From Atlanticothrix silvestris CENA357 (GTDB taxonomy: Bacteria > Cyanobacteriota > Cyanobacteriia > Cyanobacteriales > Nostocaceae), in contig NZ_JAECZB010000022.1 in NCBI RefSeq assembly GCF_016056295.1, positions 1 through 64,000 on the forward strand: 64,000 bases of DNA, given 5' to 3'. The notes beneath the pieces were generated by a model, which ran no database searches, had not been told where the DNA came from, and saw only the letters and a list, made by a program, of their open reading frames with translations. A program made the translations under genes and the position numbers. Of this stretch, positions 1-64,000 are shown one piece after another. Every line of letters begins with the position of its first letter. Position 1 is the first letter of the stretch.

Positions 1-264
1 GCTATCGCCTATACTTGTGCTGTTTTAGCAGGTCGTAACTCTCGTCAAATGGGATTACAAAAATATATTGGTCGTCTGAAGGAATTAAACCGACTACATC
101 GCCGACATAGCGCATTTTGGGTTGGTTTGTATGGCCAATTATGGGTGGGTGCAATGGAGTTTTGGGCTGATTTAGCTCATGATTTAATGCGTTTAAAGCC
201 CAGTAAACTACCCTATTTTCGCAAGGGTCTACGTGCTATGTCTCTTATCCAGTCTGCTTTGTAG
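1..264 (+). CDS. 3' end of an unidentified gene, possibly a transposase
   Basis: The frame is open from base 1 to a TAG at 262-264, giving 87 residues, so the gene starts outside the window. The tail is basic and aromatic (WVGLYGQLWVGAMEFWADL, then LRAMSLIQSAL). The leading residues AIAYTCAVLAGRN resemble the C-terminal hydrophobic segment of IS4-like transposases, but I cannot confirm this from so short a piece. The following 2.3 kb carries gene relics, which fits a mobile-element neighbourhood. The reading frame looks real; the function is a guess. Confidence 0.4.
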   Translation, partial: AIAYTCAVLAGRNSRQMGLQKYIGRLKELNRLHRRHSAFWVGLYGQLWVGAMEFWADLAHDLMRLKPSKLPYFRKGLRAMSLIQSAL

Positions 265-718
265 CTTCTTTGTCACCCCTTCAGGGCGCTGATTTACAAG
301 CGTTTCAAGCAAAAAAAGCAGGTGACTAAAAAATCTGATTGGGCAAGAAAATGGTGAACGCACTTAAATTTGCTGGTTGAGGTGGTAGTTTTTCTTTTTC
401 CCACTCAAGCAAATTTCTGATTCATACTCTTGACAAAATCTCTAAGAGATCGAATGAATCAGCCCTGCCCTTATTTGCAGTTAATGTGGTTTCAAAATTG
501 CCTTGTTTGCAGTTTGAAGCGTTTATGTTTGCAGTTCGCTACAGCTACCAGCACAAAAGATTGGGCTTCGTTTTTCAAGACCGTCTGTTTTGTGCGCCAA
601 TTGATGACAGAGCGCTGCACAAAGACCTACAACACTGATGCAGATCTATTTACAGCGCTCAGTCAGTCACAAAAAAGTTGCAATGGGCTTAAGTACAAAT
701 GTCTGCAATAACTTAGTT
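265..718. other. intergenic, no gene supported
   Basis: This 454-bp stretch has one 93-codon open frame on the plus strand (430-711). It has no recognisable family, a composition rich in C, F and T residues, and no ribosome-binding site, so I do not call it. No clear repeat, RNA or terminator was seen. Confidence 0.4.
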
Positions 719-901
719 CTAATTAGCTGAATCTGAGCGTTCTATTTGTTGCCGAATGGTATCAATAGAAGCATTAATGCCAGCCAGTTTGGACTCTAAA
801 TCATCTCGCATCCAAATCAAAAATTTTAATTTCCGTTCTAAACTAGCTTTGTGCGAAATGGGTTCGCTTCCATAACAGGTATTACCCCAAAAAGGAAACA
901 T
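719..901 (-). CDS. small coiled-coil hypothetical protein (60 aa)
   Basis: This is a 60-residue protein whose second half (from about residue 22) is a charged heptad-like helix, with segments such as LERKLKFLIWMRDDLESKL and INASIDTIRQQIERSD. That suggests a short coiled coil or a protein-protein adaptor. The start ATG is preceded by AGAGGT at a normal distance on the minus strand, which supports translation. I do not recognise a named family; similar short helical proteins of unknown function are common in Nostocales. There is no operon partner: the neighbours on both sides are non-coding or relic DNA. Confidence 0.55.
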   Translation of the reverse strand: MFPFWGNTCYGSEPISHKASLERKLKFLIWMRDDLESKLAGINASIDTIRQQIERSDSAN

Positions 902-1120
902 AATTTACCTCTGTACTTAGATTTTGTAACAGTGCAATATATTGCACCACTACATTCTCACTAATTACAATCAGGCTGGTGTGTGTAACAACCGACCTAA
1001 ATTTTACGTGCTTAACGAACTTTCTCCATCATCTTGTACAAACATGTGTCGGGTCAACTTGATAGCCCCTGATGAAATTAGCCGATATCCTCAAAGACTC
1101 AAATTACAAGCTGTCGCAGT

Positions 1121-1333
1121 TTGCGATCGCCCATTGTCTGCGAAATTCTTGATCTTCATACAACAGCCAATATGTATCCGACAATTTCCACTGAGGATCT
1201 GTTAAATATTCCGATCGCGTTACCGCAAGAAACTACTCGCCAGAAAATCAAAGAAAAAGTCAGAGCATCTCGCAAAGCGCGGGAGCAATCCAAACAACTG
1301 CTAAAAATTGCTAAAACAGGAGATAGCAACTGA
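1121..1333 (+). pseudogene. relic of type I restriction-modification specificity subunit (HsdS-like C-terminus)
   Basis: The frame encodes about 70 residues matching the C-terminal end of HsdS-like target-recognition proteins: ANMYPTISTEDLLNIPIALP followed by a basic helix ending in REQSKQLLKIAKTG. That is the usual place where a recognition domain passes into the conserved central or distal helix. A normal HsdS is about 400 residues and nothing recognisable precedes this piece, so it is a 5'-truncated relic. After base 1333 the expected continuation (TDEA...TWINQQL) can still be read in other frames to about 1372, so it is also frame-disrupted. No hsdM or hsdR is present. Confidence 0.55.
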
Positions 1334-1373
1334 TGAAGCGATCGCTATAACTTGGATAAACCAGCAACTAAAA
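1309..1373 (+). repeat. upstream copy of the HsdS-tail sequence flanking Uma2
   Basis: Bases 1309-1373 carry GCTAAAACAGGA, ACTGATGAAGCG and AACCAGCAACTAAA in order. The same blocks recur in the same order at about 1981-2053. This copy has lost about 15 bases after ACAGGA (relative to the other copy) and carries a HIP1-like GCGATCGC. The two copies lie in direct orientation on either side of the Uma2 gene. Confidence 0.6.
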
Positions 1374-1393
1374 GCCTTGGAGGTCAACCGATC

Positions 1394-1975
1394 ATGATTG
1401 CTCAACCTGAGACTAAACGTTACACCGTTGATGAGTATTTAGAACTGGAAATCGCTTCAGCAATACGCAACGAATATTGTGATGGAGAAATTATTCCTAT
1501 GACTGGTGGGACACCCAACCACAACGATATTGCTGGAAATTTATATATTTTGCTGAAATCTGCCCTAAAAAGCAAAAACTACCGGATTTTCTATGTCGAT
1601 CAGCGACTCTGGATTCCCGATGCAAATCTCTATACTTACCCTGATGTGATGGTTTTGCCCAAACCCTTAGAACTTCAAACCGGGCGCAAAGATACTGTGG
1701 TGAACCCCTGCTTTATCGCTGAAGTGTTGTCTAAATCCACCCAAAACTACGATCGCGGTGAGAAATTTGTTGCCTATCGTAAAATTCCTACCTTCCAAGA
1801 ATATCTGCTGATTGATCAATACCACATACACGTTGAGCATCATGTTAAAACAGGCGCTCATCAGTGGTTATTTTCAGAATACGACGACCCAACTGTCACC
1901 CTTTCTTTAAGTACCTTTGATGTGCAAATTCAAATTGCAGCACTTTACGAAAATATTGATTTTTCGACCGTTTGA
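1394..1975 (+). CDS. Uma2 family endonuclease-like protein
   Basis: This is a 193-residue protein of the Uma2 (DUF820) family, a PD-(D/E)XK nuclease fold greatly expanded in cyanobacteria with unproven cellular role. Visible family signatures are the N-terminal TVDEYLELE segment, the NEYCDGEI strand, PDVMVLPKP (acidic catalytic strand), FIAEVLSKST and DRGEKFVAYR, with the conserved E and K, and a final strand region. I chose the ATG at 1394 because GGAGG lies ten bases upstream; an upstream in-frame start at 1352 would run through the repeated HsdS-tail sequence. The gene sits exactly between two copies of that repeat, suggesting it was inserted or duplicated with it. A second, diverged Uma2 gene lies at 7362. 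Confidence 0.85.
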   Translation: MIAQPETKRYTVDEYLELEIASAIRNEYCDGEIIPMTGGTPNHNDIAGNLYILLKSALKSKNYRIFYVDQRLWIPDANLYTYPDVMVLPKPLELQTGRKDTVVNPCFIAEVLSKSTQNYDRGEKFVAYRKIPTFQEYLLIDQYHIHVEHHVKTGAHQWLFSEYDDPTVTLSLSTFDVQIQIAALYENIDFSTV

Positions 1976-1980
1976 TTTGA

Positions 1981-2061
1981 ATGGCTAAAACAGGAGTAGA
2001 ACAGGCGATAGAAACTGATGAAGCGAAGCGGCAGCAACGACTTGGATTAACCAGCAACTAA
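1981..2061 (+). repeat. downstream copy of the HsdS-tail sequence
   Basis: Starting six bases after the Uma2 stop, this copy keeps more of the HsdS end: it reads AKTGVEQAIETDEA, then shifts frame, after which TWINQQLK is legible. It ends just before the start of the MNT gene at 2083. It is a direct, diverged copy of 1309-1373 and marks either a duplication by insertion or the remains of two tandem hsdS genes. Confidence 0.55.
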
Positions 2062-2082
2062 AGCTTTGGGTGTAGAAATGCC

Positions 2083-2382
2083 ATGACGATTACTGCAATA
2101 GATCTACTAATGGATCGGATTCGTGAGTTTTGTCATAAGTGGCAAGTTACCGAATTTGCCCTGTTCGGCTCTGTCTTACGCGATGATTTTCGCCCCGAAA
2201 GCGATGTTGATGTGTTGATCGCCTTTTCTCCAACTGCGAAACGGGGGTTAACCGAAACTCTGCAAATGCGCGATGAACTGCAAGCTATTTTTAAGCGACC
2301 TGTAGATTTGATTGTGATCGACATGGCTAAAGCCTCTGACATTTATTTGTCATATTTATCTAATAAACTACAAAAAAAGTAA
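2083..2382 (+). CDS. MNT-domain nucleotidyltransferase (MntA-like)
   Basis: This 99-residue minimal nucleotidyltransferase has the Pol-beta-type active-site block LFGSVLRDDF followed by ESDVDVLI, which carries the GS motif and paired aspartates that bind metal and nucleotide. A third acidic strand is seen in PVDLIVID. Such proteins usually pair with a HEPN-domain RNase toxin; MntA neutralises HepT by adding AMP. Here no HEPN gene follows within 120 bases: the next gene is an efflux adaptor at 2503. The C-terminus (after about residue 88) departs from the usual ending, so it may be a slightly altered orphan. Confidence is high for the fold and low for a working toxin-antitoxin role. Confidence 0.8.
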   Translation: MTITAIDLLMDRIREFCHKWQVTEFALFGSVLRDDFRPESDVDVLIAFSPTAKRGLTETLQMRDELQAIFKRPVDLIVIDMAKASDIYLSYLSNKLQKK

Positions 2383-2502
2383 CACAATTTTACTTTTATC
2401 TAAATAATTAACTGTTGATAGCGAACATTTGACTGTAACTATTGTTCACTTTCAACTGCTAATCGTTAGCTCATAAACCTCAGTAGCCTACCATCAACCG
2501 CT

Positions 2503-3852
2503 ATGGATACTTCTGAAGCTCAAGTTTCAGCTATTGAAACCCAACCAGATAGTTCTGTGCCTTCTAAGTTAGCACCGACTCGTTCGGGTAAACCTTGGTT
2601 CTGGAGATTGCTGATTCTATTTCTGGCAACCGGTGGCATTATTCTATGGCGGATGCTTGCTCCTGGTGGCGCACAACGCTCGTCTGTTGCACAACAAGGG
2701 CCGCCACCTCCAAAGCCAATTGAAACAATCTCCCTGGAAACTGGAAGTGCTACAAGAAGTGTACAGCTTTTGGGACAAGTAGAAGCAACTCAGCAATCAA
2801 CAATCCGCGCTCAAACTAGTGGAATTGTCAAGCAAATTTTAGTGCAACCAGGCGATCGCGTGAAAGTAGGAATGGCGATCGCTTTACTGGATGATACTGA
2901 TCAGCAATTGGCAATTAGCCAAGCACGAGCGCAACTAGCACAACAACGAAGCAATCTAGCACGTTTGGAAGTTGGTACTCGTCCTGAAATCATTGCTCAA
3001 CGGCAAGCGGCTGTCACATCTGCGAAGGCGCGAGAACTCGAAGCACAGGATAACTTGAAACGCACTAGCGATCTTGTCAAAGAGGGTGCTTTATCTCAAA
3101 GATTGTTAGTGGAAGCTCAAGCACAATTGAATAACATCCAAGGAGAACGGTTAGAAGCCGAGGCAGAACTTGCCGAAGCTAAAGCTGGGCCAATTAAAGA
3201 AGAAATCGCCGCCCAACGGGCAAATGTCGAAGCAGCTAAAGCCACCTTAGCTCAAGCAGAATTAGCACAACAGCGCACGCGGATTCTGGCATCGGAATCG
3301 GGTATAGTGCAAACTCGCCATATCAGTAATGGTGATTTAGTCCAAAGTTCTGGTCAAATTGTCACCTTAGTAGCAGGCGATCGCTTCGATATTTTCCTAG
3401 AGTTACCAGAAGAACTCAGTGGTAAAGTTAACCCAGGTATGACAATCGATCTCACAACTCGCGCCCTACCGCAATGGAAACAACGCGCCACTATTACTGC
3501 TGTAGTTCCTTCTGCTGATACTGCCTCTCGTCGCCAGCGTGTGCGTGTCCAAATTAACAAACCTCCATCAGGCTTAATACCAGGAATGGCGATCGCAGGC
3601 AACTTAAGTATGCCCTCGAATCGCTCCAGCTTTGTGGTATCACGAGATGCATTAACTAGAAGACAAAACGAGTGGCTAGTTTTTGCAGTTGCAGATGGCA
3701 AAGCTAAACAAATTCCAGTCGAGATGGTTTCTGACATGGGTAAAAATGTCGCAATTTATCATCCCACTTTACGCACCGGTCAACGCATTGTGCTACGTGG
3801 CGGTGATGGATTGCAAGATGGTGCGCCTGTAAAGATAGTTGATCCAACTTAA
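2503..3852 (+). CDS. RND efflux periplasmic adaptor (HlyD/MFP family)
   Basis: This 449-residue membrane fusion protein links an inner-membrane RND pump to an outer-membrane channel. Residues about 32-50 (FWRLLILFLATGGIILWRM) form an N-terminal membrane anchor, followed by a Pro-rich stretch. A lipoyl-like half-motif, VEATQQSTIRAQTSGIVKQI, begins near residue 92. A long alpha-helical hairpin with many A, Q, E and L residues covers about 140-250, the second lipoyl half is SGIVQTRHISNGDLVQS, and beta-barrel and membrane-proximal domains follow. Length is normal for the family. The RND permease gene starts 213 bases downstream on the same strand, so the two probably form one operon. The outer-membrane factor is not in the window. 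Confidence 0.92.
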   Translation: MDTSEAQVSAIETQPDSSVPSKLAPTRSGKPWFWRLLILFLATGGIILWRMLAPGGAQRSSVAQQGPPPPKPIETISLETGSATRSVQLLGQVEATQQSTIRAQTSGIVKQILVQPGDRVKVGMAIALLDDTDQQLAISQARAQLAQQRSNLARLEVGTRPEIIAQRQAAVTSAKARELEAQDNLKRTSDLVKEGALSQRLLVEAQAQLNNIQGERLEAEAELAEAKAGPIKEEIAAQRANVEAAKATLAQAELAQQRTRILASESGIVQTRHISNGDLVQSSGQIVTLVAGDRFDIFLELPEELSGKVNPGMTIDLTTRALPQWKQRATITAVVPSADTASRRQRVRVQINKPPSGLIPGMAIAGNLSMPSNRSSFVVSRDALTRRQNEWLVFAVADGKAKQIPVEMVSDMGKNVAIYHPTLRTGQRIVLRGGDGLQDGAPVKIVDPT

Positions 3853-3854
3853 AA

Positions 3855-3887
3855 CAATTCGCAATTCGCAATTCGCAATTCGCAATT
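3855..3887 (+). repeat. heptanucleotide tandem repeat (STRR), CAATTCG x 4.7
   Basis: Four perfect CAATTCG units plus five bases of a fifth lie directly after the adaptor stop codon, in the gap before the RND permease. Short seven-base tandem arrays of this sort are characteristic of Nostoc and Anabaena genomes. Related arrays occur at 16940, 17032, 22590, 48841 and 58376. Confidence 0.9.
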
Positions 3888-4065
3888 ATGTTTTGTGACG
3901 GGGACTTAAACCCCCAAAGTTGGTTAAAACATAGGTTGCACCACACTTCCATAGACTTCTTGCAGAAGTTGGTTAAAGAGGAAGAATCGTCTCTTTCTCC
4001 TTTAACCTTTCCTTCAAAAGACTGGGAACCCAATTTAAATATGATTTTCTGAATTACCAATTAAT

Positions 4066-7000
4066 ATGAATTTTATCGAAACTGCCGTTCGTTGGCGACA
4101 TGGAACTTTTGTTTTGTTTTGCTTGCTAGCAATGTTCGGGGTGTTCTCATTACTAAACTTACCCCTAGAATTGCAACCAGGAGGCGATCGCCCGGAAATT
4201 ACGATCACAACTACATATCCCGGCGCAGGGCCAACAGAAGTAGAAGACTTGATTACCCGCCCCATCGAAGAACAGATGGAAGAGGTGCTAGGTGTCCAAG
4301 AAATTAGCAGTACCTCTCGTGCTGGACGCAGTAGCATTACCTTGGAATTTGCTCAGGATGCCAACGCTAGAGAACGGATGGTAGATGTTCTCAACCGTTT
4401 GCAACAGGTGGAAAGTTTGCCGCCAGAAGCGCAAGAATCGAGTGTAGAACTGGTGGGCGGTAACAGTTCACCGATGATGTGGATTCCATTTGATACCAAA
4501 GAAGGATCTCAACCGGATGCAGACCGTTATCGGGACTTAGCAGAAGAAGTGGTGATTCCCCGTTTGCGGCAAGTCGAGGGAACTGGACAATTTTTGTTAG
4601 TGGGTGGACAAGAACGAGAAGTTGAGGTGAAGGTTGATCCGAAAGCATTAAGCGATCGCAACCTCACAATTGGCGATGTAGTACGAGTCCTTCAAGAAAA
4701 CAACCGCGATATTCGGGGTGGGCCATTAATTCTCGGACGACGGGAATATCGAGTCCGCACAATCAGCCGATCGCAAAATTTATCACAAATTGAGGGCTTT
4801 GTGTTGCGACGCGACCAATCGGGCACAGTTTACTTGCGAGATGTGGCAACAGTACAGATGGGACGCAAACCCCAAGATAGTGCGTTGGTATTCAACGGCA
4901 AACCAGGGGTAGCAGTCGGTGTCATTCGGCAGATTGGGGCGAATGTGCCGGAGGTTGCTAAAGGCATTCGGGCGGAAATTGCTGCACTGCAAACTGAATT
5001 TGATCGGCAAAACCAAGGTATTCGCTTTGTTTATAACTATGACGAGAGTCAGTATATTAATCAATCTATCGAATTTGTCCAAGGCAACTTAGTTAGTGGG
5101 GCGCTATTAGCAACCATTGTCTTGATTCTGTTCCTTGGCTCCATGCGTACCGTTGCAGTGGTGGCAATTACAATTCCCGTTACACTGATTATGGTGTTCA
5201 TTGTCATGTCTGCGTTTGGACGCACATTAAACATCATCAGTTTGGCAGGATTGGCCTTTGCAGTGGGTATGGTCGTGGATAATGCGATCGTCGTAATTGA
5301 GAATGTTTTCACCCATATCCAGCAAGGCAAAAGTGCGATACGGGCAGCCATTGAAGGAACTCAGGAAGTTTGGGGAGCGATGCTTGGTTCCACCTTAACC
5401 AACGTAGTGGTCTTTGTACCACTGTTAATGGTGACGGGTGAGGCAGGACAACTCTACGCTGATATGGCGATCGCTCTTTCTGCTTCTTCTCTATTCTCCC
5501 TGTTTGCGGCATTAACTTTAGTCCCAATGCTATCGGGATTGTTCCTGAAACAATCAGAAGCCATGCAAATGATGCAGGGTGGTGAATATCGCGGCGGTAA
5601 TTGGTTTGAGCGAATGGTAGCTAAAACCTCAGCGGTGTTTCGTCATTTCCAAAGCAAACTGGAAAACTTTCTCGCCGCTACTGTTAGTTGGTCATTGGGG
5701 CGTAAGCGTATTGGTCGCAGGTTAATTGTGCTGTCGATTCCGATTGTTTTACTCGTGACTAGTATTTTTCTCTTACCACCTGCCGATTATCTACCCGAAG
5801 GAAATCGTAACTTAGTTGTATTGCGGGCGGAACCGTTACCGGGAACCAGTATACCGGAAGCGATTCGGCAATCTGAACCTGTGCAAAAATTTCTGCGATC
5901 GCAACCAGAAGTTGAGCGCATCATGTATGTTGACCGTCCAGGGGCGCTACGAGGTATTGCAACTATCTTAAAACCAGAATTTGCCACGACTACGGGACTC
6001 GCTGACATGGTGGATCGGTTACGTGCCCAAAGTAGTAACTTTGCTGGATACCGTTTTGTGATCCCAACACGAATTTCTATATTCCGCGATCCGGGTAAAG
6101 AATTTGAAGTGGATATTGTTGGGGCTGACTTAAATCAGATTGGTGACTTAGAAAAGCAAATTACCAGCAAATTGCGATCGCTTCCAGGGGTGCAGAATGT
6201 GCGCTCAAACTTTGTCTTGGGTGCAGGAGAATTGCAAGTGATTCCCAACCGCGAACGCATCGCCGAAGTAGGACTTTCGGAAGCGGAAATTGGTTCGATG
6301 GTAGAAGCAGCATTGGGTGGTAAAGTTGCCTCCGATTACATTGATGGCAAAGAAGAATTAGATGTTTCGGTGGAACTACAAAATACTGCGGTGGAAACCC
6401 CAGAACAACTGCGCCAACTGCCTATATATGCACAAGGGCGACAAGTGCAACTAGGGGATATTGCCGAAGTCGTGGAAACTACGGGAGCCGATGCCATTAA
6501 CCACGTCAATTTAGAGCGCTCAATTAGCCTTACAGTTTCCCTTGCACCCGATGCCCCCCTTGCTACCCTGGTAGAACGTGCCGAAGAAGAAATTCTGAAT
6601 CCTCTGCGTAGTAGTTTACCAACAGGTTATCGGCTAGAACTGGCAGGTTCAGCAGATCAGTTAGCAACAACTGTTGGTCAATTAGCTGCTGCCTTTGCAT
6701 TTTCGATTTTGATTACTTACTTGTTGCTGGTGGCGTTGTATCGCTCATTCCTTTACCCAGTGGTGATTATGGCAACAGTGCCGATGGGTATGAGTGGCGC
6801 ACTATTGAGTTTAGTAATTGCCAACATGATTCCGGGAATGAATGTGGCATTGGATATGATTACAGCCTTGGGATTTGTGATTCTTACAGGTGTGGTTGTT
6901 AACAACGCCATTTTGCTAGTAGATCGCGCCTTGCAACTCCAGCAAGCAGGTGAAGATTTTGATGCATCTTTATATAATGCGACAAGCGATCGCCTCCGGG

Positions 7001-7239
7001 CAATTTTCATGTCTGCCGGCACTAGTGTGTTGGGGATGTTACCGCTAGCAGTTTTACCGGGTCAGGGTTCAGAGTTATATCAAGGGTTAGGCATTGTCTT
7101 AACAGGTGGTCTAGCTTTTTCGACGATTTTGACTCCCACCGTCGTACCCGCACTGATGGGTTTACTACATGATATATCTGGGCGTAAATCGCCGCGATCG
7201 CCATCTGCAAAAAAGCCAGACAAAGTAGCTACTAGCTAG
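4066..7239 (+). CDS. RND multidrug/solute efflux permease (AcrB/HAE family)
   Basis: At 1057 residues this is a full-length inner-membrane RND pump that exchanges protons for export of hydrophobic compounds. It shows the expected plan: TM1 (FVLFCLLAMFGVFSLLNL), a first large periplasmic loop with the porter-domain start PEITITTTYPGAGPTEVEDL, TM2-6 including GMVVDNAIVVIENV, whose Asp belongs to the proton relay, then a second periplasmic loop and TM8-12 with GVVVNNAILLVDRA. The C-terminus is basic and cytoplasmic. It follows its adaptor gene on the same strand. Substrate cannot be inferred; VDN instead of AcrB's paired aspartates is common outside the classical drug pumps. No strong ribosome-binding site precedes the ATG. 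Confidence 0.93.
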   Translation: MNFIETAVRWRHGTFVLFCLLAMFGVFSLLNLPLELQPGGDRPEITITTTYPGAGPTEVEDLITRPIEEQMEEVLGVQEISSTSRAGRSSITLEFAQDANARERMVDVLNRLQQVESLPPEAQESSVELVGGNSSPMMWIPFDTKEGSQPDADRYRDLAEEVVIPRLRQVEGTGQFLLVGGQEREVEVKVDPKALSDRNLTIGDVVRVLQENNRDIRGGPLILGRREYRVRTISRSQNLSQIEGFVLRRDQSGTVYLRDVATVQMGRKPQDSALVFNGKPGVAVGVIRQIGANVPEVAKGIRAEIAALQTEFDRQNQGIRFVYNYDESQYINQSIEFVQGNLVSGALLATIVLILFLGSMRTVAVVAITIPVTLIMVFIVMSAFGRTLNIISLAGLAFAVGMVVDNAIVVIENVFTHIQQGKSAIRAAIEGTQEVWGAMLGSTLTNVVVFVPLLMVTGEAGQLYADMAIALSASSLFSLFAALTLVPMLSGLFLKQSEAMQMMQGGEYRGGNWFERMVAKTSAVFRHFQSKLENFLAATVSWSLGRKRIGRRLIVLSIPIVLLVTSIFLLPPADYLPEGNRNLVVLRAEPLPGTSIPEAIRQSEPVQKFLRSQPEVERIMYVDRPGALRGIATILKPEFATTTGLADMVDRLRAQSSNFAGYRFVIPTRISIFRDPGKEFEVDIVGADLNQIGDLEKQITSKLRSLPGVQNVRSNFVLGAGELQVIPNRERIAEVGLSEAEIGSMVEAALGGKVASDYIDGKEELDVSVELQNTAVETPEQLRQLPIYAQGRQVQLGDIAEVVETTGADAINHVNLERSISLTVSLAPDAPLATLVERAEEEILNPLRSSLPTGYRLELAGSADQLATTVGQLAAAFAFSILITYLLLVALYRSFLYPVVIMATVPMGMSGALLSLVIANMIPGMNVALDMITALGFVILTGVVVNNAILLVDRALQLQQAGEDFDASLYNATSDRLRAIFMSAGTSVLGMLPLAVLPGQGSELYQGLGIVLTGGLAFSTILTPTVVPALMGLLHDISGRKSPRSPSAKKPDKVATS

Positions 7240-7361
7240 TACCATCAGCTACTACTTTACGTTTCGTATACACCGTAGCCTTAGCAAAAGGAGGTACCGC
7301 AGGCGGTGGGGTTCTTGCTATGCTTCCTCATATAGTAAGAATTGGAGAGTTTTTATAATTT

Positions 7362-7958
7362 TTAACTCAGTTCTGGCTTCTGGGCAATTGCTTCCAGTTC
7401 TACATTTTCGTAAAGGTCGGTAAAAGGGGCGGTTAAGTTAATGCTTTGGAGTTCAAAGGTTTGGTTATCGGGTGTATAGGTTTGTAGCACCCATAAGCCT
7501 TGATCATTACGGCGGAAGGTTTCAACTCGTTGGTGTTTGCTATTAACTAAAACGTATTCCTCTAAGCTGTCAAGGGTTTGATAGTCGTTGAATTTGTCAC
7601 CTCGATCAAAGGCTTCGGTAGAATCGGATAGGACTTCGATAAGAAGTTTAGCAAAGCTTTTATAGGTGGGCGTTTCTCGATCTTTAGGGTCGCAGGTGAG
7701 AATAATATCGGGGTAATAAAAGCGGTTACGTTTCTCAATCCGGGCTTTAACATCGGCAAAGTAAACTCGACAGTCTGACCCTCGTAAGTGGTTACGAATC
7801 AATAAAGCGAGGTTGAGAGCAATGGTGTTATGGGTGTCAGTTGTTCCTGCCATTGCGTAAATTTGACCATTAATATATTCGTGTTTGATGTCGCTTGTTT
7901 CTTCTAGTTGCAGGTATGCTTCGGGAGTAAGAAAACTGTTATCGGATAGGGCAATCAT
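7362..7958 (-). CDS. Uma2 family endonuclease-like protein
   Basis: This 198-residue Uma2 (DUF820) protein has LTPEAYLQLE, IKHEYINGQIYAM, YPDIILTCDP, KLLIEVLSDST and DRGDKFNDYQ in family order, so the PD-(D/E)XK core residues are all present. It is a different subfamily from the copy at 1394, with low identity between them. It stands alone, convergent with the RND permease and divergent from the FAD oxidoreductase. Its role is unknown; members are often carried near mobile DNA. Confidence 0.88.
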   Translation of the reverse strand: MIALSDNSFLTPEAYLQLEETSDIKHEYINGQIYAMAGTTDTHNTIALNLALLIRNHLRGSDCRVYFADVKARIEKRNRFYYPDIILTCDPKDRETPTYKSFAKLLIEVLSDSTEAFDRGDKFNDYQTLDSLEEYVLVNSKHQRVETFRRNDQGLWVLQTYTPDNQTFELQSINLTAPFTDLYENVELEAIAQKPELS

Positions 7959-8191
7959 GGCTTAAGTTAAAGATAAATTTTGCTTGAGGACGTGTTTGCA
8001 GCCGTAGTACTTTAAAATTCGATTTCCTCTCCGTTGAAGTTGAGAGGCTGTATACTTTCGGTCAGTGAATTAACCCAAATGCAGGTATCAAGATAATTAG
8101 CTAATTCACTGAAGGTAGAAAATTCAAATATCTTCCGCAGGTGCAATTCCATTTTGAATTTATCACGGATGCTTTAAAAAAGGATTAAGCT

Positions 8192-9541
8192 ATGAGATCA
8201 ATCAATTTAGATACCCTAATAGCTGCTTTTGCAGGCATAGAGACCATTACAGATCCGCATCAAGTAGCAAAATTGTCCCAGGATTACCACACCTTTAGCC
8301 CAGTGCTAGTACCGAAACTAGAAGGAAAAGTTGGGGATATAGTGGTACGTCCTGCCAATGAACAAGAAGTTTTAAAAGTTGCAGCAATTTGCGCCAAATA
8401 TCGCGTGCCTATAACCGTGCGGGGTGCTGGTACTGGCAATTATGGGCAATGTGTACCCTTGTATGGTGGCGTAATTGTCGATATGACAAAAATGCAAGAG
8501 ATTCTTTGGGTGAAACCGGGAGTGGCGCGGCTCGAAGCAGGGGTGAAATTAGCAGCTTTGGATAAAAAAGCGCGAGATCTCGGCTGGGAAATGCGGATGA
8601 CTCCTTCAACGTACCGCACAGCAACAATTGGCGGTTTTATTGCTGGTGGTAGTGGGGGTATTGGTTCGATCCAATATGGATTATTAGGCGATCGCGGTAA
8701 TCTTTTAGCATTAAAAGTTGTAACTTTAGAAGATGAACCCCGTGTAATTGAGTTACGTGGCGATGATGTGCAAAAAGTCAACCATGCTTGGGGAATTAAT
8801 GGCATTATCACCGAAGTAGAAATCCCCTTAGGGCCTGCTTACCCTTGGGTAGAAGTCATTGTTACTTTTGATGATTTTATGACCGCCGCCAAGTTTGGAC
8901 AAGCCCTTGGCAATACTGATGGCATGATCAAAAAATTAATTACCATCTTTGCATCCCAGATTCCACAATACTTTCACGCCTTACATCAGTATCTTCCTGG
9001 AGGTACTCACCCAGCATTTTTAATGGTTGCTGAATCCAGCTTGGAATCATTACCAGGGTTAGTGCAGCAGTACGGCGGCCAAATTACCTATCAAAAGCCA
9101 GCATTTGAAGCAGGAAAAGGCGCAAATTTAGGAGAATTTACCTGGAATCACACTACTCTACACGCCCGGACTGTAGATACTTCTATTACTTACTTGCAAA
9201 GTATGTTTCCTGCTGATCCTCAGTTGCAACTAGTAGAGCATCTATATAATTACTTTGGTGATGAAGTAATGATGCATCTAGAATTTTTTCGAGTCAACGG
9301 GAAAGTAATTGCCGGTGCTTTACAACTAGTACGCTACACCACAGAAAAACGCCTCAACGAGATTATCGCTTACCACGAGCAGCAAGGTGTATTGATTGCC
9401 AATCCCCATACATATATTATTGAAGATGGTGGCAGAAAAGTAATTGACCCTGAGCAGTTAAAATTTAAAGAAATGGTTGATCCTTATGGATTGATGAATC
9501 CTGGTAAAAGTAAGGTTCTTCAATTCAAAATCAAAAATTAG
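8192..9541 (+). CDS. FAD-binding oxidoreductase (GlcD/PCMH type)
   Basis: This 449-residue flavoprotein belongs to the VAO/PCMH-fold FAD_binding_4 group. The FAD-binding core is visible at about residues 45-200: VVRPANEQEVLKVAAIC, VPITVRGAGTGNYGQ, GGVIVDMTKM, IGGFIAGGSGGIGS and IEVEIP-like strands. The C-terminal half lacks the usual [Fe-S] or cap cysteines, so it is a stand-alone dehydrogenase or oxidase of the glycolate/lactate oxidase-like class. It may act on a hydroxy acid, but the substrate is unknown. AAAGGATTAAGCT before the ATG gives a reasonable ribosome-binding site. No operon partner is evident. Confidence 0.85.
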   Translation: MRSINLDTLIAAFAGIETITDPHQVAKLSQDYHTFSPVLVPKLEGKVGDIVVRPANEQEVLKVAAICAKYRVPITVRGAGTGNYGQCVPLYGGVIVDMTKMQEILWVKPGVARLEAGVKLAALDKKARDLGWEMRMTPSTYRTATIGGFIAGGSGGIGSIQYGLLGDRGNLLALKVVTLEDEPRVIELRGDDVQKVNHAWGINGIITEVEIPLGPAYPWVEVIVTFDDFMTAAKFGQALGNTDGMIKKLITIFASQIPQYFHALHQYLPGGTHPAFLMVAESSLESLPGLVQQYGGQITYQKPAFEAGKGANLGEFTWNHTTLHARTVDTSITYLQSMFPADPQLQLVEHLYNYFGDEVMMHLEFFRVNGKVIAGALQLVRYTTEKRLNEIIAYHEQQGVLIANPHTYIIEDGGRKVIDPEQLKFKEMVDPYGLMNPGKSKVLQFKIKN

Positions 9542-9697
9542 GAAGCTACAGATGTAGACATTCATCTATTAGATGTTTATAATTTGTGCTTTGATTTCAA
9601 CAGCTGTGGGGAGAACCAAAAATCACGCCACTTCGACAGGAGTCGCTGCAACGGGTAAACCCCAGCGCACAAGTGGCTCCAACATCCAACATTGCTC

Positions 9698-10741
9698 ATG
9701 ATTGACATTGACGGTTCTTACGGTGAGGGAGGAGGACAGGTTCTCCGCAGTTCCCTAAGTCTAGCCGCCATTACAGGCGCACCCATACGTATTACCAGAA
9801 TTCGCGCTGGACGCAAAAAGCCAGGACTAGCAGCGCAACACTTAACAGCAGTTCGTGCTGCGGCAAGAATTTGTCATGCCCAACTACGTGGTGATGCTTT
9901 GGGTTCAATGATGTTGGAATTTATTCCTGGCAGTTCTGTACAAGCAGGAACTTATACCTTTGATGTGAGTGAAGCGCGACAAGGTGCTTCTGCTGGTGCT
10001 ATTACTTTGGTTTTACAAACAATTCTTTTGCCTTTGGCTTTGGCAGGTAATGATTCTCAAGTCACCCTCAGAGGTGGAACTCATGTCATCTTTAGTCCAA
10101 CAATGACATACATTGAGCAGGTCTATCTGTCGATGTTACAGCGAATGGGGGTAGAGGCCGAAGTTCAATTAGGTGCTTGGGGATGGTATCCCCAAGGAGG
10201 AGGAGAGGTCAAAATGCGGGTGAGTGGTAATAGGAAACTCGGCGGTATCAACTTGCTAGAACGCGGAGATTTACAGCAGGTGCGAGGATTAGCAGTAGCA
10301 ACAGAACTGCCTTCAAATATTCCCCAACGGATGGCGAGCCGTGCCGAAAATTTGTTACGGACAGCAGGCTTAAAAGCTGCTGTCCAGGCTTTGCGAGAAA
10401 AGGGTGTAGCACCAGGAGCAGGGATTTTTTTGACTGCTGAGTATCAGAACAGCTTAACTGGATTTGGTGGCTTTGGGCGTTTGCGCTTGACATCCGAAAA
10501 AGTGGCAGAAATAGCTTGCGAGCAATTGCTGAAGTTTCATCAAACCGGCGCACCAGTCGATGAACATTTAGCTGATCAGTTATTGTTACCTGCTGCTTTA
10601 GCTTCTCAGATGAGTCAATACAGAGTGGCTGAAGTAACTACGCACTTGATAACGAATGCAGCAGTAATTGAACAGTTTGGGCTAGCGCAGATTACAGTAG
10701 ATGAAAGGGAAAAAACGGTGGCAGTGATGCCTCTGAATTGA
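9698..10741 (+). CDS. rtcA: RNA 3'-terminal phosphate cyclase
   Basis: This enzyme converts RNA 3'-phosphates to 2',3'-cyclic phosphates using ATP, through an enzyme-AMP intermediate, and is part of RNA repair or end-processing. The 347-residue product has the signature N-terminus IDGSYGEGGGQVLRSSL, the RxGRKKPGLAAQHL block, GGTHVIFSPTMTY, and the C-terminal VDEHLADQLLLPAALA segment, whose His is the adenylation residue in known RtcA proteins. I took the ATG at 9698; a TTG two codons earlier is less likely. The ligase RtcB is not nearby. It is transcribed alone, about 150 bases after the FAD oxidoreductase. Confidence 0.95.
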   Translation: MIDIDGSYGEGGGQVLRSSLSLAAITGAPIRITRIRAGRKKPGLAAQHLTAVRAAARICHAQLRGDALGSMMLEFIPGSSVQAGTYTFDVSEARQGASAGAITLVLQTILLPLALAGNDSQVTLRGGTHVIFSPTMTYIEQVYLSMLQRMGVEAEVQLGAWGWYPQGGGEVKMRVSGNRKLGGINLLERGDLQQVRGLAVATELPSNIPQRMASRAENLLRTAGLKAAVQALREKGVAPGAGIFLTAEYQNSLTGFGGFGRLRLTSEKVAEIACEQLLKFHQTGAPVDEHLADQLLLPAALASQMSQYRVAEVTTHLITNAAVIEQFGLAQITVDEREKTVAVMPLN

Positions 10742-10999
10742 TATTTCAGGAAGCTCGACACAAATTATTTAGTGTAAATATATTGCTGAACTCTGAAATG
10801 CCTCTTCTGACGTACCGTAAAAAGTACTATTTCGCTAGTTTGTGATCTCGAAGCTGGAGGTTTTGGTATGGAAGCGGCTGATGTTTATAACAATGCATTT
10901 GTTGAATCTGCTTCCACTTGAGTCACAAAAGTAATGCCCACACCCCTTTCACACAAACTTATATTGTGCTAATGGGTAATGGGAGTATAAAACTTTGGT

Positions 11000-12025
11000 T
11001 TAAAATCGTGTCAAAATAGCTGACTCGCGATCGCATTTACTACCTTGACAAAATTCATCTACCCAAGAAGTTAAACTACGAGCATTAGTGCTAGTAGATA
11101 TATTCACTTTTTGGGGAACTTCTGATCGTTGCATGTTTATATGTTGACCGTTATTTTGCACCTCTTTAGCTAAGGTAAGTGTTGATAGGGCTTTGTGATT
11201 ACTGGGCAGATCATCTGCTAATGCTAATGATGGTAAAGTTTTAGCTTTGATGGGAACATCAGTAGTAATGGTCAGCGATGCTCCTGAAGCAAGTCGTCCA
11301 CAGGGTCGCACATGTTTACCATTTCTGGAAACCTCGGTGGTGATTATCAAGGATGTTCCTGAGGGAAGCCGTCCCAAAGGTGATAGTACAGTGTTAGCCA
11401 GTCGACGAGTGTCGCTCGTTCGCCCCTGGCGTTCTTGAGGGATAGAGTTTGTCACCAGATAGCGCACTGGTTCATTTTGTCGTAATAACCCAGAGGGTGA
11501 CTTGGCGAACTGTGGAGCCTTGACACCAGATTTTACAGCAACTGTAACTAATGGTACAGGTCTAGGTGGGTGAGCAACTTCTGTTGTAGCTATTAATGTT
11601 GGCACAGCCTGCTGCGTGTTGGGCAGTTCGACGGGTATTTTTTCCGAGTGTTGTATCTCAACAGGAGTGAGGGGTGTAAGCAATTCACCCTCAGAACATT
11701 TTTCCTGTGACAACTCACTTTCGGCGTGGTTTGTAACCAGAGAATCTTCTACTTTTAATAAACTTAACTCTTCATCAGGATTAAAATTAAGACCTAAAGC
11801 TGTGATTATCTCATCGGGATTGTTGTTTAAATCCAGAATAAAAGGCAGTATCTCTTCAAACTGTGGCTCTAAAACAGATAGAGTAGCCAAAATAAACCCA
11901 GACGATGGCCGTCTCAGTTGATCATACGTACCCCAAACTCGTATTTTGGCTAGCCAAGAACGATTTTGCTCGTAGTAACTCAGCCACTTCAGTTTCAAAG
12001 ATTGACGTAGCTGCTGAATATTCAT
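11000..12025 (-). CDS. DUF5331-like protein with repetitive C-terminal tail
   Basis: The first 90 residues match, by eye, the protein encoded between chlL and chlN in this window (57612-58367). Shared points are a basic helix with KWL and a following aromatic pair (WLSYYEQN versus WLQFFQVN), RRPSSGFILATLSVLEP versus KRPPSYLILGVVNALEP, a LMLPF/ILPF helix and LNFNPDEEL versus LHFDPDIAL. Both therefore belong to the DUF5331 family, whose function is not known to me. From about residue 100 the protein is a low-complexity linker, and residues about 215-290 hold an imperfect tandem repeat around GRLPSGTSLIITTEV and GRLASGASLTITTDV. I use the ATG at 12025, preceded by GCGAGG, over a TTG seven codons upstream. 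It is followed by no clear operon partner and lies 4 kb from the nif block. Confidence 0.75.
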   Translation of the reverse strand: MNIQQLRQSLKLKWLSYYEQNRSWLAKIRVWGTYDQLRRPSSGFILATLSVLEPQFEEILPFILDLNNNPDEIITALGLNFNPDEELSLLKVEDSLVTNHAESELSQEKCSEGELLTPLTPVEIQHSEKIPVELPNTQQAVPTLIATTEVAHPPRPVPLVTVAVKSGVKAPQFAKSPSGLLRQNEPVRYLVTNSIPQERQGRTSDTRRLANTVLSPLGRLPSGTSLIITTEVSRNGKHVRPCGRLASGASLTITTDVPIKAKTLPSLALADDLPSNHKALSTLTLAKEVQNNGQHINMQRSEVPQKVNISTSTNARSLTSWVDEFCQGSKCDRESAILTRF

Positions 12026-12206
12026 TTGATGCCTCGCTTCAATCAACGATAGTGCAAACCTGTTTAATTAGTTTTATCTCTAGTAGTTCGCCAAGGGAAC
12101 TTGGCTGGGTTAATGGTAGAAAATTTAGTTCTTTTCTCCCCATGCTCCTCTGCTTCCCCTGCCTCCCCTACCTGCCCTCACCCGTCATTTTCGGGTTGAC
12201 AGATTA

Positions 12207-12533
12207 CTAGGGATGAAACCGATAATAAAGCATCTGTTTGACCCTTTGGCCACCTAATAGATGTTGTTCTACCACTAGAGGTACTTCTTGCGGTCGAACG
12301 CCACTATACCAGACCATATCGGGTAACACTAAAACCATTGGGCCATTACCACATTGTCCCAAACAGCCACTAGCTGTTATTGCTATTTCAGGGACTGATA
12401 ACTCTACAAAAGCTGCTAACACCTTTACTGCACCTTGCTTTTTACAGGTGCGATTTTGGCACACACGCACGCATTTAGAAGAAGAAATTTGGTCTGTTTG
12501 GGGAAAGTTTGATGATTGAATAATATGAGTCAT
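12207..12533 (-). CDS. thioredoxin-like [2Fe-2S] ferredoxin
   Basis: This 108-residue protein has the thioredoxin-like ferredoxin cysteine pattern: CQNRTC (Cys25, Cys30) and GCLGQCGNGP (Cys57, Cys61). That is the C-x4-C ... C-x3-C arrangement that holds a [2Fe-2S] cluster in this family. Such proteins are found as electron carriers near nitrogenase and hydrogenase genes and as C-terminal domains of NuoE and HoxE. It lies between the DUF5331-like gene and cysteine synthase, all on the minus strand, and close to the nif block. A second protein with the same cluster type is encoded at 19800. The electron partner is unknown. Confidence 0.85.
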   Translation of the reverse strand: MTHIIQSSNFPQTDQISSSKCVRVCQNRTCKKQGAVKVLAAFVELSVPEIAITASGCLGQCGNGPMVLVLPDMVWYSGVRPQEVPLVVEQHLLGGQRVKQMLYYRFHP

Positions 12534-12865
12534 TTTTTAGGTGAACTGGTAGATACACAAAATACTTAGAGGAAAGCATTGGGCATTGGGCATGGGAAAT
12601 AGGTTATTATCCCTGTTCTGTCACTCTCGGAAAACAATAATCGAAGCAATATTCTGAAACTTTGATTGAGCCAAGCTTTGAGGCTTTATTTTCTAACAGT
12701 AACTAAAATTTATAGCCAAAACTTAGAAATTAAAGCCTCGAAAGGCTTTCAGCGATTGGGTTCTCCCAAAGTGATAAAAGAGGGTTATTCTCTTCCCCTG
12801 CTTCCTCTGCTCCTCGGTCACTGAGCTTAGCCGAAGTGCTGCTCCTCTGCTTCCTATGTTCTTAA
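12534..12865. other. intergenic region with a 76-bp imperfect inverted repeat
   Basis: No gene is supported here. Bases 12673-12695 (AAGCTTTGAGGCTTTATTTT and three more) are complementary, with one bulge and a few mismatches, to 12723-12748. This gives a long imperfect hairpin with a 27-base spacer, which looks like a small non-autonomous element or a degenerate terminator for cysK reading leftward. A short ATTGGGC heptad run lies at 12578-12593. Confidence 0.45.
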
Positions 12866-13840
12866 CTAATCTACTGAAAGTCCTTTTGAAGCTAGCCATT
12901 CACGGTTAAATATCCGTGACTGATACCGGGAACCACTATCACATAAGATAGTGACGATAGTATGTCCTGGGCCTAATTGCTTTGCTAAGGCAACAGCTGC
13001 TCCAACGTTAATACCCGTTGAGCCACCCATTAACAGCCCGTCTTTTCGCAGGAGTTGGTAAACAACTCGCAAAGCTTCTGTGTCATCTATTTGAATGGCA
13101 TCATCAGCGGGTGCGCCTTCCATATTGGTTGTGACGCGACTGTTACCAATGCCTTCGGTGATGGAATTGCCTTCCATTTTGATTTCACCTGTTTTGACAT
13201 AGCTGTAAAGACCACTACCCAACGGATCGGCAACAACGCATTTGATTGCTGGATTTTGTTCTTTTAGGAACAACCCCACGCCAGCAAAAGTACCACCAGT
13301 ACCAGTTGCAGCTGTCCATGCGTCAATTTTACCATCTGTTTGTGCCCAAATTTCTGGCCCTGTCGTTTCGTAGTGGGCGCGGCGGTTGGCTAAATTATCA
13401 AATTGATTGGCCCAAATTGCGTTCTCCATCTCGCCAGCTATTCTGCCAGATAGTTTGACGTAGTTGTTTGGGTCTTTGTAGGGTACAGCAGGGACGGGAC
13501 GAACTTCTGCTCCTAGTGTCGTCAGTGCGTCTATTTTTTCTTGTGACTGGGTATCGGGAATTATAATTAGGCATTTGTAGCCTTTAGCATTACAAATATG
13601 CGCCAGGCCAATGCCAGTATTACCAGCAGTTCCTTCTACAACAGTACCACCGGGTTTGAGTAAACCTTTTTGTTCTGCGTCTTCAATAATGTAAAGTGCA
13701 GCGCGGTCTTTGACAGAACCCCCAGGATTGAGAAATTCTGCTTTTCCAAGGATTTCGCAACCTGTTTCTTTACTAAAGCTGTTTAAGCGAATTAGCGGTG
13801 TGTTGCCAATGGTGCTGATAAATCCATCTTTGATATCCAT
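12866..13840 (-). CDS. cysK: cysteine synthase (O-acetylserine sulfhydrylase), PLP-dependent
   Basis: This enzyme makes cysteine from O-acetylserine and sulfide with pyridoxal phosphate. The 324-residue protein starts in register with the family (IGNTPLIRLN). It has the PLP lysine in NPGGSVKDRAA (Lys44), the substrate loop EGTAGNTGIGLA, the phosphate-binding glycine loop TGTGGTFAGVG and a C-terminal DSGSRYQSR block. GTAGNTG in place of the commoner GTSGNTG marks a subgroup that includes cysteine-lyase-like and CysK2 forms, so the donor could differ. The O-acetylserine producer NifP is encoded 2.3 kb away on the opposite strand, so the pair could supply cysteine for Fe-S cluster assembly. Confidence 0.9.
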   Translation of the reverse strand: MDIKDGFISTIGNTPLIRLNSFSKETGCEILGKAEFLNPGGSVKDRAALYIIEDAEQKGLLKPGGTVVEGTAGNTGIGLAHICNAKGYKCLIIIPDTQSQEKIDALTTLGAEVRPVPAVPYKDPNNYVKLSGRIAGEMENAIWANQFDNLANRRAHYETTGPEIWAQTDGKIDAWTAATGTGGTFAGVGLFLKEQNPAIKCVVADPLGSGLYSYVKTGEIKMEGNSITEGIGNSRVTTNMEGAPADDAIQIDDTEALRVVYQLLRKDGLLMGGSTGINVGAAVALAKQLGPGHTIVTILCDSGSRYQSRIFNREWLASKGLSVD

Positions 13841-14284
13841 TTTGAATGTACCTGAGTTCTTGTCTATAAAAATTTTGGCTTATAAGGGTGGCAGGTTTTA
13901 CAGATGTTTCACTTAAAATGCCAATATGCGATCGCCTATTTCTATCTTAAATGTCGCAAGCAGACTGGGACACTGTAGAGTCCGAGATCTCTGCTTGGCG
14001 CATGGAATCCTATTGGCTTGAGTAGGACGAATGTATTCTTTTTGACAACAAGCAACCTCATGAAGTGTCTGTTTTTTCAGGCTGAAGGTGGAGTATTTGC
14101 AAGGAAAGAAGATTAAATTTAGGGTAGCAAGAGATAGCAAAATTGGTTGTTTTGCCAGATAAAAACGCAATTGGTGAGATAATCCCAAGAGGATATCCTA
14201 AAGTGATGCTTACATAAATCTTTTGAGTGAATTAAAGCTTTAGATGTCTATAACAGTACTTTAATTATATTTAGGATAACGCTT
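13841..14284. other. divergent intergenic region, cysK / methyltransferase relic
   Basis: This 444-bp region lies between genes that diverge from it. Apart from one GCGATCGC site near 13929 I see no repeat, RNA or strong promoter match. A 91-codon open frame on the minus strand (13913-14188) has no family resemblance and is not called. Confidence 0.4.
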
Positions 14285-15012
14285 GTGACTTCCCCTACTG
14301 AGCTAGAACTAAAAATGTATGAAGCCTATGATGCAGGCTATCAAATCTTTCTGGAAAACTGGCAGGTAAATCGCCAAGTTGCTCTCGATTTGATCCAAAA
14401 ATACCTGAAGCCACATCCTCCACAAGTAGCAGTGTTAAGTGTAGGGGCTGGGCCGGGTGAGTTTGATGTGCAGGTAATACGTACTCTGAAGCAACAGCTA
14501 CCCAAAGAATTAACACTTCGTTACGTAGCTGTTGAACCGAATCATTTACATCGACAGCGTTACGAACAAAAAATCAACGTTCCAGAGTTTGCCGATGTTA
14601 AATTAAAGATTTATCCAGAAAAAATAGAAGAGTTTCAGACAGATGAAAAGTTCGATATTATTCACTTTACCCACTCAATGTATCACATGCCCGATCATGA
14701 GAAGCGGCAATGCTACAAATGGAAAAAATGCAGACAATTGTTGAAGAACTTGGATTGTCGTATGAATTAGTAAATTATCCAGAATATATGGATGTCAGGC
14801 TTTGCTTTGAAGAGAATTCTCATGGGGGGAAAGCGTTAATGGATTTCTTCTGTCAGGCTGACTCGAATTTACTTTCTCGTGAACAGCGTGAAGAAATTTT
14901 ATATCTGTTAGCGTCTAAGGTAACTCAACAAGACGGACGTAAACTGGTACCTATCCCTGCTGCAACAATGATGATTCCTAAACAAATCATCAATGATAAA
15001 TATTATACTTAA
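14285..15012 (+). pseudogene. broken SAM-dependent methyltransferase (histamine N-methyltransferase-like)
   Basis: The 5' part (GTG at 14285) encodes a class I methyltransferase N-terminus with the SAM loop VLSVGAGPGEFD, the acidic ribose-binding strand YVAVEPN and FDIIHFTHSMYHMPDHEKR. At about 14705 the frame breaks. The C-terminal part of the same family continues in a different frame from 14710 (TIVEELGLSYELVNYPEYMD, then NLLSREQREEILYLLA). Between the two, the segment that normally carries the KPGG-type strand and surrounding helices, roughly 50 residues, is missing. A deletion plus frame change therefore inactivated the gene. The flanking halves are still well conserved, so the event looks recent. 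Confidence 0.75.
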
Positions 15013-15089
15013 TTGCTACATTCTCACATTGAAAAATCCACTAAGTGCGATCACATTACTAATTTTGATTATTGGATTGGTCAAAAATA

Positions 15090-15128
15090 ATAGCGCTAAC
15101 CTCATAATCAGGTTAGCGCTATATTTTT
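15090..15128. terminator. intrinsic terminator, probably bidirectional
   Basis: A perfect 13-bp stem (15090-15102 with 15110-15122) with a seven-base loop is followed by a T run on the plus side and has an A-rich flank on the other. It lies between the plus-strand methyltransferase relic and the minus-strand GlsB gene, so it can serve both. Confidence 0.8.
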
Positions 15129-15204
15129 AATTTAATTCAGGGATAAATAATAGTTAATGAGTTCCCTGAAGTTTACTCTTAATTAACTACAACTTATTAA
15201 CTTT

Positions 15205-15477
15205 TTACACAGCACTACTACGAGTAATCAAATTCCACAAGAACACAGCAATAATTGCCCCAATAACTGCCACTATAATACCAGGAATACTGAGGCTTGT
15301 AGCAGCTAATGCAAATCTTCCTGTACTTAAGAGTACGCCCAAACTACCACCTACGAAAGCCCCAATCATTCCTAATATAATTGTTCCAAGAATTCCACCA
15401 CCTTGATGACCAGGGTAGATAGCCTTAGCAATAGCACCAGCGATTAGACCTAAAACAATCCAAGCAAGAATGTTCAT
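15205..15477 (-). CDS. GlsB/YeaQ/YmgE family membrane protein
   Basis: This 90-residue, very hydrophobic, glycine-rich protein has three predicted membrane helices: ILAWIVLGLIAGAIAKAI, GTIILGMIGAFVGGSLGVLL and IIVAVIGAIIAVFLWNLI. The cytoplasmic YPGHQGGG loop between the first two is typical of the transglycosylase-associated / GlsB-YeaQ family. Members are induced by stress in various bacteria, but their biochemical role is unknown. It is a single-gene unit facing the bidirectional terminator at 15090. Its promoter should lie in the 630-bp region shared with nifP. Confidence 0.88.
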   Translation of the reverse strand: MNILAWIVLGLIAGAIAKAIYPGHQGGGILGTIILGMIGAFVGGSLGVLLSTGRFALAATSLSIPGIIVAVIGAIIAVFLWNLITRSSAV

Positions 15478-15740
15478 TTTTATTAGTTGAATAAACGTTT
15501 TTAACTATGGTTAATATTATTAATAGGTCTATGGGCATTACATCTATCATCAGAATTAACTATGGTTGACCTAAAGATATACTTGTCACCAAACTAGGGC
15601 TTTCAAGTAGAAATGTTACATGGGTTAGCGATTTTTAGCTCCCCTCCAGTATCAACAAATAAGACGCTGTGAAAAGTAACTTATATCGAAGTGTTCTGTC
15701 TGTGATCGTCGTATTGAACAACCCAATATCTGCATGAAAC

Positions 15741-15754
15741 GTATACAGACATAC
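15741..15754 (+). promoter_or_regulatory. candidate NtcA-binding site GTA-N8-TAC
   Basis: The bases GTATACAGACATAC fit the NtcA consensus GTA-N8-TAC exactly. NtcA is the global nitrogen regulator of cyanobacteria. An AT-rich -10-like TAAAAT lies at 15773-15778, 18 bases beyond, slightly closer than the 22-23 bases usual for activated promoters. The site is 435 bp before the nifP start and 264 bp from the divergent GlsB start, so the target is uncertain. A match this short can occur by chance. Confidence 0.35.
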
Positions 15755-15880
15755 AGACAACAAACCCTAAAATAAAATAAAGAAACCTGTTTTTTACTTG
15801 CAAAATCATAAAATAGTAATCGTAGCTGAAGATACAGATATTTAGTTGGTTATCTCTTCTACTGCATATTTGTAAACAGC

Positions 15881-16080
15881 TGAGTACAACTTAATATATC
15901 TTAAAATCCCTTGCTTAAATCGCTACAAGTCCTACAGGTAGGGTAATTCAGAGTGAGTACAGAAATTCTTAACCCCTGACCCTAAAAATACTAGTACCCC
16001 TATCATGAAACGCTAGCACCCCTACCCCAAGATGAATTTTAAATTTCCCTTAAATCAGGGTTTGAGGTGTGTGAGTACAA
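15881..16080 (+). promoter_or_regulatory. three copies of TGAGTACA upstream of nifP
   Basis: TGAGTACA occurs at 15881-15888, 15954-15961 and 16072-16079, all in the same orientation, and the last two are followed by A-rich bases. An eight-base word three times in 200 bp is far above chance. Genes of the nif regulon, including nifB and nifP, are known to carry a conserved upstream element recognised by the activator CnfR in cyanobacteria. I infer, without being able to compare sequences, that these motifs are part of such an element. CCCCTGACCCTAAAAATACTA-type C-rich and A-rich blocks follow the second copy. Confidence 0.5.
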
Positions 16081-16188
16081 CCTTAATCAATCCAATAAAT
16101 CCAATCGACATTGGATGTACTGTCCAGTTGGGAGCCACCTGATATAAGCAGAAAAATAACACATGGCTCTTTCAACCAGACACTACCG

Positions 16189-16935
16189 ATGCAACAGTCC
16201 TTAAAAAGTATCAAAAATTCCCAAACTATAATCACGGCGGATTCTCCAAATACATCCCTGCTGAAAAAATTATTCTCTGGCAATATTTTTGAGCCATTAT
16301 TGAGTGATTTTCAGATTATCTTTGAACGCGACCCAGCCGCCCGTAATTGGCTAGAAGTGGTGTTTTGCTACCCTGGACTGCACGCATTATGTTTGCATCG
16401 TATCGCCCATTGGTTACATTGTCGGGGGGTGAGTTTGATCCCGCGTCTGATTTCTCATTGGGGTCGGTTTCTGACAGGGATTGAAATTCATCCGGGTGCA
16501 GAGATTGGTAAAGGCGTGTTTATCGACCATGGTATGGGTGTTGTGATTGGTGAAACTGCGATCGTGGGGGACTTTACACTGATTTATCAGGGCGTTACTC
16601 TTGGCGGTACTGGTAAAGATAGTGGTAAGCGTCACCCTACCTTGGGTAAGAACGTTGTGGTGGGTGCGGGTGCGAAAGTTTTAGGAAATCTGCAAATAGG
16701 CGATCGCGTCCGTATTGGTGCAGGTTCAATAGTTCTGCGCGATGTTCCGACAGATTCTACTGTTGTGGGCGTTCCCGGTCGAATTATCTCTCGCCAAGAT
16801 AGTGCAAACCTTTGTCCCCTAGAACACGGAAAACTCCCTGATCTCGAAGCAACTGTGATTCGTTCTTTGCTTTCGCGCGTTGAGCAGCTTGAACAAAAAC
16901 TCAACATTCAAGAGTCAATAACCAAGACTCACTAA
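16189..16935 (+). CDS. nifP: serine O-acetyltransferase, nif-associated (NifP/CysE)
   Basis: This enzyme acetylates serine with acetyl-CoA to give O-acetylserine, the cysteine precursor needed in quantity for nitrogenase Fe-S clusters. The 248-residue product has an N-terminal helical region containing the SAT trimer/hexamer motif [19 protein letters not shown]. From about residue 110 it has left-handed beta-helix hexapeptide repeats with the catalytic His segment [14 protein letters not shown] and TLGGTGK. It ends VGVPGRII plus a helical tail. I prefer the ATG at 16189; the longer frame would begin at a TTG at 16111 with no similarity before the ATG. Placement at the head of the nifV-nifZ-nifT block supports the nif-specific assignment. 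Confidence 0.9.
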
Positions 16936-16939
16936 TACC

Positions 16940-16964
16940 AATTCGTAATTCGTAATTCGTAATT
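16940..16964 (+). repeat. heptanucleotide repeat AATTCGT x 3.6
   Basis: Three perfect AATTCGT units and a partial fourth lie immediately after the nifP stop codon. The unit is nearly the same as that at 3855 and is the reverse complement of the ACGAATT array at 48841. Confidence 0.85.
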
Positions 16965-17031
16965 AAGAAAGCCAGTTCTAGCCTGGATTTCAGAATTTGA
17001 ATGTGTTGGATTTTAGAGAATTGGTATAACC

Positions 17032-17066
17032 ACTGACAACTGACAACTGACCACTAACAACTAACA
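17032..17066 (+). repeat. heptanucleotide repeat ACTRACA x 5 abutting a start codon
   Basis: Five heptads (ACTGACA, ACTGACA, ACTGACC, ACTAACA, ACTAACA) end four bases before the ATG at 17071, filling the position where a ribosome-binding site would be. It is the reverse complement type of the array at 22590. Confidence 0.85.
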
Positions 17067-17070
17067 ACCG

Positions 17071-17316
17071 ATGACAAATAACACCTTAGACGATCAAGTT
17101 TTGCAGATACCTTTGAGCGATCGCTGGCGAATCTACCACCGTTTACAAGAGTTGAAAATTTCTTGTTCTTGCCCTGCTGATGGTTCTTTAAGAGTACAGG
17201 TAAATACTTTGTTAGAAGCAGTTCTAATCCGTAGCACTGTTATACAATTTCTGGCTACTCGCCATGAATTACTCGATTGGCTGGAGCGTTGCTGGGATTA
17301 TAGTGCTGAGTGCTAA
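17071..17316 (+). CDS. conserved nif-cluster protein, 81 aa, unknown function
   Basis: A soluble 81-residue protein with IPLSDRWRIYHRLQELKI, then SCSCPADGSLRVQV and a C-terminal helical part ending in WLERCWDYSAEC. Small proteins of this kind sit between nifP and nifV in Anabaena-type clusters; I know of no assigned biochemical role. SCSCPADG is a possible metal or redox site, with two closely spaced cysteines plus one near the C-terminus. It is co-directional with nifP (135-base gap) and with the genes that follow. No Shine-Dalgarno is visible because the heptad repeat runs up to the start codon. Confidence 0.8.
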   Translation: MTNNTLDDQVLQIPLSDRWRIYHRLQELKISCSCPADGSLRVQVNTLLEAVLIRSTVIQFLATRHELLDWLERCWDYSAEC

Positions 17317-17488
17317 ATAAAAAAGTAAATACATTTTCCTGATTTATCCTGCTGACTTTAAGCAAAGCACGATACAGATTTAGTTTACCTGACACATTCT
17401 AAAATTCAAAAAATGAAATTACCAAAATAAATTGGTAATCTCTAGCTTTTAATTTTTTCCTAATCTGAATAAGGTGTACTTCCAAATT

Positions 17489-17686
17489 ATGGTGACTCGT
17501 AATAGCGAGATCAAGTTTATCAACTTTTTACATAATGAACTCGCTCTTTCAAATGCAGATATTTCTGTAGCGCTGCGACACCGTGAGTTTGATAATGGGC
17601 CGTTACCAATGCTTCTGTGGCAATACGGGCTGGTTAATCTAGAACAACTAGAGCAAATTTTGGATTGGCTAGACGATCAACATTAG
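17489..17686 (+). CDS. DUF2949 family protein
   Basis: This 65-residue acidic helical protein matches the DUF2949 pattern: FINFLHNELALSNADISVALRH followed (in two parts) by NGPLPMLLWQYGLV and LEQLEQILDWL. Members are small cyanobacterial proteins of unknown function that can occur near nif genes. I use the ATG at 17489; a GTG five codons earlier is possible. It lies in the nifP-nifV interval on the same strand, suggesting co-expression under nitrogen-fixing conditions, although a 172-base gap precedes it. Confidence 0.85.
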   Translation: MVTRNSEIKFINFLHNELALSNADISVALRHREFDNGPLPMLLWQYGLVNLEQLEQILDWLDDQH

Positions 17687-17749
17687 TAGTACTTCTACTC
17701 GTTTGTAATCTCATCCGAAAAAAACGTTCAATTATATGAGGATACCCCA

Positions 17750-17869
17750 ATGATTTCTAGTTTACTTGCCGGATTTTTTATTTTATTTTCTTTAGGGCTT
17801 GCTAATAGCTACTTTAGCTATCTCCTACTAGAAAAAGTTTTGCCTAGCAAGGGTAAAAGCAATTTCTAA
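17750..17869 (+). CDS. 39-aa single-pass membrane protein in the nif block
   Basis: An ATG with AGGA eight bases upstream opens a 39-codon frame ending at TAA 17867-17869. The product begins MISSLLAGFFILFSLGLA, one hydrophobic helix of about 25 residues. It continues with an aromatic stretch NSYFSYLLLEKV and ends with a basic tail (LPSKGKSNF). Composition and length resemble small subunits of membrane complexes. It matches none of the photosystem or cytochrome small subunits I know by sequence. Its position between the DUF2949 gene and nifV, on the same strand, suggests a nif-linked role. Not verified by homology. Confidence 0.6.
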   Translation: MISSLLAGFFILFSLGLANSYFSYLLLEKVLPSKGKSNF

Positions 17870-18081
17870 ATTATACCTGTTTTTGGTTTGCTGTCATACA
17901 GATGTGAAGTTAGTAGTTGGGTAATATTAAAGAATCATGAAGATGAACTATTAATTGTGTGAGTTTAGAGCATTTACCATTCAGCATTTGTATTAGGCAC
18001 TAACCAATACCAGAAATTGCGGAAAGATCAGCTCACAATCCATAAAGATATTAAGAAAAATTCCTAAGAGGGATATTTCAG

Positions 18082-19215
18082 ATGAATGAAATCTTAATTA
18101 ATGACACTACATTACGTGATGGGGAACAAGCAGCAGGTGTTGCTTTTACCTTTGAGGAGAAATTAGCGATCGCTAAGTTTCTAGATGCCATTGGTGTTCC
18201 CGAATTAGAAGTTGGGATTCCGGCGATGGGACAAGAAGAAATGCGCGCCATCTCTGCAATTGTTGACTTGGGGTTGCAAGCCAAACTACTAGGCTGGAAC
18301 CGTGCTGTCATCTCAGACATCAAGGCTTCAATCGCCTGTGGTCTCAAGCGAGTGCATATTGCTATTCCTGTTTCTGGCATCCAAATCGCCGCTAAATTTC
18401 ATGGTCAGTGGCGGGTAAGTTTGCAAAGACTCAAAGATTGTATCAGCTTCGCTAGCGATCGCGGTCTTTGGGTAGCAGTCGGTGGAGAAGATTCTTCTAG
18501 AGCTGATGAAAACTTCCTCTTGGATGTAGCACTTCATGCTCAAGAATGGGGTGCATCACGATTTCGTTTCTGTGACACTGTAGGGGTTCTTGACCCATTC
18601 AGCACCTACACCAAAGTTAAGCGATTGGTTGCAGCTTTATCAATTCCCCTAGAAATCCACACCCACAATGATTTTGGTTTGGCAACTGCCAATGCCTTAG
18701 CTGGGATGAAAGCTGGAGCTTTTTCTGTAAATACTACAGTTAACGGATTAGGCGAAAGAGCTGGAAATGCCGCTTTAGAAGAAGTGGTCATGTCAGTCAA
18801 ACGCATCTATGGCATTGATTTGGGTATTGATACTCGCCGTTTATTGGAATTGTCGCAATTAGTGGCTTCAGCATCAGGTTCTAAAGTGCCACCTTGGAAA
18901 GCAATTGTTGGTGAAAATACTTTTGCTCACGAGTCTGGCATTCATGCTCACGGCGTACTGCAAAACCCCCTCACTTACGAACCATTTGCACCCGAAGAAG
19001 TAGGTTGGGAACGACGTTTAGTATTGGGTAAACATTCTGGTCGGCATTTAGTTTCTAACATGTTAGAGCAGTACGGTATCTTCCTCAACCCAGAAGAAAC
19101 CCAGTCTGTTTTGGATGCAGTGCGCCAGCAGTCGGTACAGAAAAAACGCAGCCTCACAACCGAAGAACTATTGAATTTGGTCAGTGAACAGAGGTACTCT
19201 CATGCAACGCGATGA
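18082..19215 (+). CDS. nifV: homocitrate synthase
   Basis: NifV condenses acetyl-CoA and 2-oxoglutarate to (R)-homocitrate, the organic ligand of the nitrogenase FeMo-cofactor. The 377-residue product shows the DRE-TIM metallolyase pattern: [16 protein letters not shown] at the start, which holds the metal-binding Asp and catalytic Arg, [20 protein letters not shown] with the two metal His, and [18 protein letters not shown]. The C-terminal [10 protein letters not shown] block is also present. AAGAGGG precedes the ATG. It overlaps nifZ by 14 bases, so translation is probably coupled. Isopropylmalate synthase is the main alternative, but the shorter length and nifZ-nifT neighbours favour NifV. 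Confidence 0.95.
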
Positions 19216-19489
19216 ATTAGAACTGAATTTAGCTCCCGTTTTTGAAATTGGTGAAAAAGTCAGACTTCGCAAACTGATTAAGAACGATGGTACATTTCCC
19301 GGCAAAGAAGTTGGGGCCGTTTTAGCGAACAAGGGAGATATTGGCTACATAGCAAGTATAGGCACATATCTACAAAGTTCCTATATCTATGCTGTGCATT
19401 TTTTAGAAACAGGGTTCGTCGTTGGTTGTCAAAAAAAAGAACTAGAATCGGTTGAGGAAACGCATGAAAGTAATGTTACGGATGAATGA
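19202..19489 (+). CDS. nifZ: NifZ, nitrogenase P-cluster assembly factor
   Basis: NifZ assists formation of the second P-cluster of the MoFe protein. The 95-residue product has the family core: [19 protein letters not shown], an SH3-like strand set [16 protein letters not shown] and the [18 protein letters not shown] ending. I take the ATG at 19202 inside the end of nifV, preceded by GAGG; the frame is also open a few codons upstream. It overlaps nifT by 26 bases, so nifV-nifZ-nifT appear to be one tightly packed transcript. Confidence 0.93.
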
Positions 19490-19667
19490 TGCTGGTACTT
19501 TAGTTGTCTATGTTGCCAAAAAAGACCTAGAAGAAGAAGTAGTTAAACAAACAGACGGCAACGATGGAAAGATTCTCACTTTAGCAAATGGCTGGGAATT
19601 AGAATTTCGTGAGTTACCTGAACCAGGAAATTTACCTCAAACTGTAGAAGCTAAACGTCTTGCATAG
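19464..19667 (+). CDS. nifT: NifT/FixU family protein
   Basis: A 67-residue protein of the NifT/FixU family, always found with nif genes; its role is not established and mutants often have no strong phenotype. The sequence begins [20 protein letters not shown], followed by EEEVV and a C-terminal LANGWELEFRELP, matching the family over its full length. The start is fixed by GAGGAAACGC just upstream, inside the end of nifZ. Confidence 0.93.
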   Translation: MKVMLRMNDAGTLVVYVAKKDLEEEVVKQTDGNDGKILTLANGWELEFRELPEPGNLPQTVEAKRLA

Positions 19668-19799
19668 TATTTGTAATTCGTAATTTAGAAAGTCAGATGT
19701 AATGTTGGCCTCCAAGCAGAGCATCTGTAGCTTTCTTTTAGAGAGTTAGTATTATGAGTTTTTTTCTAAATCTTCACTGTTCAAAATCTACAATTAAAC

Positions 19800-20354
19800 A
19801 TGGGTGACAAATATCTGACTTTATCGGAGTTGAATCTTCAGGGACAGTTTTTAGGTTTTATTGGTGATAAACCAGGTAAATCTAAATACTTGCAATTGGC
19901 GATTTCATCTGGAAAGGTGCAAGTTAAACTGCCTAAAGAGTTGCGTCGGTCACTAAGTGTATCTTTAGTGCCTGGTGAACCAATTAGTATTTGTGGTATT
20001 AGTAAGTTAAACTCACATACAGGTGAAATAAAACTTAAAGCTTATCGAGTCACACCAGTTGCTACGTGCCCAAGTCAAGATTTATCAACTCAACCCCAAG
20101 CCCGGATTATGGTGTGTCAAAAGTCTGGTTGCTTAAAGCGGGGCGGTAAAGGGTTTTTGTCAGAATTAGAAAAAACTTTGTGCGATCGCGGTCTGTTAGA
20201 CAAAGTTACAATTGAAGAAACTGGTTGCCAAAAACGTTGCAGCAGCGCTCCTAACTGTGTACTACAAGTGGGTAAAAAGAAATACAAGAAAATTCGTCCA
20301 GAGGCGATCGCCTCGCTGTTAGAAAATCATTTCAATAATTTAGGTATTGACTAA
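19800..20354 (+). CDS. [2Fe-2S] ferredoxin-domain protein with N-terminal OB-like domain
   Basis: The 184-residue product has two parts. Residues 1-90 are a beta-rich region (LNLQGQFLGFIGDKPGKSKY ... ISICGISKLNSHTGEIKLKA) that looks like an OB-fold domain. Residues 100-184 form a thioredoxin-like ferredoxin domain with CQKSGC (C-x4-C) and TGCQKRCSSAPN (C-x3-C) as cluster ligands, followed by the strand VLQVGKKKYKKI. It lies 132 bases after nifT on the same strand and probably belongs to the nif block as an electron carrier or Fe-S sensor. The combination of domains is known in cyanobacteria, without a defined function that I can cite. Confidence 0.8.
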   Translation: MGDKYLTLSELNLQGQFLGFIGDKPGKSKYLQLAISSGKVQVKLPKELRRSLSVSLVPGEPISICGISKLNSHTGEIKLKAYRVTPVATCPSQDLSTQPQARIMVCQKSGCLKRGGKGFLSELEKTLCDRGLLDKVTIEETGCQKRCSSAPNCVLQVGKKKYKKIRPEAIASLLENHFNNLGID

Positions 20355-20436
20355 GTCAAACAAATTTGCGTTCCGCGATCGTAGGACAGGTTTTTACTTG
20401 CCCTACTTTTCATATTTTTATCGCCCAAATTTTCAA

Positions 20437-21291
20437 TTACTCAAATACTACTGTTCGATTTCCATACACCAAAACCCGATTTTGTAAGTGTAAACGCACT
20501 GCTCTAGCTAACACAACTCGCTCTAAATCTTTACCCTTTCTAATCAAATCATCAACTTCATCGCGGTGGCTAACTCGCACCACATCTTGTTCAATAATCG
20601 GGCCGGCATCTAAATCAGCAGTGGCATAATGAGCCGTTGCACCAATAATTTTTACACCACGTTCAGATGCTCGGTGATAAGGATTTGCACCTACAAAGGC
20701 TGGTAAAAATGAGTGATGAATATTAATAATACGCGGAAATTTAGCAATAAAATCTGCACTAACAATTTGCATATACTTTGCTAAAACAACCAAATCAATT
20801 TTGTACTGTTGCAATAATTCTAATTGTTGGGCTTCTTGCTCGGCTTTATGATCTTTAGTAATAGGAATATGGTGGTAGTCAATTCCAAATTGTTCTACTA
20901 CTTCTTTTAAATGAGGATGGTTGCTGATAATTAGAGGAATTTCAGCGGCAAACTCTTGAGCGCGTTGTCGCCAAATCAAGTCAAACAGACAATGGTCTTG
21001 CCGACTTACCCAAATAGCAATGCGTGATACAGTATCGGAAAAGTGCAGTTCCCATTTAGCACCCAAAGGTTGGGCAATGGCATTAAATGCAGGTGCAATA
21101 AACTCTCGCGGTAAATTGAAGCCGTCTAACTGCCATTCAATACGGGTGAGAAATAATTCAGCAGCAAAGTCTGTATGTTGATCTGCATGGATAATATTAC
21201 CGCCATTAGCATAGATAAAATTGGCAATTTTCGCTACTAATCCCCGTTGGTCGGGACAGGAAATTAGCAAAGTTGCGGTAGGATTGGTCAT
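20437..21291 (-). CDS. purU: formyltetrahydrofolate deformylase
   Basis: PurU hydrolyses 10-formyltetrahydrofolate to formate and tetrahydrofolate, balancing one-carbon pools. The 284-residue protein has an N-terminal ACT domain (TATLLISCPDQRGLVAKIANF, split here as TATLLISCPD and QRGLVAKIAN). A formyltransferase-fold catalytic domain follows, with INIHHSFLPAFVGANPYHRA and GATAHYATADLDAGPII, which carry the conserved catalytic His and Asp residues. Length matches the family. It is convergent with the [2Fe-2S] gene, 82 bases apart, and stands alone. Confidence 0.95.
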   Translation of the reverse strand: MTNPTATLLISCPDQRGLVAKIANFIYANGGNIIHADQHTDFAAELFLTRIEWQLDGFNLPREFIAPAFNAIAQPLGAKWELHFSDTVSRIAIWVSRQDHCLFDLIWRQRAQEFAAEIPLIISNHPHLKEVVEQFGIDYHHIPITKDHKAEQEAQQLELLQQYKIDLVVLAKYMQIVSADFIAKFPRIINIHHSFLPAFVGANPYHRASERGVKIIGATAHYATADLDAGPIIEQDVVRVSHRDEVDDLIRKGKDLERVVLARAVRLHLQNRVLVYGNRTVVFE

Positions 21292-21598
21292 GTTAATGCT
21301 GAAAACTAGCTCTATTGTTAAAGACAGCTATTAATTAAGATTCTTAATAAAGTTTTCTCAGATTGGCCTAAATACCAGTTTGAACAACAATAATCAATAT
21401 TTGACATCCTATGGATGAAAGTGAAATCTATTTTACTGATATTTCTTTTAAGCCAACGTTAATTTTATTAATATAAAACATTACATTGTCGAAGTAACAT
21501 ATAAAGTAAAATTTGTCTATCCTGACGTAAAGTTAGATTTTTTAGAAAAATTAAATTCCTTCACTTAGCTTAATTGATAAATAATTTATGTAAACGTT
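21292..21598. other. AT-rich divergent intergenic region
   Basis: About 300 bp between purU and a small membrane protein. It is AT-rich and should hold both promoters. I could not pick out a convincing -10/-35 pair, repeat or RNA. Confidence 0.35.
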
Positions 21599-21871
21599 AT
21601 GTTACATTTATTTCTCCTTTCTTTAGTAGTAATGGTCTACCTAGTGATGGGTTACTATTTATTTAATGAATGGTTGTTTTTCTTTTTACAAGATGAGGAA
21701 ATGAGTTTAGAGCAACGCTCTTTTTCTCGGATAATTTTGGTCGTAATGACTATCTTTTGGCCAATAGTAGTCCCATTCGCCTACCTGGAACTATTAAAGT
21801 TTCATAAAAAACACAAGAAAGATATTGATCTATTAATCAATCAAGCAGATGGTAGAATTACTGACGATTGA
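21599..21871 (+). CDS. two-helix membrane protein, unknown function (90 aa)
   Basis: A 90-residue protein with an N-terminal helix (LHLFLLSLVVMVYLVMGYYL), an acidic loop QDEEMSLEQRSFSR, a second helix IILVVMTIFWPIVVPFAYLE, and a basic/acidic cytoplasmic tail KFHKKHKKDIDLLINQADG. This topology is found in several conserved cyanobacterial small proteins of unknown role. It is flanked by AT-rich DNA and has no obvious operon partner. A ribosome-binding site is not evident. Codon use looks like that of neighbouring genes. Confidence 0.7.
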   Translation: MLHLFLLSLVVMVYLVMGYYLFNEWLFFFLQDEEMSLEQRSFSRIILVVMTIFWPIVVPFAYLELLKFHKKHKKDIDLLINQADGRITDD

Positions 21872-21957
21872 TATAAAATAGATAATTATCTACTAATTTA
21901 TTAATCATTTATTTTTTACTATTAGCAATTTTTAATTCCTAAACATGTATATCTGGA

Positions 21958-22581
21958 TTATTTTTGATTTTCTGGAGTCGGTTGAGGAAGGCTAAGCGAG
22001 GGCAGTTTATTACTATTATCGACAGGCTGTTTCCATTCTGATAACTCCCGATTCACTGCATTGTTAAAATCTGTCGAGACTAACAACAAATTGACGTTTT
22101 CATTTGGTTGAGTATCTGAATCGGCTTGAGCGTATAAAAAACGGTTATTGAAGTCAGATTTACCTAAAATTAACTGATGGTTTTTTTGATTCTTTAGGTT
22201 AATATCAATAGTTGCTAAGGGTTGATCTAAATTAAATTCTCCTAGTTGATTGGCTGGGATTGATAAAGTGCGATCGCTCTTGCCTTCGACCAATAAATCC
22301 ATCAAATAAGAAACAATAGCATCATTTGCTGGCTCTGATACTGGAGATTTCAGCAGCCACTTGGGGCTATTAGACTGACTATTACGTTCTATATCGATAG
22401 TCATATCTTTAGTTTTGACTGTTAAAGATTGCACATCATCAGCAGTAAAAGAGAAAATTTGCTGTTTTTGATCCTTTACTTCTTGGCGCTGAGTTGCACC
22501 TTGAATTTCGTAGAAGTAGACAAAACCACCCAAACCCAGCGCTAGCAATATCAAAATTAGAGTAGTTCGTGGAAATTTCAT
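21958..22581 (-). CDS. DUF4340 domain protein (accessory to Gld-type ABC system)
   Basis: The 207-residue protein has an N-terminal membrane anchor (TTLILILLALGLGGFVYFYE) and an extracytoplasmic DUF4340 domain with SFTADDVQSLTVK, WLLKSPVSEPAND, LGEFNLDQPLATIDINLK and the final GKSDFNNRFLYAQ-type strands. DUF4340 proteins accompany GldG-type ABC exporters. It is the last gene of a minus-strand series: ATPase (25357), permease (24544), GldG-like (22662), DUF4340. The gap to the GldG-like gene is 80 bases and is filled by a heptad repeat. Its specific job is unknown. Confidence 0.82.
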   Translation of the reverse strand: MKFPRTTLILILLALGLGGFVYFYEIQGATQRQEVKDQKQQIFSFTADDVQSLTVKTKDMTIDIERNSQSNSPKWLLKSPVSEPANDAIVSYLMDLLVEGKSDRTLSIPANQLGEFNLDQPLATIDINLKNQKNHQLILGKSDFNNRFLYAQADSDTQPNENVNLLLVSTDFNNAVNRELSEWKQPVDNSNKLPSLSLPQPTPENQK

Positions 22582-22589
22582 TTTTTGGT

Positions 22590-22631
22590 TAGTGGTCAGT
22601 GGTCAGTTGTTAGTGGTCAGTTGTCAGTGGT
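22590..22631 (-). repeat. heptanucleotide repeat YAGTKGT x 6
   Basis: Six contiguous heptads (TAGTGGT, CAGTGGT, CAGTTGT, TAGTGGT, CAGTTGT, CAGTGGT) fill most of the 80-base gap between the GldG-like and DUF4340 genes. Reverse complements of these units form the array at 17032. Confidence 0.85.
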
Positions 22632-22661
22632 AAATAGTTCCGTTTGATCCTCTGCTTTTTC

Positions 22662-24383
22662 TTAACGTCTTCGCCACCAAATAACGGCCGCAGTTACAAA
22701 CCCTATTAAGGGTAAAATTAAGAGAGACGACAAGGTTAAAAGACTTGCTTGGACGTTTGTCAAATTTATCCGACGGTTATTTGGTTCTTTGGGGCGAATC
22801 GAAAGGGGTTGCTGATCTTGTTGACTCAACCAAGTCACGGAGTTGAGGAAAACATCTCCGTTGAGTTGCTGTTGAAACAAGCCATTAGTGGCAAAATCAG
22901 AATTTCCTAAGACTACTAACCGCGCTTCGGTAGCAGGTTGTTCAGATTTTTTTTCAGTTGAGGGAGTAGCTGCAATACTGGGAGTAGGATTAGGCTGACC
23001 TTCGGTTGTCGGTGATGGGGTTGGTGCAGCACTGGGAGTAGGACTCGCTTGACCTTCGGTTGTCGGTGACGGTAGCGGTGAAGCAGTGGGCGAAGCTTGG
23101 GAAGTGGGGCTAGATTGAGCTTTAGCTGGTAGTTTTTTATGCAAAGCAACGCCTAAAGTTAGAGGCCCTTTGAGGTCTTTATCAGGATTAAACTCTAATT
23201 TTTCGTTTTGCAGGTCACTTTCAGCCCAGCTGTTGGGATAGGGTTTCGTTCGCAGCAAAGGAGTAGCTTCAATGCCAGCCACCGGAGTAATTTCTAAAGG
23301 TCTTGCTAACCGATAAAAAGAAATACCCTGACCAAAATCTTTAGTAATTGGGTGTTGCCCGTACTCTGTGATGATGGGAGCAGCGGGGCCTAGCCCTACG
23401 CCAGCGCCAGAGACATCCACGGCTAAACGATTATCTAAACGAACTCCCCACTCTTGTAATAAACTGTTCAAGTTGGGGTCAGTGTTCGGATCAATCATTA
23501 GCAGTAGATTACCACCACCATTGAGATAATTTTGCAAGGCTTTAACTTCGGCATCAAAAAGTTCTCGTTTGGGGCCAGCTACTACCACCACAGCAGCATC
23601 TTCAGGAACTTTGGGATTTTCTGTTAAATTCAGGGGTGATGTAGTGTAATTTTTATCGCTTAAACCCTGAGCAGCTTGTGATATTCCACCTTCACCTGTG
23701 GAAATGGGATGTTCGCCGTGACCTTGAAGAAAATAAACTTGTGCAGTGGTTGAAGTGGTAGTTTGTTGCAGGCGATTTGTTAATCTGACTTCCGACAGGC
23801 GTTCATTTTCATTTACTGTTTGTACTAATTGACGTTTATCTCCAGATTCTAGGTAAACTTCGCCATAATCTTTAACACCAAATTTTTCTGCTAATCCTGG
23901 TCTAACTTGCGGATCAACATATTCAAACTGAAAATTAGAACTTTGTCGTTGGTAATTTTCTAGCAATTCCCGATCTTGAGAATTACGATTCACATCAAAT
24001 ATCCATATTTTTACAGGCTGTTGTAAGCCACGTACCAATTCCCGTGATTGGGGAGCAAGGGTAAATAACTGAGTTTCTGTTAAGTCTGCTCGTAAATGGT
24101 AGCGAGTACCCAAAAAATTAATTAATCCTAAAATTACTAATACAGCCAAAATGGCAACCAGGGCATTAGTACCAGCTTGAGTAGAACGACTTTTCCACCA
24201 GTTACTTTTTTGGCTTTGCCACAATACCCACAACCCGCTGACGACAATTCCCGCAATCAAAAATGCTAAGGAGATTGCTCCCCAGTTTCCAGAAACTAAA
24301 CCAGATGTTAAGCCCACAACAAATAGGAATGGGCCAAATAAAAATAAATATTGCCAAATTTTCTTTCTTTTGATGGTCTTCAT
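22662..24383 (-). CDS. GldG-family ABC transport auxiliary protein
   Basis: This 573-residue protein resembles GldG, the extracytoplasmic partner of GldA/GldF-type ABC transporters. It has two N-terminal membrane helices (about residues 10-55), a third near residue 75-95 (ALVAILAVLVILGLINFLG), and a large periplasmic region with the DUF4350/GldG-type pattern PVKIWIFDVNRNSQD, QVYFLQGHGEHP and GGNLLLMIDPNTDP. A final membrane helix (LLTLSSLLILPLIGFVTAAV) and an RRR tail close the protein. Between residues about 420 and 490 there is a Pro/Ser/Thr-rich linker built from an 18-residue repeat. It lies between the permease and DUF4340 genes. The cargo is unknown; in Bacteroidetes the system serves gliding. 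Confidence 0.85.
   Translation of the reverse strand: MKTIKRKKIWQYLFLFGPFLFVVGLTSGLVSGNWGAISLAFLIAGIVVSGLWVLWQSQKSNWWKSRSTQAGTNALVAILAVLVILGLINFLGTRYHLRADLTETQLFTLAPQSRELVRGLQQPVKIWIFDVNRNSQDRELLENYQRQSSNFQFEYVDPQVRPGLAEKFGVKDYGEVYLESGDKRQLVQTVNENERLSEVRLTNRLQQTTTSTTAQVYFLQGHGEHPISTGEGGISQAAQGLSDKNYTTSPLNLTENPKVPEDAAVVVVAGPKRELFDAEVKALQNYLNGGGNLLLMIDPNTDPNLNSLLQEWGVRLDNRLAVDVSGAGVGLGPAAPIITEYGQHPITKDFGQGISFYRLARPLEITPVAGIEATPLLRTKPYPNSWAESDLQNEKLEFNPDKDLKGPLTLGVALHKKLPAKAQSSPTSQASPTASPLPSPTTEGQASPTPSAAPTPSPTTEGQPNPTPSIAATPSTEKKSEQPATEARLVVLGNSDFATNGLFQQQLNGDVFLNSVTWLSQQDQQPLSIRPKEPNNRRINLTNVQASLLTLSSLLILPLIGFVTAAVIWWRRR
22977..23084 (-). repeat. 54-bp in-frame tandem duplication in the GldG-like linker
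   Basis: Bases 22977-23030 and 23031-23084 are two nearly identical 54-bp units (both begin ACTGGGAGTAGGA). They encode 18-residue PSPTTEG / SPTPSAA-type segments. The exact multiple of three keeps the frame and lengthens the flexible linker. Confidence 0.8.
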
Positions 24384-24427
24384 GTTATTTAGTCAATAGT
24401 CAAAAATGTAAAATTGTAGTAATTGAT

Positions 24428-24528
24428 TTCGTAGTAAGGGCTTTAGCCCTTTTTTGTAAAGCCTTGCGGGCATGGCTACGCTTAGTGTGTAACGTCTCTT
24501 AAGAGAGGACTAAAGTCCTCACTACGAA
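24428..24528. mobile_element. 101-bp MITE-like element with terminal inverted repeats
   Basis: The element begins TTCGTAGTAAGGGCTTTAGC and its reverse complement from the other end begins TTCGTAGTGAGGACTTTAGT, giving about 23-base terminal inverted repeats with three mismatches. Each terminus also contains its own small palindrome (GGGCTTTAGCCC and AGGACTAAAGTCCT). It has no coding capacity and sits between the permease and GldG-like genes of an otherwise continuous operon. Confidence 0.65.
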
Positions 24529-24543
24529 CTTTTCTTTTAATGA

Positions 24544-25356
24544 CTACTGACGTTGAAAGCGTAGTGCATCTATTGACTGGGCTGTGAGAAAGATGCCCAA
24601 AAAAATGTAAGTGGCAAATAAAACTAAGGCACTGGTATCAAAAATCCCTTGAATGAGGGTATTGTAATGTTTCAGTAATGAGAAATGACCTAAAGTTTCT
24701 CCTATCGGGCCACCAATACCTTTAGCGATTAAATCAACAAATAACAGTAATAAAACTAAGGCGAAGGTCAGGACAGCCGACAAAATTGTACTGTCTGTTA
24801 AAGAAGAAATAAACATTCCTAAAGATAAAATTGCTGCTGCTAGCAAAATTAGTCCAAAGTTACCTAGTAAAGCAATAGAGGGTGACATTGGTGGATTTGA
24901 ACCGCTAATCGCGATCGCTTGAAATATTAGCAAGGGCAAAATCATTGTGGTAAAGAATGTTAGCACTCCTAATAATTTCCCGATAGCTACTGCCCAGTTA
25001 GTGACTGGTGAGGTGGCTAAAAGTTCCAATGTGCCGCGCTTGCGTTCTTCGGCATACAATCCCATTGAGAGAATAGGCAAGATAAACAACAATAGCCAAC
25101 CCATCCGATCCAAAAATGCCCGAATAAATTCGTAGGGAACATCTATTGGTGGTACAGGCACTCCTAGCTGTTGTCCTTGTACATCTATGGCTGCAACTGC
25201 TGCCAAAATCCCATCTGGCCCCAGCAAAATCATCACAAAGAATAAGCCGGCAATGAACCAAAACACGCCAGCGATCGCATAAGCTAGAGGCGATATAAAA
25301 TAGCTCTGTAATTCTCGGCGATAAATGGCAATAATATTGCTCAGTACTATACCCAT
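24544..25356 (-). CDS. ABC-2 type transporter permease (GldF-like)
   Basis: The 270-residue integral membrane protein has about six helices: near residues 17-45 (ISPLAYAIAGVFWFIAGLFF), 85-110, 130-155 (LLGVLTFFTTMILPLLIF), 165-190, 195-215 and 240-262. A YAEERKRGTLELLATSPV block is typical of ABC-2 permeases of the NatB/GldF/NosY kind. Its stop-to-start arrangement with the ATPase gene leaves no gap: the ATPase stop codon directly precedes this start. It is the membrane channel for the ATPase and works with the GldG-like and DUF4340 proteins. Confidence 0.9.
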   Translation of the reverse strand: MGIVLSNIIAIYRRELQSYFISPLAYAIAGVFWFIAGLFFVMILLGPDGILAAVAAIDVQGQQLGVPVPPIDVPYEFIRAFLDRMGWLLLFILPILSMGLYAEERKRGTLELLATSPVTNWAVAIGKLLGVLTFFTTMILPLLIFQAIAISGSNPPMSPSIALLGNFGLILLAAAILSLGMFISSLTDSTILSAVLTFALVLLLLFVDLIAKGIGGPIGETLGHFSLLKHYNTLIQGIFDTSALVLFATYIFLGIFLTAQSIDALRFQRQ

Positions 25357-26367
25357 TTATGCGGCTTCTCCTTCGTTGGCTGTTGAATCTACTTCAGTAT
25401 CAAATCTTTTTTCTTCTGTAGTCAGCTGCAAGAACACATCTTCTAGGGTAGCGCTGACACGTCGCATTTCATATAAACCAAATTCTGCACGCACTAGAGC
25501 TGCGGCAATATCTTGTCCTGGTTCGCGTCCAGGTTGCGATATGACTCGTAAATAAGCACGGTTGTCTTGAGGGGTGAAATGATTGTGCGCTCCAGCGGTG
25601 GGAATTGATTCGACTAAACTCACACCTGATACATTTTGCAATACCTGTTTCGCTAAACTAGCTGATCCGGCAATTTCTATTTCGTATCCTGAGCCGCCTG
25701 TCAACTGCGTCATCAAGTTTTCGGGCGTATTTGTGGCGACGATGTTACCGCGATTGATAATAGCTACACGGTTACAGGTCATGCTCACCTCTGGAAGAAT
25801 GTGCGTAGACAAAATAATGGTGTGAGTACCAGCAAGACTTTTAATTAAATTTCGCACTTCGATAATTTGCCGCGGATCAAGTCCCACGGTGGGTTCATCT
25901 AGAATAATCGCTGGTGGGTCGTGGACTATGGCTTGGGCAATACCAACTCTTTGGCGATATCCCTTAGAAAGTTTGCGAATAATTACCCGCCGCTTTTCTT
26001 GTAAGTTGCAGCGTTCAATCGCTGCTTGAACTTTAGCAGTGCGATCGCCTGCTGGTACACCTTTAATTCGGGTGACAAAATGCAAAAACCCTTCTACCGT
26101 CATTTCTGGATATAACGGCGGTGTCTCTGGTAAATAGCCAATTCGCTGACGCACCGCCAAAGAATTTTCGTGGACATCAAAGCCAGCAATCTTCGCTGAA
26201 CCATTTGTAGCAGGTAAATAACCAGCTAAAATTCGCATGGTTGTGGTTTTGCCGGCACCATTCGGCCCTAAAAACCCTAAAATCTCCCCTGGCTCGACGC
26301 TAAAAGTCACATCAGTAATGGCTGGGGTCGAACCGTATGTTTTACTCAGATGTTCAACTTCAATCAT
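25357..26367 (-). CDS. ABC transporter ATP-binding protein (GldA-like)
   Basis: A 336-residue ATPase with Walker A GPNGAGKTT (near residue 38), Q-loop GYLPETPPLY, signature LSKGYRQRVG, Walker B AIILDEPTVGLDP and the switch His in ILSTHILPE. After residue 230 it has a C-terminal regulatory extension containing ALVRAEFGLYEMRRVSATLE and LEDVFLQLT, as in CcmA/NatA/GldA ATPases. It is the first gene of the four-gene minus-strand unit, with its promoter in the 776-bp region upstream. Confidence 0.93.
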   Translation of the reverse strand: MIEVEHLSKTYGSTPAITDVTFSVEPGEILGFLGPNGAGKTTTMRILAGYLPATNGSAKIAGFDVHENSLAVRQRIGYLPETPPLYPEMTVEGFLHFVTRIKGVPAGDRTAKVQAAIERCNLQEKRRVIIRKLSKGYRQRVGIAQAIVHDPPAIILDEPTVGLDPRQIIEVRNLIKSLAGTHTIILSTHILPEVSMTCNRVAIINRGNIVATNTPENLMTQLTGGSGYEIEIAGSASLAKQVLQNVSGVSLVESIPTAGAHNHFTPQDNRAYLRVISQPGREPGQDIAAALVRAEFGLYEMRRVSATLEDVFLQLTTEEKRFDTEVDSTANEGEAA

Positions 26368-27143
26368 CGGTTTGGTGGCGATCGTTGAGATATACAGTAC
26401 CCAACAATCTTAGATCATGAAGGGGTGAGAGGTTGGGGACTAGAGCTTTATTATATTTTTATAGTGAAAGTACTTAAGCTAAACGAAAAATTAATACATT
26501 ACTGTGATTAAAAATTAAGCGTTTTTGGCGATCGCTTCAACGACCTTTTTTGTGCTTCTGTGATTGGTATTAAGCAGACTACTCTACTAAGACAATAGAG
26601 AAAATTAAGACTATATTTAGTCACAATTAAAAATGATTTTGCTTTGCTTGTAGTTTATAGCAATATTTCAATGTTTATTGTCAATAATATAGAGCTATAA
26701 GAGGGAGCATTCCACTTTTTCAATAAATACCCTAGAAGGGTATTGCTACACGAACAAAGCCTGCGTTCGCGTAGCGTTCCAAAAGGAAAGGCAGGCTTCG
26801 TATTTGTAGCCCCAGGCTTATAGCCTGTGGGCATTTTAAAAACTGGGATGCACCCGCTATAAGATTCCTATACCCTGAATCAATATCTTGTTTGTTATTT
26901 TATATTGCTATTTTTTTACAAAAATATAAATTGAAAAATTAATTTTACATCAGCTTATTCTTCTTAATCAGCCTTTTTGATCTTACTTAAATATTTCACT
27001 ATTATTATTTTTTCAGAGTAATTTATCAGGTTAAACAAGTTTACTAATAGGTTTGAAAATTCCAATTATTGTAGTAATGTATTAAGCGTTGAAACGCAGG
27101 TTAATTCGGGAATTATCCAACTTCAATTAAATAACATTTTCTA
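26368..27143. other. long intergenic region with several palindromes
   Basis: This 776-bp divergent region separates the ABC operon from the PEP-CTERM gene. It contains ATACCCTAGAAGGGTAT (26728-26744), an imperfect hairpin of AAGCCTGC (26757-26764) with GCAGGCTT (26791-26798) enclosing GCGTTCGCGTAGCG, and CCCAGGCTTATAGCCTGTGGG (26811-26831). These are the kind of interspersed palindromes scattered through Nostoc genomes. No open frame of interest was seen. Confidence 0.5.
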
Positions 27144-27707
27144 ATGAAATTAACTCAGAGGCTTTGGATCGCTACTGCCACGGTAGCGATCAACTTGAGT
27201 ATTCTAAAATCCGCCTCAGTCCATGCAGTTACACTCAACTTTGAGTGGACTGGCAATGCTGGCTATTCAGCTAGAGGCTACTTTACCTACGATGAAACTC
27301 AAGGTTACTCAATTGTTGACGAATCAAAACTGCAATCACTGACAATTGATTTTTTCGACCCAAGTAACAAGTTGTTAAATAGTTTCGCCCCGATTACTAA
27401 TGGGAGTATTGTTTATGATTTCTTAGATTTCAACTACGACACAACTATAAAATCTTTTTTTGGTTTTTTTGATGTCGGTAAAGATGATGGGCAAAGTACA
27501 GATTACTATTTGTTTGAAACTGTTGGTTTAAATCTGAGCCTGAGAAATCCTATTCAAGGAACAATAGATCAGAATAATGGATTGATAAATGTGACAGAAA
27601 CAACTTCAGTTCCTGAACCACTCACAATAGGTGGAACAGTCGTTGCTGTTGGCATTGGCTGTCTAATGAAACGTAAGCAAATCACTGCTAAAAAAGCCAA
27701 ACTTTAA
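27144..27707 (+). CDS. PEP-CTERM sorting domain protein
   Basis: The 187-residue secreted protein has a signal peptide (about residues 1-28, LWIATATVAINLSI ... SVHAVT), a beta-rich central domain without known motif, and a C-terminal VPEPLTIGG, a hydrophobic helix and KRKQ. That is the PEP-CTERM sorting signal recognised by exosortase EpsH/XrtA-type enzymes. The protein is therefore expected at or beyond the outer cell surface. No exosortase is in the window. The gene next downstream also encodes an exported protein, but 47 bases and a start of its own separate them. Confidence 0.88.
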   Translation: MKLTQRLWIATATVAINLSILKSASVHAVTLNFEWTGNAGYSARGYFTYDETQGYSIVDESKLQSLTIDFFDPSNKLLNSFAPITNGSIVYDFLDFNYDTTIKSFFGFFDVGKDDGQSTDYYLFETVGLNLSLRNPIQGTIDQNNGLINVTETTSVPEPLTIGGTVVAVGIGCLMKRKQITAKKAKL

Positions 27708-27754
27708 ACGAGCGATCGTCAAAGCATAAGTAAAAATTAAACAAGGATAATACT

Positions 27755-29209
27755 GTGAAACGCCAGCTTACAAAATACTATAAGCTCTTAGCCTTTTTTC
27801 TTTGTACGACATTGTTTGTCTTTTTTACTCAGATAGTTATCGCCCAGAATAACTATAATTTAGGCACTCAAGGAAAGCAAAACGTACAACTGATTGTCAA
27901 CAGTGATTTCGTTGTCACGATGGACGAGGCACAACCTGTCATTAAAAATGGTGCAGTTGCTATTAGGGATGGCAAAATTGTTGCAATAGATACTCAAGAC
28001 AAGATTAAAGCATCTTATAGAGCTAGGAGAACACTACCAGGCGAAGGTATGGTGCTAATGCCTGGACTTGTCAATGGTCATTCTCACTCGGCAATGGTTC
28101 TGTTTCGCGGTCTGGCGGACGATTTAGCATTGGAGGATTGGCTCCAGAATTATATATTTCCAGCGGAAGGGAAGTTTGTTGACGAAAACTTTGTCCGTGT
28201 TGGTGAGCAGCTTGCTTGCTGGGAAATGATTCGTGGTGGAACAACGACGTTTGTTGACATGTACTTTGAGCCAGAGGTCGCTGCCGAAGTAGTTGATGAA
28301 TGCGGCTTACGCGCCATGATTGCGCCTTCGTCAATAGATTTTCCTAGCCCTGGCTTCCAAGGATGGGATGATGCATTTGCTAGTTCAGTGAATTTTCTCA
28401 AACGTTGGAAAGGCAAGAGCGATCGCATCATACCAGCTCTTGCTCCCCACGCTCCTTATACTGTCTCGCCCGAACATCTGACGCAGGCTATTCGAGCTGC
28501 GCGTCATTACGATGTCCCCCTGACAATTCACTTGGCAGAAACACAAACAGAAGTTCAAGATGTTCAGCAACGCTATAATGCAACCCCAGTGCAACATTTG
28601 GAAAATCTTGGCTTTTTAGATCCGCGCGTATTTGCCGCACATGTTGTTTGGCCTAACGAAAGTGAAATTGCCCTAATGGCAAAACGTGGTGTTGGTGTAA
28701 TCCACAATCCTGACTCAAATTTAAAGCTGGCTTCTGGTTTTGCACCGATTCCAGCAATGCTCAAGGCTGGAATTAAGGTTGGTTTAGGGACGGATGGAGC
28801 TGCATCTAACAACGTTCTTGATATGTGGAAAGCAATTCGCCTCACCGCCCTGATTCATAAAGGGACAACTCTTGACCCCACGGCTGTACCGGCTAAGACA
28901 GTTCTGCGTATGGCAACATTAGGCGGCGCACAAGCACTCGGCTTGGCAGATAAAATTGGCGCGATTAAGACAGGATTCCAAGCAGACCTAATTCAAGTTC
29001 ATCTCCAAGAACCACATTTGCTTCCACTTTATGATGTCACCTCACATCTAGTTTACGCAGCAGATGCCAAGGATGTTGATACTGTAATTGTGAATGGGGA
29101 AGTTTTAATGCACAAACGGGAAATGCTAACGGTTGATATCAATAAGATTCGCCGTGAAGTTGTCTCTATTGGCGAAAAGATCAAAGCTGAGTTTAGACCT
29201 TCTAATTAA
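27755..29209 (+). CDS. exported amidohydrolase (TRZ/ATZ, MtaD-like)
   Basis: The 484-residue zinc hydrolase belongs to the amidohydrolase superfamily, close to S-adenosylhomocysteine/5'-methylthioadenosine deaminases and chlorohydrolases. Metal and substrate motifs are visible: LMPGLVNGHSHSAM (HxH), TIHLAETQTE, FAAHVVWPNE and VGLGTDGAASNN (Asp). Unlike cytosolic family members it has an N-terminal hydrophobic helix (YKLLAFFLCTTLFVFFTQIVIA), implying export or membrane anchoring. The start is a GTG with AAGGA before it. A terminator follows at 29225. The substrate is unknown; a deaminase of nucleoside-like compounds is the best guess. Confidence 0.88.
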   Translation: MKRQLTKYYKLLAFFLCTTLFVFFTQIVIAQNNYNLGTQGKQNVQLIVNSDFVVTMDEAQPVIKNGAVAIRDGKIVAIDTQDKIKASYRARRTLPGEGMVLMPGLVNGHSHSAMVLFRGLADDLALEDWLQNYIFPAEGKFVDENFVRVGEQLACWEMIRGGTTTFVDMYFEPEVAAEVVDECGLRAMIAPSSIDFPSPGFQGWDDAFASSVNFLKRWKGKSDRIIPALAPHAPYTVSPEHLTQAIRAARHYDVPLTIHLAETQTEVQDVQQRYNATPVQHLENLGFLDPRVFAAHVVWPNESEIALMAKRGVGVIHNPDSNLKLASGFAPIPAMLKAGIKVGLGTDGAASNNVLDMWKAIRLTALIHKGTTLDPTAVPAKTVLRMATLGGAQALGLADKIGAIKTGFQADLIQVHLQEPHLLPLYDVTSHLVYAADAKDVDTVIVNGEVLMHKREMLTVDINKIRREVVSIGEKIKAEFRPSN

Positions 29210-29224
29210 CCAGAAAAATCCAGG

Positions 29225-29254
29225 CTGCTCTAGGTTCAACCTAGAGCAGTTTTG
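29225..29254 (+). terminator. intrinsic terminator after the amidohydrolase gene
   Basis: CTGCTCTAGG (29225-29234) pairs with CCTAGAGCAG (29240-29249) around a five-base loop and is followed by TTTTGC. It lies 16 bases beyond the stop codon. Confidence 0.85.
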
Positions 29255-29464
29255 CATTGCTTCATTTGAAATTTGAGTCTGAAGTAGGTAAACGGCAGAG
29301 GTTTCTTGAGCAAGTTCTTGATGCTTCTTTGCCGAAAGGATCAAAACTATAAAATCCTTACAGATACTTCCTGTGACGCTTTCAGATTCCCCAATAGACA
29401 GAGAACTGCAACCGTAATAGTAACTAAGATGTGAGTGTAGGAGAGTTATTAAGGAATATTTTCA

Positions 29465-29671
29465 ATGGCAACTGAAACTAACCAAGCGATTGAATTATCT
29501 ACTGAAGCTAAAGCCTATAACGGTGTTGATCGCAATGCTTAGATTCTTGGGTGGAATCCCCAACAAGAGTTGTGGAATGGCCCTTTAGCGATGATAGGTT
29601 TTGTTGCTTATCTACTTTGGGATTTAGCCGGCTATAGTGTCGTGCGTGACGTACTCCACTTGATTCGTTAA
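29465..29671 (+). pseudogene. HLIP/Scp-type chlorophyll-binding protein gene with internal stop
   Basis: A 69-codon frame starts at an ATG preceded by AAGGA and ends at TAA 29669-29671, but codon 26 is TAG (29540-29542). Past the stop, the translation reads ILGWNPQQELWNGPLAMIGF, then VAYLLWDLAGYSVVRDVL. That is the single-helix chlorophyll a/b-binding (HLIP) motif ExxNGxxAMIGF. The usual Arg of NGRxAM is replaced by Pro, which breaks the Glu-Arg pair that ligates chlorophyll in this family. Stop plus lost key residue indicate a decayed gene. A one-base change from a Tyr or Gln codon would explain the TAG. Confidence 0.75.
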
Positions 29672-29795
29672 ATCTCCAGCGATGATTTATCCCCTTTTAG
29701 GAAAATCAATTTAATAAACAACTTAGTAGCCTTTTAATACTTAATCTATTCGTCAAGTGATACCATTTAACTTTAAAAGTTATACAAATACGTTG

Positions 29796-29821
29796 GTAGG
29801 GGGTCATTGCCGTGCCCCTAC
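29796..29821. repeat. GTAGGGG ... CCCCTAC palindromic repeat
   Basis: GTAGGGG and its complement CCCCTAC enclose GTCATTGCCGTG. This short palindrome is of the interspersed type frequent in Nostoc intergenic DNA. It is 98 bases before the stress-protein start. Confidence 0.5.
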
Positions 29822-29918
29822 GAGAAATCTATATGTATCAAGATTTTTGTGAATTGGTATGAGGCGAAATACTAGGGTTATAGATGGGCGCATTAATACA
29901 ATTATGAACGAGGGAAAT

Positions 29919-30470
29919 ATGATAACTAAAGACACTGTACGTGCATTAGGAGTATTTGCTAATTCTCAACAAATAGAGCAGGCAATTAATGAATTAACAA
30001 CTGCCAACTTTCCTATGGAGAAAGTTTCTGTCATTGCTAAAGATGTAGAGCAAGGTGAAAGCTTAGGTGAGGCGCAGATAAGCGATCGCATTGGCAACCA
30101 AGATGTTGATACAACCGGAGCAGTAGGAGACACACTAGCAGCAAGTACTTGGGGTAGCGTGTTATTTGGTTTGAGTAGTCTGGCACTTCCCGGTTTAGGA
30201 GCCGTGCTAGCAGCCGGTTCTGTAGGTGTAGCATTAGTCAGTAGCGTTGCAGGCGTTGCTGTGGGGGCGGCAGCAAATCAGAATCTACTCAAGGCACTAG
30301 GCGATTTAGGCATACCCGAAGACAGAGCCAGAGTTTATAGCGATCGCCTCCAGCAGAGTTATTATTTGCTCATACTAGAAGGCTCAGAAGAAGAAATTCA
30401 TCGCGCTGAACCAATATTACGTGATCGGGGTATTGAATATTGGGGCGTTTATGATTCCCCCCAGGCTTAA
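29919..30470 (+). CDS. general-stress-protein-like membrane-associated protein
   Basis: The 183-residue product begins with a ferredoxin-like alpha/beta segment (VRALGVFANSQQIEQAINEL, then MEKVSVIAKD) like the general stress protein 17M domain. It continues with a strongly hydrophobic Gly/Ala region at about 85-140 (LPGLGAVLAAGSVGVALVSS) that could be a hairpin in the membrane. A second small domain (IPEDRARVYSDRLQQSYYLL) completes it. I use the ATG at 29919 with GAGGG upstream; the frame is open to 29859. The function is unknown and probably stress-linked. The phaC relic follows directly. Confidence 0.72.
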   Translation: MITKDTVRALGVFANSQQIEQAINELTTANFPMEKVSVIAKDVEQGESLGEAQISDRIGNQDVDTTGAVGDTLAASTWGSVLFGLSSLALPGLGAVLAAGSVGVALVSSVAGVAVGAAANQNLLKALGDLGIPEDRARVYSDRLQQSYYLLILEGSEEEIHRAEPILRDRGIEYWGVYDSPQA

Positions 30471-30930
30471 AATCGAAAAGCTGGTTAATGGCATAGATAT
30501 ATTCAACCGCCTACGCCAACAAGAAATTCAGATTGAGGTGACACCCAAGCAAGAGGTCTATCGAGAAGACAAGGTAGTACTGTATCACTTCCAATCATAG
30601 GCGGAAAACTTGTTTAATATTCCAATACTAATCGTTTATGCCTTAGTTAACCGTCCCCATATTGTAGATTTACAAGAGGGGCGATCGCTTGTTGCTAATT
30701 TACTCAACCTGGGCTTAGATGTTTACTTAATTGATTGGGGATATCCTAACCAAGACGCTCGCTGGCTCACTATTGATAAATACATCAATAGGTATATCAA
30801 TAACTGTGTAGATTTTATCCGCGATCGCCACAAATTAATGCAGATTAATTTATTAGGAATTTGCCAGGGGGAAGCTTCAATCTTTCTTTGCTACAGTTCC
30901 TTTTACCCTTGGCTGAAGGCGCGAGAATAA
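30451..30930 (+). pseudogene. phaC: remnant of class III poly(3-hydroxyalkanoate) synthase PhaC
   Basis: The frame from 30451 reads KIEKLVNGIDIF, TPKQEVYREDKVVLYHF, then an in-frame TAG (30598-30600), then IPILIVYALVNRPHIVDLQE, GLDVYLIDWGYP and NLLGICQGE. This is the N-terminal and central part of cyanobacterial PhaC, ending at the active-site box GxCxG. A normal PhaC is about 360 residues; here similarity stops near residue 150 and a stop follows at 30930. The catalytic Asp and His region is gone. The gene is dead: a nonsense codon, a 3' loss and no phaE nearby. The relic start overlaps the stress-protein gene end by 20 bases. Confidence 0.8.
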
Positions 30931-31312
30931 AATATTGATTTTTCAAAAATTTTGTACTATAAAATACAAAATTGTTTAATATAACCTCCTTTATTTAGGT
31001 GGACGGCCATACCATTATTTACTTCTAAAGATTGATTTATTGGGGAAAGAGTCATTGTAAAGTATTGTTAAGTAATTAATTTTATTTTTTTAAATACGCC
31101 GGATTTTACAAAATAAATAATCCAATAAAAAGCAATTCTTAAAATCTCTCAATAGAAATTTATTGAAGAATTTACTTACATTTATTTCATTATTTTCAAT
31201 TTTGAATTTCCCAAAGTGATGAGAAGTATGGAAGAAGCTTATGTGAGTGGTAACTAGGGGCTCTATCTAGGAATGAATGTTAATTCCCAATCCCTTTTAA
31301 GGAATAATACTT
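30931..31312. other. AT-rich intergenic region
   Basis: No gene is seen. ATTTTGTA and TACAAAAT (30949-30972) form a short AT hairpin just after the phaC relic. The remaining sequence is AT-rich with no other structure apparent. AAGGA lies before the SDR start at its right end. Confidence 0.4.
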
Positions 31313-32335
31313 ATGAAATTAAAGCCAATCAATCAGCAAGTCGTTTCCGTCGTTGGAGCCTCCAGCGGTATCGGACGGATCACAGCTCTTGAGTTTGCTA
31401 GACGCGGGGCAAAAGTGGTAGTCTCGGCTCGTGGTGAGTCGAAGCTAAAGTCTTTAGTAGAGGAGATTCGCAGCTTTGGCGGCGAGGCAACTTATTGCGT
31501 AGCTGATGTGGAAATATTTGACCAAGTAAAGGCGATCGCAAATAAAACTGTAGAAGTCTACGGGCGACTCGATACATGGGTACATGTCCCCGCTATCGGC
31601 ATCTTTGCCACTTTCGACAATACAACACCAGAAGAGTTTAAGCATGTTATTGATGTCGATCTGATGGGACAGGTGTATGGTGCAATGGCGGCATTACCCC
31701 ATCTCAAACGTGAGGGACGCGGGGCATTGATTCATGTCTCTTCAATGGAAGGTAGGCGATCGCTCCCCTACCAAAGTGCCTACTCGGCAGCTAAGCACGG
31801 GGTCGAGGGCTTTATCGAGGCGATGCGGGTCGAATTGATACATGAGAAATGGCCTATTAGTGTCACAAGTGTTAAGCCAGCCGTGATCAACACTCCGTTC
31901 TGGAATAATGGCTTGACAAAGTTAGGGGTGAAGCCATCAGGAATACCACCTTACTATGACCCAAGAATTGTGTCCGATGCCATCCTTTACGCAGCTGAAC
32001 ACCCAATTCGTGACCTTTTAGTTGGAGATATAGCTAAATTACTAGATTTAGCCCAAAAAATATCGCCTTCGTTAGTAGATTCGTTGTTATTACTTATTGG
32101 TTTTAATCTACAACGCAGTAATGAACTAAAATCTGAAGATGCACCCAACAATTTTTACCAACCTGTTCCAGAAGACGACAGAATTGATGGAGATTATCAA
32201 AACTTAGTCATACCCAGCATTACTGATTTATTGGGTAAATTACCCCTGTTTCAGTTGGGAGTAGGAGCTTTATTGGCGTTACTGGTAGCACAAGAATTCA
32301 AACAGAATGGCTTTAAAGACTTAATTTTTCGTTGA
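31313..32335 (+). CDS. short-chain dehydrogenase/reductase with C-terminal membrane segment
   Basis: The 340-residue classical SDR has the NAD(P)-binding glycine motif GASSGIGR (residues about 15-22), an NNAG-equivalent, altered here to VPAIG, and the catalytic Ser (HVSSMEG) with YxxxK in YQSAYSAAKHG. The last 100 residues are not SDR core and finish with FQLGVGALLALLVAQEF, a possible membrane helix. The substrate is unknown. Loss of the usual NNAG asparagine is a point to check but does not by itself remove activity. AAGGA lies nine bases before the ATG. It is a single-gene unit. Confidence 0.88.
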   Translation: MKLKPINQQVVSVVGASSGIGRITALEFARRGAKVVVSARGESKLKSLVEEIRSFGGEATYCVADVEIFDQVKAIANKTVEVYGRLDTWVHVPAIGIFATFDNTTPEEFKHVIDVDLMGQVYGAMAALPHLKREGRGALIHVSSMEGRRSLPYQSAYSAAKHGVEGFIEAMRVELIHEKWPISVTSVKPAVINTPFWNNGLTKLGVKPSGIPPYYDPRIVSDAILYAAEHPIRDLLVGDIAKLLDLAQKISPSLVDSLLLLIGFNLQRSNELKSEDAPNNFYQPVPEDDRIDGDYQNLVIPSITDLLGKLPLFQLGVGALLALLVAQEFKQNGFKDLIFR

Positions 32336-32353
32336 TAATTAAAGATATTTAAG

Positions 32354-32389
32354 CCCCTCTCCGCGTCGGAGAGAGGTTGGGGAGAGGTT
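32354..32389. repeat. CTCTCCG-CGT-CGGAGAG palindromic interspersed repeat
   Basis: A CTCTCCG/CGGAGAG hairpin followed by AGGTTGGGGAGAGGT lies 20 bases after the SDR stop. The same type of sequence is a common interspersed repeat in Nostoc and may act as the SDR terminator. Confidence 0.6.
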
Positions 32390-32722
32390 CAATAATTTAC
32401 CATGTAGTTCATGGTAAATATAGTTTTTAGCCTAGGCGTAGCCTGCCCCAAGCATCGCTCATTAGTGATTTTTAAAATATTTATAATTTATTAATGATTA
32501 AAAAGCTACATATATATGAGCGCTTTATTTTTCCCCAAGTCAAGCCTAAAGGTTATTACAGGATACTAATTCATTACCAAACCAAAAATTTAAGTATGTA
32601 TTTATACAAAATATATTGATTACATTAACAGTAATAGCGTTACTTATTTTAATATTTCTACATATTACTTTAGAATAGTATTAGATAGCAATCTAATTAA
32701 GATTGCAAGGAGAGTAATAGGT
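32390..32722. other. AT-rich intergenic region
   Basis: About 330 bp without a gene. A run around 32600-32700 is very AT-rich and precedes the ribosome-binding site AAGGAGAG at 32707-32714. No repeats or RNA were recognised. Confidence 0.35.
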
Positions 32723-32911
32723 ATGCAAAGGCAGGGTGTTTCACTTGCAGAAGCCGCAAAGCGTTTAGGCATGAGTCAGAGCGATTTGTATGTAGCTGTT
32801 CAAAAAGGACAAATCCCGACTTTTAGAAAAGATGGAAGAACTATAGTTCGTCCAGGAGCATTAACAGAATATCAAATCAGATCTACTCCTATCTCTGATT
32901 ACAGACTCTAA
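32723..32911 (+). CDS. helix-turn-helix protein, excisionase/MerR-like (62 aa)
   Basis: A 62-residue single-domain DNA-binding protein. GVSLAEAAKRLGMSQSDLYVAV is the winged helix-turn-helix, followed by the wing KGQIPTFRKDGRTIVRPGAL that is diagnostic of the excisionase-family (HTH_17) fold. AAGGAGAG eight bases before the ATG is one of the strongest ribosome-binding sites in the window, and a strong terminator follows at 32954, so this is a self-contained unit. No integrase or other phage gene is near, so a chromosomal regulator is as likely as an excisionase. Confidence 0.82.
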   Translation: MQRQGVSLAEAAKRLGMSQSDLYVAVQKGQIPTFRKDGRTIVRPGALTEYQIRSTPISDYRL

Positions 32912-32953
32912 TTTCAGGAAATTTTTTAATCGAATTGAATTTGCTTACATAGC

Positions 32954-32986
32954 AAAAACCCCAGCCGATGTTAACTGGGGTTTTTT
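32954..32986 (+). terminator. intrinsic terminator
   Basis: CCCCAG (32959-32964) pairs with CTGGGG (32975-32980), extended by A-T pairs (AAAAA with TTTTTT), and ends in six T. It lies 43 bases beyond the HTH protein stop. Confidence 0.88.
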
Positions 32987-33082
32987 CAAAAATTACTTAG
33001 TACAGAGATACATCGATTATTAAGTGATAATTTAGTATCTCTATTAAATAGATTGAAAGCTTTTTTGTGAGCCAGTGTTAGA

Positions 33083-33586
33083 TTATCCGTTACTATTACC
33101 AGCCTCTATGGCCGTTGCTGCTTGGGATTGACCTAGATTGACTTTAAATACCTTGTTTTGCTCTTGCTCCAGTTTGGGTAGAGTCAAATTTAAAATCCCA
33201 TCTTTGAGATCTGCTTTCACTTGTTGATTTTGAACTTTGCAAGGTAGAGGGATTACTCTACTAAAGTTGCCATAACGAAATTCAGAATGAACTTTACCGT
33301 TAGATTGGGAGCGTTTTTCATAACGATGCTCACCAGCAATTGAAACTGCATCTTGAGTCACTTGAATATCTAGGTCTTTACCCTCCAGACCTGGAATCTC
33401 AACTCTTAATAACAACTCAGATCCATTGTCATGGAGTTCAACAGCAGGAACCCACGTTGTTCGCTGTGACGAAGAAACATCTGAATTACCGCGCTGCTCG
33501 GCTGCTGTCAGATCAGAGAAGAGTTGATCCATCTGACGACGCAGAATCTCCATTTCTCGGAATGGTTCCCAACGAATAAGTGCCAT
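33083..33586 (-). CDS. small heat-shock protein, Hsp20/alpha-crystallin family
   Basis: A 167-residue ATP-independent chaperone. It has an N-terminal WEPFREMEILRRQMDQLF arm, an alpha-crystallin domain from about residue 45 (WVPAVELHDNGSELLLRVEI, DIQVTQDAVSIAGEHRY, FRYGNFSRVIPLP) with the AxLxxGxLxxTLPK-type end (DLKDGILNLTLPK), and a short C-terminal tail. It corresponds to cyanobacterial HspA/Hsp17-like proteins that stabilise thylakoids. The leader to the right contains several inverted repeats that could form a structured 5' untranslated region. Confidence 0.93.
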   Translation of the reverse strand: MALIRWEPFREMEILRRQMDQLFSDLTAAEQRGNSDVSSSQRTTWVPAVELHDNGSELLLRVEIPGLEGKDLDIQVTQDAVSIAGEHRYEKRSQSNGKVHSEFRYGNFSRVIPLPCKVQNQQVKADLKDGILNLTLPKLEQEQNKVFKVNLGQSQAATAIEAGNSNG

Positions 33587-34054
33587 ATCTTAATTCTCTC
33601 CTTAACTTTCTAATTCACTTTTGAGTAATCGAACAAAGTTTTTAGAGGTGTTTGGAGGTTTCGGATATTTAAGCAATTACCGAAACTCTAGTTTTTTAGA
33701 GAGAAGTCTTAGTTGCTTTGTTTCTTCTCTCTGCTAAGTAATTTAATTAAATAAAAATCTAAAGACAATCGGGTAAACCGTACAATGAGCAGTTACGTTT
33801 ACCGTATTAAATATTAAGGGTATTACGCCTAAATTGATCGAAGATGACCCCAGCATTACGCTCAAGAACTCAAAAAGCAGCGTCCAGCCTGCGATCGCTC
33901 CTTTAGGAACCTTAAGTATGCAGAGGAATTTTTTACTTACAGCAGTACGCTGGTTAAGCTGGGGTGATCTGCGTATCACAGAGAAATTTCTCTGCCTGCC
34001 AAATGTGGCAATGTGGATATAGGCACAGAATCATAGCTGACATTATAGGAAACA
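33587..34054. other. divergent intergenic region, hsp20 / small membrane protein
   Basis: Besides the hsp20 leader repeats, this region holds a perfect 16-base palindrome CAGAGAAATTTCTCTG at 33979-33994, about 60 bases before the small membrane protein start. The palindrome could be an operator. Two overlapping open frames of 60-80 codons here have no family likeness and are not called. Confidence 0.4.
33658..33732 (-). promoter_or_regulatory. inverted repeats in the hsp20 leader
   Basis: Upstream of hsp20 (minus strand) are GTTTCGG (33658-33664) with CCGAAAC (33680-33686), and AGAGAGAAG (33698-33706) with CTTCTCTCT (33724-33732). If transcribed, these would form two stem-loops 70-145 bases before the start codon. 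No CIRCE element was seen. A thermosensor role is only a possibility. Confidence 0.35.
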
Positions 34055-34234
34055 ATGATGAACCGATCAAAAATAGTTGCCATTATTACAGGTGCGATTT
34101 CTGTTCTTTTAGCGATCGCCTATTTGCTGCTAGTGCAAATTTTAGACTACCGGGATATGAAACCCGCCCCTATCAGCCAATTTGAAGTACCTGCGATCGC
34201 GGCTGATAGTTGGCACATTGATCATATCGCCTAA
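34055..34234 (+). CDS. 59-aa single-pass membrane protein
   Basis: A 59-residue frame starts at ATG 34055 (a second ATG follows at once) with AGGA eight bases upstream and ends at TAA 34232-34234. It has a basic N-terminus MMNRSKIV, one membrane helix AIITGAISVLLAIAYLLLVQ, then ILDYRDMKPAPISQFEVPAI. The helix followed by LLVQ-x-LD-(Y/F)-R-x-M-x-PAPI resembles a recurrent Nostocales small protein, though I know no function for it. It is a short gene with its own ribosome-binding site. Confidence 0.65.
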   Translation: MMNRSKIVAIITGAISVLLAIAYLLLVQILDYRDMKPAPISQFEVPAIAADSWHIDHIA

Positions 34235-34417
34235 GTTGGGATGGAATTAAACCGATGTGTAGAGATGCGAGCGATCGCGTCTCTATATTTATATAGTAAT
34301 TGTATTTCTCAGGGTTATCTTTGTGATTTGGATACATCTGTCCTCAGTGGGGTGGAACACTAAATAGATTTTGTTACGGTTATTGTTGACACTTAATTAA
34401 TTGCAATCAAATTGTTT

Positions 34418-34909
34418 ATGACTTATACCCAAACAAACGATCCAGCTATTCGTGAATCTGTGCAATCATGGCAAAATTTGGATGTAGACCAACAGTTGGC
34501 TCTATTTTGGTTTATTTATGAAGAAGTTGGTAATTCTATTACCCCAGCAGCCCCCAACGCCAGTACTGTTTCTCCTGAAATTGCTGAAGGTTTGTTCAAT
34601 CAAGTTAAAGAATTAACTCACGAAGAACAATTGCAAATCCAGCGCGATTTGATTAACAAGGTAGATACCCAAATTAGTCGCGAATATGGTTCTTTAAGTG
34701 ACACTACAAAGCTTCTATTTTGGTATCGTTTAGCTCAAGGTATGGAAAACTCAACTATTATTCCTATGCCTTCTGACTATCAGCTTTCTTCAGAAGCAGA
34801 AACACTGTTTAACAATATCAAAGCATTACCTTTTGATAAGCAACTCAACCTTTTTCGTGATTATGTTTCGCCAATGGGTGCTGAAGCTAAAGCAGGTGCT
34901 GAAATTTAA
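34418..34909 (+). CDS. hcp: helical carotenoid protein (OCP N-terminal domain homologue)
   Basis: The 163-residue protein equals the alpha-helical, carotenoid-binding N-terminal domain of orange carotenoid protein without the C-terminal sensor domain. HCPs bind carotenoid and act in singlet-oxygen or phycobilisome-excitation quenching, depending on clade. The carotenoid-pocket residues are kept: LALFWFIYEEVG carries the Trp and Tyr equal to OCP Trp41 and Tyr44, and LLFWYRLAQGMENSTI the Trp equal to Trp110. I use ATG 34418; a TTG lies two codons earlier. A second HCP is encoded at 62703. No OCP, FRP or C-terminal-domain homologue is in the window. The clade cannot be set by eye. Confidence 0.9.
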   Translation: MTYTQTNDPAIRESVQSWQNLDVDQQLALFWFIYEEVGNSITPAAPNASTVSPEIAEGLFNQVKELTHEEQLQIQRDLINKVDTQISREYGSLSDTTKLLFWYRLAQGMENSTIIPMPSDYQLSSEAETLFNNIKALPFDKQLNLFRDYVSPMGAEAKAGAEI

Positions 34910-35588
34910 GCTTTTGTAATTTTTTAGAACTATAAGCTAATAAAGTTTTGAACTGTAGCCGTTATCCCTTATGGATCATGGCTATTGTTCAATAAGTATT
35001 AATCTTGAATTTATAAATAAATACAGAGTAAAATTCATTAATTTTACTCTGTGTTAGTTTTAGGTTGCTCTTTGGGATAGCTGCACCCTAAACACCCTAA
35101 ATTCGTAACGCCCTTTGTTTTGTATTTTATATTTTAATTTGAATGTTTAATAATTTCATCTGTCTTACGACTAGTTTAAATATATTTGTTTTTGAAGTAA
35201 TACTCTATCTTTTTAGTGTGTGATATCTAGAGACAAGATATCTAATATAACTAAAAGCATAATCGGTAACAATTAAAATTATTATGTTGTAGATTTATAT
35301 ACTTAATAATAAAATATTTAATTAAAAAATAAAGCATAATGCACATTAGTTAAACCGTACTTAATAAAGCTAAAAATGTTAGTTTTAAAGGCTTTAATGA
35401 TTTATGTAAATATTGATTATCTAAGAAATTATGTATCAAATATTAATATATTTAAATATACAGTGATCCTATCTGAGTTGTAAAAAATGCTTTATTATCA
35501 AACACATTTTGGACAATTTTACAGCTAGCTTAGCAACACAAAATACTGTGGATTTGGTAGAAATCTATATTTAAATACTGCTATGAAT
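34910..35588. other. AT-rich intergenic region with terminator
   Basis: A 679-bp AT-rich stretch between two convergent genes, the HCP and the kinase-SUMF1 gene. A terminator sits at 35023; beyond it there is nothing recognisable. Confidence 0.45.
35023..35060 (+). terminator. intrinsic terminator after the HCP gene
   Basis: A perfect 13-bp stem, ACAGAGTAAAATT (35023-35035) with AATTTTACTCTGT (35040-35052), has a four-base loop and is followed by GTTAGTTTT. It is AT-rich but long. Confidence 0.7.
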
Positions 35589-37436
35589 CTACGTAGCCGA
35601 AAACACAACCCGAAAACCACATACTCTCAGTCCACCATCTGACTCGTTCCAGCTACGACTGGCGCTACGACAAAGTTCTGCACTGAAGCTCCAAGAACCA
35701 CCGCGCAATACCCGGCGATGCACATCACCGCCATCTTCCCAAACGGTTCCATCTGCGGGTGCGCCATGATAATTATTATGCCAAGCATCAGCACACCATT
35801 CCCAAACTAGCCCGTGCATATCATACAACCCAAAGGCGTTAGCTACCTGAAAACTTCCTACATCGGTTGTTTCTTTACGGTATCTGGTTTTTGCTTCAAC
35901 AGAGTAAGTATCGCTACTGCTACAGGTTACTAAATCGGGGGTAATCGTTTCACCAAAGTGGAAAGATGTAGTAGTTCCAGCACGACAAGCATATTCCCAT
36001 TCGGCTTCGCTGGGTAAACGATATTCGCGTCCAGTTTTTTGTGACAGTCTGACACAAAATTCTACAGCTTCGTGCCAAGAAACGTTTTCTACTGGTCGAT
36101 TGGTACCTTTGAACTTGGAAGGGTGAGGATTTAAGGTTTGTTTGACTTTTGGTAAAGCTGCTACAACTCTCCACTGTGCTTGGGTTACGGGAAATTTACC
36201 TATAAAAAAAGGTTTAATGGTGACTTGGTGTTGAGGACGTTCGTCAGCATCTCCTTCAAAAGTTGGTGAACCCATCATGAAAGTACCACCAGGAATTGCC
36301 ACCATTTCTAGTGTTACGTCCTTACTCAATTCTTCTGCAAAGAATTTAGCACTGGGGCGATCGCGGCTCACTTCTCGACCAGCTGTGTCTATTGTCACTA
36401 CTTCAAATTCAAAGGTTTGTAAGGGGGGTAATGGAGAATTTACTTTTTGTAACGATGGTAATTGTAGTAATGTCTTTTGAGTAGTTTCTACAAGTTGCGG
36501 TTCAGCAGTTGATGTTTTGCTAGACATTAAATCATTAAAAACTGCTGCTGCTGATTGGTATCTTTCGCTAGGCAAATTTTTGAGTAAGTTATCTAAAATT
36601 TTGCCTAAATCATCGCTAATGACCACACCTTTTTTTTGTAAATACTCTTGCCACAACCACTTGCCATTCATGGCATCATAAAGACCATCATTAATATTGC
36701 CGAAGTTATCTTGTGAGGGCAAACATTGAGTTAAAAGGCGCGCGCAAGTTACACCCAAAGCATATAAATCACTACCATTACAAGCAAATCCAGCCATTTG
36801 TTCGGCGGGAGCATAACCAATAGTATAAATAACTGTAGCCTGTCTGGCTAAACTAGTTTGTGTTACCTGCTTTGCACCACCAAAATCGATTAATACTGGT
36901 TTGCCGTCAACGTCCCGGCGAATGATGTTTTCTGGTTTAATATCCCGATGGATCACGTTATGAGAGTGAACAAATTCTAAAACTGGTAATAAATCAGCTA
37001 AAAGTTGGCGAATTTGTGCTTCGTTAAAAGGCTGTTGCTGAACTTCTTGTAAGAGAGTTTGTCCTTGAATAAATTCTTGAACAAGGTACAAACTTAACCC
37101 TTGCTCAAAGTAAGCCAATAATCTAGGAATCTGGGTATGATTTTCTCCTAATTCATACAACCGAAACGCCTCTTCTTTAAAAAATTCTGCTGCTTTAGTA
37201 CGTTGTAGTGTTCCTTGAACTTGCGGGAAAAATTGCTTGATTACGCAAGGCGCGTCTAATCTATCTGCGTCTTCTGCTGCATAAGTTCTACTAAATCCGC
37301 CTTCGCCTAAGAGCCTTAATACGCGGTAGCGGTTTCTCAGAAGTTTGCCAAAGCTGCTTTGTCCGCAACTTATGCAAAATCTATTGCCGTCGGGATTAAA
37401 TGGATTTGAGCAATTGGGATTTTGGCAGATTTGCAT
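35589..37436 (-). CDS. serine/threonine kinase fused to SUMF1/FGE-sulfatase domain
   Basis: The 615-residue protein has three parts. Residues 4-24 form a zinc-ribbon-like knuckle (CQNPNC ... FCISCG). Residues about 37-300 are a Hanks-type kinase with GEGGFS, the ATP lysine in CVIKQF, catalytic HRDIKPENI, IDFGGAK and GYAPAEQ. After a linker, residues about 375-612 form a formylglycine-generating-enzyme-like (SUMF1) domain: IPGGTFMMGSP, ERPQHQVTIKPFFIGKFPVT, YRLPSEAEWEYACRAGT and RVLRGGSW. Cyanobacterial proteins of this layout are known, but the targets and the role of the SUMF1 domain (oxidase or binding module) are unsettled. It stands alone, convergent with the HCP gene. Confidence 0.92.
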   Translation of the reverse strand: MQICQNPNCSNPFNPDGNRFCISCGQSSFGKLLRNRYRVLRLLGEGGFSRTYAAEDADRLDAPCVIKQFFPQVQGTLQRTKAAEFFKEEAFRLYELGENHTQIPRLLAYFEQGLSLYLVQEFIQGQTLLQEVQQQPFNEAQIRQLLADLLPVLEFVHSHNVIHRDIKPENIIRRDVDGKPVLIDFGGAKQVTQTSLARQATVIYTIGYAPAEQMAGFACNGSDLYALGVTCARLLTQCLPSQDNFGNINDGLYDAMNGKWLWQEYLQKKGVVISDDLGKILDNLLKNLPSERYQSAAAVFNDLMSSKTSTAEPQLVETTQKTLLQLPSLQKVNSPLPPLQTFEFEVVTIDTAGREVSRDRPSAKFFAEELSKDVTLEMVAIPGGTFMMGSPTFEGDADERPQHQVTIKPFFIGKFPVTQAQWRVVAALPKVKQTLNPHPSKFKGTNRPVENVSWHEAVEFCVRLSQKTGREYRLPSEAEWEYACRAGTTTSFHFGETITPDLVTCSSSDTYSVEAKTRYRKETTDVGSFQVANAFGLYDMHGLVWEWCADAWHNNYHGAPADGTVWEDGGDVHRRVLRGGSWSFSAELCRSASRSWNESDGGLRVCGFRVVFSAT

Positions 37437-37741
37437 AATGAGGGGGAAATAGCATCTTGTCCCAAGTTAGCCCCAATATTATCAAATTTAAAATAGATAT
37501 TTAAACAAATAAAACACTCTATCTTTGATCTGTGTAGATACTTACATTAGAAACTACAGATTAAGAAGTTTGATTTATTTGTTACTCTCTACTGGGTACT
37601 TTTTAAATAAGAGTATATGTGAGTGCAAACATTTTATTTACAAAAAGAATAATATTACTAACCATAAAATTTGTCAAGGGTATTGCCATAGTAACCACGA
37701 GGCTAAGATCCCCAACTTCTTTGAGAAGTCGGGGATCTGTA
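37437..37741. other. intergenic region with palindromic repeat
   Basis: A 305-bp gap that holds an AGATCCCCAACTTCT / AGAAGTCGGGGATCT hairpin at 37707-37739, right after the histidine kinase stop. This is a widespread Nostoc palindrome and probably the kinase terminator. No gene was seen; a 79-codon plus frame over it is spurious. Confidence 0.5.
37707..37739 (-). terminator. palindromic repeat / probable terminator of the histidine kinase gene
   Basis: AGATCCCCAACTTCT pairs with AGAAGTCGGGGATCT (one mismatch) around TTG. It lies just beyond the minus-strand stop codon at 37742. Confidence 0.65.
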
Positions 37742-39067
37742 TTAAACGAAACGTGGAAGTTTGATAATAAATTCTGTTCCTTCTCCTAATTTAGAAATAC
37801 AGTCGAGTTTTCCCAAATGTTTTTCTTCTACAATTTGCCGACTAATCGATAATCCTAACCCAGTGCCTTTACCTACAGATTTAGTAGTAAAAAATTGTTC
37901 AAATACGTGTTCTTGAACTTCTGGTGTCATACCATCACCATTGTCTTTAATTGAGATGATGATATTCTGATTTAAAGAATCCAAGTTAGTAGAAATAATG
38001 ATTTGATTGAATTTTTGATCAATATGTGGATTTTTTGAAACACCAGTAGATTCATCTAATGCATCAATTGCATTAGCAATAATATTCATAAATACCTGAT
38101 TTATAGGGCTAGGATAGCATTCTAATAGGGGCAAATCACTATAATTTTTAATAAGCTCAATATGGGGACGTTGATTATTTGCTTTCAATCGATGCTTCAG
38201 AATCATTAATGTACTTTCGATACCTTGATGAATGTCAATTGCTACTTTATTAGAGGTATCAGAACGAGAAAAATTCCGTAAACTTTGACTAATTTCACAA
38301 ATGCGTTCAACACCTACTTCCATAGAAGACAGCACTCTTGGCACATCTCGAATCATTTCCTCTAAATCAATTGTTCGAGCATGATCATCGATTTCCAATA
38401 CTGGTTTTGAATAGTAGTAACGATAAAGTTGTAAATGCTGAATTAGGTTAGATGTATATTGAGAAATGTAGTTTAAATTACCCTTGATAAAACCAACAGG
38501 ATTATTAATTTCATGAGCCACGCCAGCAACTAGCTGGCCAAGAGCAGACATTTTTTCACTTTGTACTAACTGTAATTGAGATTGTTTTAAATCATGCAAC
38601 GCCTGAGAAAGTTCTGCTGTACGTTCTTGGACTCGTTGCTCTAGTTCTACCTTTTGCTGTGCAAGTTGCTTGGTTAAAAAATGCAGCTTTAAATGTACGT
38701 TAATCCTCGCTAAAAATTCTTCGGTTTGAAAAGGCTTAATAATGTAATCTACGGCTCCTATAGAAAGACCTTTAACTTTATCAGTTGTGTCAGATAAAGA
38801 GGTCATGAAAATTACAGGTATATCTTGCGTAAGGTAATTTGCCTTGAGCCTTTGACAAGTTTCAAATCCATCAATACCCGGCATCATGATATCTAACAAG
38901 ATTAGATGTGGTTGGTAAAATTCAGCTTGTTCAAGGGCACTTCTACCATCATTAGCTACCAAAATTTTCCATCTTGAATCAGCGATCGCAGCAGAAATTA
39001 ATTGTAAATTTGTCTTATTATCATCAACAATCAAGATAGTGATATTGTCAAAATATATCTGATTCAT
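37742..39067 (-). CDS. hybrid response regulator - histidine kinase
   Basis: A 441-residue soluble signalling protein. Residues about 8-125 are a receiver domain (TILIVDDNKTN, phosphoacceptor Asp in LILLDIMMPG, Lys in YIIKPF). A coiled coil follows at about 135-170 (LAQQKVELEQRVQERTAEL). The HisKA dimerisation/phosphotransfer helix has the His in LVAGVAHEINNP. The HATPase domain has ANAIDALDE, IKDNGDGM, FFTTKSVGKGTGLGL. REC at the N-terminus and HK at the C-terminus is a common cyanobacterial arrangement in relay systems. There is no sensory domain and no adjacent response regulator, so the signal and output are unknown. Confidence 0.93.
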   Translation of the reverse strand: MNQIYFDNITILIVDDNKTNLQLISAAIADSRWKILVANDGRSALEQAEFYQPHLILLDIMMPGIDGFETCQRLKANYLTQDIPVIFMTSLSDTTDKVKGLSIGAVDYIIKPFQTEEFLARINVHLKLHFLTKQLAQQKVELEQRVQERTAELSQALHDLKQSQLQLVQSEKMSALGQLVAGVAHEINNPVGFIKGNLNYISQYTSNLIQHLQLYRYYYSKPVLEIDDHARTIDLEEMIRDVPRVLSSMEVGVERICEISQSLRNFSRSDTSNKVAIDIHQGIESTLMILKHRLKANNQRPHIELIKNYSDLPLLECYPSPINQVFMNIIANAIDALDESTGVSKNPHIDQKFNQIIISTNLDSLNQNIIISIKDNGDGMTPEVQEHVFEQFFTTKSVGKGTGLGLSISRQIVEEKHLGKLDCISKLGEGTEFIIKLPRFV

Positions 39068-39495
39068 AGAAGATCACCCTGAAAAATCGCAGCTATATAA
39101 ACTAGACGCTAGTATTGGCTATTCTTCTCCTGATGGAGATGCTATGCGTAGCTTGCTTCGACCTAGGAGTACGAGAAAGCCGCGCAGGCGGATTTAATAG
39201 CCTCTAACTTCTAGTCGAACAGGCAATTCTGTCTCTAATAGCAATTATTGTATGTAAACGTCAATTTTTTTGAATCTAGAATAACTTACTTTTAAGCAAG
39301 CATAAAAATGTAAAATTATTCTTATTTTTAATCATAAAAGCAACATTATCTTATTAAGGATATTGATTAATTGACCTCAGTGCTATTACGGTAATATTGA
39401 ACAATTAAAATTTCATTGTAATAATTGAATATGCATTTTTAATACTCAATTAAAATCACTAAAAATATTCTTGACTTATGCATCCACAAATATTA
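39068..39495. other. AT-rich intergenic region
   Basis: About 430 bp without a gene. Bases near 39130-39190 carry GATGCTATGCGTAGCTTGC and GCCGCGCAGGCGG, fragments of interspersed repeats. The rest is AT-rich. Confidence 0.4.
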
Positions 39496-40296
39496 TTACT
39501 TTTTCTCTCCAAAAGCGCGAATTAATTCAGCTATCAACGCAACAATTGCAGATCCTGAAATTAAGAGAATGCTGAGAGCATTAATATCAGGCTTAACTCC
39601 GGTTCTAATACGACTAAAAATTTCCATTGGTAGGGTGTTAGCTCCACTAACTGCAGTAAAGCTAGCGATGAGAAAGTCATCTAAGCTTAGTACAAAGGCC
39701 AGCAAACAGCCTGCGATAATACCAGGCATTAATTGAGGCAGTAATACTTTTGTGAAGGCTTGTATTGGTGTGGCTCCTAAATCCAATGCTGCTTCTTCTA
39801 AGTGGGGATCTAAGTTAGTCAGCCGTGAAGAAACCACAAGCCCGACGTAAGCTAGACAAAAAACCAGATGAGCCGCCACAATTGTCCACAAACTTAGAGG
39901 GATGGCAAATGCTGCTAAAAATACTAGTGTGGCTACAGCGATCGCAATATCAGGAATAATTAATGGTAGGTAAGAAATACCACGATACAATTTCTTACCT
40001 GGAAATTGATAACGCGCCAATCCCACTGCCATTAAAGTTCCCAGGACTGCGGAAATACCTACCGCACAAAAGGCAACTATCAAACTGTTTTTTAAAGCTG
40101 ATAAAATCCTTTCATCGCTGAACAATTTGCTATACCAATCAAGGGTGAAACCTTGCCAACTCGCACTATAAGGCGATTGATTAAAACTATAAAAACCAAG
40201 TACCAGTATAGGCAGGTACATAAATATAAATATAATTACTGAGAAAACCGCCTGCCATGCGACACGCGGTCTTTTTAGAGAAGGAGAAGTATTCAC
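39496..40296 (-). CDS. potC: spermidine/putrescine ABC transporter permease PotC
   Basis: The 266-residue inner-membrane permease has six predicted helices: FSVIIFIFMYLPILVLGFYSF, then AFCAVGISAVLGTLMAVGLA, LPLIIPDIAIAVATLVFLA and others. The BPD-transport EAA loop (LEEAALDLGATPIQAFTKVL) that contacts the ATPase is clear, and the FSRIRTGVKPDINALS ending is typical of PotC. The start appears to be GTG at 40296. Normally potA, potB and potD are adjacent; here the gene is alone, with more than 800 bases of non-coding DNA upstream. The partners must be elsewhere or lost. Confidence 0.9.
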   Translation of the reverse strand: MNTSPSLKRPRVAWQAVFSVIIFIFMYLPILVLGFYSFNQSPYSASWQGFTLDWYSKLFSDERILSALKNSLIVAFCAVGISAVLGTLMAVGLARYQFPGKKLYRGISYLPLIIPDIAIAVATLVFLAAFAIPLSLWTIVAAHLVFCLAYVGLVVSSRLTNLDPHLEEAALDLGATPIQAFTKVLLPQLMPGIIAGCLLAFVLSLDDFLIASFTAVSGANTLPMEIFSRIRTGVKPDINALSILLISGSAIVALIAELIRAFGEKK

Positions 40297-41150
40297 GCTT
40301 ACTATTATTTTATTTGTATGGCTAGTAAATGTAGCTTATTTTTATGCAAAAATCAATATATTAAGACTAGTATTTTATTTTTTAAAAAATTCAATATAGC
40401 TCATATTTCTTTCTCCCCTGTTGTCTTTCTACTGTCAAAGACACTGCGCGTAGCTTACTTCCCCGATGGACAAAGATTCGTCCATCAAAAGAGGCAGGGG
40501 AGCAGGGAGCGCTTAGCAGGGGGAAGGATTGGACGGAGCTTGTACCCCGACCAATCAGAACGTCTTAGGAAGACGGGGCTTGATACCCATGTTCCGCTCT
40601 ACTCCACGGCTTTGGGCAGGGCTTGCTCCCCCTGCTCCCTGCTCCTCCGCTTCTTGGTCAGTCGCTCATGGGGAGATAGTTGCTTCAAATCAAAGCAGAC
40701 AGCTAGACTCCTCTACTACCAGACTTATGCAACCAGAAAGCATATATTTACAAACATCCTCCTAAGTAAGGAGGTAATTTTATTTAATTGCCCAACTTGC
40801 GTTAATAAAAATTTTCAAAAATCAAGGATTACAAATACTCAGACTTTTTGTTAGACATTATATGATGCGGCAAATTTGACTAATTACAGCAATATTTTGG
40901 GATAAGAGCCAGAAAATCTTAACTTTAACATTGTTTATTTAATTAAAATGTTTTTTCCTTCTTAAGAAGAGGCTGATTTCCCTACTAAGGTAGACAAATA
41001 AATCATCCATCAAAGACTAGTATTTGGAAGTTATTAAAAACAAAGTTGGTGTTTGAAGTTATTTTATTGTGCGACATTAATAACTTATAAACACATTTGA
41101 AATCAAAACAGATACCTGTAATTCAAATTTTATTTTGTAGGAGGTTGGTG
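40297..41150. other. 854-bp non-coding region with GC-rich inverted repeats
   Basis: No gene is supported; a 178-codon open frame across it has no family likeness. A more GC-rich core (about 40430-40670) contains GGAGCAGGGAGC (40499-40510) and its complement GCTCCCTGCTCC (40634-40645), and a local GATGGAC ... GTCCATC pair (40465-40485). It looks like accumulated interspersed repeats. AT-rich DNA follows up to the glycosyltransferase. Confidence 0.5.
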
Positions 41151-42236
41151 ATGCGAATTGCTCAAGTAGCCCCATTATCAGAAAGAGTTCCACCTTTAGC
41201 TTATGGAGGAATAGAGCTAGTAGTGGCTTTATTGACTGATGAGTTAGTCAGACGTGGACATGAAGTCACACTATTTGCATCGGGAGATTCTCTGAGTTTG
41301 GCAGAGTTAGTATCAGTTCATCCTCGTGCCCTCAGACTCGATCCTAATGTCAAGGAACGGGGTATCTACGAAATGCTGCAATTAGGTCTAGTATATGAAC
41401 GGGCAGAGGAATTTGACATTATTCATTCCCATCTGTGCTGCTCGTCACTACCTTATGCGAATCTGGTAAAAACTCCCACAGTTCATACTTTGCACGGAAT
41501 TTTTACCCCTGATAATGAAAAGATGTTTCAACACGCTAAACATCAACCTTTTGTCAGTATTTCTGATGCACAGCGAGAACTGAGGTTAGGGTTAAACTAT
41601 GTAAAAACGGTTTACAACGGAATTGATGTCAGCAGTTATAAATTTCATGCCCAACCGGAAGATCCCCCATATCTAGCATTTTTAGGGCGAATCTCTCCAG
41701 AAAAAGGAACACATCTAGCGATCGCCATTGCAAAACAAACGGGTTGGCGTTTAAAAATCGCCGGGAAGGTAGATGTTGTGGATGTGGAATACTTTGAGCA
41801 GGAAATTAAGCCACAAATTGACGGTAAGCAAATTAAATATTTGGGTGAAGCTAACCATACACAAAAAAATGCTCTGATGGGAGGTGCAGTTGCAACTCTC
41901 TTCCCGATCACTTGGCGAGAGCCATTTGGGCTAGTGATGGTTGAATCAATGGCAGCTGGAACACCAGTTGTAGCTATGAAACTGGGGTCTACAACAGAAG
42001 TAATTGCCCACGAAAAAACAGGTTTTCTCTGCAATAATATTGAAGAGTGCATCAGCGCCATCGGCAGAATAACCGAGTTAGATCGCTACACTTGTCGCAA
42101 GCATGTTGAAGATCGTTTTAGTCTTCAGCGGATGACCGATGGTTATGAAGCAGTTTATCAACAGATTCTGGAAGAGCGATTTGCTAATAATGGGCATGTC
42201 CGCAATACAGTTGGTTTAGGTAGCCGCCGCGGTTAG
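41151..42236 (+). CDS. glycosyltransferase family 4 (GT-B)
   Basis: The 361-residue product begins RIAQVAPLSERVPPLAYGGI, the usual GT4 N-terminus with the GG acceptor loop. It continues with FDIIHSHLCCSSLPYA, YLAFLGRISPEKG and GVLFPITWREPFGLVMVESM-type blocks (ITWREPFGLVMVESMAAGTP) with the E-x7-E nucleotide-sugar motif. ATG 41151 is chosen because GGAGG lies seven bases upstream; the frame is open to 41097. It is a single-gene unit. The sugar and acceptor are unknown; the related gene at 60744 is a paralogue in reverse orientation. Confidence 0.9.
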   Translation: MRIAQVAPLSERVPPLAYGGIELVVALLTDELVRRGHEVTLFASGDSLSLAELVSVHPRALRLDPNVKERGIYEMLQLGLVYERAEEFDIIHSHLCCSSLPYANLVKTPTVHTLHGIFTPDNEKMFQHAKHQPFVSISDAQRELRLGLNYVKTVYNGIDVSSYKFHAQPEDPPYLAFLGRISPEKGTHLAIAIAKQTGWRLKIAGKVDVVDVEYFEQEIKPQIDGKQIKYLGEANHTQKNALMGGAVATLFPITWREPFGLVMVESMAAGTPVVAMKLGSTTEVIAHEKTGFLCNNIEECISAIGRITELDRYTCRKHVEDRFSLQRMTDGYEAVYQQILEERFANNGHVRNTVGLGSRRG

Positions 42237-42394
42237 TTTTTTTAGATAATTAATTGATAATGGGTAGTTTAAAGAAACCCATTACCAATTACCTGCAAGG
42301 TGAATGGAACCAAAGTAAATGAACTAATCTCTAGTTACTAATCTTTTTTTGTCACAGGAATATACTGCCCACAACCGAGAAGCGCGATATTAAT

Positions 42395-42790
42395 CTAAGC
42401 TTCTTTTAATTTGGCACGAATCGTCTCTATGCGTTGACGATTGACACCTAAATCGCTCTGACCTAAGCGCGAGGCTGAGCGAACTTGGATCACATTCGCA
42501 TTACGGTCTAAATAGAACTCTACATCATCTACAAATCCCATCAAATTACTCTTAAATTCTGCATATAAATAATCTTGGTTTTCAGTAATAATTTTAGTTC
42601 TAGGTAAAGACTCAATGACACTTTTGAGCTTAGTTAAAGCTTGTTCTGGAGTTGAAGTAAAACTTAATGGTGCAATTGCGTGGACTGTATCTAAACTCTG
42701 ACTAGACACGCAATTAGGAGAGTTAGGGCAAGGTGCTAATTTGCCGTTATTAACACCTAAATTATTTGGTCGTTTGCCTGCAAAAATCAT
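42395..42790 (-). CDS. DUF1499 family protein
   Basis: A 131-residue protein with LAPCPNSPNCVSSQ near residue 20, the cysteine-containing DUF1499 signature. It continues with LPRTKIITENQDYLYAEF, the MGFVDDVEFYLD strand and VIQVRSASRLGQSDLGVNRQRI, all conserved in this family. DUF1499 proteins occur in bacteria and chloroplasts with unknown function. It has no signal peptide and is convergent with the glycosyltransferase. Confidence 0.88.
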   Translation of the reverse strand: MIFAGKRPNNLGVNNGKLAPCPNSPNCVSSQSLDTVHAIAPLSFTSTPEQALTKLKSVIESLPRTKIITENQDYLYAEFKSNLMGFVDDVEFYLDRNANVIQVRSASRLGQSDLGVNRQRIETIRAKLKEA

Positions 42791-43155
42791 GATTTTTCTA
42801 TTAAAATAGACTGCTAATATATTTAATTTATTATATTAAGTTTGAATTATAAACGATAAGTTATAAATTTTATCTATGGGACTCAGGTTTGATTGCGTGA
42901 AAAAACTCAGTAAACCTCATATCACTTCTTTTGTGTTCCCTACCTACGCAAGTAAATTCAGAAATCGTTGGCTCATTATGCTGTGATGTGGAGCTATTAT
43001 TTCCCCCTTTAACTTCACTGTAAAGCTTTATCGCAAAGACGTGCATCAGCTTGTTGCTAGATATAGCTTTTTCCTATAAACAAAAGTTTGACTAAAACAT
43101 TGGTGATGCGATCGCTCTATGATCCGGTAAGTATCGTCTAGGCTAGAACCTAATT
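42791..43155. other. divergent intergenic region
   Basis: 365 bp between divergent genes, AT-rich on the left. Apart from a GCGATCGC at about 43109 there is nothing I can name. Confidence 0.35.
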
Positions 43156-44304
43156 ATGATGCCAACAATCTCAATTAATGACACTCAGCGTTTGCAACTC
43201 CAACCTTTAGAAATTCCATCGCGGTTACTTTTAGGGCCAGGGCCTTCAAATGCCCATCCCGCAGTACTCCAGGCGATGAATACCTCACCAGTTGGGCATC
43301 TTGACCCAGCTTTCCTGGCACTCATGGATGAAATTCAATCTTTGTTGCGATATGTCTGGCAAACAGAAAACCCCCTGACCATTGCAGTCAGCGGTACAGG
43401 GTCAGCCGCTATGGAAGCAACCATTGCCAACGCCACAGAACCCGGTGATGTAGTTTTGATTGGTGTAGCTGGTTACTTTGGTCATCGCCTCGTAGATATG
43501 GCTGGACGATATGGTGCAGATGTGCGAACTATTAACAAACCGTGGGGGCAAGTCTTCACATTAGATGAACTCCGCACTGCTGTAGAAACTCATCGTCCGA
43601 CGATTTTGGCTTTAGTTCATGCCGAAACTTCCACAGGCGCACGTCAACCTTTAGAAGGAGTTGGTGAACTGTGTCGTGAGTTTGGCACTTTGTTATTGGT
43701 AGATACGGTAACAAGTCTTGGTGGTGTCCCGATATTTTTGGATGCTTGGGGAGTTGACTTGGCTTATAGTTGTAGCCAAAAAGGATTGGGTTGTTCTCCT
43801 GGTGCTTCACCCTTTACCATGAGTCCGCGTGCAGTTGAGAAGTTACAGCAACGCAGTACAAAAGTGGCAAACTGGTATTTGGACATGTCGTTGCTGAGTA
43901 AGTATTGGGGCAAAGAACGCACATATCATCATACAGCACCCATTAACCTGTACTATGGTCTACGGGAAGCCCTACGTTTGGTGGCAGAAGAGGGACTAGC
44001 AAACTGCTGGCAGCGTCATCAAAAAAATGTAGAGTATCTCTGGGAAGGTTTAGAAGACTTGGGACTGAGTATGCATGTTGAACGGGAGTACCGACTGCCA
44101 ACCCTAACCACAGTCCGTATTCCAGCAGGAGTAGATGGTAAAGCGATCGCTCAACAGTTACTGAATGAATATAATATTGAGATTGGCGGCGGTCTAGGCG
44201 AACTCGCTGGTCAAGTCTGGCGAGTAGGATTGATGGGTTTTAACAGCCGTCAAGAAAGCGTTGACCAACTCTTAGCAGCACTACGGCTAGTTTTACCAAA
44301 ATAA
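43156..44304 (+). CDS. alanine-glyoxylate / serine-glyoxylate-type aminotransferase
   Basis: A 382-residue PLP enzyme of the class V (AGT) family. It starts LLLGPGPSNAHPAVLQAM (family hallmark) and has the phosphate-binding VSGTGSAAMEA, HAETSTG, VDTVTSLGG (Asp for the pyridine N) and the Schiff-base Lys in SCSQKGLGCSPG. It ends with IEIGGGLGELAGQVWRVG. In cyanobacteria such enzymes act in photorespiratory glyoxylate-to-glycine conversion. An older annotation as soluble hydrogenase small subunit also attaches to this family and should be ignored. A strong terminator follows at 44317. Confidence 0.92.
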   Translation: MMPTISINDTQRLQLQPLEIPSRLLLGPGPSNAHPAVLQAMNTSPVGHLDPAFLALMDEIQSLLRYVWQTENPLTIAVSGTGSAAMEATIANATEPGDVVLIGVAGYFGHRLVDMAGRYGADVRTINKPWGQVFTLDELRTAVETHRPTILALVHAETSTGARQPLEGVGELCREFGTLLLVDTVTSLGGVPIFLDAWGVDLAYSCSQKGLGCSPGASPFTMSPRAVEKLQQRSTKVANWYLDMSLLSKYWGKERTYHHTAPINLYYGLREALRLVAEEGLANCWQRHQKNVEYLWEGLEDLGLSMHVEREYRLPTLTTVRIPAGVDGKAIAQQLLNEYNIEIGGGLGELAGQVWRVGLMGFNSRQESVDQLLAALRLVLPK

Positions 44305-44316
44305 TTTGAGCTTGAT

Positions 44317-44352
44317 TAGGTGCGTTAACAGCAATAACGCACCTATTTCATT
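44317..44352 (+). terminator. intrinsic terminator after the aminotransferase
   Basis: TAGGTGCGTTA (44317-44327) pairs perfectly with TAACGCACCTA (44335-44345) around a seven-base loop, followed by TTTCATTTT. Confidence 0.85.
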
Positions 44353-44374
44353 TTCAACTCGTAAACTGTCAACC

Positions 44375-44485
44375 TCATTGAAAGAAAAAGCCAGTAATCA
44401 GCAGAGGCAGAAGTATCAGAACAGACACAATTAAAACGAGGGTTGCCGGATCAATCTTGATATGGTTCTTCTGTGGATCGCTCAT
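44375..44485 (-). CDS. possible 36-aa membrane protein
   Basis: A minus-strand frame from ATG at 44485 to TGA at 44375 encodes 36 residues: a polar N-terminus MSDPQKNHIKIDP, then one clean membrane helix ATLVLIVSVLILLPLLITGF and FFQ. The sharp switch from polar to hydrophobic and the stop directly after the helix are typical of small membrane subunits. No good ribosome-binding site is visible and no family was recognised. Confidence 0.4.
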   Translation of the reverse strand: MSDPQKNHIKIDPATLVLIVSVLILLPLLITGFFFQ

Positions 44486-45053
44486 TTGTCACATTCTCTG
44501 TGAAAAAATACATTAACTCAGCCTAAAGGATATTTGTTCCTATTTCCAAACCCCTTGAGGTTGAAAGTATAGTGTTGTTGATCAAATTTAGCTGTCATGC
44601 ATCTAAGTTGCACATCTTTTCGTATGGATTGTTGACCCTTCTCTGCGAGACGCTACGCGAACGACTGCGCTCAGGGTCAAGGCTGAGCGAAGCCGAAGCC
44701 TTGACTGTTAACGATCAGCAATTAACAAACTTAGGAAGTGACTGTGTAATTTAAAGGCATAATAGCTGAGAAAGTGATCATTTCATCAAACAGTCAAGCG
44801 TTCGTGTCAACACATTGCCGAAGCTTAACCTTTTCTTTAACAAAAAATACCCATAATTCTACTTAAATAAGCAGTGTTGCTTACTGGGTATTAACCTGAT
44901 ACTCGTAGTAATGATTATTGTAAATCAATTCAAATTTCCCAAATTGAAAATTTTTGCCTGCGACTACCAAAAATTGCAAAGTCGCTGGACTAACTACCTA
45001 CGATTTACAATCGCGCAAACATGGCAAGCAAAAAATTAGGAGAAAGATAAAAC
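44486..45053. other. intergenic region with interspersed repeat fragments
   Basis: 568 bp. Around 44640-44703 lie GAGACGCTACGCGAACG and AAGGCTGAGCGAAGCCGAAGCCTT, mosaic palindromes common in Nostoc. A 60-codon frame through them is spurious. An AGGAGAAAGATAAAAC ribosome-binding site lies at the right end before the GMC relic. Confidence 0.45.
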
Positions 45054-45566
45054 ATGTCCCAAATGCTAAATCGTCGTCGATTTCTTCAGGCATCGGCGGC
45101 GGCGGCCAGCGTAGGTGTATCCGCTATTCGTACTTCTGCTACTGGTATTGACGAGTATGTTGAGGCGATAGTGATTGGTAGTGGTTTTGGTGGCGCAGTC
45201 GCATCATTGCGCCTTGGTCAGGCAGGAATTGAAACAATAGTACTGGAACGGGGGCGACGATGGCGAATTACTGACGCAGGTGATACTTTCGCTACAACAG
45301 ATAACCCAGATGGTCGTGCTGCGTGGTTGAGTTCCACTACAGTTTTACCCGCACCAGTTCCAGAAGTTCCCATTGATGTATATACTGGCGTTCTCGATGT
45401 CAAAAGAGGTAATGGTATCAATGCCTATCGAGGCGCAGGTGTTGGAGGTGGTTCGCTTATTCCTGGTTCAACTGCTTGCTCAAATCCTTCACTGACTATT
45501 GCTGCTCTGGCAGAACGAAGTATGGATCACTTTCTCAACCGGATTTCTCGGTATCGAAAAATATAA
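45054..45566 (+). pseudogene. truncated GMC-type oxidoreductase with Tat signal
   Basis: The 170-residue frame begins with a twin-arginine-type signal (LNRRRFLQASAAAASVG). It enters an FAD-binding GMC/cholesterol-oxidase-like N-terminal domain: EAIVIGSGFGGAVASLRLG (dinucleotide-binding fold), IVLERGRRW and YRGAGVGGGSLI. Family members are about 500 residues. Here similarity stops near residue 150 and the frame ends with an unrelated tail, so roughly two thirds, including the substrate domain and catalytic His, is missing. AGGAGA is still present before the start. The enzyme is probably non-functional. Confidence 0.75.
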
Positions 45567-45713
45567 CCCGTCGTAGTGGTTAAAAGCTATATAGCGATCG
45601 CCTGCAACTCATCGCAAATCAAAAACACCACCTTAACTAAGGGTACAGGTGAGAACATAAAGAAAGTGATTACAATACTCAAGGTAAAATCCGATTCCCT
45701 TGTCTGATCACTC

Positions 45714-46868
45714 ATGGAAAACTTTGTTTTTTACAACCCAGTCAAAATCCTGTTTGGCAAGGGTCAAATCGCCCATATTAGCGGCGAAATTCCTGCTGAT
45801 GCCAAAATCCTCATGACCTACGGTGGGGGTAGCATCAAAACCAATGGTGTTTATGACCAGGTGAAGTCTGCGTTGGCTGGCTTTGATGTCACTGAATTTG
45901 GCGGTATCGAACCCAACCCCCACTTAGAAACACTATTAAAAGCAGCTGAAGTGGTGCGGAGTCAGGGTATAAACTTTTTACTAGCCGTTGGTGGTGGTTC
46001 GGTTGTTGATGGTACTAAGTTTATTGCCGCTGCGGTTAATTTTGCAGGCGACCCTTGGGATATCTTGGCCAAGCAAGCGTCTATAAAAACTGCTATACCT
46101 TTTGGTGCTGTGTTAACTCTACCAGCAACCGGCTCGGAAATGAATCCGACCTCGGTTATCACTAAAGGAGCAACTCAAGAAAAACTCTACTTTGCTAGTC
46201 CCTTAGTGTTTCCCCGATTTTCTGTTCTCGACCCAGAATCAACTTTTTCCCTACCTCCAAGACAAATTAGCAATGGTATTGTCGATGCTTACACCCATGT
46301 CATGGAACAGTATTTGACTTATCCAGTCAATGCGCCATTGCAAGACCGGATGGCTGAATCTATCCTGCAAACGCTGATTGAAGAAGGTCCAAAAACCTTA
46401 GCTAATCCGCAAGATTATGATGCTAGGGCGAATGTGATGTGGTGCGCGACGATGGCATTAAATGGATTAATTGGCGCAGGAGTTCCCCAAGATTGGGCAA
46501 CCCACATGATTGGTCACGAATTAACAGCAGTGCATGGTTTAGATCATGCTCAAACTTTAGCTGTTGTTTTACCCAGCACTCTCTCAATTAGACGCGATCG
46601 CAAATGGCAAAAACTTCTACAGTATGCACAACGAGTCTGGAATCTTGTTGATGGTTCCGAAGAAGAACGAATTACGGAAGCGATCGCTAAAACTCGTAAC
46701 TTCTTTGAATCTGTTGGTGTACAAACTCGTTTGTCTGATTATGGTGTCGGACTAGACACGATTCCCGTGATTATTGAGCGCTTTGAAAAACGTGGTTTTG
46801 TTCCTTTGGGTGAACAGCAAGATGTCAGTCTTGAGGTTGTCGAGAAGATTTTGACTCTTTGTGCTTAG
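45714..46868 (+). CDS. iron-containing alcohol dehydrogenase (YqhD/BdhA-like)
   Basis: A 384-residue group III alcohol dehydrogenase. It starts NFVFYNPVKILFGKGQI, has the nucleotide-binding GGGSVVDGTKFIA, the LPATGSEMN loop and the metal-binding His/Asp set in IGHELTAVHGLDHAQTLAVVLP. The sequence most resembles NADPH-dependent butanol dehydrogenases / YqhD, broad-range aldehyde reductases that remove toxic short aldehydes. It is followed by a hairpin at 46883 and then a TetR-regulated group of detoxification genes, which fits an aldehyde-stress role. Confidence 0.92.
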   Translation: MENFVFYNPVKILFGKGQIAHISGEIPADAKILMTYGGGSIKTNGVYDQVKSALAGFDVTEFGGIEPNPHLETLLKAAEVVRSQGINFLLAVGGGSVVDGTKFIAAAVNFAGDPWDILAKQASIKTAIPFGAVLTLPATGSEMNPTSVITKGATQEKLYFASPLVFPRFSVLDPESTFSLPPRQISNGIVDAYTHVMEQYLTYPVNAPLQDRMAESILQTLIEEGPKTLANPQDYDARANVMWCATMALNGLIGAGVPQDWATHMIGHELTAVHGLDHAQTLAVVLPSTLSIRRDRKWQKLLQYAQRVWNLVDGSEEERITEAIAKTRNFFESVGVQTRLSDYGVGLDTIPVIIERFEKRGFVPLGEQQDVSLEVVEKILTLCA

Positions 46869-46882
46869 GAATTTATAACTTC

Positions 46883-46903
46883 TAGCAGGCATTTTGCCTG
46901 CTA
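46883..46903 (+). terminator. hairpin after the alcohol dehydrogenase gene
   Basis: TAGCAGGCA (46883-46891) pairs with TGCCTGCTA (46895-46903) around TTT. There is only a weak T run afterwards, so it may be a leaky terminator. Confidence 0.6.
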
Positions 46904-46938
46904 TTGACTCTCAAACAAAGTTCGTATTAAAATCAATC

Positions 46939-46954
46939 AGACCAATCGGTCGGT
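46939..46954 (+). promoter_or_regulatory. candidate TetR operator upstream of its own gene
   Basis: AGACCAATCGGTCGGT contains AGACC-N4-GGTC, ten bases before the TetR ATG (46964). The same core occurs as a near-perfect palindrome before the GST gene (48038-48051). Position and shared half-sites point to autoregulation. Confidence 0.6.
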
Positions 46955-46963
46955 AAACCTTTT

Positions 46964-47551
46964 ATGTCTAAAGGCGAACACACAAAAACCAGGATTCTTC
47001 AACAAGCCGCCGAACTGTTTAACCAACAGGGATATGCTGGCTCGTCTATGTCCGACATTATGCGTGTAACGGGATTGCAAAAAGGAGGAATTTATAATCA
47101 TTTCCCCAGTAAAGATGAGCTAGCACTACAAGCTTTTGACTTTGCGATCGCTTGTGTCAGCAAGCATTACAGATCTGCCTTACGTAGCAAAAGTAATGCA
47201 GTTGAGCGCTTAAAAGCAATTATTGGCGTATTTAGTAATTTTGCAGACAACCCACCCATCCAAGGAGGATGTCCATTACTTAATACTGCTGTGGAAAGTG
47301 ATGATGCTCACCCAGCGCTACGAAAACGAACCCAACAGGCGATGAACTCTTGGCTAAATTTAATTCGGCGAATTATTGAAACAGGAATTGCAAAGGGTGA
47401 AATTCACCCTGAAGTTAATGCTGATGAAATGGCAACTATTATAACTGCAACCTTAGAAGGAGCAATTATGATCAGTAAGCTTTATGGAGACTCTATTCAC
47501 ATGCAAAGAGCAGTTAATCATTTAAATCAATATATAGAAAGCTACCTTTAA
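46964..47551 (+). CDS. TetR/AcrR family repressor, NemR-like
   Basis: A 195-residue repressor. Residues 8-55 form the DNA-binding domain (ILQQAAELFNQQGYAGSSMS, VTGLQKGGIYNHFPSKDEL). The ligand domain has QGGCPLLNTAVESDD, whose Cys103 lines up with the redox-active Cys106 of E. coli NemR (SGCLTVKLSAEV), a sensor of electrophiles and hypochlorite. The gene is followed four bases later by the tautomerase-like gene and then GST. Matching operator palindromes stand before this gene and before GST. I infer that electrophile modification of the cysteine releases the repressor. Confidence 0.9.
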   Translation: MSKGEHTKTRILQQAAELFNQQGYAGSSMSDIMRVTGLQKGGIYNHFPSKDELALQAFDFAIACVSKHYRSALRSKSNAVERLKAIIGVFSNFADNPPIQGGCPLLNTAVESDDAHPALRKRTQQAMNSWLNLIRRIIETGIAKGEIHPEVNADEMATIITATLEGAIMISKLYGDSIHMQRAVNHLNQYIESYL

Positions 47552-47555
47552 ATTC

Positions 47556-47945
47556 ATGGTTCAAATTAAGGTTTACGGTTTAGCAGAAAAACTTAACTCT
47601 ATTAAAACAGAGCTTGCAAAAATTATTCATAGCTCTATTATCGAGGTGTTGCAACTTCCCCATGATAAACGATTTCAGAGATTTTTTCCCCTGGATAAAA
47701 CTGACTTTTACTATCCATCAGATAGGTCAGAAAATTACTTAATCATTGAAATTAGTATGTTTGAGGGACGCACATTAGAAACCAAAAAGCGTTTAATTTA
47801 TGGATTAATTAAGAATATTAATCAAAATTTAAATATCGCTGTTAATGATATTGAAATTACAATCTTTGAAACGTCTCCAGCTAACTGGGGAATTCGGGGT
47901 TTAACTGGTGATGAATTAAACTTAAATTACAAGGTGGATGTTTGA
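47556..47945 (+). CDS. tautomerase superfamily protein, proline-1 absent
   Basis: A 129-residue protein related to the tautomerase-like family, with VQIKVYGLAEKLNSIKTELA and, later, KKRLIYGLIKNINQNL and DIEITIFETSPANWGIRG. Classical tautomerases need Pro right after the initiator Met as the catalytic base; here that residue is Val, so an ordinary tautomerase reaction is unlikely. It begins four bases after the TetR stop and is surely co-transcribed with it. A role in detoxification is an inference from that and from the GST downstream. Confidence 0.8.
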   Translation: MVQIKVYGLAEKLNSIKTELAKIIHSSIIEVLQLPHDKRFQRFFPLDKTDFYYPSDRSENYLIIEISMFEGRTLETKKRLIYGLIKNINQNLNIAVNDIEITIFETSPANWGIRGLTGDELNLNYKVDV

Positions 47946-48037
47946 AATTTAGTTACATTAAATTTGCAATAAAATATTATCAACAAGTAACTCATAACAA
48001 CTGAATTTCCCAAAAGCAAATTTTTTTAGGCATTAAC

Positions 48038-48051
48038 AGACCGTTCGGTCT
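48038..48051 (+). promoter_or_regulatory. candidate TetR operator upstream of GST
   Basis: AGACCG-TT-CGGTCT is a perfect inverted repeat with a two-base centre, ending 31 bases before the GST start codon. It shares AGACC-N4-GGTC with the site before the TetR gene at 46939. Confidence 0.65.
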
Positions 48052-48082
48052 TTTTGTTTGTCAATATTAGGAGCAATGATTC

Positions 48083-48751
48083 ATGCTGAAGTTTTACTAT
48101 AATCCGCGCTCACCGATGGCTCGCCGTGTATGGAGAACCTTGCTAGAAAAGGAAATTTCATTCGAGTCAGTTATACTAAACTTAAACGGCGATCAACTAC
48201 AATCGGAGTTTTTGGCAATTAATCCATTTCATCATGTTCCAGTGATCGTTGATCAAGGTTTTCGAGTAATAGAATCTCTGGCTATTTTGGACTATTTAGA
48301 GACTAAATATCCTACACCTGCGTTATTACCAACAGAAGCTGAGGCTTTAGCCATAGTCAGAATGGTGCAAATGACAGTTACAAATGAACTCTTGCCAAAA
48401 GCAATTTATTTAATGTTTGAAACTGAAGATTCGCCAAAACTTTTACAAGCAAAAGAACATATCGATAAAGTCCTAAATTTTTTAACAGAATGTTTAGGAA
48501 ATAGTCCTTATTTTGCTAGCGAACAGTTGACTTTAGCAGATATTGTCGCCGGAACAGATATGTCTTTATTATCAAAGTCGGGATTTAGTTTTAATAATTA
48601 TCCCAAACTGAAAGATTGGTTTGAGCGTTTGATGCAGCGGGAAATATGGCAAAGAACTGAATTAAATCAAGAAGACTTTGAAAAATTCAAGCGTGTTTTG
48701 AGAATTATGCGTAGACGAAAGCTCAGTCAAGAAAACAAAATAAAAAATTAG
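48083..48751 (+). CDS. glutathione S-transferase
   Basis: A 222-residue GST that conjugates glutathione to electrophiles. The N-terminal thioredoxin-fold domain shows FYYNPRSPMARRVWRTLLE, the cis-Pro segment HHVPVIVDQG and ESLAILDYLETKYP. The C-terminal helical domain has FASEQLTLADIVAGTDMSLL, with the N-capping box. The active Ser/Cys position lies in NPRSPMAR. TAGGAGC lies 10 bases before the ATG and the TetR-type operator at 48038 lies in its promoter. The C-terminal tail is basic (MRRRKLSQENKIKN). Confidence 0.92.
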   Translation: MLKFYYNPRSPMARRVWRTLLEKEISFESVILNLNGDQLQSEFLAINPFHHVPVIVDQGFRVIESLAILDYLETKYPTPALLPTEAEALAIVRMVQMTVTNELLPKAIYLMFETEDSPKLLQAKEHIDKVLNFLTECLGNSPYFASEQLTLADIVAGTDMSLLSKSGFSFNNYPKLKDWFERLMQREIWQRTELNQEDFEKFKRVLRIMRRRKLSQENKIKN

Positions 48752-48840
48752 GCGATCGCACCATACCAATTATCTCAATTAAACCCAGATAAAATCTGAA
48801 TTTCTTAATTACCTAGCTTGCTTCTCACCAAAGACAAGTA

Positions 48841-48861
48841 TTACGAATTACGAATTACGAA
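48841..48861 (+). repeat. heptanucleotide repeat TTACGAA x 3
   Basis: Three perfect TTACGAA heptads. They are the reverse-complement class of the AATTCGT array at 16940 and lie between the GST and MscS genes. Confidence 0.85.
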
Positions 48862-48969
48862 TTGCTTCAAGAATCTATCTTACAGAACACTAATATACAG
48901 ACTTCAGGAGGAATTTAAATTCATCATTTTTGACTATCATCAGCAACGACTGATGAGTGAGGAAATTGG

Positions 48970-49974
48970 ATGAACGCAGAGATATCAGCACTTTTGGACA
49001 AAATGCAGAAGATGGCTAACGACTTCCTGATTCTGCTGCCCAATATTGTGCTGGGATTAATTGTTTTTACAATATTTATAATTATTGGCAGGTCAATTAA
49101 AAGACTGGTCAAGCGCTTGACCCGTGGTCGCCGCCAAGCCCGTAATCTGGGAATGGTGTTAGGTCGATTAGCACAAGGGGCTACAATTCTGGTTGGTCTA
49201 TTTATTGCCCTGTCTATTGTCATTCCTTCAATCAAGGCATCTGATTTAGTGCAACTATTGGGAATTAGTGGGGTCGCAATTGGTTTTGCTTTTCGTGATA
49301 TTCTCCAAAACTTCTTGGCTGGCATTTTAATATTGTTGACAGAGCCATTTCAAATCGATGACCAAATTGTTTTTAAAGATTTTGAAGGTACAGTAGAAAA
49401 TATTGAAACACGAGCTACAACCATTAGAACTTACGATGGTCGCCGGATTGTGATTCCCAATTCTGAGCTATTTACCAATTCGGTAACGGTGAACACTGCC
49501 TTCGAGAACCGCCGCTTAGAATATGATATCGGCGTTGGCTATGGCGATGACCTGGAGTGGACAAAACAGTTAATGCTTGAAGCAATGCACAGTGTAGATA
49601 TTGTACTCAAAGACCCAGCACCTGATGCATTGGTGATGGAACTTGCCGAAAGCACTGTTAATATCCGCGCTCGGTGGTGGATTAGTCCGCCGCGCCGGGC
49701 AGATTCTCTAGATTCAAGAGATCAGGTGATCTCTGCAATCAAGCGCAAACTTGTAGAAAACGGCATCGACTTACCCTTTCCTACCACACAAGTTTTATTC
49801 CACGACCAAACCGAAGAGACAGATGGCGATCGCTCTCGTCAACGTGAAGGCTGGCCCGCAGGTAAAAGCGAAGTTCCCAAACCACGCAGCATCAGTGGTT
49901 CACTCAAGCAACTGGTGCAAATGCAGAATGGCAACAACAAGGTAGATCCCCACAAATCTGACAGCAAATCATGA
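48970..49974 (+). CDS. mscS: small-conductance mechanosensitive channel (MscS family)
   Basis: The 334-residue channel opens under membrane tension to release osmolytes. It has an N-terminal helix (LLPNIVLGLIVFTIFIIIG), a second helix near residues 70-88 (GATILVGLFIALSIVIPS), and the pore helix TM3 with VQLLGISGVAIGFAFRDIL. The cytoplasmic beta domain follows (PFQIDDQIVF, GTVENIETRATTIRTYDG, VIPNSELFTN). After residue about 290 a polar tail is extra to the family core. The gene overlaps the DUF2254 gene by four bases (ATGA), implying coupled translation. Confidence 0.93.
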   Translation: MNAEISALLDKMQKMANDFLILLPNIVLGLIVFTIFIIIGRSIKRLVKRLTRGRRQARNLGMVLGRLAQGATILVGLFIALSIVIPSIKASDLVQLLGISGVAIGFAFRDILQNFLAGILILLTEPFQIDDQIVFKDFEGTVENIETRATTIRTYDGRRIVIPNSELFTNSVTVNTAFENRRLEYDIGVGYGDDLEWTKQLMLEAMHSVDIVLKDPAPDALVMELAESTVNIRARWWISPPRRADSLDSRDQVISAIKRKLVENGIDLPFPTTQVLFHDQTEETDGDRSRQREGWPAGKSEVPKPRSISGSLKQLVQMQNGNNKVDPHKSDSKS

Positions 49975-51305
49975 AGAACGTGCAGTTGGCAAAACTTTGG
50001 GATGCACTCCACTCTAGTTACTGGTTTTTGCCAGGAATCATCGCACTAGGAGCAATCATCCTGGCGTTTGCCATGATCACCCTTGACCGCCAAATCGGCT
50101 TTGATGGCTTAAGTTGGATTTACACTGGTGGCCCTGATGGAGCGCGAGCAGTTCTTTCTGTGATCGCTGGTTCAATGGTGAGCGTTGCTGCTACAGCCTT
50201 TTCGATCACAATTGTGGCTCTACAACTGGCTTCGGCCAATTTCGGGCCACGGCTGTTGCGTAATTTTATGCGAGATACAGGTAATCAATTAGTCTTAGGC
50301 ACATTTATTGCCACTTTCATTTATTCCTTGATTGTGCTGCGGACTATTTATGGAGAAGATTATGATCTGTTTGTTCCCCATCTGTCGGTAACAATCGGTC
50401 TAATACTAGCGATCGTTAGTATCGGTGTGCTAATTTACTTTATTCATCACGCATCAACTATTATTCAAGCATCCCATGTTATTGAAAGTGTTAGTCACGA
50501 TCTAGATAAAGCAATTGATCGGCTATTTCCAAATAGAATTGGACTTAATCCTCCAGAACACAAGTTGCATCTAGGAGAAATTCCCACTGCTTTCGAGTTA
50601 CAGGCTTACCCAATTAGAGCTAATGGTGATGGTTATCTCCAAGCAATTGATAATCAAAAATTAATGGATATTTCTACTAAGCACAATCTTTTAATTCACA
50701 TTAAGTCTCGACCAAGCAAGTTTGTATTCCAGGGTAATGAGTTGGCTATGGCTTGGCCTGGTGAACGAGTGAATCGAAAACTCACTCAGCAAATTGAACA
50801 GGTATTTATTTTAGGTAGAGAACGCACTGAACAACAGGATGTAGCGTTTCCCATTAATCAATTAGTAGAAATTGCCATGCGCGCCCTTTCTCCTGGAATT
50901 AACGATCCGTTTACAGCGATGCGTTGTATTGATCGACTTTGCGCTGGATTATGCCATTTAGTACAAAGGGAATTTCCCTCACCGTACCGCTATGATGAAG
51001 ACAACAAACTGCGAGTGATTGCCGAACCCATAACTTTTGCAGGAATGGTTAATGATGCCTTTAATCAAATTCGGCAGTACGGCCGTTCTGATGCCGCAGT
51101 CACCATTCATCTACTAGAAGCCATAACTATTGTTGCTAATTACGCCCATAACCCCCAAGACCGAGAAAATTTGCGTCGTCATGCAGACATGATTGAACGA
51201 GGTAGCCATGAGGGATTACCAGAGGAGCAAGACCGCCAGGATGTCCAGGAACAGTATCATAAAGCACTTCAAGCTTTGGAGCAAGAACATGAGATAGATA
51301 GATAA
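49971..51305 (+). CDS. DUF2254 family membrane protein
   Basis: A 444-residue DUF2254 protein with four membrane helices in the first 165 residues (WFLPGIIALGAIILAFAMIT, VLSVIAGSMVSVAATAFSIT, VLGTFIATFIYSLIVLR, ATIGLILAIVSIGVLIYFIH-like). A soluble region follows (ALSPGINDPFTAMRCIDRL, DDAVTIHLLEAITIVA-like, VINDAFNQIRQYG). Function is unknown. Overlap with mscS suggests a shared role in membrane or osmotic stress. The C-terminal 60 residues are highly charged. Confidence 0.9.
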   Translation: MKNVQLAKLWDALHSSYWFLPGIIALGAIILAFAMITLDRQIGFDGLSWIYTGGPDGARAVLSVIAGSMVSVAATAFSITIVALQLASANFGPRLLRNFMRDTGNQLVLGTFIATFIYSLIVLRTIYGEDYDLFVPHLSVTIGLILAIVSIGVLIYFIHHASTIIQASHVIESVSHDLDKAIDRLFPNRIGLNPPEHKLHLGEIPTAFELQAYPIRANGDGYLQAIDNQKLMDISTKHNLLIHIKSRPSKFVFQGNELAMAWPGERVNRKLTQQIEQVFILGRERTEQQDVAFPINQLVEIAMRALSPGINDPFTAMRCIDRLCAGLCHLVQREFPSPYRYDEDNKLRVIAEPITFAGMVNDAFNQIRQYGRSDAAVTIHLLEAITIVANYAHNPQDRENLRRHADMIERGSHEGLPEEQDRQDVQEQYHKALQALEQEHEIDR

Positions 51306-51411
51306 AGCAGAAAAAAAGAGAAATAAGAGGATAAGCGTTCTTTTATTCTAATTTTTCCCTTATTTTCCTGCTTTGCTGAGACATACCCAGAATTTGACCA
51401 CCCGCCTGGGA

Positions 51412-54030
51412 TTAACTAGTAAAGACCTGAACAGGTAGACGGCTGAAAGAAAGGCGTTCATTTTGTACATCAACAAATATGGTATCGCCATCATTGAAAT
51501 CGCCACGCAGGATAGCTTTGGCAATTTGAGTTTCCAACTCCCGCTGAATTGCTCGCTTCAGTGGACGCGCCCCAAATACAGGGTCATATCCTACTTCCGC
51601 TAAAAAGTCAACAGCAGTATCCGAGAGTCTGAGAGACATTTTGCGATCGCCTAATCTGTGCCGCAATCTTTCTACTTGCAATAGCACAATCTGCCGCAAT
51701 TCCTTTTTATCTAAGGCGTGGAAGATAATGATTTCATCAATCCGATTAAGGAACTCTGGACGGAAACTATTTCGCATCGCTTCCATTACCCGACGGCGCA
51801 TTTCGTCGTAGTGGGAGTTATCCCCGGCGACATCAAGAATGTATTGCGAACCAATGTTGCTGGTCATGATAATGATTGCATTCTTAAAGTCGACTTTTCG
51901 ACCTTGGGCATCAGTGACACGACCATCATCGAGAATTTGCAGGAAGATATTAAATACATCTGGGTGCGCTTTCTCGATTTCGTCGAAGAGGATCACAGCA
52001 TAAGGACGACGACGAATCGCTTCAGTTAATTGTCCGCCTTCTTCATAACCTACGTATCCTGGAGGCGCACCAATTAACCGCGAAACAGCATGTTTTTCCA
52101 TGTACTCTGACATATCAATTCGCACCAGTGCATCTTCGGTGTCGAACATATATCCCGCTAGTGCTTTGGCCAATTCGGTTTTACCTACACCTGTAGGGCC
52201 AAGAAAGATAAAGCTAGCGATAGGACGATTAGGGTCGGCTAATCCTGCGCGCGATCGCTGAATGGCATCGGCGACAGCTGTAACTGCTTCATCTTGTCCA
52301 ATCACTCGGCGATGCAGTTCATCTTCTAAGTGCAGTAGTTTTTCTTTTTCAGATTCCACCAACTTGCTGATGGGAATTCCCGTCCACTTAGAAATAATTT
52401 CGGCAATATCAGCCTCGGTGACTTCCTCACGTAACAAAGATTTGCCAGTTCTTTGGGCATTTGCTAATTCGTTTTCTACCGCTTCTAATTGGCGATGTAA
52501 GCTGGTTAGCTTGCCATACTTCAATTCCGCAGCGCGGTTAAGGTCGTAGTTTCTTTCTGCTTGCTGAATCTCCACATTAACTCGGTCAATTTCTTCTTTA
52601 ACTGACTGAATTTTGGTGATGATATCTTTTTCAGACTGCCATTGGGCGCTTAGGGTTCTTTGTTCTTCTTTGAGATCCGCAAGTTCTTTTTCTAATCTTT
52701 CCAAGCGTTCACGCGAAGCAGCATCACTTTCTTTTTGCAGAGATAGCTTCTCCATTTCTAATTGGAGAATCTTGCGGTCGATTTCATCGAGTTCTTCTGG
52801 TTTGGAGGTAATCTCCATTTTTAATCTGGCAGCGGCTTCGTCTACCAAATCGATCGCTTTATCTGGCAAGAAGCGATCGCTAATATAACGACTTGATAAT
52901 GTAGCGGCTGCAACTAAAGAACTATCAGAAATCTTCACCCCGTGATGAACTTCATACCGTTCTTTCAGTCCGCGCAAAATCGAAATAGTATCTTCGACAC
53001 TGGGCTGATCGACATAAACTTGCTGGAAACGTCTTTCTAAAGCCGCATCTTTTTCTATATACTTGCGGTATTCGTCTAAAGTTGTTGCCCCAATACAGCG
53101 CAATTCACCCCGCGCCAACATTGGTTTTAACAAGTTGCCAGCATCCATTGCCCCTTGAGTCGCACCAGCGCCAACAACGGTGTGAATTTCATCAATAAAT
53201 AAAACTATATTGCCGCCGGATTCGGTAACTTCTTTTAATACTGCTTTCAAGCGTTCTTCAAATTCGCCCCGGAATTTTGCCCCTGCAATCAAAGCACCCA
53301 TATCTAAAGAAATCAACTTGCGGTCTTTGAGAGATTGGGGTACATCACCAGCAATGATCCGCTGTGCTAGTCCTTCGGCGATCGCAGTTTTACCAACACC
53401 CGGTTCACCAATCAGTACAGGGTTATTCTTGGTGCGACGAGAGAGAATTTGCACAGTGCGACGAATTTCATCATCTCGCCCAATTACTGGATCGAGTTGA
53501 CCTTTACGAGCAGCTTCTGTGAGGTCACGCCCATATTTTTCCAGCGATTGATATTTTCCTTCTGGATTTTGGTCGGTCACTTTCTGGCTCCCACGAACTT
53601 CTTTAATGATATTTTTGAGCTTGTTTTCGTCTAAACCAAATTCTTGGAATAAACCTTTGCCAAAGCGATCATCTTTGGCATAAGCCAACAATAAGTGTTC
53701 AATTGAAATATATTCGTCTTTAAAGTCCTGACGATATGTGTCAGCTCGATCTAAAAGTGTATCCAAGCTGCGACCCAAGTATACGGAAGTACTGTTACCT
53801 GAGACTTTTGGCTGACGTTGGAGAAATTGCTCGGTGCGGTCGCTGACTTTTTGTAAATTAACACCCGCTTTGGTCAAAATACTGCTAGCTAGACCTTCTT
53901 GTTCTAGCAGCGCCTTCATCAGGTGTTCACTTTCTATCTGCTGTTGTTGGTATTGTTTAGCAATATCTGGGGTATGGGCGATCGCTTCCCAGGCTTTTTC
54001 TGTAAATTGATTGGGATTAGTAGGTTGCAT
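51412..54030 (-). CDS. clpB: ClpB disaggregase (AAA+ chaperone)
   Basis: An 872-residue hexameric ATPase that with DnaK pulls proteins out of aggregates. Order: N-domain ([17 protein letters not shown] ... [12 protein letters not shown]), NBD1 with Walker [10 protein letters not shown] and Walker [11 protein letters not shown], and a coiled-coil M-domain around residues 405-530 ([18 protein letters not shown]). NBD2 has Walker [10 protein letters not shown] and [13 protein letters not shown], and the D2-small domain follows. I take the ATG at 54030 over a GTG six codons upstream. No CIRCE element was seen upstream. Cyanobacteria often have two ClpB; one with an N-domain motif starting MQPTNP is usual. 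Confidence 0.97.
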
Positions 54031-54492
54031 AGGCTGATTGAGAACCACTCTAGACGCATAAGTGCAGAGAGAACAAGAGTCAGCCTTGTTCTTATATGGT
54101 AATTGTAAGGATAGGCGTACAACTAGCTGGATCGGTCTTCACGTCTTCATGGAGTAGTAGTATTACCTTTTCTTCGTTCACGTTCAATTTTTCTTTTCTA
54201 GGGATAATTAATCAAAGCCAAAATTCAATATTTTATACCTTAAATAGCTAAATATACTCCCTTCTTTACGTAATTGGTGATGTATGACAATTAAATTTAA
54301 GAATGATATATGCAAATTTACTTGTGTAATCACTGATAAGTATATTAAGATTATAGAATTTGAGATGTATTATTATTGTAAATAAGCAATATTTCTGGTT
54401 AGAATACAATTCTGTGCTAAGAAATGAGTCTAGTAAATGAAAACTAGCCTAAAATAAAAAAATATACATTAAATAACTGTATATATCAGTAA
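54031..54492. other. AT-rich divergent intergenic region
   Basis: About 460 bp upstream of clpB and of a small plus-strand gene. It is very AT-rich and should contain the clpB promoter, but I found no convincing heat-shock operator (CIRCE) or repeat. Confidence 0.4.
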
Positions 54493-54741
54493 ATGGCAAA
54501 GATGAAAGCTATAGGGCATCATAATTTAACAGCTGAAGAACGCCAATCTATTCTTCTCAATATCTCAAAAGAATATATGCGCGGCAAAATAAGCCATATT
54601 GAGTTACAAGAAGCCGAACGTAAATATGGCACAGACTATGGTTCCGTAACTCTAGGATTAGCTAGCAGAAGTCATTTTATGCCAAAAATATGGCAATTTT
54701 TGGTGTCAACTTGCCGTTCAGGTAATCAAAAGCATAATTAA
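54493..54741 (+). CDS. hypothetical protein, 82 aa
   Basis: An 82-residue mostly soluble protein. Residues 12-60 are helical and charged (NLTAEERQSILLNISKEYMR, HIELQEAERKYGTDYGSV), with a basic C-terminus (CRSGNQKHN). The central EAERKYGTDYGSV could be an HTH-like helix pair, but I do not recognise a family. No clear ribosome-binding site. It faces a GAF-domain gene in convergent orientation 31 bases away. Confidence 0.55.
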   Translation: MAKMKAIGHHNLTAEERQSILLNISKEYMRGKISHIELQEAERKYGTDYGSVTLGLASRSHFMPKIWQFLVSTCRSGNQKHN

Positions 54742-54772
54742 GTATTTCGCTAACAGTACTGACAATTCATGT

Positions 54773-55618
54773 CTAAATAGTAGTCATGGGTTGGGCACGA
54801 TAAGTTCTTGCGAGTAGCATAGCAGCAGACAGACGACCAGCGATCGCCACCAACAAATCTTGAACTGCTATTGAGTCAAATGCCGTTATATTGTTACTAT
54901 AGAGACACAAAACACCTAAATTATCATTGGCATCACCGCTAATTGGTATGGTGATTAAAGTTCTATAAGACAGGCGGCGACGGCTGCGACTATCTACTAA
55001 GAAAACATACTCATGACTATCAGCTTGCCAAGCACCATTTTTTCTGGTTAAGTGTACAACTCTCCGATTTTTATCTAAAAAAGTATTTCCTGCAACTCCT
55101 CTTTTTCTGCTGGTATCACTACCAATATAAAAACGCGCTTTCTCTTTATTCTCATTGGGTGATTCTAATTGACACCAAGTATTCAAAAAATCTGAATCAT
55201 TAGGATCAGGAGCATAAACCGCAATCCCACAACCATCCAAAAGTTGCAGCACATCAAGCGTTCTACTAATAAAATCTTCAAAAAGTCGCTTTAAAGCTTC
55301 GTTAATGTCAGGATTGGCTGATAATTCAGGTAGTAACAAGAGTAATGATTCATCCAACTTGTTCAACTTGATTGCAATTTGATGAGCCTTATAGTAGTAC
55401 CTCAAGATAATTAAAAGTGGGCAAACACCAATCAATAAGCCTAGAACAGCCCACCACAATTCCAGCCTAATTGTTTGTTTTAAATATGGTAGTAGTACTT
55501 GGAGAAAAAACTCGTCTGCTCTGTTTCCAACAATACCATTAATAACAATAATCAGTAATGTACCTAGGAAACTAGCTAATTTTGCCCAATTTGGAATTAT
55601 TGGTAGATTTAATGCCAT
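54773..55618 (-). CDS. membrane protein with C-terminal GAF domain
   Basis: The 281-residue product has two membrane helices in the first 80 residues (LASFLGTLLIIVINGIVG and ELWWAVLGLLIGVCPLLIIL), a helical linker, and a GAF domain at about residues 110-275 (LLDGCGIAVYAPDPND, YRTLITIPISGDANDNLGVL, then DLLVAIAGRLSAAML). GAF domains bind small ligands or chromophores; no bilin-binding Cys is obvious. There is no output domain, so it may act by interaction with another signalling protein. Confidence 0.8.
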   Translation of the reverse strand: MALNLPIIPNWAKLASFLGTLLIIVINGIVGNRADEFFLQVLLPYLKQTIRLELWWAVLGLLIGVCPLLIILRYYYKAHQIAIKLNKLDESLLLLLPELSANPDINEALKRLFEDFISRTLDVLQLLDGCGIAVYAPDPNDSDFLNTWCQLESPNENKEKARFYIGSDTSRKRGVAGNTFLDKNRRVVHLTRKNGAWQADSHEYVFLVDSRSRRRLSYRTLITIPISGDANDNLGVLCLYSNNITAFDSIAVQDLLVAIAGRLSAAMLLARTYRAQPMTTI

Positions 55619-55901
55619 AGTTGCCGATTATCTTTGGCTGAGGAAGGAATTAATCTAATTTTCCCTGTCAAGTTTATGTTAACAACATAAACCTGCTTTT
55701 TGCATGATTTCACTGGCAGTAAGTTTGACTAGATAATTGTCTTTAAGAACTAGTACCGCAAGGCGGAAGTCAAAAGTAACCTTTCGACTATGCTCAAGGT
55801 TACACCGAGCGTTCGCGTAAGCGTCCTGTAGGGAAGCCGAGGTGTAAAAAGTTAAAAGTCAAAATAAATACAGCGTGATGCTCGAAGGGAAGGCTTGACT
55901 A
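55619..55901. other. intergenic region with interspersed repeat fragments
   Basis: 283 bp. Bases 55750-55845 contain GTACCGCAAGGCGG, CAAGGTTACACCGAGCGTT and GCGTAAGCGTCC, repetitive pieces often seen between Nostoc genes. No gene was found. Confidence 0.45.
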
Positions 55902-56153
55902 ATGACCAAAAAACAGAAATTTCCTTACCTAGTTGGCTCTAAGTGGACAACCCAGCAAAAAATAGACGGCTGGAGACACTTTCAAGTTGTCAACCGTAAA
56001 AATCAAGGTAAATGGGTGTATGCCGAAATGGTCGCTGCCTGTGACCCCAAAGTCCGCTTTTGGGTCAACGCCAAACTATTACAAGACAGCTCCCAATGGC
56101 AGCCAGGTTGGCAATCGTTACAAGAAATTGAACACTCTAACTTGATCCCCTGA
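55902..56153 (+). CDS. TIGR02450 family tryptophan-rich protein
   Basis: An 83-residue, Trp-rich (six W) basic protein. YLVGSKWTTQQKIDGWRHFQV, split as YLVGSKWTTQQK and IDGWRHFQV, is the family signature, followed by NQGKWVYAEMVAACDPKVRF and the WVNAKLLQDSSQWQPGW repeat-like end. The family is widespread in cyanobacteria and marine bacteria; no function is known to me. The gene is monocistronic. The start follows GGAAGGCTTGACTA, a modest ribosome-binding site. Confidence 0.85.
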   Translation: MTKKQKFPYLVGSKWTTQQKIDGWRHFQVVNRKNQGKWVYAEMVAACDPKVRFWVNAKLLQDSSQWQPGWQSLQEIEHSNLIP

Positions 56154-56714
56154 TGTCTTGCAGTCAAAGCTTTTAATTAAATTGAGCTAATATTTCAAAA
56201 TTAATAATTTTTTACACCATCGCCCCAGATATCTAAAAGACAGCAATCATATATTCTTGACAGTTAAATAAAACCTGCCAAGAAAATCCTTCTGTACAAA
56301 GGTGCGGCAGTATTTGCAGTATGGGTTTGCCAAGATCTCATATCACCTTGAGATCCAGCTTATCTTCCTTGGTTTCTATTTGTCTAAGCATAAGCTAAAT
56401 CTATGAAAAGCATATATTACAAGCAATTTAAGAGCGTTTTTTTTTGTAACTATTTTTATAAAAAAAGTTTTCTAAAAACATTTTTAATTGATTTAAAAAC
56501 TAAATTAGCGTTTTTGAATGGTTTTTGTCTAAATAAAATCATTTTTAATCTTGTATAAGTCGAATAAAATCGTTTTAGAGATTACAGCCCCCTTTCTTTT
56601 CCCTGTGATTTCGACAATAATGACACTTACGTACCTCATACCGACATCTGAGGCTAGGTGAAGGCAAATGCTTGAGCCACGAGTTTGACAAAAAACTATA
56701 AGAGGCAAACAACA
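56154..56714. other. AT-rich region upstream of chlL
   Basis: 561 bp between the Trp-rich protein and chlL. The part from 56430 to 56580 is dominated by T and A runs and contains two related words, AATAAAATCATTTTTAATC and GAATAAAATCGTTTTAGAG. They may be a tandem operator-like repeat upstream of chlL. No gene, RNA or clear promoter was identified. Confidence 0.45.
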
Positions 56715-57581
56715 GTGAAACTAGCAGTTTACGGAAAAGGTGGGATTGGCAAATCCACAACTAGCTGTAACATCTCAGTCGCCCTAGCCAAACGCGGCAA
56801 GAAAGTCCTGCAAATTGGTTGCGACCCTAAACACGACAGCACTTTTACCCTCACAGGGTTTTTGATTCCGACAATTATCGACACTCTTCAAGAAAAAGAC
56901 TATCACTACGAAGATGTCTGGCCTGAAGATGTAATTTATAAAGGTTATGGCGGTGTAGATTGCGTGGAAGCAGGTGGGCCACCAGCAGGTGCTGGATGTG
57001 GCGGCTACGTAGTTGGCGAAACCGTAAAATTACTTAAAGAACTCAACGCCTTCGATGAATACGATGTCATTTTATTTGATGTATTAGGTGACGTTGTGTG
57101 CGGCGGTTTTGCAGCGCCACTCAACTATGCAGATTACTGCTTGATAGTTACTGATAATGGCTTTGATGCTTTATTCGCTGCCAATCGAATTGCGGCTTCA
57201 GTGCGGGAAAAAGCCCGGACTCATCCACTGCGTCTAGCTGGTTTAATCGGCAACCGTACTTCCAAGCGCGACTTGATTGAGAAATATATAGAAGCCGTAC
57301 CAATGCCAGTTCTGGAAGTTTTGCCTCTAATTGAAGACATCCGTGTTTCTCGCGTTAAGGGTAAAACTTTGTTTGAAATGGCAGAGTCTGATCCATCTCT
57401 GAGCTATGTTTGCGATTACTACCTCAACATCGCCGACCAGATTTTGGCGCGTCCAGAAGGAGTTGTACCGAACGACTCACCAGATCGTGAATTGTTCTCT
57501 TTGTTATCCGATTTTTATCTAAATCCGGGTAAACCCCAGGTTCCTAATTCAGAAGAGGAACTAGACTTGATGATTGTATAA
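56715..57581 (+). CDS. chlL: light-independent protochlorophyllide reductase Fe-protein ChlL
   Basis: ChlL is the dimeric ATP-dependent reductase of DPOR and delivers electrons to ChlN-ChlB in chlorophyll synthesis in darkness. It is homologous to NifH. The 288-residue product starts [18 protein letters not shown] (P-loop). It has the switch region and the two [4Fe-4S] Cys in [10 protein letters not shown] and [12 protein letters not shown], and nucleotide-site NRTSKRD. The start is a GTG at 56715 with AGAGG upstream, which gives the standard N-terminus. The cluster is oxygen-sensitive. It is followed 30 bases later by the DUF5331 gene and then chlN; chlB is not in this window. Confidence 0.97.
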
Positions 57582-57611
57582 CATCATCAAGTTCTCAGGA
57601 TGAGGAACAAT

Positions 57612-58367
57612 ATGGCTTTCTTCAATAGCTTTACAGATTCAATAAGACAAAAGTGGTTGCAATTCTTCCAGGTAAACCATGACTGGATTACCTTGCACAT
57701 GAAAACTGAATCAGTGTACACCCCTGATGGCGGGAAGCGACCACCTTCTTACCTCATCCTGGGCGTTGTCAACGCGCTGGAACCGAAGTTAGCGCAGTTA
57801 ATGTTGCCCTTTTCCAAATTGAATCCTGACGCTGATACGCTGATTGAGGTGTTGGATTTGCATTTTGACCCAGACATTGCTCTAGGGAACCGTTTTATGC
57901 CTCCAGCCGAACCTGAGGTAGACCAATATGAGTCAGCAGCCGTCGGGAATGAAAACTCCGAAGATGAAACTTTGGCGATTTCCCATACAAATAGTTTTGC
58001 CAGAGAAGCAATGGCAATGGCTCAAGAGTTTGCCATCCAGGAAAGCCACAATGGACTGGGAGATATTTCCTTAACCAATGGGCACAACTCCAGTGATGAC
58101 TCTCATCAAGCATCTAGTATACAAGTAGATGATTTTGGTGATATTTCCTTTGATGCAACAACTGCAACCGAAGGAAAACTAGACGAGCAACTTCTTGATG
58201 AACTGAATACACAAGAAGAAAATGCCTTTAGTGACGTGTTATCAGATGTCTGGGGCGATCAAACAGCCTTGCACAAGGGTGAAGATAATAACGATTTTTT
58301 AGGGGAAGAACTACCAGCAGGCGTTTTTGATGAATCGGAGATTGCCCGTCTCTTCCCCAATGCTTAG
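57612..58367 (+). CDS. DUF5331 family protein encoded between chlL and chlN
   Basis: A 251-residue soluble protein. The N-terminal 90 residues form the conserved DUF5331 module (SIRQKWLQFFQVN, KRPPSYLILGVVNALEP, LHFDPDIALGN). The remainder is acidic and low in complexity, ending LPAGVFDESEIARLFPNA, a short conserved-looking tail. ATG 57612 has AGGA six bases upstream; a second ATG at 57600 is possible. It sits inside the DPOR operon, so it may help DPOR assembly or expression; that is inference. A paralogue of the module lies at 11000-12025. Confidence 0.88.
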   Translation: MAFFNSFTDSIRQKWLQFFQVNHDWITLHMKTESVYTPDGGKRPPSYLILGVVNALEPKLAQLMLPFSKLNPDADTLIEVLDLHFDPDIALGNRFMPPAEPEVDQYESAAVGNENSEDETLAISHTNSFAREAMAMAQEFAIQESHNGLGDISLTNGHNSSDDSHQASSIQVDDFGDISFDATTATEGKLDEQLLDELNTQEENAFSDVLSDVWGDQTALHKGEDNNDFLGEELPAGVFDESEIARLFPNA

Positions 58368-58375
58368 TTACTAAA

Positions 58376-59871
<1,496 letters not shown>

Positions 59872-59913
59872 AATTTAGGTTTTAATCGAGCAACACCATA
59901 ACATCATAATTAG

Positions 59914-59940
59914 AGGCGAACTTTCGGGTTCGCCTTTTTT
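59914..59940 (+). terminator. intrinsic terminator of the chlL-chlN operon
   Basis: AGGCGAAC (59914-59921) pairs with GTTCGCCT (59928-59935) and ends in six or more T. It lies 43 bases beyond the chlN stop. Confidence 0.88.
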
Positions 59941-59986
59941 ATCCGATTGAGGACATTGAACTTTTGAAGGTATCTAGAAACTCTTA

Positions 59987-60469
59987 CTAGATATCGATTT
60001 CAGCCAAATTTATAGACTGCTCAATTTTGATCTCAGGCTTGCAATTGTCATAGGGGTTTAAACCATGTTTGTTATTGTGGTCATCAAGCCTGGTTTTGTA
60101 CTTTTGCGACATTTTCTTGACGATTGTGGGTTTACTTCTCGTAAGAGATTGGAGAATGTTTTGATTAATATGCCATTTTTGAGATTTCTTTGTACAGTTA
60201 TTGTTGTGATTTTCTAATGCCAAGATTGCCAGTTTAATTAATTGCTCAGACCTATTAGCGTAAGTTCTGTAACCATCTGTCATTAGTTGCTTTGTAGACG
60301 CGGTATTTAAATCTTCGCCAACTTGTCTGACTTTGTTGTTAGCGATAGTTCTGGCATAAGCTCTACAAGCTTTTGTGACAAAATCATCTAGTGAAACACC
60401 AGAGTCAGCAATTGCATCTTTGACTATTTGCTGTGTTTGGATATCTAATTCCAGAAGAACAGTAGTCAT
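59987..60469 (-). CDS. ribbon-helix-helix-like protein, 160 aa, unknown role
   Basis: The 160-residue, basic, soluble product starts TTVLLELDIQTQQIVKDAIA, then SGVSLDDFVTKACRAYARTI, resembling a ribbon-helix-helix DNA-binding domain. Residues about 70-90 form a helix (RSEQLIKLAILALENHN), followed by WHINQNILQSLTRSKPTIVK and the Asn-rich NNKHGLNPYDN. Cyanobacterial homologues of this composition exist, but I cannot assign a function. It is convergent with chlN beyond the terminator. Confidence 0.72.
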   Translation of the reverse strand: MTTVLLELDIQTQQIVKDAIADSGVSLDDFVTKACRAYARTIANNKVRQVGEDLNTASTKQLMTDGYRTYANRSEQLIKLAILALENHNNNCTKKSQKWHINQNILQSLTRSKPTIVKKMSQKYKTRLDDHNNKHGLNPYDNCKPEIKIEQSINLAEIDI

Positions 60470-60743
60470 ATCTTTTTACTTTGTAGAGTTGGTAGTTTTT
60501 GTATTATTTCTTGCATTTAAGCTTTCTACCTCTTTCTAAGTTCATATCTCGTCGCACCCCATCCATCAGTCATAATGGTGAGTATTTCAGTGCTATGTGT
60601 TCCTATTGGCCTATATGGCAAGGTTGTTAAAAATGATTAAATTCATCTAATTCAAGTTTCAATTTTCCTCTGAATTTCGACACTTCGACAAGTGTTACAG
60701 TGAGCCTGGCGAACTGCTCAGTGCATCGCTGCATAGAGAAGGG

Positions 60744-61832
60744 TTAAGCTTTTTCCCTATTCTCTGCTCCATAAAACCATTTTTCAAAACGATCGCCTAA
60801 CGCTGAGAGAGAAAATTCTGTTTCTGCTTGGTGGCGACAAGTGTCGCGGTTAATTTCATCAAGGCGGGCGATCGCATCTACCAAGCCAGAAATACTGTCA
60901 GGTTCTACCAAAAAACCAGTTTTGCCATCTTGAATAATTTCTACTGGGCCACCCCGACGGTAACAAATCACCGGCACTCCACAAGCCAAGCTTTCAATGG
61001 CGACATTTCCAAATGCTTCCACCCAATGAGGAGTCATCAATGATGCTTTGCACTCTCTTACTACTTGCTGCATTTGATTTGTCGATAAAAACCCCAGATA
61101 TTCCAAAGGTGCGTTGGGATAATCCTCACAAATTTTCTGCCAATATAATTCATCTTGAATTTTCCCCATAATTTTCAAGGGAATATTTGTGGTTTGCGCT
61201 GCTGCTACTGCATCTTCTAAACCTTTTTCTGGTGCAATTCTACCTACCCAGACTAACTGATGTTTTGGTTGGCTGCAAAAATTATACAGTGATAAATCAA
61301 TGCCATTACTGAGTACAGGACACTCTTGCTTCAGAGCAAAAGTGTCAGCTTGTGTTTGAGTATGAAAGCCAATCGTACCAGGAAACTGACTGGCTATTTG
61401 TTTAATTATTGCGTCTAAGGCATTACTCAGTGAACCCATGCTGACTAAGTGTACGATTGGACAATCAAAAAAAGGTGTGAGATAGAATGGCAACCAATCG
61501 TAAGCAAAGTTCACAATTAAGTCATAATTATCCTGAACCTGACGAGCATAATCCCACATATTTGCCAGCACGGAATTTTCTGGCATAGTAACAGGGGCTG
61601 TGCGTTCTTGGCTTTGGGCAATGATTTGTAAATTACCAGGAATTTGCACTAAGGGCAGATCGCTTGTAGTAGAACCCGCAGGAGCCACAATTTGCAATTG
61701 ATGACCACGCCGGATCATTTCTTGTGCGACATTATACAAACTCAATTCCACACCGCCACCGAGTCCACTACCAAGGGGCCCCACAGGAGTAGAAATAAAA
61801 AGTAATTTTAGAAGTTTATTAGAAGCACTCAT
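60744..61832 (-). CDS. glycosyltransferase family 4 (GT-B)
   Basis: A 362-residue GT4 enzyme. It begins LLKLLFISTPVGPLGSGLGG (donor-independent acceptor side). It has the GRIAPEKGLEDAVAAAQ segment that opens the nucleotide-sugar domain and PHWVEAFGNVAIESLACGVP, with the E-x7-E motif, then GKTGFLVEPDS. The ATG at 61832 is chosen; a TTG two codons upstream is weaker. It is a reverse-orientation relative of the 41151 gene. The product sugar is unknown; cell-surface polysaccharide is likely. Confidence 0.9.
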   Translation of the reverse strand: MSASNKLLKLLFISTPVGPLGSGLGGGVELSLYNVAQEMIRRGHQLQIVAPAGSTTSDLPLVQIPGNLQIIAQSQERTAPVTMPENSVLANMWDYARQVQDNYDLIVNFAYDWLPFYLTPFFDCPIVHLVSMGSLSNALDAIIKQIASQFPGTIGFHTQTQADTFALKQECPVLSNGIDLSLYNFCSQPKHQLVWVGRIAPEKGLEDAVAAAQTTNIPLKIMGKIQDELYWQKICEDYPNAPLEYLGFLSTNQMQQVVRECKASLMTPHWVEAFGNVAIESLACGVPVICYRRGGPVEIIQDGKTGFLVEPDSISGLVDAIARLDEINRDTCRHQAETEFSLSALGDRFEKWFYGAENREKA

Positions 61833-62030
61833 CTGCAAGGATTATGAACAATTGGGTAGATGTTTTTGACGGGCAAGCGATCGCCTTAAAAGCTCAGAAA
61901 AATGTACAACTTAGATTACCCTAATTATTATGCCGCTTTTGTACTTGATTTTGGGGGGTATCACCTACTACCCTAAAATGTAGCTGAATGTGCGTCTTAC
62001 ATACTATAAAAAAACACACCTAAAAATATT

Positions 62031-62486
62031 ATGGGCAAAGGATTGAGATTTAGCGTATTGTTACTTGCTGTTATGGGAAATTTGTTATGGCCATTGAACG
62101 CTAAAGCAAATTTCAATGGCAAACTTACAGTAGAAATTGATGGATTGAGAAACAAAGTAGGGCAAGTCTGCGCCAGTATATTTGCTGGTAGTCAAGGATT
62201 TCCTAGTAACCGCGATCGCATTTTACAAAGGCAGTGTACCAAAATTGACGACACTTCCTTGAAAATTAGCTTTGATAACTTAAAAGCAGGTAATTACGCC
62301 GTTGCTGTTATGCATGATCAAAATAGCGACCTTAACCTTAATCGTAATGATTTAGGGATGCCCGTCGAAGGCTTCGGATTTTCTAGAAATCCAGAAGTTC
62401 GCACCAGTGCCCCTAAGTTTAGCGATGCTGCTATTTTTGTTGCAGGCCCAAACACTAATATCCAAATCCAATTGAAATATTTATAG
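62031..62486 (+). CDS. DUF2141 family secreted protein
   Basis: The 151-residue product has a signal peptide (FSVLLLAVMGNLLWPLNAKA, cleavage after about residue 25). A DUF2141 domain follows: KLTVEIDGLRNKVGQVCASIF, then GNYAVAVMHDQNSDLNLNRNDLG, the family's characteristic DxNxDxxLNxN segment. The family is periplasmic or outer-surface, with unknown function. It is a single-gene unit 200 bases upstream of the second HCP gene. Confidence 0.88.
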   Translation: MGKGLRFSVLLLAVMGNLLWPLNAKANFNGKLTVEIDGLRNKVGQVCASIFAGSQGFPSNRDRILQRQCTKIDDTSLKISFDNLKAGNYAVAVMHDQNSDLNLNRNDLGMPVEGFGFSRNPEVRTSAPKFSDAAIFVAGPNTNIQIQLKYL

Positions 62487-62702
62487 TACTCTAGTTTCCT
62501 GAATCCACCCATGAAGTTAATTTTGTCCAACTATCTATAACAAATTGAGTTATTTGCATCTGTCTTATGCAATGAGTTCTATTCCTACCCTTAGTAGGTG
62601 TATCTATTTCGTTGCATTCGTTAACTTGTGTAAAGTTACTGAAAACAAATTTTATCAGTAGCTCCAGAAATTTAGAACAACTTGAACTTGTTAGGAATTT
62701 TT

Positions 62703-63152
62703 ATGACTTACACAATTGACGAAGCCGCAAGACCAGCTTTAGAAACTTTTCAAGGCTTTGATGTAGATACTCAACTTGCCCTACTTTGGTTTGGTTACTT
62801 GGATATTAAGGATAAGCTAACACCAGCACCTCCTCAAAGCGTAGAAGCTCCTGGTAGAGCAGTGTTTGAACTAATTGAGAACTTGTCTCCCGAAAAACAA
62901 CTGCAAGCACAACGTGACATTATTAACGGGGCAGCTACTGATATCAGTCGTGGCTATAATGCTCTAAGTCCCAATGCTAAATTAGAGGTTTGGCTGCTGT
63001 TGGCACAAGGAATGGAAAACGGAACCATCATCCAAGTACCTTCTGACTACCAGTTGCCCGGCGAAACGGATCAGTTTACAGCAATGATCAAAAAGCTAGA
63101 GTTTGAGCAGCGGATTAATTTTATGCTCAGTGCAGTGCAAGCAATGGGTTAG
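62703..63152 (+). CDS. hcp: second helical carotenoid protein (OCP N-terminal domain homologue)
   Basis: This 149-residue all-helical protein shows the same plan as the gene at 34418. [15 protein letters not shown] carries the Trp/Tyr pair equal to OCP Trp41/Tyr44, and [14 protein letters not shown] keeps the Trp equal to Trp110, but the following Tyr is replaced by Leu. ATG 62703 is the natural start; the frame is open to 62682. The two HCPs differ strongly and likely belong to different HCP clades with different quenching activity. No C-terminal-domain homologue is next to it. Confidence 0.9.
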
Positions 63153-63530
63153 TTAAGCCTAATTTATAGCATTTCTCTGTTGAGTGCAGTCTATCTTGAT
63201 AGAGGACTAGGGACTAGTAGTTTGCCAAGGGAACTTGGCTAGATAAAGTGAAAAAGGTATTTTATCCCTTAGCATTTAACCTTTATCCCTTTCTTCTACA
63301 AAGACGCTACGTGTAGGCTTAAGCGTAGCGTCTTACGCCAAGGGAAAAGACCACAGTGGCTCCCCTTTTCCTAAAGCTATCCATTAGTCACATCTTTCTT
63401 GACAATCTTGAAACCCTTATTTAGTAAGCATATTAAACACAGAGGTGTCAGGCATATTTGACAAGTTACTGATTATTCAATAGTCAATATCCCAGAATTT
63501 GCCGGAAGCTTTATGAGTCCGGTTATTTTG
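63153..63530. other. intergenic region with palindromic repeat
   Basis: 378 bp. It contains AAGACGCTACG (63301-63311) and its complement CGTAGCGTCTT (63324-63334), an interspersed Nostoc palindrome. No gene was found. Confidence 0.5.
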
Positions 63531-64000
63531 TTATTGACTATTGAATCGACTCAGGCGCTCAAATTGGTCTTCAATAGCTGCCAAAAGTTGATTTTGCTGC
63601 CAATTTTGGCACAAATAGGCGGCGATGCAGGCTGCACCAGCGCCGACACCTTCTTTGACAAAGCCCCGTTCATAAGCTTGAAATTGGGGATAACGAGAAT
63701 TAGCCAAATTCAGCTGAGTAGCTATTAGGGGAGGGTTCTTTTGACCTAAGTTGAGGGCTAACTCAATGGTACTGCTAGTTGGGTCTTCTGCTACCCAACG
63801 TGTTGTGCCTACGACTACTTCTTTTGGTTGCCAAGGTAAGCCATAAGTTTGAGCGATCGCACAACTCAAAGCATAAACTGCCAGCATTTGTGTACCACCC
63901 CCCAATAAAATACCACAACTACGACTAGCAGCGATCGCCATCCCGGCTACCACCACTTGCATTGGATCGCCTACCGCCGCTACGAGTTCTAAAGGGTCAA
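63531..64000 (-). CDS. C-terminal part of CobT-like nicotinate phosphoribosyltransferase (TIGR00303)
   Basis: The minus-strand frame is open from the right window edge (DPLELVAAVGDPMQVVVAGM) to the stop at 63531, giving about 156 residues of C-terminal sequence. The start and any upstream gene are outside the window. Signature pieces are ILLGGGTQMLAVYAL and TTRWVAEDPTS, then RGFVKEGVGAGAACIAAYL, matching the CobT-like family TIGR00303 related to cobalamin lower-ligand activation. In-frame ATG at 63962 is internal and not the true start. Confidence 0.85.
   Translation of the reverse strand, partial: DPLELVAAVGDPMQVVVAGMAIAASRSCGILLGGGTQMLAVYALSCAIAQTYGLPWQPKEVVVGTTRWVAEDPTSSTIELALNLGQKNPPLIATQLNLANSRYPQFQAYERGFVKEGVGAGAACIAAYLCQNWQQNQLLAAIEDQFERLSRFNSQ

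Follow-up and report, generated by a model that had tools for sequence, protein, structure and literature searches.

The gene at positions 11000 to 12025 of the window (the whole 64,000-nucleotide stretch of Atlanticothrix silvestris CENA357 DNA analysed here) belongs to a lineage of DUF5331 genes that, judging from trees, profiles, and gene order, almost certainly arose within the chlL-chlN operon and now lies behind a cysK-ferredoxin pair in nearly all heterocystous cyanobacteria. What is new is the division of a known but uncharacterised family into two subfamilies, A and B, one of which has been relocated. As a whole, the observations are probably best explained by the move of an operon-born B gene to the cysK-ferredoxin locus, together with a role for DUF5331 as a DPOR accessory. 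The closeness of this copy to nif genes in the window is shown to be incidental.

Two DUF5331 genes in the window

The two genes and their neighbours are as follows.

11000..12025, minus strand: DUF5331 B-type gene, 341 aa from its ATG, almost certainly a displaced chlLN-operon gene (PF17265, 77.8 bits; B profile, 168 bits; clade of B and operon-B, 100/100)
12207..12533, minus strand: thioredoxin-like [2Fe-2S] ferredoxin gene, directly upstream of B (PF01257, 3e-5, just under the cut-off; NF041612, 3e-12, below the cut-off; 78 of 80 named loci)
12866..13840, minus strand: cysK, cysteine synthase A, upstream neighbour (NCBIfam cysteine synthase A, 2e-166; 73 of 80 named loci)
56685..57581, plus strand: chlL, DPOR reductase subunit (TIGR01281, 486 bits)
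57612..58367, plus strand: DUF5331 A-type gene, 251 aa, between chlL and chlN (PF17265, 165 bits; tree)
58435..59871, plus strand: chlN, DPOR catalytic subunit (TIGR01279, 654 bits)

In a profile search both proteins match the Pfam DUF5331 model PF17265 above its curated cut-off of 27 bits, the 11000 protein with 77.8 bits (E 6e-22, residues 2-103) and the 57612 protein with 165.2 bits (E 5e-49, residues 1-105), and they are the only two copies in this genome. They share 33% identity over 86 residues (pairwise BLASTP, E 2e-11), the likeness being limited to the N-terminal ~95 residues, with unlike tails. The original prediction took them for paralogues with common N-terminal landmarks, and all three landmarks are indeed present in the two proteins: KWLSYY and KWLQFF, RRPSSGFILATLSVLEP and KRPPSYLILGVVNALEP, and LNFNPDEEL and LHFDPDIAL. 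It was also right in placing one copy inside the chlL-chlN operon, where the 57612 gene is flanked by chlL and chlN, and the other ~4 kb from nif genes, the start of nifP being at 16111, a distance of 4.1 kb. Pfam PF17265 includes the window proteins and the operon copies of other cyanobacteria as members of one family; here it is split into subfamilies A and B, which differ in their C-terminal motifs and of which B has, in Nostocaceae, a second locus outside the operon. A search of the accessible literature found no paper mentioning DUF5331 or all5077, and no biochemical or mutant data on DUF5331.

Subfamilies A and B and the origin of the displaced copy

A maximum-likelihood tree of 94 domains (35 B-type and 59 A-type, the latter including the 57612 copy) unites the 11000-type copies of Nostocaceae, all 25 of them, with 10 genes of other families whose place is between chlL and chlN (100/100); the DUF5331 trees rest on ~100 columns and their deep forks are weak. 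Scores in a B-profile scan of 390 genomes of the class are bimodal, with B-type genes at 133 bits or more, the 11000 gene among them at 168 bits, and the other matches listed at 82 bits or less. Both genes are present at nine loci, always in the order chlL-A-B-chlN (L064, L066, L111 to L115, L127, and L136), and by their ChlL and ChlN sequences these two-copy operons belong to clades of three families (f18, f19, and f26). With the tree rooted on A, the Nostocaceae B genes are nested within operon-B (95/90), beside L102 (98/82), which argues that the displaced B derives from an operon copy. The scan of the class found no B in other sampled families of the same order, so that B may have come to the new site either by vertical descent or by horizontal transfer. 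Local dispersal of B from chlLN was considered but is not claimed; the two loci are ~4 kb apart in G144, but in several complete genomes the distances look unrelated.

Predicted folded domain and disordered tail

Features of the two proteins are as follows.

11726..12025, minus strand: DUF5331 domain, residues 1-100, predicted helices and beta-hairpin (AlphaFold2, mean pLDDT 90.9)
11084..11719, minus strand: predicted disordered, poorly conserved linker, residues 103-314 (AlphaFold2, pLDDT mostly 35-57)
11042..11068, minus strand: C-terminal motif SWVDEFCQG, residues 320-328 (D323, C326, and G328 nearly invariant in B and most operon-B proteins)
58326..58364, plus strand: A-type C-terminal motif FDESEIARLFPNA, unlike that of B (C-terminus comparison)

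The domain, modelled by AlphaFold2 over ~95 residues with 71 domains as input (pLDDT 90.9, pTM 0.81), is predicted to have six helices, the second of them followed by a beta-hairpin. No solved relative was found by sequence, and PDB searches with the domain model returned no match with E < 1 (Foldseek) or Z > 3.1. In the full-length model of the 11000 protein, residues ~110-310 are unstructured and a weak helix (pLDDT ~63) covers the C-terminal motif.

The 11000 protein carries an hDExCxG motif near its C terminus (WVDEFCQG, residues 321-328). A (W)hDExCxG ending is found at 79 of the 80 named Nostocaceae B loci, and most operon-B proteins likewise terminate in hDExCxG; the motif is absent from A proteins, which terminate in RLFPN, RLLPD, or other acidic tails. 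It is an independent feature in agreement with the A/B split of tree and profile. The variable tail of the 11000 protein (window 11250-11400) also contains two copies of a GRLxSGxSLxITT motif, one copy of which occurs in 8 of 87 other B proteins. Several families of the order have A-type proteins (L075, L087, L088, and L091) whose acidic, D/E-rich tails are very long; these proteins reach ~565 aa in all and end in EISxxLxDxx.

DUF5331 accompanies cyanobacterial-type DPOR

In nearly every non-Nostocaceae genome with DUF5331, the gene lies between chlL and chlN. The 57612-58367 gene and the operon-B homologues have this position; the 11000 copy is outside the operon, though its subfamily is an operon gene elsewhere. 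In Nostoc PCC 7120, all5076-all5078 are reported to form a single chlL-chlN operon that has a gene in the middle and shows a shared expression change (PMC7699953), the same arrangement as in the 56685-59871 block of the window, and from synteny we infer that the middle gene is A.

Among 224 genomes of the phylum, DUF5331 is found in 65, ChlL above the cut-off in 105, and NifH above the cut-off in 39. By raw genome counts, uncorrected for phylogeny, DUF5331 occurs in 63 of 82 genomes whose ChlL is of the cyanobacterial type and in one of 23 whose ChlL is of a divergent type (under 455 bits); in that single genome, G094, DUF5331 lies outside the foreign DPOR operon. DUF5331 appears to be dispensable, because 19 genomes with cyanobacterial-type ChlL have no match and most of the ones inspected have chlL next to chlN, usually with a gap of 12-350 nt. 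Hidden copies were sought in chlL-positive genomes without a match and are mostly absent, the one candidate being a very weak relative (L247, 14 bits). In Acaryochloris marina, chlN and chlL have the adjacent locus numbers AM1_1444 and AM1_1445 (PMC5295598).

In G168, a light-dependent protochlorophyllide reductase gene (L251:2397-3392; TIGR01289, 525 bits) is located between chlL and chlN, placing both protochlorophyllide reductases at one locus. Some genomes, among them G178 (L067/L071) and G136 (L070), carry outside chlLN a DUF5331 gene whose hairpin has an insertion of ~20 residues; the operon of G178 additionally holds three DUF5331 copies in tandem.

B lies behind a cysK-ferredoxin pair in Nostocaceae

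The minus-strand order in the window is cysK, the [2Fe-2S] ferredoxin gene, and the DUF5331 B gene; nifP, nifV, nifZ, and nifT begin 4 kb beyond, on the opposite strand. Across 80 named Nostocales loci of B with 5-kb flanks, the ferredoxin gene is upstream of B in 78, co-oriented and commonly separated by ~50-60 nt, and cysK is upstream in 73. NifV, nifZ, or nifT is near B at none of these 80 loci and in none of ~28 Nostocaceae genomes with wider, mostly 9-kb, flanks, and a cysE/nifP-like gene is near B at one of the 80. The cysK-ferredoxin-B arrangement is a conserved unit, and the nif neighbourhood is particular to the window's genome among those examined. The gene upstream of B resembles thioredoxin-like [2Fe-2S] ferredoxins (PF01257, NF041612/NF041613), scoring 47 and 46 bits with the two NCBIfam models, but their cut-offs of 150 and 195 bits are not reached and it is not assigned to these equivalogs.

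Outside Nostocaceae, the cysK-ferredoxin pair occurs without DUF5331 at 9 of 14 loci, suggesting that B was added to an older pair. Ferredoxin and B are linked yet separable: in G140 the ferredoxin gene has become a pseudogene, and in G146 and G165 no close copy of it was found, although these genomes keep B; G078 has the ferredoxin and lacks B; and G043 and G481 have neither. No RNA elements were found around the 11000 gene, and no NtcA sites in the interval from cysK to its upstream neighbour (13840-14285). Over the window as a whole (1-64000), NtcA-like GTAN8TAC sites number 20, against 10.7 expected and with 0 of 100 shuffles as high; several are within the nifP-nifT stretch.

B is present in 203 of 211 Nostocaceae genomes, and all eight without it have ChlL. 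The three Nostocaceae without a ChlL match (G041, G487, and G531) all have B; G041 and G531 are draft assemblies, and losses may be recent. In G041, chlL, chlN, and A are absent and all that is left of chlB is a fragment containing a stop codon; B is intact. In G094 (L099, G094:C1:3124000-3142000, and L098), the native DPOR has been replaced by a foreign chlN-chlB-chlL set without DUF5331; B is kept, and an orphan A sits between transposase-like genes. B can thus persist without ChlL, which is compatible with its having served ChlL earlier. Pairwise dN/dS for the B domain is ~0.07-0.19 (0.15-0.19 for G041 and 0.08-0.09 for G094), showing that B is under purifying selection. The ChlL and ChlN of the foreign DPOR are 54% and 33% identical, respectively, to those of the window, and a transposase-like gene lies between chlN and chlB in the G094 set.

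Proximity to nif genes

From the two locations in the window, the original prediction proposed a shared accessory role for DPOR and nitrogenase, in which A would serve DPOR and B nitrogenase, two homologous oxygen-labile reductases, as accessory factors. B is near-universal in the heterocystous family (203 of 211 genomes) and in the window is 4 kb from nifP-nifV-nifZ-nifT, as this reading would have it, but nifV, nifZ, and nifT are near B nowhere else examined. Among genomes outside Nostocaceae with cyanobacterial-type ChlL, nifH is present in 15 of 38 with DUF5331 and 7 of 19 without, with no association (Fisher p = 1; counts again uncorrected for phylogeny). B-type genes are found in chlLN operons of mostly non-diazotrophic genomes (nifH is absent from 8 of 10 operon-B genomes), and outside Nostocaceae nifH is lacking in 23 of the genomes with DUF5331. 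Some nif-bearing genomes lack B (G043, with intact nifH, and G078, with interrupted nifH), and eight nifH genomes lack DUF5331 altogether. For the 11000 gene there is neither conserved nif linkage nor a presence that tracks nifH; neighbourhood counts and co-occurrence together speak against a nif association of B, and a nitrogenase role is most improbable. A role common to two homologous reductases is not the pattern seen, because both copies trace to the chlLN operon. The survey of nif and DPOR presence thus divides the proposal: DUF5331 tracks cyanobacterial-type ChlL (63 of 82 genomes, with the chlL-chlN position), which strengthens the DPOR half, and does not track nifH outside Nostocaceae, leaving the nif half unsupported.

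An analogy can be drawn with the nitrogenase accessory proteins NifW, NifX/NafY, and NifZ, studied in Leptolyngbya boryana (PMC6428710), which are likewise small, non-catalytic, and encoded beside a nitrogenase-type enzyme. The likeness is one of analogy; those proteins are nif-linked, whereas DUF5331 is chl-linked. In ~10 Nostocaceae, nifH matches end after ~140 codons, most with an in-frame TAA (e.g., G018:C49:161034-161456 and G021:C1:4513206-4513625), which suggests a nifH interrupted by an excisable element.

Proposed function of DUF5331

DUF5331 could quite plausibly be a small, dispensable accessory adaptor or assembly factor of cyanobacterial-type DPOR, since the default home of both subfamilies is between chlL and chlN and the divergent type of DPOR is not accompanied by it. 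A folded domain followed by a disordered tail that ends in a short motif would suit an adaptor that holds or protects a component of an oxygen-labile reductase; the oxygen sensitivity of the ChlL cluster has been reviewed (PMC4500134). In the proposed history, the lineage would have had two neighbouring copies in a chlL-A-B-chlN operon, with A staying there in heterocystous cyanobacteria and B placed behind the older cysK-ferredoxin pair and under its control. Either ChlL or ChlN-ChlB would be the DPOR component bound by the N-terminal domain, and the tail would present its terminal motif to a second partner, RLFPN/RLLPD in A and hDExCxG with one conserved Cys in B, so that DUF5331 would aid assembly of the oxygen-labile DPOR, protect it, or feed it electrons. 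The move of B would have altered the timing of its production, with no nitrogenase job gained. Against a DPOR-accessory role stand the 19 cyanobacterial-type ChlL genomes without DUF5331, the retention of B where DPOR is gone, and the eight Nostocaceae with chlL and without B.

The main rival is a re-tasking in which B has left DPOR and serves the cysK-ferredoxin module instead, for instance by partnering the ferredoxin in a sulfur or iron-sulfur task through its C-terminal Cys. This is somewhat unlikely, although the tight co-oriented linkage at 78 of 80 loci, the intact B in genomes without ChlL, the joint absence of B and ferredoxin in G043 and G481, and the one nearly invariant Cys are all in keeping with it. 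B is nonetheless kept in G140, G146, and G165, where the ferredoxin is a pseudogene or no close copy was found, and is missing from G078, where the ferredoxin is present. The Cys is, moreover, not specific to the new neighbourhood, because operon-B proteins without an adjacent ferredoxin already have hDExCxG. A further reading, decidedly unlikely, is that B is a re-deployed DPOR factor, put under the cysK-[2Fe-2S] ferredoxin promoter in a heterocystous ancestor, that may couple the ferredoxin through the Cys motif to DPOR or another iron-sulfur reductase; if true, this would explain why B outlived DPOR in genomes that lost chlL. That DUF5331 is no enzyme accessory but a small regulator that binds nucleic acid and controls the chl operon is very unlikely: the helix-helix-hairpin order and a conserved R(R/K)RP-like basic stretch are suggestive, and winged-helix regulators (MarR family, Rex, and Rv1846c; Z 2.2-3.1) are among the weak structural matches, but these Z scores are at noise level and the Foldseek E values are all > 1.

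DPOR and nitrogenase are a textbook pair of homologous oxygen-labile reductases, and how cyanobacteria keep DPOR working while producing oxygen is a question still asked. With DUF5331 as a DPOR accessory, a conserved, uncharacterised protein encoded between chlL and chlN in about three-quarters of the surveyed genomes with cyanobacterial-type DPOR would be an obvious missing factor. The 11000 gene is a warning that nif proximity is not to be taken as function. The existence of two subfamilies, one of them relocated, means that in Nostoc B could mask the effect of losing just the operon copy, and the genomes that have lost or replaced DPOR are natural experiments on DUF5331.
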